From contig NZ_JAESVA010000019.1 in assembly GCF_020621385.1 (NCBI RefSeq), forward strand, positions 1 to 42,578: a stretch of DNA of 42,578 nt, written 5' to 3'. Of this stretch, positions 1-42,578 are shown one piece after another. The translations under genes and the position numbers were made by a program. Position 1 is the first letter of the stretch. The number at the start of each line of letters is the position of its first letter. Below the pieces are notes generated by a model, which had not been told where the DNA came from, searched no databases, and worked only from the letters and a program-made list of their open reading frames with translations. The stretch is from Acidisoma cellulosilyticum. GTDB lineage: Bacteria > Pseudomonadota > Alphaproteobacteria > Acetobacterales > Acetobacteraceae.

Positions 1-81
1 CTAGAGGACGATGGAACCCTCACCGGCGATATCCGCTTCCACCTCGGCGACGAATCCTCCTTTATCGCCAAGCGCTGGTAG
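1..81 (+). CDS. C-terminal end of an unidentified protein
   Basis: An open frame runs in from the window edge and ends at TAG 79-81, giving 26 residues that finish in FIAKRW. The frame has no start here, so it is the tail of a gene that begins outside the window. I do not recognise the family. The following bases hold only a small hairpin and an IS21 relic, so nothing nearby suggests a function. Being a real coding end is an inference from the clean frame and codon use alone. Confidence 0.35.
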   Translation, partial: LEDDGTLTGDIRFHLGDESSFIAKRW

Positions 82-95
82 CTTTTCCGCAGCCT

Positions 96-129
96 GCTAG
101 AGCAGATCCCGGTCAGATGGAATCATCTG
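96..129. repeat. Short hairpin repeat
   Basis: A stem CAGATG-GAAT-CATCTG (114-129) is preceded by a CTAGAGCAGATC motif. Partial TCTAGAGC/GCTCTAG copies recur at about 161-168 and 198-203, where the IS21 relic begins. It could be a dispersed intergenic repeat or a weak terminator for the gene ending at 81. No T-tract follows, so a terminator role is doubtful. Confidence 0.3.
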
Positions 130-202
130 TCAGGGTGAAGATGCTCGCAAAAACAATAGTCTAGAGCGGCACCTGTGAGCGCAAGCGAACAGGAAACGCT
201 CT

Positions 203-276
203 AGCTCGCGGAAGCCCTTGGCCATGCCATCAAGGCCAAGTTCGGTGAGGCGCTCCAGGGTCGGGTGGTTCAGCAC
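203..276 (-). pseudogene. IstB fragment (IS21 family), N-terminal 24 codons only
   Basis: Reading the minus strand from GTG at 276-274, the frame gives MLNHPTLERLTELGLDGMAK, the usual start of an IstB helper ATPase. An AGGAG ribosome-binding site lies just upstream. The frame begins 11 bases after the stop of the neighbouring istA relic, the normal istA-istB order. It is cut off at about 203, where an unrelated TCTAGAGC-containing sequence begins, so the ATPase domain is missing and the fragment cannot work. Confidence 0.6.
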
Positions 277-287
277 TGTATGTCTCC

Positions 288-1012
288 TCAATGGAAGTAG
301 CGGGAGCCGCGGATGTTGGCGTGCAGCAGGGGTTCGCCGTCCGCGGTGGGCGGCGCGCTTGGGCGGTCGAGGCGGTGACGCAGGATCGAGGTGACGGAAT
401 CATAGGACAGGACGCCGACCTCGACTGCACGCAGGCTGACGGCCTCGGCGCGATCAGCGGTCAGGCCACGGAACAGGCGCAGAATGCCAATGCAGGTCCG
501 GAAGCCCTGCTCAGGGTGCGGCCGTCGCGCCAGGACAGCCAGGATAAGCGCTTCGGTATGCGGCCCGATGTCGCGCGCCTGGCGAGCGAACCGTTCCGGA
601 TTCCATTCGGCGTAGCGCCGGTGCGCGCTTGGCATGTGGTCAGGGTCGGTGCCGTGACGCGGGCCGCCATAGCGCCGCGTGTGGGCCGCCACCCGTCGGC
701 CGTGGTGGAACACTTCAATGGTGCGCGCGGTGGCGCGGGTATCGACCTGCTCGCGGATGAGCGCATGCGGCACCGAATAATAAAAGCCCGCGACCTCGAC
801 ATGATAGTCGATGCCAACGCGGGCGAGGTGCCACTCGGCATACTCATAGTCGATCTCTCGTAAGTCGCGCATGTAGCCCGCGCCACATAGTCCTGCACGG
901 TGCTGCGTCCGACCCCGACTTCCCGGGCGATCAGCCGGGCGCTGACCCGCTCGCCGAAGTGCAACTGCAGAACCTGTCGTATCCGCCGCATGGACAATCT
1001 CTCCGTCGGCAC
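288..1012 (-). pseudogene. IstA transposase relic (IS21 family), internally deleted
   Basis: The minus strand carries two parts of an IS21 IstA transposase in different frames. The N-terminal part starts at 1012 and reads as a helix-turn-helix (RRIRQVLQLHFGERVSARLI, then GVGRSTVQDYVARA). From about 866 down to 288 a second frame gives the C-terminal domain after the catalytic core (EYAEWHLARVGIDYHVEVAG, then AEWNPERFARQARDIGP). The DDE catalytic core that should lie between them is absent, so an internal deletion plus a frame change has killed the gene. The istB fragment follows directly, and the element's end repeats lie upstream at 1099-1194. Confidence 0.75.
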
Positions 1013-1098
1013 TCAGCCCTCCATCGTTTGCGATGGTGAACTGGAAGCCAGGTGACACTGACCTGCGAGACAATCTCGTCCCCCCGGCCCCCCACGGG

Positions 1099-1190
1099 GT
1101 GGCCGGGATCAAATCGGAATGGTGGCCGGGATCATGTTGGAACGGTGGCCGCCATCAAATCGGAATACATGGCCGCCTTCGATCGGAATC
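1099..1190. repeat. Four tandem IS21 terminal repeats
   Basis: Four 20-22 bp units in a row follow the pattern (G)TGGCCGSSATCAAATCGGAAT at 1099-1120, 1122-1143, 1145-1166 and 1169-1190, with a spacing of 23-24 bp. IS21 elements carry such multiple transposase-binding repeats at their ends. The outermost copy is followed by CCGCA, which puts the element tip at 1194. They belong to the decayed IS21 whose istA lies at 288-1012. Confidence 0.7.
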
Positions 1191-1194
1191 CGCA

Positions 1195-1278
1195 ACCGCG
1201 CGCAAATTGGTGCAAAGCAAGCGCCAGGACGTCGAGATGAGCCTCCGTGGAATTCTGCGTGGCTTCGGACTGAAGGTG
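1195..1278 (+). pseudogene. IS110 transposase, internal fragment (part 1)
   Basis: Twenty-eight codons in one frame (TARKLVQSKRQDVEMSLRGI, then LRGFGLKV) match the central part of IS110-family transposases. The 5' end is cut by the tip of the IS21 relic at 1194, so the RuvC-like DEDD domain is lost. The 3' end stops at the border of the complete IS21 element. Removing that element and one copy of its 5-bp duplication joins this frame to the one starting at 3966 (LKV-GPTIPRSFESR). The gene was therefore intact across this point before the insertion. Confidence 0.8.
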
Positions 1279-1417
1279 TGTAGCGCGACAGGAATGATGT
1301 CCGGCTAGCGACACGAAGATGGCCGGTCGCTGCGCGTGTGGAAGATGACTTTTCTATCGGCGCGAGACAAGGGAAGAAGTTAGGTGTCGTTGGTCGTGTC
1401 GCCCGAGATGTTGAGTT

Positions 1418-2239
1418 CTATTCGCCCGTGTCGCGCTTGGTGTCGCTGAGCGCCTTGGGCTTTCGTGTTGTGCGGGCGATAGCGGCTCTGCGTCTGTAGC
1501 TTTCAACGTTCATTTCGAAAATTGTTGAGTGGTGAACAAGGCGATCGACAGCAGCCAGCGTCATAGCGGCATCGGGAAAGACGCTCGTCCATTCTCCGAA
1601 GGGGTGATTGGCGGTGACCATGAGGCTGCGCCGCTCGTAGCGGGCTGCGATAAGCTCGAACAAGACCGAGGTCTCCGCTTGATCTTTGCGGACGTAGCAG
1701 AGGTCGTCGAGGATCAGCAGGTGGTATTTGTCGAGCTTCTCGATGGCACTTTCGAGCGTTAGGGTTTGGCGGGCCTGTTGCAGTCGCTGCACGAGATCGG
1801 TGGTTCGTGTGAAGAGGACGCGGTATCCATTCTCGACCAGAGTGTGGCCGAAGGCGGCGGCAAGGTGGGTTTTTCCTGAGCCACTTGGCCCGAAAAGGAG
1901 GATTGTTCCGCCGGTGCTGATCCAGCCGTCACCGCTGGCCAGAGCGGTGACGTGCGCGCGGCTGAGCATCGGGAGGGCCGCGAAGTCGATGCTGTCCAAA
2001 GTTTTGTCCGGCGGCAGCCGGGCCTCGGTCAAATGTCGCTGGATGCGTCGCTGAGACCGTTCGGCGAGTTCGAGTTCGGCCAAAGTCGCCAGGAGCCGTG
2101 CCGCGGGCCAACCCTCGCGATCGGCGCGATTAGTGAAGTCGGGCCACAGGGCGGCGATCGTCGGCAGCCGCAACTCGTTCAGCAGAAGGGGCAGCCGGGC
2201 GGTATCGACCTTGATCGTGTCGCTGATGTTGTCGTTCAT
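1418..2239 (-). CDS. istB: IstB helper ATPase of IS21 element
   Basis: This 273-residue AAA+ ATPase assists the IstA transposase, selecting target DNA and remodelling the transposition complex. A Walker A motif GPSGSGKTHL lies near residues 116-125, a Walker B motif LLILDDL follows about 60 residues later, and the usual C-terminal helix containing ANHPFGEW and STIFEMNVESYRRR is present. Length is slightly above the common 240-260 residues. The ATG overlaps the istA stop as ATGA, so translation is probably coupled. No frameshift or stop is present. The identification rests on the whole domain layout. Confidence 0.95.
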   Translation of the reverse strand: MNDNISDTIKVDTARLPLLLNELRLPTIAALWPDFTNRADREGWPAARLLATLAELELAERSQRRIQRHLTEARLPPDKTLDSIDFAALPMLSRAHVTALASGDGWISTGGTILLFGPSGSGKTHLAAAFGHTLVENGYRVLFTRTTDLVQRLQQARQTLTLESAIEKLDKYHLLILDDLCYVRKDQAETSVLFELIAARYERRSLMVTANHPFGEWTSVFPDAAMTLAAVDRLVHHSTIFEMNVESYRRRAAIARTTRKPKALSDTKRDTGE

Positions 2240-3735
2240 GCCGCAACCCCCAGGGAAGGGAGCAACGCGTCGTAGCCGGCGACCGGAGGCAGGTTGACCA
2301 CGATGTCGGGCATCAGCGCGGGTATCGGTGCGAAGCGCGCCCGCAATGCCGACACATCGATGGTGAAGGCGGTAGCCGAGGCGCCGTCCGGTGCCTCGCG
2401 CATCTGTTCCGTGAGCGCGGCGGCGAGTTCGGCCTCGCAGCCGCGCTCATGCGCGAGGGCAAGAAGGGCCACCATGGTTCGGCAGGCAATCCGCGTGTCG
2501 CCCACGGCGATCAGCCGCTCCCACGCCAATCGGTAGGCCGGGCGCGGGAACAGCGCGTCGCGATAGACCAGGTTGAGCAACGCCATCGGCTTGCGGCGGA
2601 GGCTGTGGATGACGTGGCGGTAATCGACGACGTGACCACGCCGCCCGTTACCATGGCTGCGGCCACGGCGCAGCGTCAGCACCGGACTGCTGCCGCCATG
2701 GAAGCATTCCAGCCGATCATCGTACAGCCGAACCCGCAGCCGGAAGCTGATCAACCGCGATGGCACAGAGTAAAAGACTTTGCGCAGAACGAAGCCGCTA
2801 CTGGATGTCACGAAAACCGTCGCCTCGTCATAATCCGAGATGCGGTGGGGTGGCAGCTCGCTCAGCGCCGCGCATTCCAGCCGCACCATCTTGGCACGGC
2901 GGGCGTTGCGGCGGCCAATGAGGTCAGCGATCCAGGCGCGATACGCGTCCAGGCTCTCGAAGTTGCGGCTGCTCCGCAGTAGCAGCGCCTGCGCGATGCT
3001 CCGCTTGAGGTGGCCGTGCTGGCTCTCGATGGCGCCGTTCTCATGCGCCACCCCCGTGGTGTTGCGGGTCGGCGTCATACCGTAATGGGCGCAGAAGGCC
3101 TCGTAGCGGCAAGTCTGATCGCGGCGGGCATCATGATCGAGATTACGGAAGGCGGCCGACAGACTGTCGGACCGGTGCTCCGCTGGAACGCCGCCCAGAG
3201 CCCATAAGGCGTTCTGAAGACCGACGGCCAAGGCCGTGAAGCTCTCGCCTCCGAGCACGGGCTCGGCATGCTCCCACGCAGAATAGGCCAGAACGAAATG
3301 ATAGAGCCGGTGATCCAAGGGCTGACCGGCGATGCTGACCGCGACATCGCCCATGTCGGTGAAGTCCGAAAGACCCTGCTGACCGGGGATGTGGTCTTGC
3401 CGGAAGATCACTGCGCGCTCGGCGCCATGCTCTGCCGACCAGGCCCGCACCCGCCGCTCCAGGCTCCGGCGCAGGCGATCCCAATCGTGATCGGGATGAC
3501 GGCGCTGCATCTCTTCAAGCAAGGTGACGGCCCGCAGACCTGGTTCGGCCTCAAGCATGGGGCGGATCTCACTGTCCCACAGCCCCTGGAACGGATCGGC
3601 GGTCTTGCGCACCCGACGTCCGCCCGGTGGGGGTGACGGTCGTCGATGCTCGGTCTCGATGCGGCGTCCGGTTCGTTCGCTAAAGCCACCCTTCGCCGCG
3701 GCGACCGACTGGGAATGGTGATGACGAGATTCCAT
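2236..3735 (-). CDS. istA: IstA transposase of IS21 element
   Basis: This is a DDE-type IS21 transposase of about 499 residues. I chose the ATG at 3735 because a GAGG ribosome-binding site stands 7 bases upstream; an upstream ATG at 3777 would add 14 residues without such a site. Catalytic candidates are the aspartate in DFTDMGD, the aspartate in EHRSDSLSAAF and the glutamate in HENGAIESQHGHLKR, in the right order and spacing for the DDE core. The C-terminal region (SVPSRLISFRLRVRLYDDRL) is the Mu-like domain that follows the core. It is intact and overlaps istB by four bases. Confidence 0.95.
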   Translation of the reverse strand: MESRHHHSQSVAAAKGGFSERTGRRIETEHRRPSPPPGGRRVRKTADPFQGLWDSEIRPMLEAEPGLRAVTLLEEMQRRHPDHDWDRLRRSLERRVRAWSAEHGAERAVIFRQDHIPGQQGLSDFTDMGDVAVSIAGQPLDHRLYHFVLAYSAWEHAEPVLGGESFTALAVGLQNALWALGGVPAEHRSDSLSAAFRNLDHDARRDQTCRYEAFCAHYGMTPTRNTTGVAHENGAIESQHGHLKRSIAQALLLRSSRNFESLDAYRAWIADLIGRRNARRAKMVRLECAALSELPPHRISDYDEATVFVTSSSGFVLRKVFYSVPSRLISFRLRVRLYDDRLECFHGGSSPVLTLRRGRSHGNGRRGHVVDYRHVIHSLRRKPMALLNLVYRDALFPRPAYRLAWERLIAVGDTRIACRTMVALLALAHERGCEAELAAALTEQMREAPDGASATAFTIDVSALRARFAPIPALMPDIVVNLPPVAGYDALLPSLGVAA

Positions 3736-3965
3736 GAAAAGCCTCTTCTGCTGACGCGTGACGTGTCGCCCGGGCACTTCGGTTCCTCGCCTCGATCATC
3801 GAGGCGCCGATAGTGCCCGCACGCGCCGCGGCCTGCAGACGGGCTCAAATTCCACGTCGCCGGTTTGGCTAACCTACGGCCGGGCTACGCCCAGCCTGCG
3901 GTCAGCCAAACCGGCCATCCGATCGTGTCGCTAACCGGCCATCAGTGGTGTCGCGCGACAAGGTG

Positions 3966-4534
3966 GGCCCAACAATACCCCGTAGCTTTGAGAGCCGGAT
4001 CAGAGAGTTGGTTTGTGGGCAGGCAATGTTAGAGGAGATTGCCGATGCCTTGCTCATCGCTCGAGCGAGCCTCGCTGAGCAATTGGATAGGCTGCATAAG
4101 CGGCTGGTATCGCTAGTACGCAATGACCCGCGAGCAAGATTACTGATGTCGGCACCAGGCGTTGGCGTTCTCGTATCGCTTACCTATGTCGCCGCCATTG
4201 ATGATCCAGGACGATTTAATCGTCAAAGGCCACCGGTGCGCACTTTGGTTTGACGCCGAAGAAGTATCAATCCGGCGAGACCGATGTCACTGGCCGGATA
4301 TCCAAGATCGGTGATGCCAGTGTTCGAACGGCGCTCTACGAAGCGGCGAATGTCATCCTGACGCGACCGGTTAAAGGATCAACATTGAAGAGCTGGGCGC
4401 TGCGGATCGCCAAGCGTGCCGGGATGCGTAAGGCGAGGGTTGCGCTGGCCTGCAAACTCGCGGTTTTCCTCCACCGGATGCTCGCCGATGGACCAACCTT
4501 CGTCGCCGAGAAAGCCGCTGCCATGGCGGTATAG
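3966..4534 (+). pseudogene. IS110 transposase, C-terminal part (part 2), frameshifted
   Basis: This continues the transposase of 1195-1278 beyond the IS21 insertion. It carries the C-terminal Transposase_20 region with LLMSAPGVGVLVSLTYVAAI, then SGETDVTGRISKIGD and LKSWALRIAKRAGMRKARVA. One base is missing near 4220: the first frame stops at 4251-4253, while the next frame continues GAHFGLTPKKYQ to the normal end KAAAMAV. So the gene has three defects: a lost 5' end, an IS21 insertion and a frameshift. The catalytic serine region survives but the protein cannot be made. Confidence 0.85.
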
Positions 4535-4830
4535 GGAGAGATTAAGAGTTCGGGCGGCTATCGACAGCAGCCGTCCGGAGGAGGTCCTGTCGCCAGGACG
4601 ATGGATCAGGCCAGGTCGTGACACCCTCAGCGACACCGCAAGGATGATTGCGCCTCACTAGATTGGCCGGCCGATCCTCATCAGACGCCATCAGGGTGGC
4701 GGCCCTGCGCCGACCACGGACAGAAGAGAGATATTGGCGACAGGATTACACGCTCTGGGGTTGACACCAAGGGGCCCGTTACAGAAGAGGGTGCCGTGTA
4801 CTTTCCGGTGGCGATGTCGTAATCGAGGGC
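4535..4830. other. IS110 downstream end joined to IS5 left end, no gene
   Basis: No credible gene lies here. The first part is presumably the short non-coding right end of the IS110 element. A motif GTACTTTCCGGTGG at about 4799-4812 resembles, in inverted form, CCACCGGAAATGGTAC at about 7721-7736. These may be the two outer ends of the IS5 element that once spanned 4.77-7.76 kb. Confidence 0.35.
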
Positions 4831-5193
4831 ATGAGCAATTCCCGCGCCCGCAAGCCTTATCCATCTGATGTCAGCAATGAAGAGTGGTCGCTCGTGGTCG
4901 GGTATCTGACCTTGATGAAGGAAGATGCGCCGCAGCGGGAGTATGCGCTGCGGGAACTTTTCAATGCCCTACGCTATGTGATCCGTTACGGCATTGCGTG
5001 GCGCGCCATGCCGAACGACTTTCCGCCCTGGCATGCGGTTCACCAGCAGGCCCATCGGTGGCTGGCGGCGGGATGTTTCGAGACCCTGGCGCAGGATTTG
5101 CGCGCTGTCCTGCGTTTGGCGGCAGGACGCAAGGCGGAGCCGACGGCCGCGATCATGGACAGCCGCACTCTGCGTTCCACGCCCGAAAGCGGC
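4831..5193 (+). pseudogene. IS5-family transposase, N-terminal fragment
   Basis: About 121 codons give the N-terminal half of an IS5-family (IS427-like) transposase with the DUF4096 domain (PSDVSNEEWSLV, ALRYVIRYGIAWRAMPNDFP, WHAVHQQAHRWLAAGCFE). The first catalytic aspartate is present in AIMDSRTLRSTPESG. The frame is cut right after this motif at 5193, where the terminal repeat TGGACTTGCC of an IS3 element begins. The apparent extension to 5283 is read-through into that element. The rest of the catalytic domain is missing. Confidence 0.85.
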
Positions 5194-5251
5194 TGGACTT
5201 GCCTCGAGAAAGTGAAGGCTCCTGACGCATTGAGAGAGGAGTTTTCCGGGC

Positions 5252-5553
5252 ATGACACAGAAGCGGTTTACGAAGGAATTTGAGGATGAAGCTGTCCGCC
5301 TATCGCGGACGAGCTGACGGACGAAGCGGGAAATTGCGGCGGATCTCGGGATCGGTCTGTCGACACTGACGCGATGGGCGTCCCGCAGCCGGGACCGGGA
5401 GATGGATGAGCCGGAACGGCGGCCTCCCGGTGAGGATGCGGCGGCGGAGTTGAAGCGCCTGCGGCGAGAGAATGAAATCCTTCGCCAGGAGCGGGATATT
5501 CTCAAGCGGGCCACGGTTTTTTTCGCCAAAGAGATACTGTGTTCAGGGGCAAG
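5252..5553 (+). pseudogene. IS3-family OrfA with internal stop
   Basis: From ATG 5252 the frame gives MTQKRFTKEFEDEAVRLSRT, then a TGA at 5315-5317, then RTKREIAADLGIGLSTLTRW and a coiled region LKRLRRENEILRQERDILKR ending ATVFFAKE. This is the helix-turn-helix plus leucine zipper of an IS3 OrfA. The nonsense codon lies in the first helix, so no full protein is made. A run of seven T (about 5516-5522) just before the end may have been the slippage site for the OrfAB fusion. After 5553 the sequence changes to the inserted IS110 segment. Confidence 0.8.
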
Positions 5554-6797
5554 CATCTGATCGCTCTGCGGGGCGGAGATTGCGGCTGATGGCGCAAGGT
5601 TAGCCTAGCGGTGCATTCCATATAAAGGATCAAAGGGCTGTTGAGTTTTAATAACGGCCCTCGCTAGCATCAGGAGCTTGCGGGCGACAGCGATCAGAAT
5701 AACTTTAGGCGGTTTGCTCGCTGCAGTGAGACGATGAACAAATTCGGCAAAGGATTTGTTTGTTCTCCTGGCACTGAGGGCACACATATAGAGTGCAGAC
5801 CGGAGACGTTCTGACCCGATGCGGGTTAACTTCCCTGGCCGCCGAACTGATGAGCCAGAGCTATGCTCTCCCGGAGATAAACCAGAAAAGGCGGCGAGTG
5901 CCATGGGAGTAAATTCTGCAATATTGGGTAGCTCGGTCAACAAGACGATGGCCGAGATTTCGCCAAATCCTGTAATGCTACGGAGGAGCGACAGGTTTAT
6001 ACTTAGAGTTCGATCTTCGATTATGAGATAACGCATCTCTGCCATGACAGTTAAAATATGAGCATCCAGCCATTCCAAGTGGTTGGCAACCGACTTTGCT
6101 ACTGCTGCCGAGGCGAAGCCTGCTTTTTGGCGATTGAGTTCTTGCACGCGAGCGGCTTTTAGAGCGTCGCATCGACGAGTCAATTCGCGTAAAACGCGAA
6201 TGTTGGCGGGGCTAGGGATCCAAGCTGCAGGGGAATGAGCCCTACAGAAGCGAGCAATGAGGCTAGCATCGAGTTTGTCTGTCTTGTTTCGGGCGAGTTC
6301 GCTTTGACCTTACGCTTTGACGCGAGCCGGGTTTACAACACTGACCTTCACGCCTTTCATGTGAAGAAAGTCTGCGAGGTCCAAGCCCCAATTTCCTGTA
6401 GCTTCCAGGCAGACATGTATGCCATCGGCTGCGCTAGATCGATGTTTTTCTAGCCAAGACCAAAGATGCTTAAACCCCGCCTCATTATTCGCGAAGACTC
6501 CGTGTTTGGTATGATCTTTCTTCAGAAGTGCAACATCAAACTTCATTTTGCTGACGTCTACGTCAAGGATGTCCATGATATCTTCTGTGCTTCTAACCTA
6601 ATACCACCGTCTACCGGCCTTCCTTGTAACCAGGCTTTCCGGCTGCGCCGGTGCCCTGCATACTGTTCAGCCAGAAAGTGGCCGCGATGGCGCGGCTTCA
6701 TCTCTTTGACGAGTTTTCGGCTCCAGGGAAGAACAAGCTCACCGCCACGGTATCGGCAATGGCCATCGCAGATACCGTGGCCTCCTTACAAGGGAAG
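5554..6797 (-). mobile_element. IS110-family element inserted between IS3 orfA and orfB
   Basis: The boundaries are inferred from where IS3 coding homology stops (FFAKE at about 5553) and resumes (VRFQLIDRAKKDFPVQ from about 6798). The enclosed 1.24 kb holds one transposase on the minus strand, about 50 bp after its stop and about 220 bp before its start. That asymmetry fits IS110 architecture, with a long non-coding left end that in this family can encode a bridge RNA. No terminal inverted repeats are expected for IS110. Confidence 0.5.
5605..6576 (-). pseudogene. IS110-family transposase with a single nonsense codon
   Basis: One minus-strand frame of 324 codons runs from ATG 6576 to 5605. 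The N-terminal RuvC-like domain begins MDILDVDVSKMKFDVALLKK, with acidic residues of the DEDD site and VCLEATGNWGLDLADFL. The middle has LARNKTDKLDASLIARFCRA. The C-terminal Transposase_20 part has LLRSITGFGEISAIVLLTEL and SGSSVRRPGKLTRIGSERLR. The frame is broken only by a TAA at 6310-6312 (VKA-stop-GQSE), probably a former tyrosine codon. One base change could restore the protein, so the inactivation looks recent. Confidence 0.9.
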
Positions 6798-7669
6798 TCG
6801 GTGAGGTTCCAGCTCATCGATCGGGCGAAGAAAGACTTCCCTGTCCAACAGCTCTGCCGGGTGCTGGGTGTCAGTCAGAGCGGGTATTTCGCCTGGGCGG
6901 CCCGTCCTGCGAGCCTGCGGCAACGGCAGGACATGGTGCTGCTTGCCCATGTACGGTCGGCCTTCACCTTGTCGAACGGCACCTACGGCAGTCCGCGCAT
7001 GACCCGGGAACTGCGGGATCAGGGCCTAGCCGTGGGGCGTCGACGCACAGCGCGCCTCATGCGGGATAACGGCCTGCAAGCTCGGCAAAAGCGCCGCTTT
7101 AAGCGAACGACGGATAGCGAGCATGCTTGGCCCGTCGCCCTAGCCGGGCGCCCCCAATCTGCTGGCCCAGAATTTCAGCGCGGCGGTGCCGAACGAGAAA
7201 TGGTTCGCCGATATTTCGTACATTTGGACGAAATAAGGCTGGCTTTACCTGGCGATCGTGATGGACCTGTTCTCACCCGCATTATCGGCTGGTCTGTCGG
7301 TGACCGACTGCATCGCAATCTTGCCTTGGCTGCGCTGCGTCGGGCTTTTGCCATTCGCCGTCCAGATCCCGGTCTGATCTGCCACTCGGATCGCGGCAGC
7401 CAATATTGTTCCATTGATTATCAGAGCGAGCTGAGAAAACACGGCGCGCTGATCTCCATGTCCGGCAAAGGCAATTGTTACGACAACGCCATTGTCGAGA
7501 CCTTCTTCAAAACCTTAAAATCCGAACTCGTCTGGCGGACTGTCTTCATGACCCAAGCAGGCGCCGAAGCTGCCATCGGTCGTTACATCGACAGCTCTAT
7601 AATCCTGTCCGGCGCCACTCGTCGCTGGACTTCATCAGCCCTGCTGCCTACGAAAGGCAGGCGGCTTGA
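6798..7669 (+). pseudogene. IS3-family OrfB with several frameshifts
   Basis: The orfB homology starts near 6798 (VRFQLIDRAKKDFPVQQLCR) and continues through SGYFAWAARPASLRQR and NGTYGSPRMTRELRDQGLAV. The frame then shifts: the first catalytic segment VPNEKWFADISYIWT lies in another frame and is followed by a TAA near 7232. The original frame resumes with HSDRGSQY and DNAIVETFFKTLKSE, which carry the remaining D and E of the DDE site. A last shift moves the end (YNPVRRHSSLDFISPAAYER) to the frame that stops at 7669. The gene is dead but recognisable throughout. Confidence 0.82.
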
Positions 7670-7761
7670 CCCGAAACAGCTCTCCACTTTTCCAAAGCAA
7701 GTCCATATTGCTGCAAGGGCCCACCGGAAATGGTACGTTCCGAACATGAGCTAGCCCAACC

Positions 7762-8091
7762 GTTTTTATAGAGACGAAACAGAGAAACCTGCGCCCCTTT
7801 CAGGAGGGCCAGTCCGGCAATCCGGCAGGGCGTCCAAAGGGGGCGCGGAGCCGCGTCACCGAGAGCTTCCTCAGGGCCTTAGAGGAGGATTTCGGAGCAT
7901 GGAGCGGCGGCCCGCCAAAGCGATCCGGTTGCCTATTCCGGATCCTCGTGTCCTTGGTGTCCAAGGGGTTTGAAATTTCTGGTGAGGTTGCGGTCAAGCG
8001 CAAGCTCGAAGACATGAGTGACGACGAGCCAATGGCTATCATCTCAGGCGTCGGGCTGACTGTCGCGGCTGAGATCGAAGACGAGGACTGA
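7762..8091 (+). pseudogene. DUF5681-type protein, start lost
   Basis: An open frame ending at TGA 8089-8091 encodes RPFQEGQSGNPAGRPKGARS, the hallmark of DUF5681 proteins found in phage and mobile DNA, and ends EISGEVAVKRKLEDMSDDE then ISGVGLTVAAEIEDED. No ATG, GTG or TTG precedes the motif before the in-frame TGA just upstream, so the start appears lost beside the IS5/IS3 wreck. In the middle the frame gives an odd stretch, whereas the next frame reads EHGAAARQSDPVAYS, as the family should. Two compensating indels are therefore likely. Family function is unknown; a role in DNA packaging is only a guess. Confidence 0.55.
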
Positions 8092-8118
8092 GGGCGCCTT
8101 ACCCGACTGACTGCTCAT

Positions 8119-9156
8119 CTACAAGTCGAGCAGCTTGCTCGGGCTCTCCATAATAACCTTCGCTCGTACCCGGTAGGCTCGGGTGGTATGGATCGATTTA
8201 TGGCGGGCATGGCGAGCAACGACCTCATCCAGCGCGCCGTTCAAATAGGCTTCGGTGATCAGACCGGCACGCAGACCATGCGGCGATAGGCGTTCACCCT
8301 CGGGCGCTTCGACGCCTGCGGCCTTGGCCCTCGTCAACAGGATATGACGAAAGCCATCCGTCGTCAGTCGATCCCCGACCCGCCCCGAACCATGCACGGA
8401 TCTAAAAACTGGCCCGTATTCAATCCGAGCTTTGCGAAGCCAGTTTTTGACGGCTTCAACCGGACAGGTCTCTGGCCGCGAGCCCCGCGCAATGCCGAGA
8501 TTGGCCCCCTGCCCTTCCTGGTCTGTTTTCGAGGATCGGATCCGCAGCACCAGGCCGTCCTTGACCCATTGAAAATCTTCGACATCGAGCGCCACCAACT
8601 CAGACCGCCGCAGGCCACCGGCGAGACCGATGAGCAAAAGAGCGCGGTCGCGGTGCCCAGCCAGGTTGTCGCCCATCTCGGCCAGCATGGCCCGCACCTC
8701 GGTTGAGGTCAGCGCCGCGGATGGTTTCACGGGGCGTTTTTGCTCGCGCAAAATCCCCTTGAGAACGGACGCGATGATCGGATGACCTGACGACCAGGCA
8801 TATCCCGACCGGCGATGGACATGCGCCATGGCAGCGAGCGTCACCCGAAGCGCGCTTTTGCCGACCGTTTGCGACCGTTCTGCCAGATAGGTCGCGACGA
8901 CGGCCGGATCCGCTGGCAGATGGCGCACCTTGCCTTGCTCACACCAGGCCGAAAACGCGGCCCAGTGCTCATTGTAGGCGCGCTCCGTGGGGGCCGAGAG
9001 TGAGGCGGCGGCCAGTCGCATGGCGCGCTGCAGGGAGTCCGACAGGGGACCGGACGCCAGGTCTGCGAGGAGTTCGGGGGCAACGATTTGGCCGGAAATC
9101 GGGATTTCCTGGGCGCCAAGTTGCTGAAGCTGTCTTTGAAACGCCGTCACCGCCAA
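8119..9156 (-). CDS. Tyrosine recombinase/integrase
   Basis: This 345-residue protein has the layout of a phage-type integrase: an N-terminal SAM-like core-binding domain (ERAYNEHWAAFSAWCEQGKV) and a C-terminal catalytic domain. The active-site set is visible: arginine in GGLRRSELVALDVEDF, lysine in RSSKTDQEG, HxxR in SPHGLRAG, histidine in RHARHKS and the nucleophile tyrosine in TTRAYRVRAK. It is intact. It lies between a broken DUF5681 gene and the par region and faces away from parA, so it may resolve plasmid multimers or integrate the element. A 13-3-13 inverted repeat stands 69-97 bases upstream of its start. Confidence 0.9.
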   Translation of the reverse strand: MAVTAFQRQLQQLGAQEIPISGQIVAPELLADLASGPLSDSLQRAMRLAAASLSAPTERAYNEHWAAFSAWCEQGKVRHLPADPAVVATYLAERSQTVGKSALRVTLAAMAHVHRRSGYAWSSGHPIIASVLKGILREQKRPVKPSAALTSTEVRAMLAEMGDNLAGHRDRALLLIGLAGGLRRSELVALDVEDFQWVKDGLVLRIRSSKTDQEGQGANLGIARGSRPETCPVEAVKNWLRKARIEYGPVFRSVHGSGRVGDRLTTDGFRHILLTRAKAAGVEAPEGERLSPHGLRAGLITEAYLNGALDEVVARHARHKSIHTTRAYRVRAKVIMESPSKLLDL

Positions 9157-9433
9157 CCTCTAAAACACCCTGAGCACCATGAATTCTCGGTTCAATTGAG
9201 GCAAGCATCCTATCTGAACCTCCTACTACTGATAATAACATATTATCGGTAGTAATTTTTGAGTTTCGGCCTCAAAAAACCCTTTTCGCTGACCAAATCG
9301 GGCCCATCCGAATGGGTAATGGAGGACAACATCCACTCCTATACAATGAGCCAGAGATGTCATCGACCATTTTCTAGCGAACCGTAATATTTGATATCGT
9401 CTACTAACACGATACCACTCTCTGATCAGCATC
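9157..9433. other. AT-rich gap between recombinase and par region
   Basis: No gene is seen. The region holds the recombinase promoter side and an inverted repeat at 9225-9253, and merges into the par motif cluster. Base composition turns strongly AT-rich towards 9,600, as expected near a plasmid origin or centromere. Confidence 0.5.
9225..9253. repeat. 13-3-13 inverted repeat upstream of recombinase
   Basis: ACTACTGATAATA (9225-9237) and TATTATCGGTAGT (9241-9253) are inverted copies with one mismatch and a 3-bp centre ACA. Placed just upstream of the integrase start at 9156, it could be an operator for the recombinase gene or a recombination core bound by two monomers. Confidence 0.6.
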
Positions 9434-9646
9434 TGATATCAGATATTCACCTGATATCTGTGTGATAGAAGCAATGTCATCAAATTCAAAAAATGATATC
9501 CGATAGCTTATCGATATCTTGATCGATAAATTTCCACTATCAACATAATATTTAATATTTTTTAATTTATACTATCTTTTCAATATTGCCTATTTTTCCG
9601 ATAACCGATAATCATATGATATCAGATAGCGGAGAGATATCCGATA
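9434..9646. promoter_or_regulatory. Repeated TGATATCMGATA motifs, candidate parS/operator
   Basis: The 12-bp motif occurs as TGATATCAGATA (9434-9445), TGATATCCGATA (9494-9505), TGATATCAGATA (9617-9628) and AGATATCCGATA (9635-9646, touching the parA start codon). Partial copies lie at 9452-9460 and 9512-9528. A further full copy, TGATATCCGATA at 10636-10647, follows the parB-like stop immediately. The cluster brackets the parAB pair, so it probably serves as centromere and/or operator for the small DNA-binding partner. Confidence 0.65.
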
Positions 9647-10326
9647 TGCCGACCATCGTTTTCGCGTCATCAAAGGGTGGAGTTGGAAAGACGACCAGCG
9701 CCCTGGCGCTATCATTCGTGTTCGCCCAGGCCGGGGCAGGGACCACGCTCATCGACGCGGACCCGAATGCCCCGCTGACGCGGTGGGCCGAGAGATTTCC
9801 CGACAGCATCCCTAAAGGCCTCACAGTTAAGGGTGCTGTCGGGAATGCCGCAGCTCGAGTGATTGACGAAGCCGCCCAAATCAATCCGTTCGTCATCGTC
9901 GACTTGGAGGGCACCAAGAACGTCGACGTCAGTGTCGGCCTTGGACGCGCAGACCTAGCGCTAATCCCCATGCAAGGTTCGCAGCTTGATGCTGATGAAG
10001 CGGCGAACGTGGTAAAGCTCATCCGGACGCAGGAAGATGTTTTCCGGCGAACGATTCCGTTCCGCGTATTCTTTACAAGAACCTCACCGGTCATCGAGAG
10101 CAAAGGCATGCGTGACATCCATGCGCAGCTCAAAGAATACGAAATTCCGTTGATGAAAACGTCAATTATGGAGCGCGAAGCATTCCGGGTTCCTTTCCGC
10201 TTGGGTGCATCCTTGTACGACATGGGCAAGGCCGATGTCCGAAATCCCCAAGCCGCTATCGACAACGCAGAAGCTTTCGCCTCCGAAGTCCGCGACATAT
10301 TGATGGCAAGGGAAGGGGCTCGATAA
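9646..10326 (+). CDS. parA: ParA-family partition ATPase
   Basis: This 226-residue protein is a deviant-Walker ATPase that moves plasmid copies apart on the nucleoid. The deviant Walker A motif KGGVGKTT covers residues 10-17, preceded by MPTIVFASS. The Walker B-like segment FVIVDLEGTKN and a late region with MEREAFR follow. I chose ATG 9646 rather than an upstream ATG because GGAGAG lies 9 bases before it and the protein then starts directly with the nucleotide-binding strand. There is no N-terminal HTH, so it is a short (type Ib-like or VirC1-like) ParA. Its partner gene follows with no gap (TAA then ATG). Confidence 0.92.
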   Translation: MPTIVFASSKGGVGKTTSALALSFVFAQAGAGTTLIDADPNAPLTRWAERFPDSIPKGLTVKGAVGNAAARVIDEAAQINPFVIVDLEGTKNVDVSVGLGRADLALIPMQGSQLDADEAANVVKLIRTQEDVFRRTIPFRVFFTRTSPVIESKGMRDIHAQLKEYEIPLMKTSIMEREAFRVPFRLGASLYDMGKADVRNPQAAIDNAEAFASEVRDILMAREGAR

Positions 10327-10635
10327 ATGCCTGAAGAACCTCGCAAAGCCGCTCGGTTAGACCTATCAGGCTTCGCGCCCAAAGGGCGTGCTCCAGCACT
10401 AGACCCTGTTCAGGAGCGCGCGTCCATTGAAGTCGGCAAACGCCTAGGCTTCGACGCCCGTGCGCCCGTTGAGAAAGTCGATGGCCGAACTCTGCGCCGA
10501 AAGAACAAGTCACAGATGAATATGCGGTTGAGCCTGCAAACACAAAACGACTTCAAACGACTTGTGACCGAATTCGATGACGCCGATGCTTGTTTAAGCC
10601 ATCTTATTCAACTCTATAGGCAATCCAAAGCTTAA
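10327..10635 (+). CDS. Small ParB-like/centromere-binding partner of ParA
   Basis: This 102-residue basic protein starts directly after the parA stop, the usual place for the DNA-binding partner of a short ParA. The N-terminus is proline/arginine-rich and probably flexible (PRKAARLDLSGFAPKGRAPA). The C-terminal part, NKSQMNMRLSLQTQNDFKRL followed by a helical stretch, resembles a ribbon-helix-helix fold (strand, then two helices). A flexible tail plus ribbon-helix-helix is the plan of ParG-type proteins. No close family is recognised with certainty, so the role rests on context and fold guess. It probably binds the TGATATCMGATA repeats around the operon. Confidence 0.65.
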   Translation: MPEEPRKAARLDLSGFAPKGRAPALDPVQERASIEVGKRLGFDARAPVEKVDGRTLRRKNKSQMNMRLSLQTQNDFKRLVTEFDDADACLSHLIQLYRQSKA

Positions 10636-10647
10636 TGATATCCGATA
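10636..10647. promoter_or_regulatory. Downstream copy of the par motif
   Basis: TGATATCCGATA begins on the base after the parB-like TAA. It is identical to the copy at 9494-9505 and so frames the operon with the upstream cluster. Confidence 0.6.
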
Positions 10648-10662
10648 TTATTCAGGTATCAG

Positions 10663-10781
10663 GATTCAAAATATCCCACATTAATGTCACTCTATGCTTA
10701 TTCCGGGATATTTTGAATCAAAGAAGCCGAAGTTGACACAGGTAAACCTTGGATCGACCCAGGCGTGCGATCTTTTGAATC
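10663..10781. repeat. Iteron-like repeats, distal group (3 copies)
   Basis: GATTCAAAATATCCC is at 10663-10677 on the plus strand, its exact inverse at 10705-10719, and an inverse variant GATCTTTTGAATC at 10769-10781. They lie between the parB-like gene and the 3' end of repA. The same core recurs upstream of repA (11763-11921), so this is one family of sites on both sides of the gene. Confidence 0.7.
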
Positions 10782-10789
10782 TGAAAGGC

Positions 10790-11722
10790 TTAGCTGCCTA
10801 CAGCAGCTTGCTTCGGCGAGACTGGCGGCCGCGAAGGATGCAGAATGAGCCCTTTACCGTCATCAGCCAGCTCAATTTTGGCTTCGGGATATACGGCCAT
10901 GGCCAGCTTTAGGTTCGGGATGAACCGCAATTTGAAGTTGTTCATGGCGTTAACCCCGGCACCGAACTGGATCTTCAAGGCAGCCCAAGACACTGGGGTC
11001 GACTTATTCAGGGAATGCAAGCGGTAGGCTAGCCAGCAATAGATGTCGATCGCCTGGCTGTTGTTCGAAATCGCTGAAATTGCGGCCTCGGCAATCGGCA
11101 CCGGATGCTTCTTCAGACCCTCATAAAAAGCCTCAGACAGCCGCGCTTTCTGGGAAAACAAGCTTCCTTGGGCTTCTTCTCCGGTCGGTTCCAGGAAGAT
11201 GGCGGCATCCATAATTGATTGATTCGCAAGGCCAATTCGAGACCCTTGCCGGATTTCAAACGTCAGTCGGCATCTAGAAATCCTGTCAGTCTGGTCCCTA
11301 ACGGCTGCCAGGTTTTTACCGCCCTGAGGAATCCCCATTCTGGCGATCCAGTCTCGAAGGGAGCCCCCGAGCGAGACTTCCCGCGAGCCGGTGCGGAGCG
11401 CTTCGGACTGCAGGTAAATCAAGATGAGGCGGGCTCGTGAACCATATGGAACACCGACGTGGATAGGAGTGCCTTCTGGGCCGCGCCGCATTCCGGGCTC
11501 AACAATGAGGCAGTATCGGTCGCTCTCGACCTGCCAACCCTCACTGTCGTCTAGGCGGCGATGGGGCAGGGCGGCTTGGCACCACCCCGAATACAGGAAC
11601 CCAATGCTTGCATCTTCGTCGCTGAGATACGCTGACGCTGCATCGACAACCTCACGAGCAAAATCAAGCTGCAGCGCCTGCTGCTTCCCACGCTCAGTTA
11701 AGATTTCATGCACTATTCCCAT
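10790..11722 (-). CDS. repA: Plasmid replication initiator RepA
   Basis: The 310-residue protein matches the RepA family of plasmid initiators (RepA_C type). Visible family segments are YGSRARLILIYLQSEALRTG, SLRDWIARMGIPQGGKNLAA and the winged-helix part AIDIYCWLAYRLHSLNKSTP with SWAALKIQFGAG. RepA binds iterons at the origin and melts the DNA. Iteron-like repeats flank the gene on both sides, which supports this role. It converges on parAB. The start ATG at 11722 has a weak ribosome-binding site, consistent with low expression. The gene is complete. The tail PKQAAVGS is short and unstructured. Confidence 0.87.
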   Translation of the reverse strand: MGIVHEILTERGKQQALQLDFAREVVDAASAYLSDEDASIGFLYSGWCQAALPHRRLDDSEGWQVESDRYCLIVEPGMRRGPEGTPIHVGVPYGSRARLILIYLQSEALRTGSREVSLGGSLRDWIARMGIPQGGKNLAAVRDQTDRISRCRLTFEIRQGSRIGLANQSIMDAAIFLEPTGEEAQGSLFSQKARLSEAFYEGLKKHPVPIAEAAISAISNNSQAIDIYCWLAYRLHSLNKSTPVSWAALKIQFGAGVNAMNNFKLRFIPNLKLAMAVYPEAKIELADDGKGLILHPSRPPVSPKQAAVGS

Positions 11723-12012
11723 AGCTTACTGATTTAGATCAGGTTTCTAGGTTTGTCCTTGGGCACTTTTGAATCAGGGTTACTAGGAAGGATATTAGAT
11801 TTCTTATTACTAGTATTCGATGCAAAATATCTCGGGATAAAATCGGCAAGCGATTGATTTTAAAGATTTAGATTTTGGCGGTCTGATGCAAAAGTTCCCG
11901 AACAATGATGCAAAATATCCCAGTCATAGTGTGGATATAGTGTGCGACTCGGAACCCGGAGCTGCCCCCAAAATCCTCGGACGTGACTCACCCTTAGCTA
12001 AGGGTTGGTTAT
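11723..12012. other. repA upstream region, candidate origin
   Basis: No gene lies here. The interval holds four iteron-like sites and AT-rich stretches (for example around 11,790-11,880), the arrangement expected of a plasmid replication origin. From 11963 on it is the end of an IS2-group element. Confidence 0.55.
11763..11921. repeat. Iteron-like repeats, proximal group (4 copies)
   Basis: The copies are GCACTTTTGAATC (inverse, 11763-11775), GATGCAAAATATCTC (11819-11833), GATGCAAAAGTTCCC (11885-11899) and GATGCAAAATATCCC (11907-11921). The consensus across both groups is GATKCAAAAtATCCC. They lie upstream of the repA start and are likely RepA-binding sites for origin firing and autoregulation. 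Confidence 0.72.
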
Positions 12013-12417
12013 ATGGTCGGTTCTATGACTGGTTCGTATCCTCGGACTGAGGTTTTGCCTGGACCGGAACGCCGACGGCGTTGGTCTGTGGCGGAGAAGC
12101 TGGCAATGGTGGATAAGACCCGTGAGCCAGGGGCCACGGTGAGCCTTGTAGCGCGTCGGCGCGGCGTGTCACCAAACCAGCTCTTCACTTGGCTACGCCT
12201 GGCCGAACAAGGGGCCCTGGCGGCGATCCGGGCCGAGGAAGAGGTCGTCCCGGCATCTGCCTTCCGAGCACAGCAGGATCAGATCCGCGAACTCCAGCGC
12301 CTTCTGGGTAAGAAGACATTGGAAACCGAGATCCTGAAAGAGGCGCTCGAGGTCGCGACGGACTCAAAAAAACGGCCGTTGCGGCTGCTATCGCTGCCAC
12401 GGGACAGTTCCCGGTGA
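12013..12417 (+). CDS. IS2-group OrfA (transposase HTH subunit)
   Basis: This 134-residue OrfA has the helix-turn-helix RRRWSVAEKLAMVDKTREPG with VSLVARRRGVSPNQLFTWLR and a leucine-zipper segment DQIRELQRLLGKKTLETEIL. It binds the element ends and partners OrfB. An in-frame ATG at 12025 is an alternative start. The frame is intact up to TGA 12415-12417 and overlaps the orfB GTG, but since orfB is broken the element cannot move by itself. The protein could still bind related ends. Confidence 0.85.
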   Translation: MVGSMTGSYPRTEVLPGPERRRRWSVAEKLAMVDKTREPGATVSLVARRRGVSPNQLFTWLRLAEQGALAAIRAEEEVVPASAFRAQQDQIRELQRLLGKKTLETEILKEALEVATDSKKRPLRLLSLPRDSSR

Positions 12418-12946
12418 CGGCTGTCTGCGAGACGCTCGGTGTGGCGCGATCAAATATCGCGCGCTGTGTCGCGCAGGAGCCTTCCAAGCGCAGGGGGCGC
12501 CCACCTCTGACCGAAGAGCCATTGCTGAGCGAGATCATGGCGGTGATCGCTGAGATGCCGTCCTATGGCTATCCGCGGGTATCCGCGATCTGATGGTCAC
12601 GGCTGTCGAGCAGCGCTTCGGCCGTCTCAACCGGTTGCCCAAGACTATTGAATGGCTGACCGACAACGGTTCGTGCTACACGGCGGCCGACACGCGTCGG
12701 TTTGCGCGCGATATCGGCTTCCTTCCTCTGCGCACGCCTATTGAAAGCCCGCAGTCCAACGGCATGGCAGAAGCCTTCGTGCGGACTTTCAAACGAGATT
12801 ATGTGGCGTTCCACCCCAAGCCTGACGCCGCGACCGTCATCCAATCGCTGCCCGCTTGGTTTGAGCATTACAACGCGTTGCATCCGCACCGCGCACTCGG
12901 CTATCGATCCCCTCGCGAGTTCATGGCTCTCTCAAAGAAACTTTAA
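12414..12946 (+). pseudogene. IS2-group OrfB, internally deleted
   Basis: From GTG 12414 the frame gives VTAVCETLGVARSNIARCVA, then MAVIAEMPSYGYPRV. At about 12580 it jumps to another frame with VTAVEQRFGRLNRLPKTIEW, WLTDNGSCYTAADTRRFARD and PIESPQSNGMAEAFVRTFKR, ending KKL at 12946. About 100 codons carrying the first catalytic aspartate are missing at the junction, while the second D (TDNGS) and the E (MAEAF) remain. The deletion also changes frame, so no useful transposase results. Confidence 0.85.
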
Positions 12947-13066
12947 CTGGTGAGGTCGCACTGTCCGAAAATTAAGGGGCAACAACAGAACCCAAACCCA
13001 ACCTCAGACACCATACGGGTGGCACTGGACTTGCCTTCGGAAAGGTGGAGAGAGTATCTGTGATGA

Positions 13067-13186
13067 TCAAGCCGATTTTGGCGTCCAGATGCGATCGTCG
13101 CGGATGAGTGCATTGGCGAGAACGATGAGTTTGCGCATAGCGGCAACGATGGCGACCTGGGCATGTTTTCCGCGGGCGACGAGGCC
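13067..13186 (-). pseudogene. IS110-family transposase, C-terminal scrap
   Basis: The minus strand reads LVARGKHAQVAIVAAMRKLI, then VLANALIRDDRIWTPKSA and a TGA at 13067-13069. This is the last 40 residues of an IS110-family transposase. It differs from both other IS110 copies in the window. It is fused at about 13187 to IS3 orfB sequence, so only a scrap remains. Confidence 0.62.
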
Positions 13187-13602
13187 ATCGTGATGGATCT
13201 GTTCTCACGCCGTATCATCGGCTGGTTCGTCAGTGACCGTCTGCATCGCAATCTTGCTTTGGCCGCGCTGCGGCGGGCTTTTGCCATTCGCCGTCCAGAT
13301 CCCGGTCTAATCTGTCACTCGGATCGCGGTAGCCAATATTGTTCCATTGATTATCAGAGCGAGGTGCAAAAATATGGCGCGCTGATATCCATGTCCGGCA
13401 GAGGCAATTGTTACGACAACGCCATCGTCGAGACGTTCTTCAAAACCCTGAAATCCTAACTCGTCTGGCGGACTGTCTTCATGACACGTGCAGACGCCCA
13501 AGCCGCCATTGGCCGTTACATCGACAGTTTCTATAATCCCGTCCAGCGACACTCGTCGCTGGACTTCATCAGCCCCGCTGCCTACGAGAGGCAAGCGGCC
13601 TG
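13187..13602 (+). pseudogene. IS3-family OrfB, 3' half with nonsense codon
   Basis: The frame reads VMDLFSRRIIGWFVSDRLHR and continues with HSDRGSQYCSIDYQSE and NCYDNAIVETFFKTLKS, then a TAA at 13457-13459 where the first copy has GAA. After the stop the same frame continues LVWRTVFMTRADAQAAIGRY to HSSLDFISPAAYERQAA at 13602. The N-terminal half and first catalytic aspartate are absent. Outside the stop it is better preserved than the first copy, whose end is frameshifted. Confidence 0.82.
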
Positions 13603-13760
13603 ACCCAAAACCGCTCTCCTCTTTTCCGAAACAAGTCCAACCCGCCTCGTGTTCGGTTTAACGGGGCAACTCCACTGGCAATGGGGAGCGTTCCTAATCT
13701 GCCGATATAACCCGTTTAAGCGCCATTTTACTTCCCGAAGGCGTAGCAATCATAATCGCG
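13603..13760. other. Short non-coding stretch
   Basis: It holds the IS3 right end (to 13639) and then about 120 bases in which I see no gene or strong hairpin before the hepT stop. Confidence 0.4.
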
Positions 13761-14126
13761 TTAGCTTTCAGACGAATCGAGCTGCTGCAATTCACTTTCG
13801 ACTGCACGGAGCAAGGCAGGAATTTCGTCACGAATAATTGGCAGCAGCATTCGAGTGTCGATTACGAAATACTGATGCGCCATCATATCCCGAAGTCCAG
13901 CAAACCCTTTCCAATCTACCTCAGGATACCGGGTTCGGGTTTCTTCCGGCATTGCCTTTGCCGCTTCGCCTAGCTCCGTCAGAGCGTTTTTTATCGCTCG
14001 GAAGCCCATCCTATCGGCATGGGGAAGCGCATGGAAGGCAGCCGTCCCCATATCAGCAATGAAATCTCGAAGATCGGTAGCAGCTTGGCGGATGTCGTGC
14101 AGGCGCTCTTCCAGTGATCGTGCCAT
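13761..14126 (-). CDS. hepT: HepT-like HEPN ribonuclease toxin
   Basis: This 121-residue all-helical HEPN protein carries the RNase motif R79-x4-H84-x-Y86 (RDMMAHQY), the signature of HepT toxins. Such toxins cut RNA and slow growth, and the partner nucleotidyltransferase inactivates them by adding AMP to the tyrosine of this motif. The motif is intact here. The start codon overlaps the antitoxin stop by one base (TGATG), so the antitoxin comes first and the two are coupled. The protein looks complete. It probably stabilises the plasmid, with defence against phage an alternative role known for this family. Confidence 0.9.
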   Translation of the reverse strand: MARSLEERLHDIRQAATDLRDFIADMGTAAFHALPHADRMGFRAIKNALTELGEAAKAMPEETRTRYPEVDWKGFAGLRDMMAHQYFVIDTRMLLPIIRDEIPALLRAVESELQQLDSSES

Positions 14127-14560
14127 CAGAAGACACTAACCATGTCACGCACGGCAGTTTCGGCAGCCTTCGCCATCAGCGTCGAGCGCTCGCCAAGATC
14201 AACGGTATGCCCGATGACTGCCTGGATCTCATCCTTGATTCGCTGGATCTCAAAAAGCGAGTGTTCCCTGTCTGGGGTAAACTGAAATAACAGATCCACA
14301 TCGCTCCCCGGACCGGCTTCTCCCCGCGCAACCGACCCAAAAACCCAAAGAGCCGCGACACCGCGCTCGCGCAGCCTGGGCTCAAGTTCACGAAGGGTGC
14401 GCACCACTTCCGCCAGCTGAGGCGGCTTGCGGTCGGCCTCCTCCAGGAAGCGCTCAAGCAGAGTGCCGATGAGGTCTTGCAGGTTCTCGCCACGCGCAGC
14501 GGCCACCGCTTTCACGCGGTTTCGGACATCGTCGGGCACTCTGATGGAAAGAAACGCCAT
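14126..14560 (-). CDS. mntA: MntA-like antitoxin with N-terminal ribbon-helix-helix domain
   Basis: In this 144-residue protein, residues 1-45 (MAFLSIRVPDDVRNRVKAVA, then LIGTLLERFLEEA) look like a ribbon-helix-helix DNA-binding domain. Residues 65-130 are a minimal nucleotidyltransferase with the exact motif GSX10DXD (G75, S76, D87, D89). MntA enzymes AMPylate the paired HepT toxin. Most MntA proteins begin directly with the enzyme domain, so the DNA-binding part is unusual. It suggests the antitoxin also represses its own operon. A perfect palindrome stands 12-33 bases upstream of its ATG, and AAGGA and TATATA lie in between. Confidence 0.9.
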   Translation of the reverse strand: MAFLSIRVPDDVRNRVKAVAAARGENLQDLIGTLLERFLEEADRKPPQLAEVVRTLRELEPRLRERGVAALWVFGSVARGEAGPGSDVDLLFQFTPDREHSLFEIQRIKDEIQAVIGHTVDLGERSTLMAKAAETAVRDMVSVF

Positions 14561-14571
14561 TCCTTATATAT

Positions 14572-14593
14572 GCGCGCTTGTGCACAAGCGCGC
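14572..14593. promoter_or_regulatory. Perfect 22-bp palindrome, likely operator of the MntA-HepT operon
   Basis: The half-site GCGCGCTTGTG is repeated in inverse without any mismatch. It lies directly upstream of the antitoxin start, next to a TATATA stretch (14566-14571) that could be the -10 box on the minus strand. Position and symmetry fit binding by a dimer such as the ribbon-helix-helix domain of the antitoxin. Confidence 0.7.
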
Positions 14594-14655
14594 AAGAAAT
14601 TCATGAAGCTATATCCATCAGCGCAGCCCCGAGCCTGAATCTGAATTCACGAGTT

Positions 14656-14868
14656 TCATTTTCGTTGCCGCATTTGCCAGGCGTCCCACATGCCCCAGAA
14701 GGCGATACCGAAACCGAGAGATAGACAAGCAGCGATGAGAATGAGGGCTCCAACCCGCCGCCCAGCCGATGACCAAAGCCCCAAGCGGGACTGGCGCGAC
14801 GAGATATACCGCTCATCGAGCAGCTTCCTGCGCCTGATGCATGGGGCTCGGATCGAAGCGGCCGACAT
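14656..14868 (-). CDS. Small predicted membrane protein
   Basis: A 70-residue frame has a basic, hydrophilic first half (RRRKLLDERYISSRQSRLGL) and one clear hydrophobic segment, ALILIAACLSLGFGIAFWGM, followed by WDAWQMRQRK. This is a single membrane span with a basic tail. It starts inside the end of the coupling-protein-like relic and continues in the same direction, as small genes next to transfer genes often do. No family is recognised. The start is uncertain and the frame may be a remnant. Confidence 0.38.
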   Translation of the reverse strand: MSAASIRAPCIRRRKLLDERYISSRQSRLGLWSSAGRRVGALILIAACLSLGFGIAFWGMWDAWQMRQRK

Positions 14869-15187
14869 AGGGCGCGTCGGTCAGGTAGTTGAGTCGGTTG
14901 AGGGGGTAGGGGCTTGGCCATAGATCATGACGATCGGCCGGGGTCATCAGAGACCGTCCCTGGAGGGGCTCGCCCGATCCTGCGGATCCGGCGCCTGGCC
15001 GCGTGCTGAAGTCCGTCTGTGCGGACTGGCAGCTGGTTCGGTAGCAGACGGTAAACTTCCCCATCGCGTCACTGAGATATTTCGCGGTGTCGTAATCGGC
15101 GGCGCCGAAGAACTGCTGGGTCGTATTAGCCAGGAAGCTTTGCCAGCGCGGGTGGCGGGAACAATCCCAAAGGGAGCGAGCCTGGTT
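14813..15187 (-). pseudogene. Relic resembling the C-terminus of a TraG/VirD4-type coupling protein
   Basis: On the minus strand the frame reads QSFLANTTQQFFGAADYDTA, then KYLSDAMGKFTV, and later PLNRLNYLTDAPYVGRFDPS, ending at 14813. The pattern of a WQSFLAN block followed by an FFG-D-TA-YLSD-LG-TV block is what the last third of VirD4/TraG coupling proteins looks like. The segment between reads poorly (TPADRHDLWPSPYP), which suggests a frame slip. The ATPase core with its Walker motifs is absent. This is a weak, pattern-based match; the frame upstream of 15187 is not convincing. Confidence 0.42.
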
Positions 15188-15426
15188 CAAGGTGCAAGAT
15201 GCCGCGGACTTGGTCGACGAAGGCAGCCTGGCTCGAATCATTGAGGGCTGGGGGTAGTCGTCGATGCCATCGCGCTTAGACGAAAGAAGCCCCTCCTGTT
15301 TGCAGCAAGGGAGCATTTTAGATGAGGCAACTCGAGGTTCAGGCCGAAGGATGCAGAAGGCCAGAAACCTTGCATTTTCAGGCGAATTAATACATTCTCC
15401 CAACAGAGAATATTTAATGGTGCATC

Positions 15427-16050
15427 ATGCGGACCCAAGAAAACCCGCTTTTCACGCCGACCGAGGCCGCTGTTTTGACGCGGTTGTCGGTCAAGGCGGT
15501 GAATAATGCGATCGACAAAAAGACCGTGCCGGCCATCACTGGAAGGCGCGAAGGGCATGCCATGCGTCTCCTCGATCTCCGGGCGCTAATGTCGCTGTCA
15601 CTCGAGAGACGCCTTGCCGATCGTTTTGTGCCGGAGTTCCGCCGCGAGGTGTTTGACGCGCTCGGCAGTGCGTCACGCGATACCGTGACACTTGAAGGCG
15701 GTTTTCTGAAGCTCGACCTCCGCGAACCGCGGCGCGAACTGGCGATCTCGCTTCGTGCGCTGCGCCGTGCCCGTCACCTGGTCATCAGCAATCCGGAGAT
15801 CATGGGCGGAGATCCCGTGTTTCGGGGCACGCGGATTCCGGTTCATCTGATCGCAGCTCTCGTAGGGCAGGGGTCAAGTGAGGCTGATTTACTGGAAGCC
15901 TATCCGCGCCTGACCACCGAGATGGTCCAGCTTGCTCCCATCTATGCCGCGGCTTACCCCATCCGAGGGCGCCCTCGGACACAGCCCTGGCACGATCGGC
16001 AGCCAGTTCACCGCTCCCGCCGGAAGCTGGCGACGATCGCGGTGGCATGA
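15427..16050 (+). CDS. DUF433-domain antitoxin (VapB45-like)
   Basis: This 207-residue protein starts with a helix-turn-helix-like region (LFTPTEAAVLTRLSVKAVNN) and ends with a DUF433 domain: NPEIMGGDPVFRGTRIPVHL, then EADLLEAYPRLTTEMVQLAP. DUF433 proteins pair with DUF5615 PIN-like toxins, as in mycobacterial VapBC45. The toxin gene follows with a 4-base ATGA overlap (stop 16048-16050, start 16047). The protein appears complete, with the usual basic tail RSRRKLATIAVA. It probably neutralises the toxin and represses the operon. A short AT-rich stretch (15381-15420) before the ATG may hold the promoter. Confidence 0.86.
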   Translation: MRTQENPLFTPTEAAVLTRLSVKAVNNAIDKKTVPAITGRREGHAMRLLDLRALMSLSLERRLADRFVPEFRREVFDALGSASRDTVTLEGGFLKLDLREPRRELAISLRALRRARHLVISNPEIMGGDPVFRGTRIPVHLIAALVGQGSSEADLLEAYPRLTTEMVQLAPIYAAAYPIRGRPRTQPWHDRQPVHRSRRKLATIAVA

Positions 16051-16420
16051 GATTTCTGATCGATGCGTGCCTCAGCGTGGACTTGGTATCTGTTGCGCAT
16101 AAGGCCGGGCACGAGGCCCAGCATGTCGCCCGTATCGGCAAAGCTGGCTGGAAAGACTGGAATGTCGTCCGCCATGCCCATGAGGGCGATTTCATCCTCG
16201 TTACTAACAATGCCAGCGATTTTCGTCGCCTCTATGCCGACGAGGCGCTTCATGCTGGCCTGGTTATCATCATTCCCAATGTTGGCCGTATCGTGAACAG
16301 CAGCTTTTCCTGAGCGTCTTGGACGAGCTGTCCCATCTTGGCGAACCCGTTAATCGGGTTTTGGAGGTCGATCTCGACGGAGACGAGGTGATCTTCGACG
16401 TCTACGATCTTCCCAGATAA
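16047..16420 (+). pseudogene. DUF5615 PIN-like toxin with late frameshift
   Basis: From ATG 16047 the frame reads MRFLIDACLSVDLVSVAHKA, then WNVVRHAHEGDFILVTNNAS, typical of DUF5615 PIN-like toxins. The conserved aspartates in LIDACLS and NNASDF are present. The frame stops at 16313, but the next frame continues the expected end: QQLFLSVLDELSHLGEPVNR, then VLEVDLDGDEVIFDVYDLPR, to TAA 16418-16420. A single-base indel near 16297 explains this. The truncated form keeps 88 of about 123 residues and may be inactive. A sequencing error is an alternative explanation. Confidence 0.8.
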
Positions 16421-16797
16421 TAGAATTGTATCATCAACGTATATCGTTATTTCATATATTTCTGAAATTACGATCTAATTCATAGACTTGTGGCAGGTCT
16501 GTTAACGTGATCTTGAGTTGGTTACAAAGCGTTCACATGCTCTAGAGGGAAGCCCTAAACAAAAAAAGCGACGCCGAAGCGCCGCCGAGTTTAGGGAGGA
16601 AACGTCCAAGAAAGCAGCAACACGATCTAAGACCGCCGTCGCTGCTGCTTCAGAAATTAGATCTCCAACCTCCCCCGCGCAATCATTTTGCCGCACCGCA
16701 GCAATCACATTTTGCTGCGGTGGAAACATTTGTGCGATTTGAACACACTCTCCCGGCTTGTCGCGGGGCTTGGCAACCTGTCTCCGTTCGTCGTCGG
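16421..16797. other. Intergenic region with two inverted repeats
   Basis: No credible gene is found. The first 80 bases are AT-rich. CCCTAAAC (about 16552-16559) and GTTTAGGG (about 16588-16595) are inverse copies around a GC-rich loop, and a strong hairpin lies at 16694-16722. A frame from 16518 is rich in lysine and alanine but shows no family features. Confidence 0.4.
16694..16722. terminator. Hairpin 11-7-11, possible terminator of the SprT-like gene
   Basis: CACCGCAGCAA and TTGCTGCGGTG form a perfect 11-bp stem with a 7-base loop. It lies about 75 bases downstream of the stop at 16798 on the minus strand. A short T-poor tail follows, so a terminator role is only likely, not shown. Confidence 0.4.
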
Positions 16798-17475
16798 TCA
16801 GGCCATCGTCGTGGCCTCAGCGATCATCGGCCCATGCTGGGGGCAGAGTGGCGCTCCAACATCATCGATCCATTTTCGGGCAGTGCGGACGACATAGCCG
16901 CAGGTGCCACAAGTGCATTTGACGTGCCGGTTGGCCTGCTTGCGCGGTGCCGTGGTGGTAAGAGAACCTTCGACCTGCTGATCAGCCTCTCCAGCCTTCT
17001 TATCCGCCTCCAGACGCGCATGAGGCAGCGGACCAACGGTTTCAAGGATCGGCGCGACCAGAGCCAGGAAGGCCGGCCCTGGCATCGTGGCTCGCATCGG
17101 CCCGGTCAAGCCGATGCCGAGCGCCACGCGCCGAAACACCACTCCCTTGCCGGCTTGGATTCCGACAGCCGCCTGGACCAGTTCGTGGGCGAGGGCAGCG
17201 GCGACCGGCAGGGCAATGGCACCGTCCGCTTCTGCCAGGTCGGGCCGGATGAGGATTTCAAAAGTGCCGTCCGCACTGGCAGTGCTGTCCCAGCATTCGC
17301 CTGTGGCTTTGGCGCGCCGGCCCGTCGAGGGGAAGCCGATCGCGATGCGCAGCCGGTCGGGAAGGGGAGCGCCGAGTTGGACGAAGGCCGGGCGGAGGCG
17401 GCTGGCGACATCGTTGAGCCAGCTTTCGCGATTGGGGTGCTGGTTGGGGTTAGAGATGGGGCGAGGGGCGGACAT
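16798..17475 (-). CDS. SprT-like zinc protein, altered HExxH motif
   Basis: This 225-residue protein resembles plasmid-borne SprT-like proteins. Residues around 97-108 read HELVQAAVGIQA, where the family normally has HExxH; the second histidine is replaced by glutamine (CAG instead of CAC or CAT). Later family-like text is VFRRVALGIGLTGPM. The C-terminus carries a zinc-ribbon pattern, CTCGTCGYV and then CPQHGPM. With one metal ligand missing, a peptidase activity is doubtful, and a structural or DNA-associated role is possible. The gene stands alone between the toxin-antitoxin pair and the lipoprotein gene. The start MSAPRPISN is the first good ATG. Confidence 0.62.
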   Translation of the reverse strand: MSAPRPISNPNQHPNRESWLNDVASRLRPAFVQLGAPLPDRLRIAIGFPSTGRRAKATGECWDSTASADGTFEILIRPDLAEADGAIALPVAAALAHELVQAAVGIQAGKGVVFRRVALGIGLTGPMRATMPGPAFLALVAPILETVGPLPHARLEADKKAGEADQQVEGSLTTTAPRKQANRHVKCTCGTCGYVVRTARKWIDDVGAPLCPQHGPMIAEATTMA

Positions 17476-17745
17476 GGACAGGTTCCTGAGCCGTTGATGA
17501 CGGCATCAGCGTCGGGAAAAGTTCTGCGAACGGAGATAGCGACGCCCTCTATATGAGCATCACGAAAGTGTGAGTTTAGTTCGCTTGCCCCCTTAAATCT
17601 GCGGATGGCAACGGTTCTATTAGGCAAGCTGGGGCCGGGTTTTTGCTCGCTTATCCTGCGGGGTTCATTCGCAAACCTATCTGCTGCTTGTCAGAGGAGG
17701 CTTTGCCGATCACTAGGTCCGTATGTTTCGGATCAGGATCGAGCA

Positions 17746-18459
17746 ATGAGATCATGGCTAGCTTTGGCGTGTGTGGCCGGATTGCTGTCGGGTTGCACGG
17801 GAGGGGCGAGCGCGCCGGCCAGTGCTCCTTGGGGCCTTGTTCAACCGACTACTGCGGTCGCCATTTCCGCCCCCTCCGGCGACTTTGCTGCGATGCTCGT
17901 CGTCGCCAAGACCAATCCTGGCGGCACTGATTGGACGGCGCTGCGTGCGGCCTATGCGGCAAGCCCCGCCTTTGATCCGTCCGTGGGACAGAGCCAGGCC
18001 ATCCGAGCCAGTATCGCAGCCTTGCAGGCAGGAAACTCGTCAGAGGCACTTGAGCAGGCCGAAGCCGACCTTCGGATCAACTGGATGGATTTGCGGGGTC
18101 ATATGTTGGCAGCTACAGCCAAGGTCGGCCTGAATGGTCCCAATCCGTCTGACCCAGATCTGCTTGCGGCGGAAGGCATCATACGTGCGATCCACGCGAC
18201 AGGAGATGGCCAGACTCCGGAAACGGCACCGCACGTTCTCGGTGCAAGTGAGGAACATGTGCTGCTGGCGCTCGGCCATTTGAAAGAAATCCAGCAGAGG
18301 TTGGTCAGGATAAACGGTCATTCTTTCGATGTGCTGACGGTCATCGATACCCGGACTGGCAGCCAAGGTGGGGTCTATTTCAATGTCGACACCCTGCTCG
18401 CCCGTGAGACGGCACTTGCGACGGGCCAAGCCCAGGTCGTTCCTGTCTCTGTTCAATGA
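17746..18459 (+). CDS. Predicted lipoprotein (DUF4919-like)
   Basis: The 237-residue protein starts at ATG 17746, preceded by AGGATC, and begins MRSWLALACVAGLLSGCTGG, a signal peptide with lipobox LLSGC. A longer frame from 17605 would hide this signal, so I reject that start. The mature part (DWTALRAAYAASPAFDPSVG, then a helical region with LRINWMDLRGHMLAA) resembles DUF4919 proteins of unknown function. It should sit in the outer or inner membrane facing the periplasm. The next gene overlaps by 4 bases and encodes a membrane protein, so the two likely act together. Confidence 0.66.
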   Translation: MRSWLALACVAGLLSGCTGGASAPASAPWGLVQPTTAVAISAPSGDFAAMLVVAKTNPGGTDWTALRAAYAASPAFDPSVGQSQAIRASIAALQAGNSSEALEQAEADLRINWMDLRGHMLAATAKVGLNGPNPSDPDLLAAEGIIRAIHATGDGQTPETAPHVLGASEEHVLLALGHLKEIQQRLVRINGHSFDVLTVIDTRTGSQGGVYFNVDTLLARETALATGQAQVVPVSVQ

Positions 18460-18806
18460 ATGAGCTAATAGCGCCGGCTACGGGCACCTTGTTTGTTCGC
18501 CGAGGATTCACGACATTCGCGTGTCTGGGGTTTGCGGCGAGCTCCGTGACTTTAGGCGCATATCTGCTCTGGTCGGGCTTCGGGTTTGCCACTCCAGGCG
18601 TGATCCACCATGCCGAAATAGCGGTTCTGATGCTGCCGCTTTTTGTCATGCTCACCATGGCAATTTCGATTGCGTTGGGAGCACTAGGAGCCAAAGCAGC
18701 TTGCTCAGCCTTTGGCCGGCTTCCCGTGGTCAGTCTGCTGCTGTTGCTGCCTATGTGCGGCTTCGCGATGTGGCTTCAGGTGACGATCCTAACGCCCGCC
18801 GATTAG
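18456..18806 (+). CDS. Predicted small membrane protein
   Basis: This 116-residue protein has three hydrophobic segments: about 22-44 (ACLGFAASSVTLGAYLLWSG), about 54-76 (IAVLMLPLFVMLTMAISIAL) and about 89-111 (VVSLLLLLPMCGFAMWLQVT). The ATG overlaps the stop of the lipoprotein gene (ATGA), which indicates one operon and coupled translation. No family is recognised. It may anchor or assist the lipoprotein. Confidence 0.6.
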   Translation: MNELIAPATGTLFVRRGFTTFACLGFAASSVTLGAYLLWSGFGFATPGVIHHAEIAVLMLPLFVMLTMAISIALGALGAKAACSAFGRLPVVSLLLLLPMCGFAMWLQVTILTPAD

Positions 18807-19157
18807 TCTGAGAGCGACAACAAATTTCAGATCCTTATGCGCTGCCTGCTCGCCCAGATTCCGATGTTACTTGTCTTCTGGGCCTGGGCGCGGAAACCAA
18901 CACGACGGCCTCTGACCCCATCTTCCGAGAGTAGCGACTTGGGATGGTATCGAGACGATCCGGCTTAGGAAGAGTGTGAACACGCAGTCTCACGACCCGT
19001 GTTCACGCCGTCTGAGGTGGCGTGAACACAACACAAAGGGCGGTGTGTAAGGGAAGGACAGGGTGCGTGAACACGGTCTCTGCGATTCATCGGGCGCATG
19101 AGAAAACAAGCACTGGATCACTGGAGAGAAGTATAGCGGCTTTTGGGTGAGGATGCA
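18807..19157. other. Intergenic region with GTGAACAC repeats
   Basis: No gene is visible between the membrane protein and the traD stop. The main content is the repeat cluster at 18976-19074; the first 170 bases show nothing I can name. Confidence 0.5.
18976..19074. repeat. Four GTGAACAC sites, three direct and one inverted
   Basis: The octamer occurs at 18976-18983, 19022-19029 and 19067-19074, and as GTGTTCAC at 18999-19006. Most copies are extended by a C or G on the flanks (CGTGAACAC). Centre-to-centre spacings are about 23, 23 and 45 bp, which is regular. This suggests repeated binding of one protein on a single helical face. The site lies downstream of traCD and could be an operator, an iteron set or a partition site. 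Confidence 0.65.
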
Positions 19158-19595
19158 TCACTCAAGTTCCTTTTTTCCCGAAAGCCCTCTTTCCTTTTCT
19201 GTGATGGGGCCGTGCTCGTTCTGGGTCATGGCCGCAGCATCGGCGTCAAAAGCACGCAGCCCGCGTCGTCGCCAGCCGCTGGCCAGTTGTTGCGGCGAGC
19301 GATCATCGCCTTCGCGCCCAATCCGCAATTGATCGGCGAGATCGAGGAAGGCACCGAGCATGGTGGCCCGGTCGTCATCCGTAAGATCGACCAGGCCCGC
19401 CTTTTGCACGAGGCCGCCGAGTTCGATGAGATGGCGGGTGCGCTCCCGCCGTGTCTTGGCCCAATCCCGCATGTCGGTGCGTGCCTTGGTGTTGAGCAGC
19501 CTCGCTCTGAAGGCCGCCAGCTTACGGAGACGACGATCCAGGTCCTGCATCTCCCGTCGGAGAGGTAGTGCCGTTCGTCGCGGCGCTGCTGCCAT
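19158..19595 (-). CDS. traD: TraD-like conjugal transfer protein
   Basis: This 145-residue protein resembles TraD of Ti-type mobilisation modules. The recognisable core is DWAKTRRERTRHLIELGGLV, then QKAGLVDLTDDDRATMLGAF, which matches the family's RxxIELGGLV...KAGL pattern. Ti-plasmid TraD is shorter, about 70 residues, and a later start at 19550 (MQDLDRRLRK) is possible, so the N-terminus is uncertain. It follows traC with an overlap and is transcribed away from oriT. TraD probably assists TraC and TraA at oriT. The C-terminal tail is basic and likely disordered. Confidence 0.7.
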   Translation of the reverse strand: MAAAPRRTALPLRREMQDLDRRLRKLAAFRARLLNTKARTDMRDWAKTRRERTRHLIELGGLVQKAGLVDLTDDDRATMLGAFLDLADQLRIGREGDDRSPQQLASGWRRRGLRAFDADAAAMTQNEHGPITEKERGLSGKKELE

Positions 19596-19878
19596 TCCCG
19601 GGCTTCCGACCGAATGCCCTTGCCTGATTGACGCGGACGCTTCCCCCTTCCTGAAAGAAGGCCTGTCCGCGTTCGGTCCACCTCACGAGTGCTTCAGGTT
19701 TTTCCTTTGCTTGATCGACTGCTGCGAGGAGGACGCCAGCCAATGTCTCGAAGGGCAATATGTCCGCACCGGTTGCTGTGATCAACTCACCCAATTGCAT
19801 GGTCTTCCGGGTCTTAAGTTCACGGGCTCTTTCTTGCAGCGTCTTGAGCTCAGCGTCGATATCCCGAGGTTTGCGCAT
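19522..19878 (-). CDS. traC: TraC-like conjugal transfer protein
   Basis: This 118-residue protein starts at ATG 19878 with GAGGAAA six bases upstream. It begins MRKPRDIDAELKTLQERARE, a coiled-coil region, followed by QLGELITATGADILPFETLA and an acidic linker. This is the pattern of TraC, the small accessory protein of Ti-type relaxosomes that helps relaxase loading at oriT. The order traC-traD, divergent from traA with oriT between, is that of Ti-type plasmids. The tail beyond residue 85 (GNGSSAATNGTTSP) is low complexity and may be disordered. Confidence 0.78.
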   Translation of the reverse strand: MRKPRDIDAELKTLQERARELKTRKTMQLGELITATGADILPFETLAGVLLAAVDQAKEKPEALVRWTERGQAFFQEGGSVRVNQARAFGRKPGNGSSAATNGTTSPTGDAGPGSSSP

Positions 19879-19975
19879 GATTGTTTCCTCCGCATGTCTT
19901 ATGCTGCGACGATAGCTGCAGGCTGAAGCCGCGTCACTCTTTGCGGTTGAGCAAACGACAGAGCTCATCGAATTG

Positions 19976-20020
19976 TGAGTGCGCGCTTATACGTCACTGC
20001 GTGACGTGCGCGGCTTGGGC
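19976..20020. other. Candidate origin of transfer (oriT), Ti/MOBQ type
   Basis: Between the divergent traC and traA lies GCGCGCTTATACGTCACTGC followed by GTGACGTGCGCGGCTTG. ACGTCAC (19991-19997) and GTGACGT (20001-20007) form an inverted repeat around TGC. The order GCGC-TTATACGTC-CTG-inverted repeat resembles the oriT core of Ti plasmids as I remember it. The exact nick is not assignable from sequence alone. Position in the traC/traA divergence is the family norm. Confidence 0.65.
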
Positions 20021-20036
20021 CGTTATTGTTTGGGGT

Positions 20037-23000
20037 ATGGCGATCTATCATCTCCATGCCAAGGTAATCAGCCGAGCGACCGGCCGTAGCGCGGTGGCGG
20101 CTGCCGCCTATCGCTCGGCCTCAGAGCTGGCCGACGAGCGGCTGGAGCGGTCGCATGACTTCACCAATAAATCCGGTGTCGTGCATTCGGAAATCCTGCT
20201 GCCGCACGGCGCCCCGGCGCGGCTGCTGGATCGTGCCACGCTGTGGAATGAGGTGGAGCGCATCGAGAAGCGGAAGGACGCCCAGCTGGCGCGCGAGCTG
20301 GAGTTTTCCATCCCTCGGGAGATGGCGAAGGATGAAGGCATCCGGCTGGCGCGGGACTTCGTGCAGGAGCAGTTCGTCGATCGGGGGATGGCGGCCGATC
20401 TCAATGTGCATTGGGATATCGGTGCCGACGGCCAGGCGAAGCCGCATGCGCATGTGATGTTGGCGACGCGGGCGGTGGGACCCGACGGGTTCGGCCAGAA
20501 GGCGCGCGACTGGAACCGGACCGCGCTTCTGGAGACGTGGCGGGAGCGATGGGCGTCGCTGACCAATGAGCGGCTGCTCGCGCTTGATCTCGATCTCCGG
20601 ATCGATCACCGGACCTATGCGGCGCAGGGCATCATGCTTGAACCGCAGAACAAGATTGGCCCGGCCGGTGCACGCCGCGAGGACCGTGCGGAGGCAGCCG
20701 AACGGGCGGATGAGCATGAGGCCATCGCGCGGCGGAACGGCGATCGGATCATCGCCGAGCCGGAGCGTGTGCTGGTGGCGCTGACCCACCAGCAAAGCAC
20801 CTTCACCCGCCAAGACCTGGCGCGGTTCGTCGATCGCCATACGGCCGATGCTGATCAGTTCACAACCGCGATGGCCGTGGTGGAGGCATCCCCGGAGCTA
20901 GTGCGCGTTGGGTTGGACGGGCGAGGGCGTGCGCGCTTCTCGACGCGCGAGATGCTGGGCGTAGAGCAGCGACTGGAAGCGACGTCCTACGCGTTGGCAG
21001 AGCGTGCTGGCCATCAGGTGGGTGGCAGCATCCGGGGTCGAGCGCTTGCACGGGCCGAGCGCGTTCTGGGCGATGAGCAGCGGGCAGCCTTCGAGCATGT
21101 GACGGTGGGGGCGGATATCGCCGTGGTCGTGGGTTACGCCGGCACGGGGAAGAGCACGATGCTCGGGGTAGCGCGCGCGGCCTGGGAGGGTGCGGGCTAC
21201 CGGGTCCGCGGGGCGGCGCTCTCCGGCATTGCCGCCGAAGGTCTGGAGACCGGCTCCGGGATTGAAAGCCGGACGCTGGCGAGCCTGGAGCATGGGTGGG
21301 CGCGGGGGCGGGACGCGCTTACCGATCGCGATGTTCTGCTGGTGGACGAGGCGGGCATGGTCGGGTCGCGGCAGATGGAGCGTGTGCTCTCGGCTGCCAA
21401 GGCTGCCGGCGCCAAGGTCGTACTGATCGGTGACGCCGAGCAGCTCCAGGCGATCGAGGCTGGCGCCGCCTTCCGGATGGTCGCGGAGCGCGTGGGCTCG
21501 GCTGAGATTACGACGGTGGTCCGACAGCGCGAGGATTGGCAGAAGCAGGCGACGCGGGAGCTGGCGACAGGTCGGACGGCAGCCGCACTCAGCCGCTACG
21601 AGGCGGCCGGCACAGTGCGTAAGCATGCAACCCAGGAAGCGGCACAAAGCGGGCTGGTGGCGGCGTGGAACGCCGTGCGTCAGCAGAGTCCGCAGGTCAC
21701 CCAGATCATGCTGGCGCATCGGCGGGTGGATGTGCGCGCCTTGAACGAGGAAGCGCGGGCGCTGCGCCGGGAGGCCGGCGAGTTGGGCGCGGATCACCGG
21801 CTGATGACGGAGCGGGGGGCGCGCGACTTCGCGGAAGGGGACCGGATCTACTTCCTGAAGAACGAGCGATCTCTTGGGGTGAAGAACGGCACGCTTGGGA
21901 CGGTGGAACAGATCAAGGGTGACGGCGACGGCGCGTCTTTGGTGGTGCGGATCGATGGGACGAGCAGCGCGAACGGACAGGGAACGGGCCGTGCTCTATC
22001 TTTTAATATGGAGGATTATGCGGAGATCGATCACGGTTATGCGGCGACGCTGCACAAGTCGCAGGGCATCACCGTGGATCGGGCGCATGTGCTGGCGACG
22101 ACGGGGCTAGACCGGCACATGGCCTATGTCGGGCTGTCGCGCCACCGGGAGAGCGTGACGCTGCACTGGAGCCCCGACGAGATGGGCAGCCGCGCGGGGC
22201 TGGATACCCGGCTCGGTCGTGAGCGGCTGAAGGACACCAGTCTCGATTACGCGCCGGCAGGGCGAACGTTCGAGGAACGCGAGAGTCAGTGGAAGTCGCA
22301 CGACTCTGATCCCGCAGCCATCGCCCATGGCTATGCCGAGCGACGCGGGTTGGTGTCGGCGGCCGATATCGCCGCCAGAGAGCATGCGGAGCGGCAGTCC
22401 GAGGCGCAGTTCGCTGAGGCTGAAGCCGTTCATCAGGTTGGGCCAGCGCCGGTACCGCGACGAAGCAAATTTGCTGGGCTGAAGTTGAATGCGGAGCCCC
22501 TTACCCGGGCGCCCCTAAGCCAAGCGCCGCATGGCCGTGAGCAGTCGTCTGCCGCACGGGTTGCCAGCCGGGAACCGGTTGAGTCCGCCCTGTCGCGGGC
22601 CGTCGGGCGGTTCGCGGAAGCCGTCGAGGATGCGCGGGTGATGGTGCGAGAGCAGCTGCCCGTGCTGCCGCATCAGCAGGCGGCCATGGACGCGGGGATC
22701 GATGCCATCCTGACGGCCGGACACCTCCTGAGCCGGGCCGATGTCGTGGGCACTTTTAACACGCGAACGGAGCTGATCACGCCGGCCGCTGAGAACTGCT
22801 CCGGGCGGGCCGCGGCGATCGCCGCCATTGAGGAGACGCGAGATGAGCGGGCGGCATTGGAAAAGCAGGCGCATGATGTGGTGCGGCACTGGGCGGCGGT
22901 CGAAAAGCGCTACGACCAAGCGGGTGCTGCCTATGAATGGGATGCGCAGCGCCAGGTTGGAAGCGAGCTTGTCGCGTTTGCAAAGGACCTGAAGCGCCAT

Positions 23001-23168
23001 TCGCAAATGGAACGGCTACTGCAGGAGCGCGGACCCGAGTTTGGCATTGCCGAGGGGTCGCGCCTGGACCGTGTGGTGCAGGCGAAGGACCTGGATCGGG
23101 TTTTGGCCCGGGAGATCGGCATCGACCATGGGCCAAGGCATGGCCGTGGAATGAGCCTGGGGATGTAG
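20037..23168 (+). CDS. traA: TraA relaxase-helicase (MOBQ/Ti type)
   Basis: This is a 1,043-residue relaxase that nicks oriT and unwinds the transferred strand. The start at ATG 20037 gives MAIYHLHAKVISRATGRSAV, the canonical TraA/MobL beginning; a longer frame from 19881 would run through oriT and is rejected. The relaxase domain (about 1-240) carries the metal-binding HAHVMLATR segment. The helicase domain has Walker A GYAGTGKST at 366-374, Walker B LLVDEAGMVGSRQ and the late motif LHKSQGITVDRAHVLATTGL. The C-terminal 250 residues are alanine/glutamate-rich. It is complete. The next gene follows after 3 bases. Confidence 0.95.
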   Translation: MAIYHLHAKVISRATGRSAVAAAAYRSASELADERLERSHDFTNKSGVVHSEILLPHGAPARLLDRATLWNEVERIEKRKDAQLARELEFSIPREMAKDEGIRLARDFVQEQFVDRGMAADLNVHWDIGADGQAKPHAHVMLATRAVGPDGFGQKARDWNRTALLETWRERWASLTNERLLALDLDLRIDHRTYAAQGIMLEPQNKIGPAGARREDRAEAAERADEHEAIARRNGDRIIAEPERVLVALTHQQSTFTRQDLARFVDRHTADADQFTTAMAVVEASPELVRVGLDGRGRARFSTREMLGVEQRLEATSYALAERAGHQVGGSIRGRALARAERVLGDEQRAAFEHVTVGADIAVVVGYAGTGKSTMLGVARAAWEGAGYRVRGAALSGIAAEGLETGSGIESRTLASLEHGWARGRDALTDRDVLLVDEAGMVGSRQMERVLSAAKAAGAKVVLIGDAEQLQAIEAGAAFRMVAERVGSAEITTVVRQREDWQKQATRELATGRTAAALSRYEAAGTVRKHATQEAAQSGLVAAWNAVRQQSPQVTQIMLAHRRVDVRALNEEARALRREAGELGADHRLMTERGARDFAEGDRIYFLKNERSLGVKNGTLGTVEQIKGDGDGASLVVRIDGTSSANGQGTGRALSFNMEDYAEIDHGYAATLHKSQGITVDRAHVLATTGLDRHMAYVGLSRHRESVTLHWSPDEMGSRAGLDTRLGRERLKDTSLDYAPAGRTFEERESQWKSHDSDPAAIAHGYAERRGLVSAADIAAREHAERQSEAQFAEAEAVHQVGPAPVPRRSKFAGLKLNAEPLTRAPLSQAPHGREQSSAARVASREPVESALSRAVGRFAEAVEDARVMVREQLPVLPHQQAAMDAGIDAILTAGHLLSRADVVGTFNTRTELITPAAENCSGRAAAIAAIEETRDERAALEKQAHDVVRHWAAVEKRYDQAGAAYEWDAQRQVGSELVAFAKDLKRHSQMERLLQERGPEFGIAEGSRLDRVVQAKDLDRVLAREIGIDHGPRHGRGMSLGM

Positions 23169-23171
23169 CGG

Positions 23172-23900
23172 ATGGATCGTATGGATTCCGGCGATGCGGA
23201 CGAAGAGGACGGCGCAGCCACCGCCTTCGAGGCTTTGCGTGCGGAGGTGGCACAACTGCGGCAGGGGATCGAACTGGTTTACCGCCAAGGGCAAGGGGCC
23301 AAGGCAGGTGAGACGAAGAGTAGCGTCGATTACAGCCTGACGCTTGGGCAGATGCAGAAGACCCTGCAAATAGTGCAGGGGCGATTGGAGGCGATCGAGG
23401 GCCAGCCGGCGCTGGCGATGACGCCGGAGGTCTACCGCGAGCGGCTCGAAGATATGGGCCGCTTCGCCGGCCGGATGGCAGGCCAGGCGATGAGCGAAGG
23501 CGCCTCGGCACAAAGACAGGCGACCGAGGAACTGAAGGAGATGCTCGGCCGGGCGCGCAGCAAGCGCGGCCAGCGCGAATGGCTTGTTGCGGTAGGTATC
23601 CTTGGGATCGTGCTCGGCATGGGTCTCTGGACCTTGGTGGTTGAAGATCTGCCCTGGGGGGCGGGCACCTGGCTGGCGGCGGTGCCGGTCGCGGGCAACA
23701 AGTGGGATGCCGGGCAGGAAATGCTGCGCGAGGCCGACGGTGCCTCTTGGGAGAAGATGGTAACCCTCTACAACACCTGCGGCACACAGACGGTGGAATT
23801 CTGCGCCCAGGCCATTGCTGCGAAGACCGTCAATAGCATTGCTTCGGACACTGGGGTGGCAAAGTCGCCGGCCAAGCACCGGATGGCTTCGCGGCCATGA
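23172..23900 (+). CDS. DUF6118-family membrane-anchored protein
   Basis: The 242-residue protein starts three bases after the traA stop, a strong sign of one operon. An acidic N-terminus is followed by helical, possibly coiled regions (FEALRAEVAQLRQGIELVYR and TLGQMQKTLQIVQGRLEAIE). One membrane span lies at about 137-157 (LVAVGILGIVLGMGLWTLVV), and then a mainly polar C-terminal part. This layout fits DUF6118 proteins, which are frequently found directly downstream of traA relaxases in alphaproteobacteria. Their role is unknown, but they may link the relaxosome to the membrane. Confidence 0.8.
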   Translation: MDRMDSGDADEEDGAATAFEALRAEVAQLRQGIELVYRQGQGAKAGETKSSVDYSLTLGQMQKTLQIVQGRLEAIEGQPALAMTPEVYRERLEDMGRFAGRMAGQAMSEGASAQRQATEELKEMLGRARSKRGQREWLVAVGILGIVLGMGLWTLVVEDLPWGAGTWLAAVPVAGNKWDAGQEMLREADGASWEKMVTLYNTCGTQTVEFCAQAIAAKTVNSIASDTGVAKSPAKHRMASRP

Positions 23901-23966
23901 AGCGTGCGAGACCGTTGGATGTAACGCAAGTCAGATGAATTCTCGTAAACCAAAATTGGAATCAGC

Positions 23967-24506
23967 GTGATCGACAAGCTAGACGTTGCCGCTGAACCGA
24001 TTGATCAGCTTATAGTTTGGCCAATTATCATACCTCTTGCAGCGATATTGCTTCTAGGCATAACGGGTTCACTAGGTAGTGTTCTATTTTTTCCGGTCTC
24101 TCTCATTACCATACCGATTATCCTTGCATGGTTGTTTTTCGTTTTAGCGACCGGAATATCTTGTCTCTGGCGTCGATCTTGGAAGCGTGGAATGTCCCTA
24201 GTTGGGGCATTCGTTATATTTTGGCCTATGGCCTATGGCTGTTCCCGAGCGAGCGATTATTTTGCCTTGGCCGTTGCCTATCCGTACTACGCAACGAAAA
24301 TCTATTGCTCGGGGTGCAACACCCAAACTTCTTTTGACTGGGGAGCCGTGGGCTTGCTTTCCCATTACGAGAGATCGTTGGTTTATGATCCATCTGGCGA
24401 GCTTGCCAAAAAAATTGGGGATGACGACGAGCGAGCAGAGAATATGGAAATTATCACCACAACGCATTTGATCGGACACTGGTACGTTCAAACTCAAACT
24501 TGGTGA
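23967..24506 (+). CDS. Predicted membrane protein, unknown function
   Basis: This 179-residue protein has a strongly hydrophobic N-terminal half with about three or four spans (IIIPLAAILLLGITGSLGSV, VSLITIPIILAWLFFVLATG and MSLVGAFVIFWPMAYGCSRA), followed by a polar C-terminal half starting near YATKIYCSGCNTQTSF. The CSGC pair could bind metal or form a disulfide. Base composition is more AT-rich than the tra genes, which suggests separate acquisition. The start is GTG 23967 (with GGAATCA upstream). No family is recognised. Confidence 0.6.
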   Translation: MIDKLDVAAEPIDQLIVWPIIIPLAAILLLGITGSLGSVLFFPVSLITIPIILAWLFFVLATGISCLWRRSWKRGMSLVGAFVIFWPMAYGCSRASDYFALAVAYPYYATKIYCSGCNTQTSFDWGAVGLLSHYERSLVYDPSGELAKKIGDDDERAENMEIITTTHLIGHWYVQTQTW

Positions 24507-24712
24507 GTGGGCGGATAAGGCAGTTATCGACTCTTTCACGTCATTCGGACGCCACTCGGGTAATCCCCAAAGCAGACATGGCCAAGCGAAAGCGAACCAG
24601 TCAAATGTAACAGTCACACTAGTTCAGTCGAGAGCAATGTATTTTGAAACGTTAAATGAGCCTATTCGTGGTAAAATTATTGCTTAACTATAACCAAAAG
24701 TTTATAACCTCA

Positions 24713-25171
24713 ATGATTAGAAGACATTTACTCACAAGTGTTGGCGCATTGTTGCTTCTCATGAGTTGCACTAACCGCCGCCCTCAGTTGCCGACAGAGT
24801 ATCCTCCACCACCCCTGGGAATCTGCTTTTTCGCCTACAGGAGTTCGACACCCGAGCCCTCATGCCGAGAAAAGGTCAAGCAGATGTTCGCGATCCCGGC
24901 TCTTTGGGGGCCGCACGACTATATCGCTGTCTCTGGTCATATGGCAGCGAACGAAGTTAAAGGGGACACTTATCGCGATCTTCCCATCAGACGGGAGAGG
25001 GCGCTATCAGATATATTGGTAAGCCTTGGCGTTCCGAGGACATCGATCACCTGCGATTTGCGGCAATCACTTTTTCCAAAAAATCCAAAAGATCCTGATT
25101 CTCCAGAAGAGCGTCGAGCCGTAGCGGCTCAAAGTCATTTCGAACTGCACGCGTGCCCTTGGCGCAACTGA
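24713..25171 (+). CDS. Predicted lipoprotein with OmpA-like C-terminal segment
   Basis: I chose ATG 24713 because it gives MIRRHLLTSVGALLLLMSCT, a signal peptide with lipobox LLMSC; the frame itself extends upstream to 24656. The 152-residue product has a part resembling the OmpA C-terminal fold: IAVSGHMAANEVKGDTYRDL, then IRRERALSDILVSLGVPRTS, ending near ERRAVAAQSHFELHA. In OmpA-like proteins this region (GH-D...L...RA..V...L...G) binds peptidoglycan. The match is partial. It may lie in the periplasm and anchor to the cell wall. Composition is AT-rich upstream. Confidence 0.65.
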   Translation: MIRRHLLTSVGALLLLMSCTNRRPQLPTEYPPPPLGICFFAYRSSTPEPSCREKVKQMFAIPALWGPHDYIAVSGHMAANEVKGDTYRDLPIRRERALSDILVSLGVPRTSITCDLRQSLFPKNPKDPDSPEERRAVAAQSHFELHACPWRN

Positions 25172-25334
25172 TGCCAACGTTATGCTATTCCAGAAAAAAA
25201 AGCAGAGCGCTTGAAAAATCGCTATCAAAAACTGCCGAGCAAAAATAGACGAAATTGCCAAGCTTAAAAAACATTTTATTTTGATAAAAAATTAAAGATA
25301 AATTCCACAACAGTATTGTGCATAAAGAAGTATC

Positions 25335-25766
25335 GTGAAAATGACCGCTAGTCCAAGAGTTCTCTACACCCGAGAAACATCTTTAGATGTCGCCGAATTC
25401 AAACAGGTGCTGATCGAGTCGGGCCTTGGAGCATCACGCCCCGTATCAGATGACAAACGCCTAAGCGACATGATTAATGGTTCCAATTTGATTCTAACCG
25501 CTCGGCTCAATCAGCCAAGCCGTCGCCTACTAGGCGTGGCGCGGGGCATCACAGATTTTGTTTGGTGCTGCTATCTATCCGAGCTGGCAGTTTCAGCCTC
25601 GGCACAGGGGCTCGGCGTAGGGCGTGCCCTTTTGAAGGAAGTAAAGCAACAATTGGGTCCGAGTGTTAGTTTGATACTTGCATCTGTGCCTCAGGCTACC
25701 GGATTTTACGAGAGAAACGGAATGGAGCGAATTTCAGATGCATTCTGGTTCCGGCGTAAGCATTGA
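25335..25766 (+). CDS. GNAT-family N-acetyltransferase
   Basis: This 143-residue protein has the GNAT fold pattern: the acetyl-CoA binding motif A with SELAVSASAQGLGVGRALLK (QxxGxG), and a terminal motif VPQATGFYERNGMER. GNAT enzymes transfer acetyl groups from acetyl-CoA to amines such as antibiotics, polyamines or protein ends; the substrate cannot be read here. The frame starts with GTG 25335, and ATG 25341 is an equally good start. It stands alone on the plus strand in an AT-rich setting with no clear partner. Confidence 0.86.
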   Translation: MKMTASPRVLYTRETSLDVAEFKQVLIESGLGASRPVSDDKRLSDMINGSNLILTARLNQPSRRLLGVARGITDFVWCCYLSELAVSASAQGLGVGRALLKEVKQQLGPSVSLILASVPQATGFYERNGMERISDAFWFRRKH

Positions 25767-25956
25767 ACCGAGCACTTAATTGAAATTTCCGCTTTTCATC
25801 CGTCCAAGCAGCTCGACGGAAGCTCCCGATAATCCAGTTTATCGGGCGCTATAGAATGCTCTGGTAGCCGTCTATTGCAGCTTTAAGCCAAGACCTGAAA
25901 GTGCGCTTCCTCCCTGGATTTGCTTGTTGCAGGTTTTACGACAAGCGCAAAAACTA

Positions 25957-26937
25957 TCAACCCTGCTTGTCTGTATCCATGCCAGCTTCAAAAAACATGT
26001 ATCTACCACGACCAGCGGATTTGGCACGATATAGCGCAATATCCGCGTTTTTTAGCAATTGGGCAATCTCGTTGCCGTCATGCGGAACAATGGCGATACC
26101 AATCGTCGCTCCGATAACAGTGCGGCTGCCAAATAGATCATAAGGCTCGCCGATGGTGTCGACGATGCGCTGCGCCAAATGGTGTGCATCATCAAGGTTT
26201 GTCAGAGCACTCTGGATGACAGCAAATTCATCCCCCCCTAGACGGGCGACCAGGTCACTTTTCCGGACGCAGGCATTCAGTCTCGTGGCCACCTGTTGCA
26301 GCAGGTTATCTCCAGAAGGGTGTCCCAACGTATCATTAACAAGCTTGAAACCATCAAGATCTAGAAACAACAAAGCGAAACATCCGCCCCGATCGGTCTG
26401 GGCAAATTCACTTTTGATCCGATTATAAAATGTTGTCCGGTTGGGGAGATTAGTCAAAAGGTCATGATGCGCCATAAATGCTATTCTTGCTTCGTCTTCC
26501 TTCCGTTGGGTAATATCTTTAACAACGCTGCGATACCCCTGAAATTCGCCGCTCTCGCTGAAAACGGGATTGCCGTTGATTTCAAACCAGATTAATTTCC
26601 CCTCTGGCCCAGGCATAGTTGTAATCAGATTTCGAAAAGGCTTGTGCGCCTTAAGATCTGCAATATGATCAGTCCTAACTAAATCATCTGAAATAGCGTG
26701 ATCCAGAATTTCAAAAAGAGAAAAAGTACCATTAGAAGCACGTAAACTCTCTAATGATGGATTAGAAAATATATCCATCGATTGCGTATTCAACGATCTA
26801 ACGATTCGAAAGTCACTATCTACTTCCGTTATGAAATCGGATCCTAGGGCAATGAAATCCAACCAGCGTTTATTTGACTGCTGGCAGGCAGCCAACTCCG
26901 CCCTCAGCTGATCGATGATTTCGTCAGAACGAGTCAT
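25957..26937 (-). CDS. PAS-GGDEF diguanylate cyclase
   Basis: This 326-residue protein starts with a coiled segment and a PAS domain (about 25-145, ending GEFQGYRSVVKDITQRKEDE), then a GGDEF domain. The active-site motif GGDEF is intact at 234-238, and the RxxD inhibitory site (RKSD, 225-228) precedes it by exactly five residues. It should make cyclic-di-GMP from two GTP and be feedback-inhibited. It ends RYMFFEAGMDTDKQG, the stretch that in many homologues leads into an EAL domain, so an EAL part may have been lost. No transmembrane segment is seen; a sensed ligand is unknown. Confidence 0.92.
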   Translation of the reverse strand: MTRSDEIIDQLRAELAACQQSNKRWLDFIALGSDFITEVDSDFRIVRSLNTQSMDIFSNPSLESLRASNGTFSLFEILDHAISDDLVRTDHIADLKAHKPFRNLITTMPGPEGKLIWFEINGNPVFSESGEFQGYRSVVKDITQRKEDEARIAFMAHHDLLTNLPNRTTFYNRIKSEFAQTDRGGCFALLFLDLDGFKLVNDTLGHPSGDNLLQQVATRLNACVRKSDLVARLGGDEFAVIQSALTNLDDAHHLAQRIVDTIGEPYDLFGSRTVIGATIGIAIVPHDGNEIAQLLKNADIALYRAKSAGRGRYMFFEAGMDTDKQG

Positions 26938-27404
26938 AGAAAGACGTCCTCATCCTATTAAAAAAGGATTTTGACAAAATTTAAATAAGTACCAAGACAC
27001 ATAGTATTGCGTTTTTGTGTTGCCTCTTTGGGGCAATATATCTCGCATTGTTATTATTGGTGACATCAGTCAGTAACATTGAAGCGGTTATAATAACCGC
27101 TCTCAAAGAGACAAAACTCACAAAATTTTCCACGTCAGATAAGAAATGAATCGCCATATTGGACTTAACTTTGAACTTTTTAAAGAGCTAAAGCGTGTAC
27201 GTTTCTGAAGTCAATTGATCGCGTGGCTTTTTCTGCAGGGCAGGGAATGATTCAGAGATAATTTTTGGCGCTGACTTCTTAGTAGCTCTTATCGGCGAGT
27301 CCCGCATGATAACGTCCTTTGCCGTGCTGAAGGGTAGAGATAAAGTGCATCCTACCAACAGAGTGTGATAACGTCCTTTATCACACTCTGTTGGTAGCCG
27401 GACG
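26938..27404. other. AT-rich intergenic region ending in a recombination-like site
   Basis: No gene is supported. The first 250 bases are AT-rich and hold the promoter side of the diguanylate cyclase. From 27307 on lie the repeats described for the dif-like site. Confidence 0.5.
27307..27397. repeat. 20-6-20 inverted repeat plus direct repeat, dif-like site
   Basis: A perfect 20-bp inverted repeat (27352-27371 and 27378-27397) surrounds the 6-bp centre CGTCCT. Its inner arms read GTGTGATAA and TTATCACAC. The 14-bp TGATAACGTCCTTT that spans the centre (27366-27379) is repeated at 27307-27320. Six bases between two recombinase-binding arms is the XerCD dif layout. The site stands 8-154 bases upstream of a tyrosine recombinase operon. 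A transcription hairpin is the alternative, but there is no T-tract. Confidence 0.62.
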
Positions 27405-27509
27405 ATGAGCGACGACGATCTGTCTGTTTTTGGATCAAACCCGCCCCCTAAACCGGAGGATGCGCTTTTCCGCGCCGGGGATGAGAGAAAGCAAACGGTC
27501 AGCACATGA
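27405..27509 (+). CDS. Small ORF coupled to the recombinase gene
   Basis: A 34-codon frame (MSDDDLSVFGSNPPPKPEDA, then LFRAGDERKQTVST) begins 8 bases after the inverted repeat and ends with TGA 27507-27509, overlapping the recombinase ATG as ATGA. Such coupling is typical of real genes. The product is acidic and proline-rich, with no signal or membrane segment and no known family. It could be a leader peptide or a small accessory factor. No strong ribosome-binding site is seen. Confidence 0.42.
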   Translation: MSDDDLSVFGSNPPPKPEDALFRAGDERKQTVST

Positions 27510-28462
27510 CCGTCAACCTTATTCTTTCCCCCTCACCTGCGCTGGTCCCTGCTCTTCTCTATGCGCCGACGCCGAAGGCGCGCGAACGTGTCGAGGAGTT
27601 TTTTACCGCTCAGATCAACAACGACCACACCCGCCGCGCCTATCTAAACGCGACCCGTCGCTTCGCAGACTGGTGCACAGCTCACGGCATCGATCAACTC
27701 GCTGCCGTGAAGCCTATTCATGTCGCGGCCTTCATCAAAGACCTTGAGGCTCAGCTTAGTCCGCCAACCGTGAAGCAGCACCTGGCCGCCATCCGCACAC
27801 TGTTCGACTGGCTGGTCACGGGCCACGTCATCGACGTGAACCCGGCCCATGCCGTTCGCGGGCCAAAATATGTAGTGAAGAAAGGAAAAACTCCTGTCCT
27901 TCAAACGGACGAAGCGCGCGCTCTGCTCGACGCGATCGACGCCACGACCCTCACCGGCCTGCGCGATCGAGCATTCGTCGGAGTGATGGTCTATACCTTT
28001 GCCCGCGTGAATGCGGTACTCGATATGCAGGTCAAGGATTACTTCATACAGGGACGCCGGGGCTGGGTGCGCCTCCATGAGAAAGGCGGCAAAGAGCACG
28101 AGGTGCCTTGCCACCACACGCTTGAGCGCTTCTTAGACGAGTATATCGCCGCTGCGGGCATCGTCGACGACATGGACGGCCCGCTGTTCCGTACGACTGG
28201 CAGAAAAACGGGTGCGGCGCATCCGATGTGGCAGCAGGATGCCTATCGCATGATCCAGCGCCGCGCAGCAGCGGCCAATATCAAAACACGGATCGGAAAC
28301 CATACGTTCCGGGCGACCGGCATCACGGCTTACCTCAAAAACAATGGGGTTCTTGAACACGCGCAGACAATTGCCGGCCACTCCTCCCCGCGCACCACGA
28401 AACTCTATGACCGGCGGAGTGACGAGATTTCGCTCGATGAAATTGAGAAGATTTCTATCTAA
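27506..28462 (+). CDS. Xer-like tyrosine recombinase
   Basis: This 318-residue recombinase has an N-terminal SAM-like domain (FFTAQINNDHTRRAYLNATR, then QHLAAIRTLFDWLVTGHVID) and a catalytic domain. The active-site residues are the arginine in FARVNAVLDMQV, the lysine in HEKGGKEHEVP, HxxR in NHTFRATGIT, the histidine in AGHSSPRTT and the tyrosine in TKLYDRRSD. It is complete. It is related to XerC/D and to plasmid and phage recombinases, and differs clearly from the recombinase at 8119. The dif-like repeat directly upstream is its likely target, which would let it resolve dimers or move a cassette. Confidence 0.92.
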   Translation: MTVNLILSPSPALVPALLYAPTPKARERVEEFFTAQINNDHTRRAYLNATRRFADWCTAHGIDQLAAVKPIHVAAFIKDLEAQLSPPTVKQHLAAIRTLFDWLVTGHVIDVNPAHAVRGPKYVVKKGKTPVLQTDEARALLDAIDATTLTGLRDRAFVGVMVYTFARVNAVLDMQVKDYFIQGRRGWVRLHEKGGKEHEVPCHHTLERFLDEYIAAAGIVDDMDGPLFRTTGRKTGAAHPMWQQDAYRMIQRRAAAANIKTRIGNHTFRATGITAYLKNNGVLEHAQTIAGHSSPRTTKLYDRRSDEISLDEIEKISI

Positions 28463-29512
28463 CTCGCCTTCATAGAGATAAGGGATGTTGCGATGAGGTC
28501 CCCAACGATTATGCGGGTGAGAAGACGGTTGCCCGCGCGAGGAATCAGCCACGGCCTCGTAAGAGACGGGTGCCGCTGATCCCCTTGATCTTTGCTTCAT
28601 GTGTGTCGCCTCCAAATCTGGGGCGGCAGCGTTTGAGACCCGTATCAATAGCGCCGACTCTTCCAGCAACACCCAGGCCTCACGGATAGCCTTTTTTACC
28701 CTGTGGCAATCTTACCGGTCATATTCCGAGCATCAACTCCTAACCCATACATCGAAAAGGTTGCCGAAGTTGAGAAAACCCGGTCTGCCTACCAGAGCGG
28801 GTAACATCCTCAGGTCAGCCCGTCGGGCTCAAGAGCGCAAGCACGTCTGAGTAGGGATCAATTTGCTGAGCTTCACAGCTCCAGATGACCACCGAGATCT
28901 CAACAGGATAAAAAACTTTATCGTCCAGAATATGGCCAGAAAGTCTAGGTCTAAAGGTTTTTTTGGCCACAAATTAGATCTTAGGACGCTATCGCGCTTG
29001 AAAGATCAATCATTTTGTCCTCAATCTGAATAGGAAACTGATTGGTGTCCTGTCAAGGATCAAGATATTTTTAATTTTTGTACGCAGAAGATTCAAGTGG
29101 CGCTAAATGTTAGGATCTAGCCGCAAGCTCAAACCTGATCAATTGGTCATATTTTCCGCTCAACCATTTGGTCTAAATCTTTAGAATAGATTTCTATAAA
29201 GAAATCATCTTATCGCTTAGATTATTTTTGAACGATTTGTCCAAAAATATTTTTTTCCCTCGCGCATCCGAATATGAAATCACTTCGTATGATGCATCTG
29301 TTGCCGCAAAAAGAATTCGACGGCCAATGTTATTGGGTTTTATCTAGGCCTAAAGCAGGGCATACTAAACGGCAATTCGTTCTCGGAGAATGTTCCTAAT
29401 TTGATCGATCGACCTAGTCAGGAAGATGGATGTTTCGCAAGTTTCTTTGCTACCGGGGTGTAACCATCGCGGTGCGTTCTAAGGATCACCACATTGAACC
29501 CTTCCTTATAGG
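28463..29512. other. 1-kb region without a convincing gene
   Basis: The first 400 bases are GC-rich, with a frame from 28599 (83 codons) that shows no family features. From about 28,860 the sequence turns AT-rich, with many homopolymer stretches and no good frame. The last 150 bases should hold the promoter of the LuxR-type regulator. The region may be the junction between the recombinase block and the surface-protein locus. Confidence 0.5.
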
Positions 29513-30235
29513 ATGGATTACCTTCCAAAACAGCAGTTGAGCGATACGAACTTATCATCCGAACATAGAATGTCGGTGCCGCAAATGATACATATCGCCC
29601 TGATCGACGGACACAAATTTACGCAGGAATGCTTTATCAGCGCCGCATTCTCGATGCAGCCTTTGATCGCTCTCACGCCTTTTTCATCCGTTGGAGATTT
29701 CGCTGGCAGCTCGATGCAATCGGTCGATCTTGTTGCCTATGTCCATCACGACCCCACATCAGTCGGACTTGAAGATATCACTGCCATTCTTCGCCTCATT
29801 CCGCCACAGCGTCTGATCGTGATCTCCCACTCATTGTTTGCAGAAAACGACCCTTTTTTGCATCAATTCGAAACCCGGTTGGCCGCTGTCATTCAGGCGA
29901 GAAGTTCTAGTCTACAAAAAACCCTCTCAACTTTCTTCATGGTTCATTACCGCAGCCAGAGCGCTAGCTATCCTAAATATGATCCTTTGATGACACAGAA
30001 ATACAGCTTGCCTAAGCAGAAATCGAATTCATCCGTGACCGGTATGTTCGACCTAACGACACGCGAGCGCATGGTGCTGGACCATATTCGCCAGGGGCAA
30101 TCCAATAGGGAAATTGCTGAGATACTGAACATGAGCATCAGCACCGTTAAGTCTCATGTGCACAACATTATCGTAAAAACAGGTACGACCAGCCGTATTC
30201 AGATAGCGCTGCTCGCGGAACGTCATGTGACCTAA
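29513..30235 (+). CDS. LuxR-type response-regulator-like transcription factor
   Basis: This 240-residue protein has an N-terminal domain about the size of a receiver (IHIALIDGHKFTQECFISAA to about residue 130) and a LuxR-type HTH at the end (LTTRERMVLDHIRQGQSNRE, then IAEILNMSISTVKSHVHNII). In the receiver-like part DGHKF stands where DD-acid usually is, and no obvious phospho-acceptor aspartate block is evident, so it may be a pseudo-receiver without phosphorylation. A second start at ATG 29573 would remove a hydrophilic 20-residue tail. It lies 220 bases before the RTX-like gene, in the same direction, so it is a candidate regulator of it. Confidence 0.85.
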   Translation: MDYLPKQQLSDTNLSSEHRMSVPQMIHIALIDGHKFTQECFISAAFSMQPLIALTPFSSVGDFAGSSMQSVDLVAYVHHDPTSVGLEDITAILRLIPPQRLIVISHSLFAENDPFLHQFETRLAAVIQARSSSLQKTLSTFFMVHYRSQSASYPKYDPLMTQKYSLPKQKSNSSVTGMFDLTTRERMVLDHIRQGQSNREIAEILNMSISTVKSHVHNIIVKTGTTSRIQIALLAERHVT

Positions 30236-30456
30236 CTGCGAGGGAACCTAGAAAAAGGGTGACTAACCTCGAGTAGTTCATCAGTATCCAATTGGTTTTA
30301 TTTTTTTAAGAGATGGTGTTAAGGCACTGACGATCTGGCTGTCGGTGATCAGTTTTGTGCCTTCGAACTGCCGGTCCGTGCCTTTTGGGCGCGATTCGAC
30401 CATCGGCAAGAGCCTGACCCATTAACGCGTCCCCTTTTTTCTAGCTGGAGTTGATG

Positions 30457-31380
30457 ATGAGCGACATTATGACGGTTAACGGCGGGACTATCCCGTCGAA
30501 TTTCAGTGCTGGTGCCGGGCAGACCGCCTTCGCCAGTTTCTTCAATTCTTCCACTGTCGTTTCTGACGTCTTTGGTAGCGGCGCCTATAGCTTTAGCAGC
30601 ACTGGCATTTTTCCGTCGGAAGTGGCTGTAACCGCCCCGGCTATCACGGTCACCCTGTCCGGCGCCAATGCCATCGCCATTTCCGGTCAGAACGACACGG
30701 TTACGGCTGGGGATGCGACCCCGTTCCAAGCCTTCCTGAACGGCAGCAGTGGCATTGTTCTGAACACCGGCGCTGCGCCTTCGACGATTTTTGCCTCTTC
30801 GGGGTCTGCCACGGTCAATGCCGGCACCGGCTCGACCACGATCAATGGCAGCACGGGTAGCCTGACCTTCTCGGGGGGGTCTTCCAGCAATGACTCCATC
30901 ACGGCGGGTTCCGGCGTCACGTCCCTGTTCGGTGGCAGCGGCGGTAACAGCACCTTGGTCGGCGGTTCTGGCGTTACGAACATGCTGCTGACCGGTTCGT
31001 CCTCGGGCGACGTGCTCGTGGGTGGCACGGGCGTGAGCATCATCGATGCCTCGGGCACCACCGGCCCGCTGACCATCTCCACCTACCCGTTTGGTGGCGG
31101 CCAGATGGAGGCCACCATGGGCTCCGGCGCCGATACCTTTGTTGGCGGCAGCGGCTCTCATGCCGTGGTTCAGGCTGGCAGCGGCGCTGATGTCTTCGCT
31201 TTCGTCAGCAATGGCACGCCGGGCGCCGATACCATCATCGGCTTCAACGCGAAGGACAATGTTGCCTTCGGGTCGGGCCTGACGGTCACGGGCGAAGCGG
31301 TCGGTTCGCTTGGCGATGTCATTACCCTGAGCGATGGCACGACCATCACTCTGGCTGGCATCGACCACAAGCTTTTCTAG
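30457..31380 (+). CDS. RTX-like/adhesin-like Gly-Ser-rich secreted protein
   Basis: I chose ATG 30457 (MSDIMTVNGG) because GGAG lies 6 bases upstream; the nearby TTG 30451 and ATG 30454 fit less well. The 307-residue protein is rich in glycine, serine and threonine. It contains repeats like GGSGGNSTLVGGSGVTNMLL and GSGADTFVGGSGSHAVVQAG, which recall RTX calcium-binding nonapeptides, and the C-terminal part DVFAFVSNGTPGADTIIGFN typical of RTX ends. No Sec signal is present, so type I secretion through an unlinked transporter is likely. Its function (adhesin, biofilm or surface layer) is inferred. A hairpin follows the stop. Confidence 0.72.
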   Translation: MSDIMTVNGGTIPSNFSAGAGQTAFASFFNSSTVVSDVFGSGAYSFSSTGIFPSEVAVTAPAITVTLSGANAIAISGQNDTVTAGDATPFQAFLNGSSGIVLNTGAAPSTIFASSGSATVNAGTGSTTINGSTGSLTFSGGSSSNDSITAGSGVTSLFGGSGGNSTLVGGSGVTNMLLTGSSSGDVLVGGTGVSIIDASGTTGPLTISTYPFGGGQMEATMGSGADTFVGGSGSHAVVQAGSGADVFAFVSNGTPGADTIIGFNAKDNVAFGSGLTVTGEAVGSLGDVITLSDGTTITLAGIDHKLF

Positions 31381-31908
31381 GCTTGATATAGCCTTGGTGG
31401 CCGGTGACGGTTGCCAAGGCTATTGCTTGACCAAAGGGGATGAAAATTGCGTGGCAGCGCCAAGCGCCATGTTTCGTGCTGGACAGCGAATGAAACCTGG
31501 CTGGTCGGTTGGCTCCGGATCTAGAAGCCAGTGGAAATTGGACAAGCGATAGAGAATCAATGCAAATTTTACAGCCTTGATCTAGTCCGCTAGGATAGTA
31601 GACCTCAATAGGCGATTTCCCTATTATTGCGATGCCGTGATGACGCCACTGACTATGTAAGTCGTCGTATCTTTGAACTGGATGCGGGGGGAGCCGCAAT
31701 CTCTCCCCGCCCGGCAGCCTTGTTCCACCATTCGCCGGGCCGCATCGTAGCTCGCTCCCCTTCAGCATCTTACCGGATGGCGTGGTATTCTGCGGGCCGA
31801 TGCCTATGCCAGGTTCAATGGCCTCTATGATGCCGCGCGTAAGTCTGAATCGGCCACCGAGCGGACTTAAGTCGTTGTCCCGCTGATCGTAGAGACTGTT
31901 GAGAATTG
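31381..31908. other. Non-coding stretch after the RTX-like gene
   Basis: After the terminator-like hairpin nothing clear is found. The last part borders the IS5 relic that starts at 31909. Frames present here are short and lack family features. Confidence 0.45.
31388..31423 (+). terminator. Hairpin after the RTX-like gene
   Basis: ATAGCCTTGG (31388-31397) and CCAAGGCTAT (31414-31423) form a perfect 10-bp stem with a 16-base loop. It begins 7 bases after the stop codon. A T-tract is missing, so it may act as a weak terminator or RNA-stabilising end. Confidence 0.5.
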
Positions 31909-32358
31909 TCAGATATGGGCAATCCTGCGGAGAAGCAGGCTCCCCATAGCTACGTGTATCATGGCTTCGGACACATCGAGGCGGGCCTCGTAGTCGTGCA
32001 CGAGACGGCGCCCGCGTGTCATCCAGCCGAAAGTGCGCTCTAGAGTCTGTCAGGTTTTAATAGATAATTTGTCATCGGCGCACTTGTTGCGCGGACCTAC
32101 CCGCCGCGGCGCCCAGCCGGCCGATTGCTTGCTCCGCCGGGTAGATGCGCGGGTCGGGGCCCGCGCACGACAGATTTAGTGGCGTTTCCAACTAAACCTG
32201 ACGGACTCTAGGCGTGGCAATACCTTGAAGCCCGGGTCTTTGTCTGTTCGGCGCACAATCTCCAACACGAAATCTTGGAACACGGCTTTGTCGAGCAATT
32301 TGGTTCGGTCGTAGGCGCCATCGGCAAACAAGTGCTTGAGCCAAGGCCAACGCTTCAA
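31909..32358 (-). pseudogene. IS5-family transposase, C-terminal fragment split by a MITE
   Basis: On the minus strand the first part, KRWPWLKHLFADGAYDRTKL then VFQDFVLEIVRRTDKDPGFK, ends VLPR near 32212. After the inserted 164-bp element the transposase continues from about 32039: ERTFGWMTRGRRLVHDYEAR and EAMIHVAMGSLLLRRIAHI, to TGA 31909-31911. This is the C-terminal part of an IS5-family transposase, with the catalytic D (FADGAYD) and E (ERTFGW). The N-terminal half is missing. The host gene was dead or truncated and then received the MITE. Confidence 0.78.
32044..32207. mobile_element. 164-bp MITE-like element with CTAG target duplication
   Basis: The ends AGTCTGTCAGGTTT and, inverted, AGTCCGTCAGGTTT match in 13 of 14 positions. 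CTAG flanks the element at 32040-32043 and 32208-32211. It carries no reading frame of note, and the centre is very GC-rich with several short palindromes (around 32080-32165). It splits the IS5 transposase relic and is presumably mobilised by a transposase that is not in this window. The CTAG duplication is unusual, and I cannot assign a family. Confidence 0.78.
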
Positions 32359-32833
32359 ACGGTCTCTTAGTTAGTTGCTGACCTTGATCATAGCGACACG
32401 AGCAACGAACATCGCCGCTAGTATGATGTCCATAGAACCAAACAAACTTCGCAAAAATAACTACTTGGTGTAATGCTTTTATACTTAAAGAACTAGTCCA
32501 ATAAGACAAAATTCGTTCTCACGAAGAAAAATCTCAAATATCTGACCGTTAGATGAGTAAAAACACCCACTAGATTTAGTTATTGAGGATTAATCGATTA
32601 AAAACATAAAGTATTAGAAAGAAAAATTTGCATCTATACTCAAAAAAGCTTAGAGATAGCAAAAGTTTGGGTGTAGCATCGGTTAATGGGTTGGCCAAAA
32701 ACACAGGTTTTTAGTCATATTTTGAGCGATGATGTGGACGTCATCCGTTTGTTGGAAGTTGTTATTATGTAACAACAAGCGGAATATTTACTTGCGTGAA
32801 TTTCAAATTATCACCGGATAGTCAGGGACGCTC
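32359..32833. other. AT-rich upstream region of the Hint gene
   Basis: After a few bases of IS5 relic the region is AT-rich and has no gene. It probably holds the promoter of the Hint-domain gene. A string TTAATGGGTTGGCC (32682-32695) is reminiscent of the TTGGCC motif near the OrfA-MarR gene, but one copy is weak evidence. Confidence 0.45.
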
Positions 32834-34141
32834 ATGCCAGCAACAACCAATAACTACAATTCTTCCAATAACGGCCAAAACATAACGCAGGTCGTATCGG
32901 CGATTACCTTTAATTCACCACTTACAAATAATCTTACCACAACCGCAGGGCAGGTTGCTCCGACCGTTACATTTGTCGACACAATAGCGTTAGGCAGCAT
33001 AACGTTCAATGTTACCAACAACGCGACCGCTATTGTACAAGAAGGCCTTAGTGTCGGCGGTGCATTTGTATTTAACGCTAACGGAGGGGTTATCGAGGCA
33101 TCGACAACCGCGGCCGTCGCCAGCTCGCAAGCCATAACTATCCAAAACGGCGGCACGTTCGAAGCCGACAACACTTTTTTAGGTCTGCTCGGCAACTCCA
33201 GCTATACCTTCGGTGCTGCTACAGCTGGAAAAGTTGATACGCTCGTCATCGGCTCTCCGACGTTATCAGTTCAACTTTTGAATTTTACTGCGCCCATCGT
33301 TGGTTTTGCTAGCAGTAGTGAAGTTATTGATAACGAAACAATTAACGGAGCTTCAGTACACTCGTACACCATTACGCAAGCTGGAAATGGTGTTCAAACG
33401 GTGACTTACTATAATGTAAATGGCACATCTCTCGGCTCTGAGAAATTCGCATCAGGCACTTTCACAGCCGCGTCCTTGGGCAATCACACTGTTGGACTTC
33501 CCGGCGGGCCTTTAAACCTCACGGTTGAGGCAAATGGATCTCTTTCGACCACGTTCTGTTTCTTCTCGGGAACTGGAATTCGCACTCCTGCCGGGGATCT
33601 GCCTGTAGAAGAATTGAAGATTGGCGATGTGATCGTGACTGCTCACGGTGAGGTAAAGCCGGTACGATGGATCGGTGTGAACACCGTATCGACAAGGTTT
33701 GCTGATCCGCTGCGTGTTGCCCCGATTCGTATCAAGGCTGGTGCTCTCGGAAACGATCTTCCTTACAAAGATCTTTTGGTTTCTCCGGACCATGCCATGT
33801 TTATGGATGGTTGCTTGGTTCAAGCAGGAGCCATGGTAAACGGTCTTTCGATTGTTCGCGAAACGGATATGCCATCAACCTTCAAATATTATCATATTGA
33901 GGTTGAGAATCATTGTCTGGTGCTTGCAGAAGGTGCTCCCACTGAGACTTTTGTAGACAATGTTGATCGCATGGGTTTTGACAACTGGGATGAATACGAG
34001 GCTCTCGGAATTAAGGAGTCTATCCCAGAGATGGACTATCCGCGAGCCCAGTCCGCTCGTCAAATTCCGTCACAAATCCGCATGAAGATTTCTGAAACAG
34101 CCGTTCGTCTCTTTGGAGAAAGAGTGTCTATCGCTGCTTAG
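32834..34141 (+). CDS. Secreted-type protein with C-terminal Hint_2 domain
   Basis: The start ATG 32834 has AGGGA 6 bases upstream. The 435-residue protein has a threonine/asparagine-rich N-terminal part (1-240) with beta-strand-like repeats (SITFNVTNNATAIVQEGLSV, AVASSQAITIQNGGTFEADN). From Cys242 it is a Hint_2 domain: CFFSGTGIRTPAGDLPVEEL, then GDVIVTAHGEVKPVRWIGVN and LLVSPDHAMFMDGCLVQAGA. Hint domains cleave the peptide bond before their first cysteine. The short tail after about residue 385 is not a usual second domain. Such proteins are frequent in Acetobacteraceae. No Sec signal is obvious. It has a lower GC content than its neighbours, which suggests transfer. Confidence 0.9.
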   Translation: MPATTNNYNSSNNGQNITQVVSAITFNSPLTNNLTTTAGQVAPTVTFVDTIALGSITFNVTNNATAIVQEGLSVGGAFVFNANGGVIEASTTAAVASSQAITIQNGGTFEADNTFLGLLGNSSYTFGAATAGKVDTLVIGSPTLSVQLLNFTAPIVGFASSSEVIDNETINGASVHSYTITQAGNGVQTVTYYNVNGTSLGSEKFASGTFTAASLGNHTVGLPGGPLNLTVEANGSLSTTFCFFSGTGIRTPAGDLPVEELKIGDVIVTAHGEVKPVRWIGVNTVSTRFADPLRVAPIRIKAGALGNDLPYKDLLVSPDHAMFMDGCLVQAGAMVNGLSIVRETDMPSTFKYYHIEVENHCLVLAEGAPTETFVDNVDRMGFDNWDEYEALGIKESIPEMDYPRAQSARQIPSQIRMKISETAVRLFGERVSIAA

Positions 34142-34158
34142 TAGATCGAGATAGGATT

Positions 34159-34206
34159 AGAGGAAGCCTGCGCTAAGATCTCAAACGCGCGGCTTCCTCT
34201 TGTCTT
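34159..34206 (+). terminator. Intrinsic terminator of the Hint gene
   Basis: AGAGGAAGCC (34159-34168) and GGCTTCCTCT (34191-34200) form a perfect 10-bp stem 18 bases after the stop. TGTCTTT follows, a modest T-rich tail. It also separates the gene from the convergent OrfA-MarR gene. Confidence 0.72.
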
Positions 34207-34350
34207 TACCCAAAAAATAATCCTCGGATCGGTAGTTAATATGCTCGGTTTGTCCGAGTATATTTTATTAATTTTTCTAACACACACACCTACTTTCCTA
34301 CAGAGCGGCTAATATTCCGGCTTGGTATTCGAGAGTGCCTGTGACGTGCA

Positions 34351-35043
34351 TCATGAGTCATCCGCAAGAAATGATGTAGCTGATCGTGTGGCGATTACCA
34401 CAACACTTCGGCCGTCAAACGGATCACTAAGTCTTTGAACATATCCCGCCTGTTCAAGACGGTCGACAGCGCGAGTGACTGAAGCCCTCGGAATTTCCAA
34501 GTTCGAGGCCATGGCACGAACTGTTTGACCCAACTCAGCTTGCAAGCAAAGTGCTAGCACTGCCAATTGGCGTAAACTGAGATCATGATTGTCGTTTTGT
34601 GATAAAATAATGATTTGTTCTCCTAAGGAAGAACGCCGTTCTGTAGAACCGGAATTTTTTTTATTTTCGGCCAATTGAAATGCTTTCTTAAGGGCCTCTA
34701 CCTCCAGCGTTTTTTTTCCAAGAATTCCATGAAGCTCACGAATTTGCTTCCGCAACGCATGGTGTTCTAAAGCTGGAACTATGGCCTCTCCCAAATTCGT
34801 TTCCGATAGGGTGCCTGCATCAGCTAGGCGCCGCCAGGTGAAAATCTGATTTGGATTAACCCGATATTGCCTGGCGATAAGGCTGACGGAGGCGCCAGGC
34901 GCATAAGTCTCATTGACCATTCGTATCTTCTCATCAAGCGACCACTGCCGGCGGCGCTGCGTGGAGGTGATGGTCTTTTTTTTATGCGCGGTATCATTCA
35001 TAGTCGCGACTGCTGCCCGTCTTTTGTGGACTAGTAAGGTCAT
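34351..35043 (-). CDS. Fusion of an IS3 OrfA-type HTH with a MarR-like winged helix
   Basis: This 230-residue protein has two DNA-binding parts. Residues about 28-125 match an IS2-group OrfA: QRRRQWSLDEKIRMVNETYA, VSLIARQYRVNPNQIFTWRR and the zipper QIRELHGILGKKTLEVEALK. Residues about 150-228 look like a MarR winged helix: LSLRQLAVLALCLQAELGQT, then RASVTRAVDRLEQAGYVQRL and SDPFDGRSVVV. The join is in frame and no orfB follows. ATG 35001 (MNDTAH) is an alternative start. TTTGGTCAG and TTGGCC repeats lie directly upstream. A domesticated transposase subunit acting as a regulator is the most likely reading. Confidence 0.78.
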   Translation of the reverse strand: MTLLVHKRRAAVATMNDTAHKKKTITSTQRRRQWSLDEKIRMVNETYAPGASVSLIARQYRVNPNQIFTWRRLADAGTLSETNLGEAIVPALEHHALRKQIRELHGILGKKTLEVEALKKAFQLAENKKNSGSTERRSSLGEQIIILSQNDNHDLSLRQLAVLALCLQAELGQTVRAMASNLEIPRASVTRAVDRLEQAGYVQRLSDPFDGRSVVVIATRSATSFLADDS

Positions 35044-35044
35044 C

Positions 35045-35104
35045 TTTGGTCAGAGAAAATATCTGAGGTTGGCCAAAATATGACAACTTTTGGTCAGCCT
35101 TGGC
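35045..35104. promoter_or_regulatory. TTTGGTCAG and TTGGCC repeats upstream of the OrfA-MarR gene
   Basis: TTTGGTCAG occurs at 35045-35053 and 35089-35097. TTGGCC occurs at about 35070-35075 and 35100-35105. All lie within 60 bases directly upstream of the gene. They could be its own operator sites. They end just before the IS3 element at 35125. Confidence 0.42.
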
Positions 35105-35124
35105 CAGTAGCGCTTTTCCGGTAG

Positions 35125-35813
35125 TGAACTGCGCCGAGTTTCCCGGAGGCTCCAACTTCCTAGTAGAGTGGAGCCATGACGAGCAAGACGACGAACAAAT
35201 TTAGCCCTGAGCTCCGTACCCGAGCGGTACGGATGGCTTTGGAACATGAGGGGAAACACCCGTCGCGATGGGCGGCCGCGACGTCGATTGCCGGGAAGAT
35301 TGGCTGTTCGACCCACACGCTCATGGACTGGGTGAAGAAGGCGGATATTGAGTCCGCTCGAACCTCGGGGGTTCCTTCCGAGGTGGCGGAACGGATGAAG
35401 GCTCTTGAACGGGAAGTTCGGGAATTGCGACAGGCCAATGAGATCCTGCGCAAGGCGTCGGCTTATCGTGGGTCGCAATACGTGTCTATTCGCTACACTG
35501 AACGCCTAGCAGAGGTCGGGATCGAACCATCAGTCGGAAGCGTTGGTGATTCCTATGACAATGCCCTCGCCGAAACCATCAACGGCCTGTTCAAGGCTGA
35601 GGTGATCCATCGCAGGGGCCATGGCGCCACACAGAGGCTGTAGAATTTGCCACCCTCGAATGGGTGGACTGGTTCAATCATCGCCGCATCCTTGAGCCCA
35701 TCGGCAATATCCCGCCTGCCGAGGCCGAAGCACGCCACTATGCAGCCCTGGACCAGATGCCCTTGGCCGCATAACTTAAATCAAATGGCCTCCGGGAAAC
35801 TCGGCGCGGTTCA
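35125..35813 (+). mobile_element. IS3-family deletion derivative with matching ends
   Basis: The left end TGAACTGCGCCGAGTTTCCC (35125 on) and the inverse of the right end TGAACCGCGCCGAGTTTCCC (ending 35813) match over about 26 bp with one difference. The 689-bp element has lost about 500-600 bp of the usual orfAB region. Intact ends mean it could still be moved by a transposase from a full copy elsewhere. No clear target duplication is visible. Confidence 0.86.
35176..35774 (+). pseudogene. IS3-family OrfA joined to the end of OrfB
   Basis: The frame from ATG 35176 gives the OrfA helix-turn-helix ([40 protein letters not shown]) and the zipper [20 protein letters not shown]. At about residue 97 it jumps in frame to the C-terminal part of Orf[21 protein letters not shown], then [20 protein letters not shown] with the catalytic E. 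A further base is missing near 35623, so the frame ends at 35643 while the expected end (EWVDWFNHRRILEPIGN) lies in another frame to TAA 35772-35774. The catalytic D residues are mostly absent. Confidence 0.85.
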
Positions 35814-35911
35814 GTTAGGAGTAATCTCGGTTCTGAGACTGGTTCGTAACTGGTGCTCGCCACCTGAGACACGTTCGGATGACGATCGTCTGTCCGATGG
35901 ACAGGAAATCG

Positions 35912-35943
35912 ATTGCCAACAATTGCCAACAATTGCCAACAAT
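35912..35943. repeat. Three tandem copies of a 10-bp repeat
   Basis: ATTGCCAACA occurs three times head to tail (35912-35941), followed by AATTCC. It lies 100-135 bases before the likely start of the TPR-glycosyltransferase gene. Ten-base spacing places copies on the same face of DNA, so an operator or a slipped-strand phase-variable spacer is possible. Confidence 0.7.
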
Positions 35944-36045
35944 TCCTATAAGTAGCCGTATGGGATGGCCCGTTGCCTCGCAAGCTCGTTGTGTGGAGGT
36001 GACGGGATATCGCCGGTTCACCATCGATTGGGCTTTGGCGCTGAC

Positions 36046-38679
36046 ATGCTTCAGGCACTGCGTTTGTTTCAGGTTCAGGGAAAGATCGAAGCGGCGGAAA
36101 GAAATTTCACCCGCATGCTGGCGGCAACTCCGCACCACATCCATGCCCGCCTCGGTGTGGGATATTGTGCCTGGCTGACGGGCGACAATGCCCGGGCGGC
36201 GATTGCTTTTGAGGAAGCCATTGCGCTTGACCAGGCAGACGAGGACGCGGCGATAGATTGCGCCATCGCGCTGACCCATATTGGTCGCTATCCGGCCGCT
36301 GACGCTTTTCTGGCAGGCAAACCAGAGACGCCGTCTGTGTTAGCCGCGCGCGGCAATTTGGCCGCACAGCATGGAAAATTGGATGGCGCTGTGGAGTTCT
36401 ATCGTGCCGCATTGGCGGCGGAGAAGACGCCGAGCGTGGCTGCCTTCCACAGGCTGATCACGTTGTATCGCCGCTTGGGCCGTTTCGATGAGGCTCTGGA
36501 GGTCTTGGCTGAGCTTGCGGTGCAAGGGCATGAGAAAGCTGCCACGGTCGCCCATACGCGCGGCGTGGTCCTTCTGGCCCAGGGGCAGCGTGATGAGGCA
36601 ATTGCCGCTTTTCGGGCAGGGCTGATGGCGGAACCAACCTCGGAACTCTGCATATTGGCGTTAGCGCGCGAATATCGAGGCATTGCCCGCAATAAGGAAG
36701 CAGACGCGCTTCTGGCCGGCTGTCGAGAGACGGTGGCGGTGCTCTTGGAGCGTAGCGACCTTGCGCTCGCGCTGCGGGACCCAGAGGCGGCAAGGCTGCA
36801 CGCAGAAGCTGCCGATCGCTTGCAGCCGAAACGGCCGGACGCCTTAATGCGGCTTCTCCGTATCGAAATCGATCAGGAGAATTATGCGGCTGCTCGCACG
36901 GCAGCCGAACGTATTCTCGACAAAGGAGGGGAATTTCGTCTTCAATACCTGCGCGCCATGGCGGATGTCGCGAGAGCAGAGGAAGACGACCTCGCAGTTA
37001 AGATGCTGATGACGCAGTTGGTCGCACTGCAGCCTAAGGACGCTCACGCGCGGTTGGATCTGGCGCGCGCCTTGCGCAAACTGGGTGAGGGCGTTGAAGC
37101 TGCGGTTGAGGTCGCGCATGCATTGGATAGCGATCCCCAATCTACCGTGGCGCTCGATCAAATGGGCGAGCAGGCACTAAGGGATCGGGACTATCCGGCC
37201 GCCCGGCACTTCTTCCGTCGCGTTCTGGAGATAGCACCGGAACATGTCCACCATCATCTGCGTTTGGTTCGGCTGCTGCAGACCATGGATAGCGACGAGC
37301 AGAATGAGGTGATGGCAGCCTGTGTCGCTCGGTTCGGCGCGATCGTCGAAGTTAGGAGCGAGCAGATCCGCCACCTTCGCGATGCGGGCCAGCTCGGGGA
37401 GGCGCTGATCGCGGCGGAGGCGGCGATCGCTGCCTATCCTGCGTCCTTCATCCTGTGGAGCGATGTATTCAGCCTTACCTTGCAGATACGCTCAGCGGCC
37501 GAGGCCGAGCGAGTCCTTATGAGCATGCCCGCGCAGAACCGCCGAGACGAGCTGATCGTCACCATGCACCGCGCCATGCTCGCCATCCGTAGGCGGCGAC
37601 ATGATGAGGCAAGGCGTATCCTGGAAGGTGCGCTGAAACGGGACCCGCACAATCGCAGCACCATCCTTACGCTCTTCCTGCTGAGCCAGTGGCGCAATGA
37701 TCTGGCTGACGCAAAGCGGCATCACCTGCATCTGGCGCAGCTCTCGGTGCCGGAGCGCCTTATGGCTGGCGAGACGACGAATGCCTCGCAATCCCATACG
37801 GGTCAGTTGATCAATGACATGATGCTGGACCCGGAAGCGATGGAAGGTCTGGAATTGGCGCGGAGCGGCACCAGTCGCGGCCAGCTTCGCCGCCTGATGC
37901 AGCTTGTGCGTGAACGACCAGATCATATCCCGACGGCCCAGGCGGTTGTAGTCACATTGGCGGAGGCCGGCCGTTTCACCAGGCCCCCGATGGTGGCCAT
38001 GGCATCGGAGACGAATGTCCACATCCCAAAACGGGTCGCCCAGTATTGGGACGCGGCGGAGTTGCCCCGCGACCTGCGCGCTTATTCAGAGAGCTGGCAG
38101 CAGATTAATCCCGGTTTTGAATATCGGTTGTTCAATGACGCCACGGCTCGCGCCTATTTGGAGGCGCGGCTGCCACCACCCGTTCTGTATGCCTACATTC
38201 GTGCCAGGGACCCGACAACGCGGGCAGACCTATTCCGTCTAGCAGTACTGGCACTCGATGGCGGTGTCTGGTCGGATATGGACGACCGTTGCCAAAAGCC
38301 CATCGGCCAGCTGTTCCGGACCAGCGACCGTGCTGTGTTCTGGCAGGAGAGAAGTGGCTATATATGCAACAATTTTATGGCTGTTGTGCCAGACCACTCG
38401 ATTATGCGCCGTGCACTGGTAACGGCGGTGACCGCAATCAATCGCGGAGATCACGACAAAGTTTGGATGCTGACTGGCCCCGGTCTGATCACTCGCTGCT
38501 TCGCGCAGGACATAGCTGCTGCGGGTGCGCAGTGGTCAGCCTGGCTGGAGCAAGTCAATGTCATCAGCGAATTCGACCTATGCCCGGTGGTCGCGATTCA
38601 TTGTTCGGCGGTCTACAAACGGCAGGGACGCCATTGGCACAAGGAAGCCTTCCAGCGCCTGAAGGCAAAGCGCGCATAA
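36046..38679 (+). CDS. TPR protein with C-terminal GT32-type glycosyltransferase domain
   Basis: I prefer ATG 36046, which gives MLQALRLFQVQGKIEAAERN and opens the first repeat; 35965 would add an unrelated 27 residues. The protein has about 877 residues. Residues 1-600 are tetratricopeptide repeats with their usual A/G/Y pattern. The end is a sugar transferase with DxD: IPKRVAQYWDAAELPRDLRA, TRADLFRLAVLALDGGVWSD and the DMD motif at 744-746, then CQKPIGQLF. This matches Gly_transf_sug (GT32). TPR plus transferase fusions often glycosylate proteins. It is the only sugar enzyme beside the Hint gene. Confidence 0.86.
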   Translation: MLQALRLFQVQGKIEAAERNFTRMLAATPHHIHARLGVGYCAWLTGDNARAAIAFEEAIALDQADEDAAIDCAIALTHIGRYPAADAFLAGKPETPSVLAARGNLAAQHGKLDGAVEFYRAALAAEKTPSVAAFHRLITLYRRLGRFDEALEVLAELAVQGHEKAATVAHTRGVVLLAQGQRDEAIAAFRAGLMAEPTSELCILALAREYRGIARNKEADALLAGCRETVAVLLERSDLALALRDPEAARLHAEAADRLQPKRPDALMRLLRIEIDQENYAAARTAAERILDKGGEFRLQYLRAMADVARAEEDDLAVKMLMTQLVALQPKDAHARLDLARALRKLGEGVEAAVEVAHALDSDPQSTVALDQMGEQALRDRDYPAARHFFRRVLEIAPEHVHHHLRLVRLLQTMDSDEQNEVMAACVARFGAIVEVRSEQIRHLRDAGQLGEALIAAEAAIAAYPASFILWSDVFSLTLQIRSAAEAERVLMSMPAQNRRDELIVTMHRAMLAIRRRRHDEARRILEGALKRDPHNRSTILTLFLLSQWRNDLADAKRHHLHLAQLSVPERLMAGETTNASQSHTGQLINDMMLDPEAMEGLELARSGTSRGQLRRLMQLVRERPDHIPTAQAVVVTLAEAGRFTRPPMVAMASETNVHIPKRVAQYWDAAELPRDLRAYSESWQQINPGFEYRLFNDATARAYLEARLPPPVLYAYIRARDPTTRADLFRLAVLALDGGVWSDMDDRCQKPIGQLFRTSDRAVFWQERSGYICNNFMAVVPDHSIMRRALVTAVTAINRGDHDKVWMLTGPGLITRCFAQDIAAAGAQWSAWLEQVNVISEFDLCPVVAIHCSAVYKRQGRHWHKEAFQRLKAKRA

Positions 38680-38692
38680 AAATTAAATTCTA

Positions 38693-39005
38693 GGCTCTGG
38701 TGCAAATTGGGAGGTCGGTTGAATAGAATAACGATGTGGTCGTAGTTGCTCAAGCTGAAAGCACTGCGTTCCAGATAGCGGGCGTGGTTGTGCCTTCGAT
38801 GCGCAATTTTCCGAGGTTGAATTGTCCTTTGTATATGCGGCGCATCAATTTAATTCCGGCAAGTATAATCGAGGCTGTCTTGAAGCGCCTGAAGCCGAGC
38901 ATCGGCCCTGTCCGGGCCTTCACCCCACGATGATCCTGCTCAATCAAATTGTTCAAATATTTTGATGACTGCAGCTTCGTGTCGGCCGGCAATAATGAGA
39001 CCTGT
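38693..39005 (-). mobile_element. IS6-family fragment
   Basis: GGCTCTGGTGCAAA at 38693, 14 bases after the glycosyltransferase stop, is a typical IS6-type terminal repeat. It is followed on the minus strand by the C-terminal part of an IS6 transposase. The other end and the rest of the element are missing; homology ends around 39005. Confidence 0.72.
38750..38992 (-). pseudogene. IS6-family transposase, C-terminal part
   Basis: Eighty codons read LPADTKLQSSKYLNNLIEQD, then HRGVKARTGPMLGFRRFKTA and RIYKGQFNLGKLRIEGTTTP. This is the end of an IS6 (IS26/IS240-like) transposase, with the final catalytic glutamate region EQDHRG. The DNA-binding N-terminus and the first two catalytic aspartates are absent. 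It cannot function. Confidence 0.78.
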
Positions 39006-39337
39006 GCGCGGACTAAATTTTGATAACACGACGATATAAAATGTGCAGTGAGCCGTGTATCGAGAGAGGGATACGCGATCCTTCATCTCTCGACTGATGG
39101 CCATCCACATGCTCGGACATCTCATTTGGTTTGTGGCTTCAATGTAAGCATGCGCCGTAGGCCGCATGAGGTTGCCGGGGATCACTGATCTGGCTGATTT
39201 ATCTTGAGTGGACGGCCGAACTGTTAGGCTGCTGTCCGGGCGACTGTCGCTGGCGCAGGCTTCCAGTTCCACGGGTGTTGATTTCCGCGGAGATCTGGGC
39301 TCTTCCGCATAAAGCGTGCAAAAGCCCGCACTCGAAT
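39006..39337. other. Unassigned sequence before the IS66 element
   Basis: No gene is recognised. The minus-strand frame 38940-39272 overlaps the IS6 fragment in another frame and has no family features. At 39273-39319 lies one arm of a perfect 47-bp inverted repeat, and 39330-39337 is the IS66 target duplication. Confidence 0.45.
39273..39319 (+). repeat. 47-bp repeat, arm 1 (inverse of 42279-42325)
   Basis: The 47 bases starting GGGTGTTGATTTCCGCGG and ending CATAAAGCGTGC are identical, in inverse orientation, to 42279-42325. In the second arm this sequence encodes the end of an IS3-family OrfA (HMGVDFRGDLGSSA). Arm 1 lies 18 bases from the IS66 left end. Confidence 0.9.
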
Positions 39338-39426
39338 GTGAGCGTCCGGTGAGCCAATTTTGTCTGGGTGCGAAAGTAGCACAAGTTACGTCACAGATGA
39401 TTCATTTGTGACGTAACAAGGTATGA

Positions 39427-39813
39427 ATGGCCAAGGTTGAAATCCTGACGGGTGTCGAGCGACAGCGTCGGTGGTCTACAGAGCAGAAGCTTCTCATATT
39501 GCAAGAGGCGTTCGGCGTAGATGGCACCGTTACGGATGTCGCTCGGCGGCACGACGTACTTCCGCAACAGATATATGCTTGGCGGAAGAAGTTCTCACCC
39601 CCAAAATTGAACGCTCCCGAGATCGCATTATTCATCCCCGTTTCGCTTATCGGCGGATCGGAGAGGTCAGGCGACAGTTCCAAGCGGAGCTGCGTTCGGT
39701 TGAAATGCAAAGACGTTGAAATTCTCCTGAAGAATGGACGCTTACTGAGAATTGCAGCGGAAATCGATCTCGAGGTGCTGTCGTCGCTGGTTGCTTGTGT
39801 GGAGGCAGCATGA
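39427..39813 (+). CDS. tnpA: IS66 TnpA (accessory protein with HTH)
   Basis: This 128-residue protein has a helix-turn-helix at the start: RQRRWSTEQKLLILQEAFGV and VTDVARRHDVLPQQIYAWRK. It is a transposase-type HTH_Tnp_1 domain that probably binds the ends. The second half (LKCKDVEILLKNGRLLRIAA) is the region common to IS66 TnpA. Its stop overlaps the tnpB start as ATGA. The protein is required together with TnpB and TnpC in IS66 transposition. Confidence 0.9.
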   Translation: MAKVEILTGVERQRRWSTEQKLLILQEAFGVDGTVTDVARRHDVLPQQIYAWRKKFSPPKLNAPEIALFIPVSLIGGSERSGDSSKRSCVRLKCKDVEILLKNGRLLRIAAEIDLEVLSSLVACVEAA

Positions 39814-40157
39814 TCGGACTTTCTGGGAATGTGCCGGTTTATCTAGCCTGCGGCGTGACCGACATGCGGCGCGGTATCGATGGGCTTTCCGCCATCGTCA
39901 AGGCGGTGATGAAGGAGGTGCCGGGATCTGGTGCTGTCTTCGGCTTCCGTGGGAGACGCGCTGATCGGATCAAGTTACTGTGGTGGGATGGCCAAGGCTT
40001 CTGCCTGTTCTACAAGGTTCTTGAGCGAGGGTATTTTCCTTGGCCGACGGCCAAAGATGGCGTTGCACATCTGACGCAGGCTCAGATGTCCATGCTTGTT
40101 GAAGGAATTGATTGGCGTCGACCGGCATGGACGTCCGCACCAGAGCGAGCCGGATAA
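39810..40157 (+). CDS. tnpB: IS66 TnpB (Orf2 family)
   Basis: This 115-residue protein has the strongly conserved IS66 Orf2 pattern: LACGVTDMRRGIDGLSAIVK, FGFRGRRADRIKLLWWDGQG and FCLFYKVLERGYFPWP, ending near QMSMLVEGIDWRRP. ATG 39810 overlaps the tnpA stop. The protein is needed for transposition, though its biochemical role is not known. The gene is intact. Confidence 0.96.
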   Translation: MIGLSGNVPVYLACGVTDMRRGIDGLSAIVKAVMKEVPGSGAVFGFRGRRADRIKLLWWDGQGFCLFYKVLERGYFPWPTAKDGVAHLTQAQMSMLVEGIDWRRPAWTSAPERAG

Positions 40158-40227
40158 AGGCCGCCTTTGTAGGGAAATCCGCGCAAAATACTGGTACTCC
40201 GGGCGCAAATCGGATAGGTTTGCGTTG

Positions 40228-41790
40228 ATGGAGACAATGCCGCCAGACAGCCAGGCTGAGCTAGTCGCGTTACGAATGCTCGTTGCTGAGCAGGCGGCGA
40301 AAATCAGCGAACAAGAAGCGGAAGTTAGCAAGCGCGACTCTATCATTGACCTTCTGCGTGCGCAGTTGGCACTCCTCCGTCATCAGCAGCATGGCGCTTC
40401 TTCGGAAAAGATAGATCGGAAGATCGAGCAGTTCGAACTGATGCTGGAGGAGATCGAGGCTTCCCGCGCCGAGGCTGAATTGCGCTCCGGAAAGCCCCCT
40501 TTGCCCGCGCTGGACGACGCATCCGAGAAGCCGAAGCGCAGGCCATTGCCAGACGGCCTTTTAACCGAAGACCGGGTCTATGCGGCGCCCTGCAATTGTC
40601 CAACCTGCGGGGGCATGTCGTTCCTGCAGGCCGCCGACAGGGTCATTCAGGTGATGGAGCACGTGCCGGCGTCCGTGAAAATCGTCCGCCATATCGAAAA
40701 GCGCCTGATCTGCAGGGACTGCGATACGACGGTGTCGGGCGAGATGCCGACCCTACCGATCGAGCGCGGCAAGCCAGGACCGGGGCTCCTCGCCCATATT
40801 GTGGTCGCCAAATTCGACGATCACATACTGCTCTACCGCCTGTCCGAGATGTATGACCGGCTTGGGATAGATATCTCTCGCTCTGTCATGGCGGACTGGG
40901 TGGGGCGTGTGTCAGTCCTGCTTAAGCCGCTCATCTTGCTCATCAGAGCTCATATCGCAGCGGTTGACCGAATACATACCGACGATACCCCCGTCGATGT
41001 TCTCGACCCTGGGCGCGGAAAGACCAAAACGGGGAGGGTCTGGGTCTATGTGTTCGATGGCAGCGGTTATCAAGATCCCACGCCCGGAGCCATCGCCTAC
41101 TACTATAGCCCTGACCGTAAGGGCGCGCATCCGGCCGATCACCTCGCCAACTTTAGCGGCGTGATGCATGCGGATGGTTATGGTGGTTACAAGAAGCTCT
41201 ACGGCAATAAGATTGTCGAGGCGGCCTGCATGGCTCATGTGCGCCGCAAGTTCCATGATGTGATCAAGATCAAGCCGTCACCGATTGCCGACGAAGCGTT
41301 GGCGCGTATCGGCGTGCTTTACGATATTGAAAATCGTATCCGCGGCATGTCGGCGGATGTTCGGCGCACCATGCGCCAACTCCACGCAAAACCTGTTCTT
41401 GAAGATCTGAAGGTTTGGATTGAAGCGACGCTTCCTACCTTGCCACAAAAACAGAAGCTCGCAGAAGCAATGCGATACGCCCTGTCGCGATGGACGGCAT
41501 TGAGCGTATACATCGATGACGGTCGAGTTGAGCTCGACAACTCTATAGCGGAACGCGCAATGCGTCCGCTTGGGATTGGAAGAAAGAACTGGCTCTTTGC
41601 CGGGTCAGACAAAGGGGGCGAGCGCATCGCCGATATCCTGACCATCATCGAGACGGTCAAATTGCACGGTCATAATCCCGAGGTCTATCTGACAGACATC
41701 CTAGCCAGGATCCAGGATTACCCCACGGACCGTCTTAATGAGCTATTGCCGTGGAATTGGGCGCCGACGGCAGTGCACGAGGCAGGGTGA
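40228..41790 (+). CDS. tnpC: IS66 TnpC transposase
   Basis: I chose ATG 40228 (METMPPDSQAELVALRML), because the usual protein starts there; the frame runs upstream to 40096. The 520-residue protein has an N-terminal coiled coil, a zinc-binding part (PCNCPTCGGMSFLQAADRVI and KRLICRDCDTTVSGEMP), and the DDE domain with DRIHTDDTPVDVLD, GVMHADGYGGYKKLYG and DNSIAERAMRPLGIGRKNWL. The end is LLPWNWAPTAVHEAG. It is intact and complete. Confidence 0.96.
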   Translation: METMPPDSQAELVALRMLVAEQAAKISEQEAEVSKRDSIIDLLRAQLALLRHQQHGASSEKIDRKIEQFELMLEEIEASRAEAELRSGKPPLPALDDASEKPKRRPLPDGLLTEDRVYAAPCNCPTCGGMSFLQAADRVIQVMEHVPASVKIVRHIEKRLICRDCDTTVSGEMPTLPIERGKPGPGLLAHIVVAKFDDHILLYRLSEMYDRLGIDISRSVMADWVGRVSVLLKPLILLIRAHIAAVDRIHTDDTPVDVLDPGRGKTKTGRVWVYVFDGSGYQDPTPGAIAYYYSPDRKGAHPADHLANFSGVMHADGYGGYKKLYGNKIVEAACMAHVRRKFHDVIKIKPSPIADEALARIGVLYDIENRIRGMSADVRRTMRQLHAKPVLEDLKVWIEATLPTLPQKQKLAEAMRYALSRWTALSVYIDDGRVELDNSIAERAMRPLGIGRKNWLFAGSDKGGERIADILTIIETVKLHGHNPEVYLTDILARIQDYPTDRLNELLPWNWAPTAVHEAG

Positions 41791-42095
41791 TGGCTCGCTC
41801 CAATCATATTTACACGCTTAAAGAAGTTGCCACCATCATTGGGGAGAATCTTGAACTGCTCGAGGAAATTACGGCCAACCCCGACAATGTCAGCGAAGGA
41901 CAAATGTTCTATGTCAGCGATGGCAGTGAACATGGCACGACGGGTCTGACCGAGAACGGCGTCAACGAGCTGCAGGAGCTTCTCGCGGACATACGCACAT
42001 GGGATGGTGGAATCCGGAAGTTCCTCGTAAGAGAACAATGCGATTCTGAGATCACCGAGCGCATCCTGGCGGACGAGTTAAAACGCCATCCCTAA
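41790..42095 (+). CDS. Extra gene of the IS66 element
   Basis: This 101-residue protein starts ATG 41790, sharing one base with the tnpC stop (TGATG). It reads MARSNHIYTLKEVATIIGEN, then LLEEITANPDNVSEGQMFYV and LTENGVNELQELLADIRTWD. It has no HTH that I can see and no signal. Its position at the end of the operon inside the element ends makes it an accessory or passenger gene. The function is not known; similar small genes ride in some alphaproteobacterial IS66 elements. Confidence 0.82.
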   Translation: MARSNHIYTLKEVATIIGENLELLEEITANPDNVSEGQMFYVSDGSEHGTTGLTENGVNELQELLADIRTWDGGIRKFLVREQCDSEITERILADELKRHP

Positions 42096-42278
42096 AATGC
42101 GTCTCGACGACCGCAAATGCATTCCCCGGACGCTTACACTCGAATGGCCGACCTTGTCGATTTTAACGCCGTTTTTAGCCAAGCAGGCATTGCGGCAGGA
42201 GAGAAGCATCTTCGGGATGTCGTCTGCGCGAAACCTTGAGGAAAAATCTGCGGAAATCTAAAATATTCCTCCCAGCCT

Positions 42279-42325
42279 GCACGCTTTATGCGGAAGAGCC
42301 CAGATCTCCGCGGAAATCAACACCC
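42279..42325 (-). repeat. 47-bp repeat, arm 2
   Basis: This is the exact inverse of 39273-39319. On the minus strand it is the end of the IS3 OrfA fragment (from HMGVDF to beyond the stop). The arms face each other across the IS66 element and about 150 bases of unassigned sequence on the right. Confidence 0.9.
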
Positions 42326-42475
42326 ATATGCATCTTCTTCAGCCGGCGGTTTTCATCCTCCAGCTCTTTCATCCGAGCCATCATGGACACGTCCATGCCG
42401 CCGAACTTGGCACGCCACTTGTAAAACGTCGCCGTGCTGATGCCGATCTCACGGCATAGGTCGGGAACACCTTCA
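42286..42475 (-). pseudogene. IS3-family OrfA fragment
   Basis: The minus strand reads GVPDLCREIGISTATFYKWR, then AKFGGMDVSMMARMKELEDE and NRRLKKMHMGVDFRGDLGSS, with TAA 42286-42288. This is the HTH and zipper of an IS3 (IS407-like) OrfA. The first 20-25 residues are missing because a second IS66 end is joined at 42476. The true family end (KKMYIDEKLKAE...) is replaced after KKM, so this end is also altered. Confidence 0.72.
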
Positions 42476-42578
42476 GTAAGCGGTCGTTTATCGCCGGGTC
42501 GGGGACTACGGGCGAGCGGAGGCTGAGTTACGCTGCGGCTTTGGCTTCAGCGACAGGCGGCTGCCAAGCCCAAGGCAT
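42476..42578 (-). mobile_element. Edge of a second IS66-family element
   Basis: GTAAGCGGTCG at 42476 is an IS66-type end. Beyond it on the minus strand is the tail of a TnpC (42528-42578, MPWAWQPPVAEAKAAA and a TAA at 42528-42530), comparable to LPWNWAPTAVHEAG of the first element. The rest lies outside the window. It interrupts the IS3 OrfA fragment. Confidence 0.68.
42528..42578 (-). CDS. tnpC: IS66 TnpC, C-terminal end (partial)
   Basis: Sixteen codons run from the window edge to TAA 42528-42530 on the minus strand. PWAWQPPVAEAKAAA parallels the PWNW ending of IS66 TnpC proteins. The gene continues beyond the window, so its state cannot be judged. Confidence 0.6.
   Translation of the reverse strand: MPWAWQPPVAEAKAAA

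Follow-up and report, generated by a model that had tools for sequence, protein, structure and literature searches.

How does the DNA-binding subunit of a transposase come to share one reading frame with a MarR-type winged helix, and what might such a protein do? The question is raised by a gene on a stretch of 42,578 nucleotides from Acidisoma cellulosilyticum (contig NZ_JAESVA010000019.1, positions 1 to 42,578), which we call the window and by which we mean this stretch at its full length. A preliminary description had read the gene as an IS2-group OrfA joined to a MarR domain and turned into a regulator. Here we report a computational analysis of this proposal.

The contig that carries the gene is probably plasmid DNA. 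This is inferred from its gene content, which includes a RepA gene (10790-11722, minus strand), a gene for a MobA/MobL relaxase-helicase (19881-23168, plus strand), a ParA-like gene and many IS genes and remnants. An internally deleted copy of an IS3-family element, unrelated to the OrfA of the fusion and with both ends present, is located at 35125-35813 (plus strand) and begins about 20 bp beyond the motifs upstream of the fusion gene. In this copy the deletion has fused an OrfA-like start with a portion of the integrase core, and the inverted ends are kept. At 13761-14560 (minus strand) the window also contains genes for a HepT-like ribonuclease and a nucleotidyltransferase, a pair that resembles a HepT/MNT toxin-antitoxin module.

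The fusion gene and its join

The fusion gene occupies 34351-35043 on the minus strand as one uninterrupted open frame of 230 amino acids. The longer span given to it initially, 34351-35104, overshoots the frame, which ends at 35043; the remainder does hold the upstream motifs. Pfam places HTH_Tnp_1 (PF01527) at residues 29-99 (E 8.5e-13, above the curated cut-off) and MarR (PF01047) at residues 155-214 (E 3.3e-12, 46.6 bits against a cut-off of 24.6); PF12802 is found on the MarR half as well, with 44.3 bits against a cut-off of 27. In NCBIfam the IS2 repressor TnpA scores best (residues 28-129, E 3.1e-23), with 82.6 bits that stay under the strict cut-off of 229 bits. With both domains above their Pfam cut-offs in one intact frame, the fusion that had been proposed is real.

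The OrfA half comprises residues 15-129 (34657-35001, minus strand) as delimited by PF01527, the NCBIfam IS2 TnpA match and an alignment in which residue 15 coincides with a methionine of the IS relatives. It contains an HTH at residues 36-75, followed at about 84-130 by zipper helices that are predicted from the sequence and its secondary-structure prediction only. The MarR half comprises residues 130-230 (34354-34656, minus strand; domain at about 129-228) and is a winged helix with a DPxDGRS wing. D207, R212 and S213 of this wing are invariant in a six-row alignment, and the chain stops about 13 residues past it. There is no in-frame ATG, GTG or TTG in the MarR half before residue 160, so that this half relies on the start codon of OrfA, barring the use of a rare one such as ATT. 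Third-position GC is 0.50 in the OrfA half and 0.36 in the MarR half; the IS from R. mucosa discussed below has 0.85. Structure models of the fusion gave a mean pLDDT of 42 from the single sequence and of 50 with seven OrfA relatives. The OrfA HTH is the only fairly confident part (block-mean pLDDT 70-88); of the two regions that hold the dimer helices in MarR family regulators, the N-terminal one aligns with the starts of MarR proteins, and the C-terminal one is poorly modelled. A search of solved structures with the fusion yielded 12 matches (E no higher than 0.01), every one of them on the MarR half.

The two halves meet at a run of eight A (34655-34662, minus strand) that is homologous to the OrfA/OrfB frameshift run of the IS relatives. 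A run of six or seven A, for example CCCAAAAAAAG and TCAAAAAAACG, is present in the OrfA frame of each of the eight IS relatives that we compared. At the homologous codons the fusion reads AATAAAAAAAATT, eight A and then T, and here the MarR domain starts. The start codons of three short MarR genes, on contigs C20 and C29 of the same genome and on C28 of a second genome (G004), align at this join too. IS2 itself uses A6G for the programmed shift between OrfA and OrfB, according to the part of PMC3299598 available to us. Because the join is homologous to the frameshift run and the MarR starts align there, MarR occupies the place of OrfB, and the alignments suggest that the fusion was most likely made at the frameshift site of an IS. 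Reading of the A8 run in +1 or -1 leads to short tails only.

That the gene has no orfB was borne out: MarR follows OrfA, and the six minus-strand frames of at least 60 amino acids that we tested downstream, to position 31346, are without a Pfam match. The accompanying claim that no element ends surround the gene stands in part. Our search around the fusion covered left ends, and the left-end motif of the IS group was not found in either flank (35002-35250 and 34141-34351). This motif is one loose form picked after the set had been viewed; it is present in 27 of the 33 IS relatives and misses the other six, among them the IS2-like elements L002 and L003 of the same genome, and it has 15 matches in the window. 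The flanking sequence thereby points to a gene that likely lacks element ends. The fusion is not an IS, as it has no orfB and ends were not found.

Relatives of the two halves

The closest OrfA belongs to an IS on the R. mucosa plasmid NZ_CP025062.1, with 60% identity over 125 residues (5-129 of the fusion), followed by relatives in the genomes G279 (59%), G208 (57%) and G386 (55%). The HTH is 75.6% identical to that of the G279 element over 45 residues. An orfB frame comes after orfA in the elements of G279 (L059) and G386 (L061) and is shortened in that of G208 (L060); in the R. mucosa element the orfB frame passes beyond the start of the record. The IS2-like orfA copies of the same genome, on contig C16 and at 12019-12372 of the window, are 46-47% identical to the fusion. 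In a 47-row tree, the OrfA of the fusion falls within a clade of IS OrfA proteins (94/89 for the six-row fork, 95/76 for the fork with R. mucosa and G279). Its branch measures 0.78, and those of its neighbours do not exceed 0.07; the fusion is flagged as a long row in this tree and its placement is unsure. If the tree is right, the short IS branches imply that most of the change falls on the fusion's own branch.

Compared with the orfA of R. mucosa, the OrfA half differs by 0.31, 0.21 and 0.59 at codon positions 1, 2 and 3, and pN/pS is 0.31 (0.36 in the HTH part and 0.22 in the zipper part); synonymous sites are saturated or close to it. In 2000 neutral simulations with matched third-position divergence, the amino acid identity reached 0.35 at most, against the 61.7% observed. 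Only 12 of these simulations kept a frame free of stops, and the mean was 5.0 stops against none observed. The OrfA half thus appears to have diverged from its IS relatives under a selection-like pattern, which we read as signs of retained function. This signal may stem, wholly or partly, from time spent in an unsampled IS lineage.

The MarR half matches the short MarR proteins of the genome and genus, with 109 amino acids on C20, 110 on C29 and 118 on C28 of G004, and also a longer MarR that is widespread in the family. Its identity to all five aligned MarR rows is 38-40%, and pN/pS against C20 and C29 is 0.49-0.51, a weaker codon bias than that of the OrfA half. In the tree of the MarR half, the fusion has a branch of about 4.1 and a place without resolution, and the exact parent is not picked out. 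The short MarR gene on C29 (L005; 1447-1779, minus strand) overlaps with its start the end of a ROS/MUCR gene (1776-2294, minus strand), which is another pairing of such a MarR with a second DNA-binding protein.

The expectation that many proteins of the same architecture would be found elsewhere failed in relatives, in the genomes of family, order, class and phylum, and in contig, plasmid and viral collections. We did not see the fusion architecture in 100 relatives (E up to 1e-3, among the matches listed), in 397 family genomes (E up to 1e-16), or in 395 order, 367 class and 398 phylum genomes (1e-26). These genome sets overlap, and the genome of the window is part of every one; the results shown for the four broader searches have no more than seven scored candidates per genome. 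The non-self matches listed cover one half of the protein, some of them running a few residues past the join, as does the one in G002 (15-139). A match on G012:C1 covers residues 95-227 and reaches the zipper part, only with two internal stops. Scanning a collection of contigs with six short peptides gave five loci, all in the MarR half or at its edge, none of the best 5000 plasmid records covers 80% of the fusion query, and the fusion architecture did not occur in the viral contigs. Two candidates were set aside. The sole plasmid match with an alignment past the join, among the best 5000 records, is on a plasmid of Agrobacterium sp. RAC06 (residues 12-180) and proved to be an OrfA frame closed by a stop codon and adjacent to an orfB-type frame, with no MarR. 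A frame of 290 amino acids on G385:C23 (280 as an ORF from its start) consists, by eye, of OrfA and then non-MarR sequence. In the literature, titles and the first lines of abstracts, a scope outside which most subscription papers fall, gave no OrfA-MarR fusion; PMC12469244, the single paper in which both 'HTH_Tnp_1' and 'MarR' occur, has the latter, in the part available, merely as an author's name. The preliminary description had held that a join unique to this sequence would make it a chance event, and by that measure an architecture of a single genome leans towards a private fusion. OrfA-MarR is not an established family, being known from one genome.

The same genome contains another gene of OrfA-type domains. 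On contig C25 (L056, G000:C25:1-12011), positions 1399-2013 of the minus strand encode a protein of 204 amino acids with three successive HTH_Tnp_1 domains. The gene adjoins those for an 817-amino-acid TPR protein and a hexapeptide-repeat transferase, and its other matches among 200 family genomes, own included, are partial (E ≤ 1e-10). It is possibly a second OrfA-derived regulator of this genome; on a common domesticated ancestor of it and the fusion, the tree gives no resolution.

Upstream motifs and the Hint gene

Upstream of the fusion gene we found TTTGGTCAG at 35045 and 35089 and TTGGCCA at 35069 and 35100. The region 35046-35106 contains four TTGGYCA half-sites, at 35046, 35069, 35090 and 35100, which are spaced by 23, 21 and 10 bp. 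Their cluster score of 5, with both strands read and the palindromic site counted twice, was reached by none of 2000 dinucleotide shuffles and by 2 of 1370 window tiles of 124 bases, both of which cover the cluster itself. The repeats noted earlier are consequently present and exceed chance. Two of the half-sites are part of an imperfect, operator-like palindrome, AGGTTGGCCAAAA-N9-TTTTGGTCAGCCT (35066-35100), whose score was reached by 12 of 500 shuffles. The palindrome overlaps a promoter-like TTGTCA-N17-GATATT (35058-35086, minus strand); promoter-like sites are at chance level, with 4 found and 3.7 expected from shuffles. All motif tests were devised after the motifs had been seen and are suggestive only. 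We also considered the upstream motifs as left ends of an IS, a reading that is unsupported: the loose left-end motif is absent from both flanks, though short cores are common to some IS ends. These are TGACC, present in the ends of L060 and L061, and ACTGGCC (35102-35108, minus strand), present in the IS2 left end as printed in the part of PMC3299598 available to us. Most of the IS ends compared read, by eye, GACCGG or GCCCGG, against GRCCAA in the half-sites of the fusion.

The fusion gene is convergent to a gene for a Hint_2-domain protein of 435 amino acids (32834-34141, plus strand), our proposed target, and a TPR/glycosyltransferase gene is about 0.9 kb away, both in line with the preliminary description. 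The upstream repeats recur once before this Hint gene, where a matching motif, GGTTGGCCAAAA and then GTCATATTTTG, is located at 32689-32724 (plus strand), with its copy of GGTTGGCCAAAA 145 bp before the Hint start. This 12-mer has three copies in the genome of 6,004,381 bases, upstream of the fusion, upstream of Hint and on contig C4. The last (C4:249653) was set aside as a further target, since it is within a coding frame, read by eye as a GMC oxidoreductase. The pattern CCAAAA-N0-16-GTCATATTTTG, which was derived from these same two sites, has two occurrences in the genome, one ahead of the fusion and one ahead of Hint, each pointing at its gene. Taken singly, the best alignment between the two upstream regions does not stand out (38 of 2000 shuffles; 8 or more of the 335 window tiles have a higher score). 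The best two alignments together do stand out, with 1 of 3000 shuffles, none of 333 other window tiles and none of 1065 tiles from other loci. A candidate operator common to the fusion and the Hint gene is therefore plausible as judged by these motifs. Between the two genes lies a terminator-like hairpin (34238-34264, plus strand); three such hairpins were found in the region and 3.9 are expected from shuffles. The Hint_2 protein matches ten places in this genome (E ≤ 1e-40), including its own in the window, and seven in G004; the exact 12-mer is not near the nine other places in this genome.

Origin, possible role and known systems

We tentatively favour, at a little under even confidence, the reading that the fusion is a transcription factor which carries two DNA-binding domains and arose from an IS2-group OrfA and a short MarR gene. 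An IS2-group orfA would have lost its orfB and joined the short MarR gene at or beside its own frameshift site. The zipper helices of OrfA would form the dimer, MarR would add a second DNA contact per subunit, which would fit the repeated half-sites, and the half-sites TGRCCAA/TTGGYCA would be contacted by one or both HTHs. By occupying the -35/spacer region, the fusion would repress its own promoter, and it could modulate the convergent Hint gene. From the upstream sequences, the fusion is a probable autoregulator, and it may also control the Hint gene. For IS2, the available part of PMC3299598 reports that OrfA is a repressor which binds just upstream of its own promoter, and that the OrfA of IS911 is without such a repressor function. 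A more far-reaching version, in which OrfB was swapped for MarR at a programmed frameshift site, the product regulates itself and Hint through its own half-site array, and OrfA is a ready scaffold for two-domain regulators, seems to us possible but less likely than not. Of the exaptation as it was first put forward, the two halves, the lost orfB, the selection-like pattern of the OrfA half and the repeats speak for it, and the recurrence in other genomes that it called for is missing.

The single-genome occurrence is what gives weight to a chance private fusion, in which an IS2-group orfA, already decaying, became continuous with a passenger MarR gene and the frame is open by luck, with no selected role. 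We regard this as a serious possibility, if well below even: no collection searched holds a second example, the contig is crowded with IS and the deleted IS3 copy abuts the fusion, and the MarR half is strongly diverged. Yet the neutral simulations produced a mean of 5.0 stops and at most 35% identity where none and 61.7% are observed, and the cluster of motifs upstream, together with the one before Hint, argues against luck too. The protein might also be a working MarR regulator that owes to the OrfA piece merely its start codon and a tail for dimerisation. The invariant D207, R212 and S213 of the six rows agree with this, a replacement dimer helix would help a chain that ends so soon past the wing, and palindromes suit dimeric MarR proteins. 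An HTH that is 75.6% identical to that of the G279 IS over 45 residues is needless for a mere tail, however, and we consider this explanation improbable. Least probable, and in our view very unlikely, is a factor that controls IS elements, whose OrfA half would recognise the ends of resident IS2-like elements and repress or poison them. IS2-like orfA copies do exist in the same genome (on C16 and at 12019-12372), TGACC and ACTGGCC are common to the ends mentioned above, and IS2 OrfA represses its element according to the available part of PMC3299598. Against it, the loose left-end motif that 27 of 33 relatives carry was not found in either flank of the fusion, and most IS ends, by eye, have GACCGG or GCCCGG in place of the GRCCAA of the half-sites.

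Should the two-domain transcription factor that we favour be correct, it would represent a simple route from IS to regulator, with the OrfA/OrfB junction as the swap point, and a self-dimerising HTH could accept other DNA-binding domains behind it. The TTGGYCA array offers a testable site and the Hint gene a testable target. A chance fusion would instead show where the raw material of regulators originates on IS-crowded plasmids.

With the OrfA proteins (TnpA/InsA) of the IS2 group, the fusion shares HTH_Tnp_1 and the zipper at residues 28-129. Unlike IS2-group elements, it has neither orfB nor recognised ends, MarR replaces OrfB, and third-position GC is low. It resembles the short MarR proteins of C20, C29 and C28 in its winged helix and in the D-L-R and DPxDxRS positions; these are free-standing proteins of 109-118 amino acids, 38-39% identical to the MarR half when aligned, whereas the MarR of the fusion stands behind OrfA. 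Recruitment of a mobile-element protein for gene control has parallels in SfsB, which derives from a Ner-like protein (PMC8987985), and in TldR (PMC13418256), as described in the parts of these papers available to us. In contrast to both, the fusion, known from one genome only, joins a transposase subunit to a second, unrelated DNA-binding domain.
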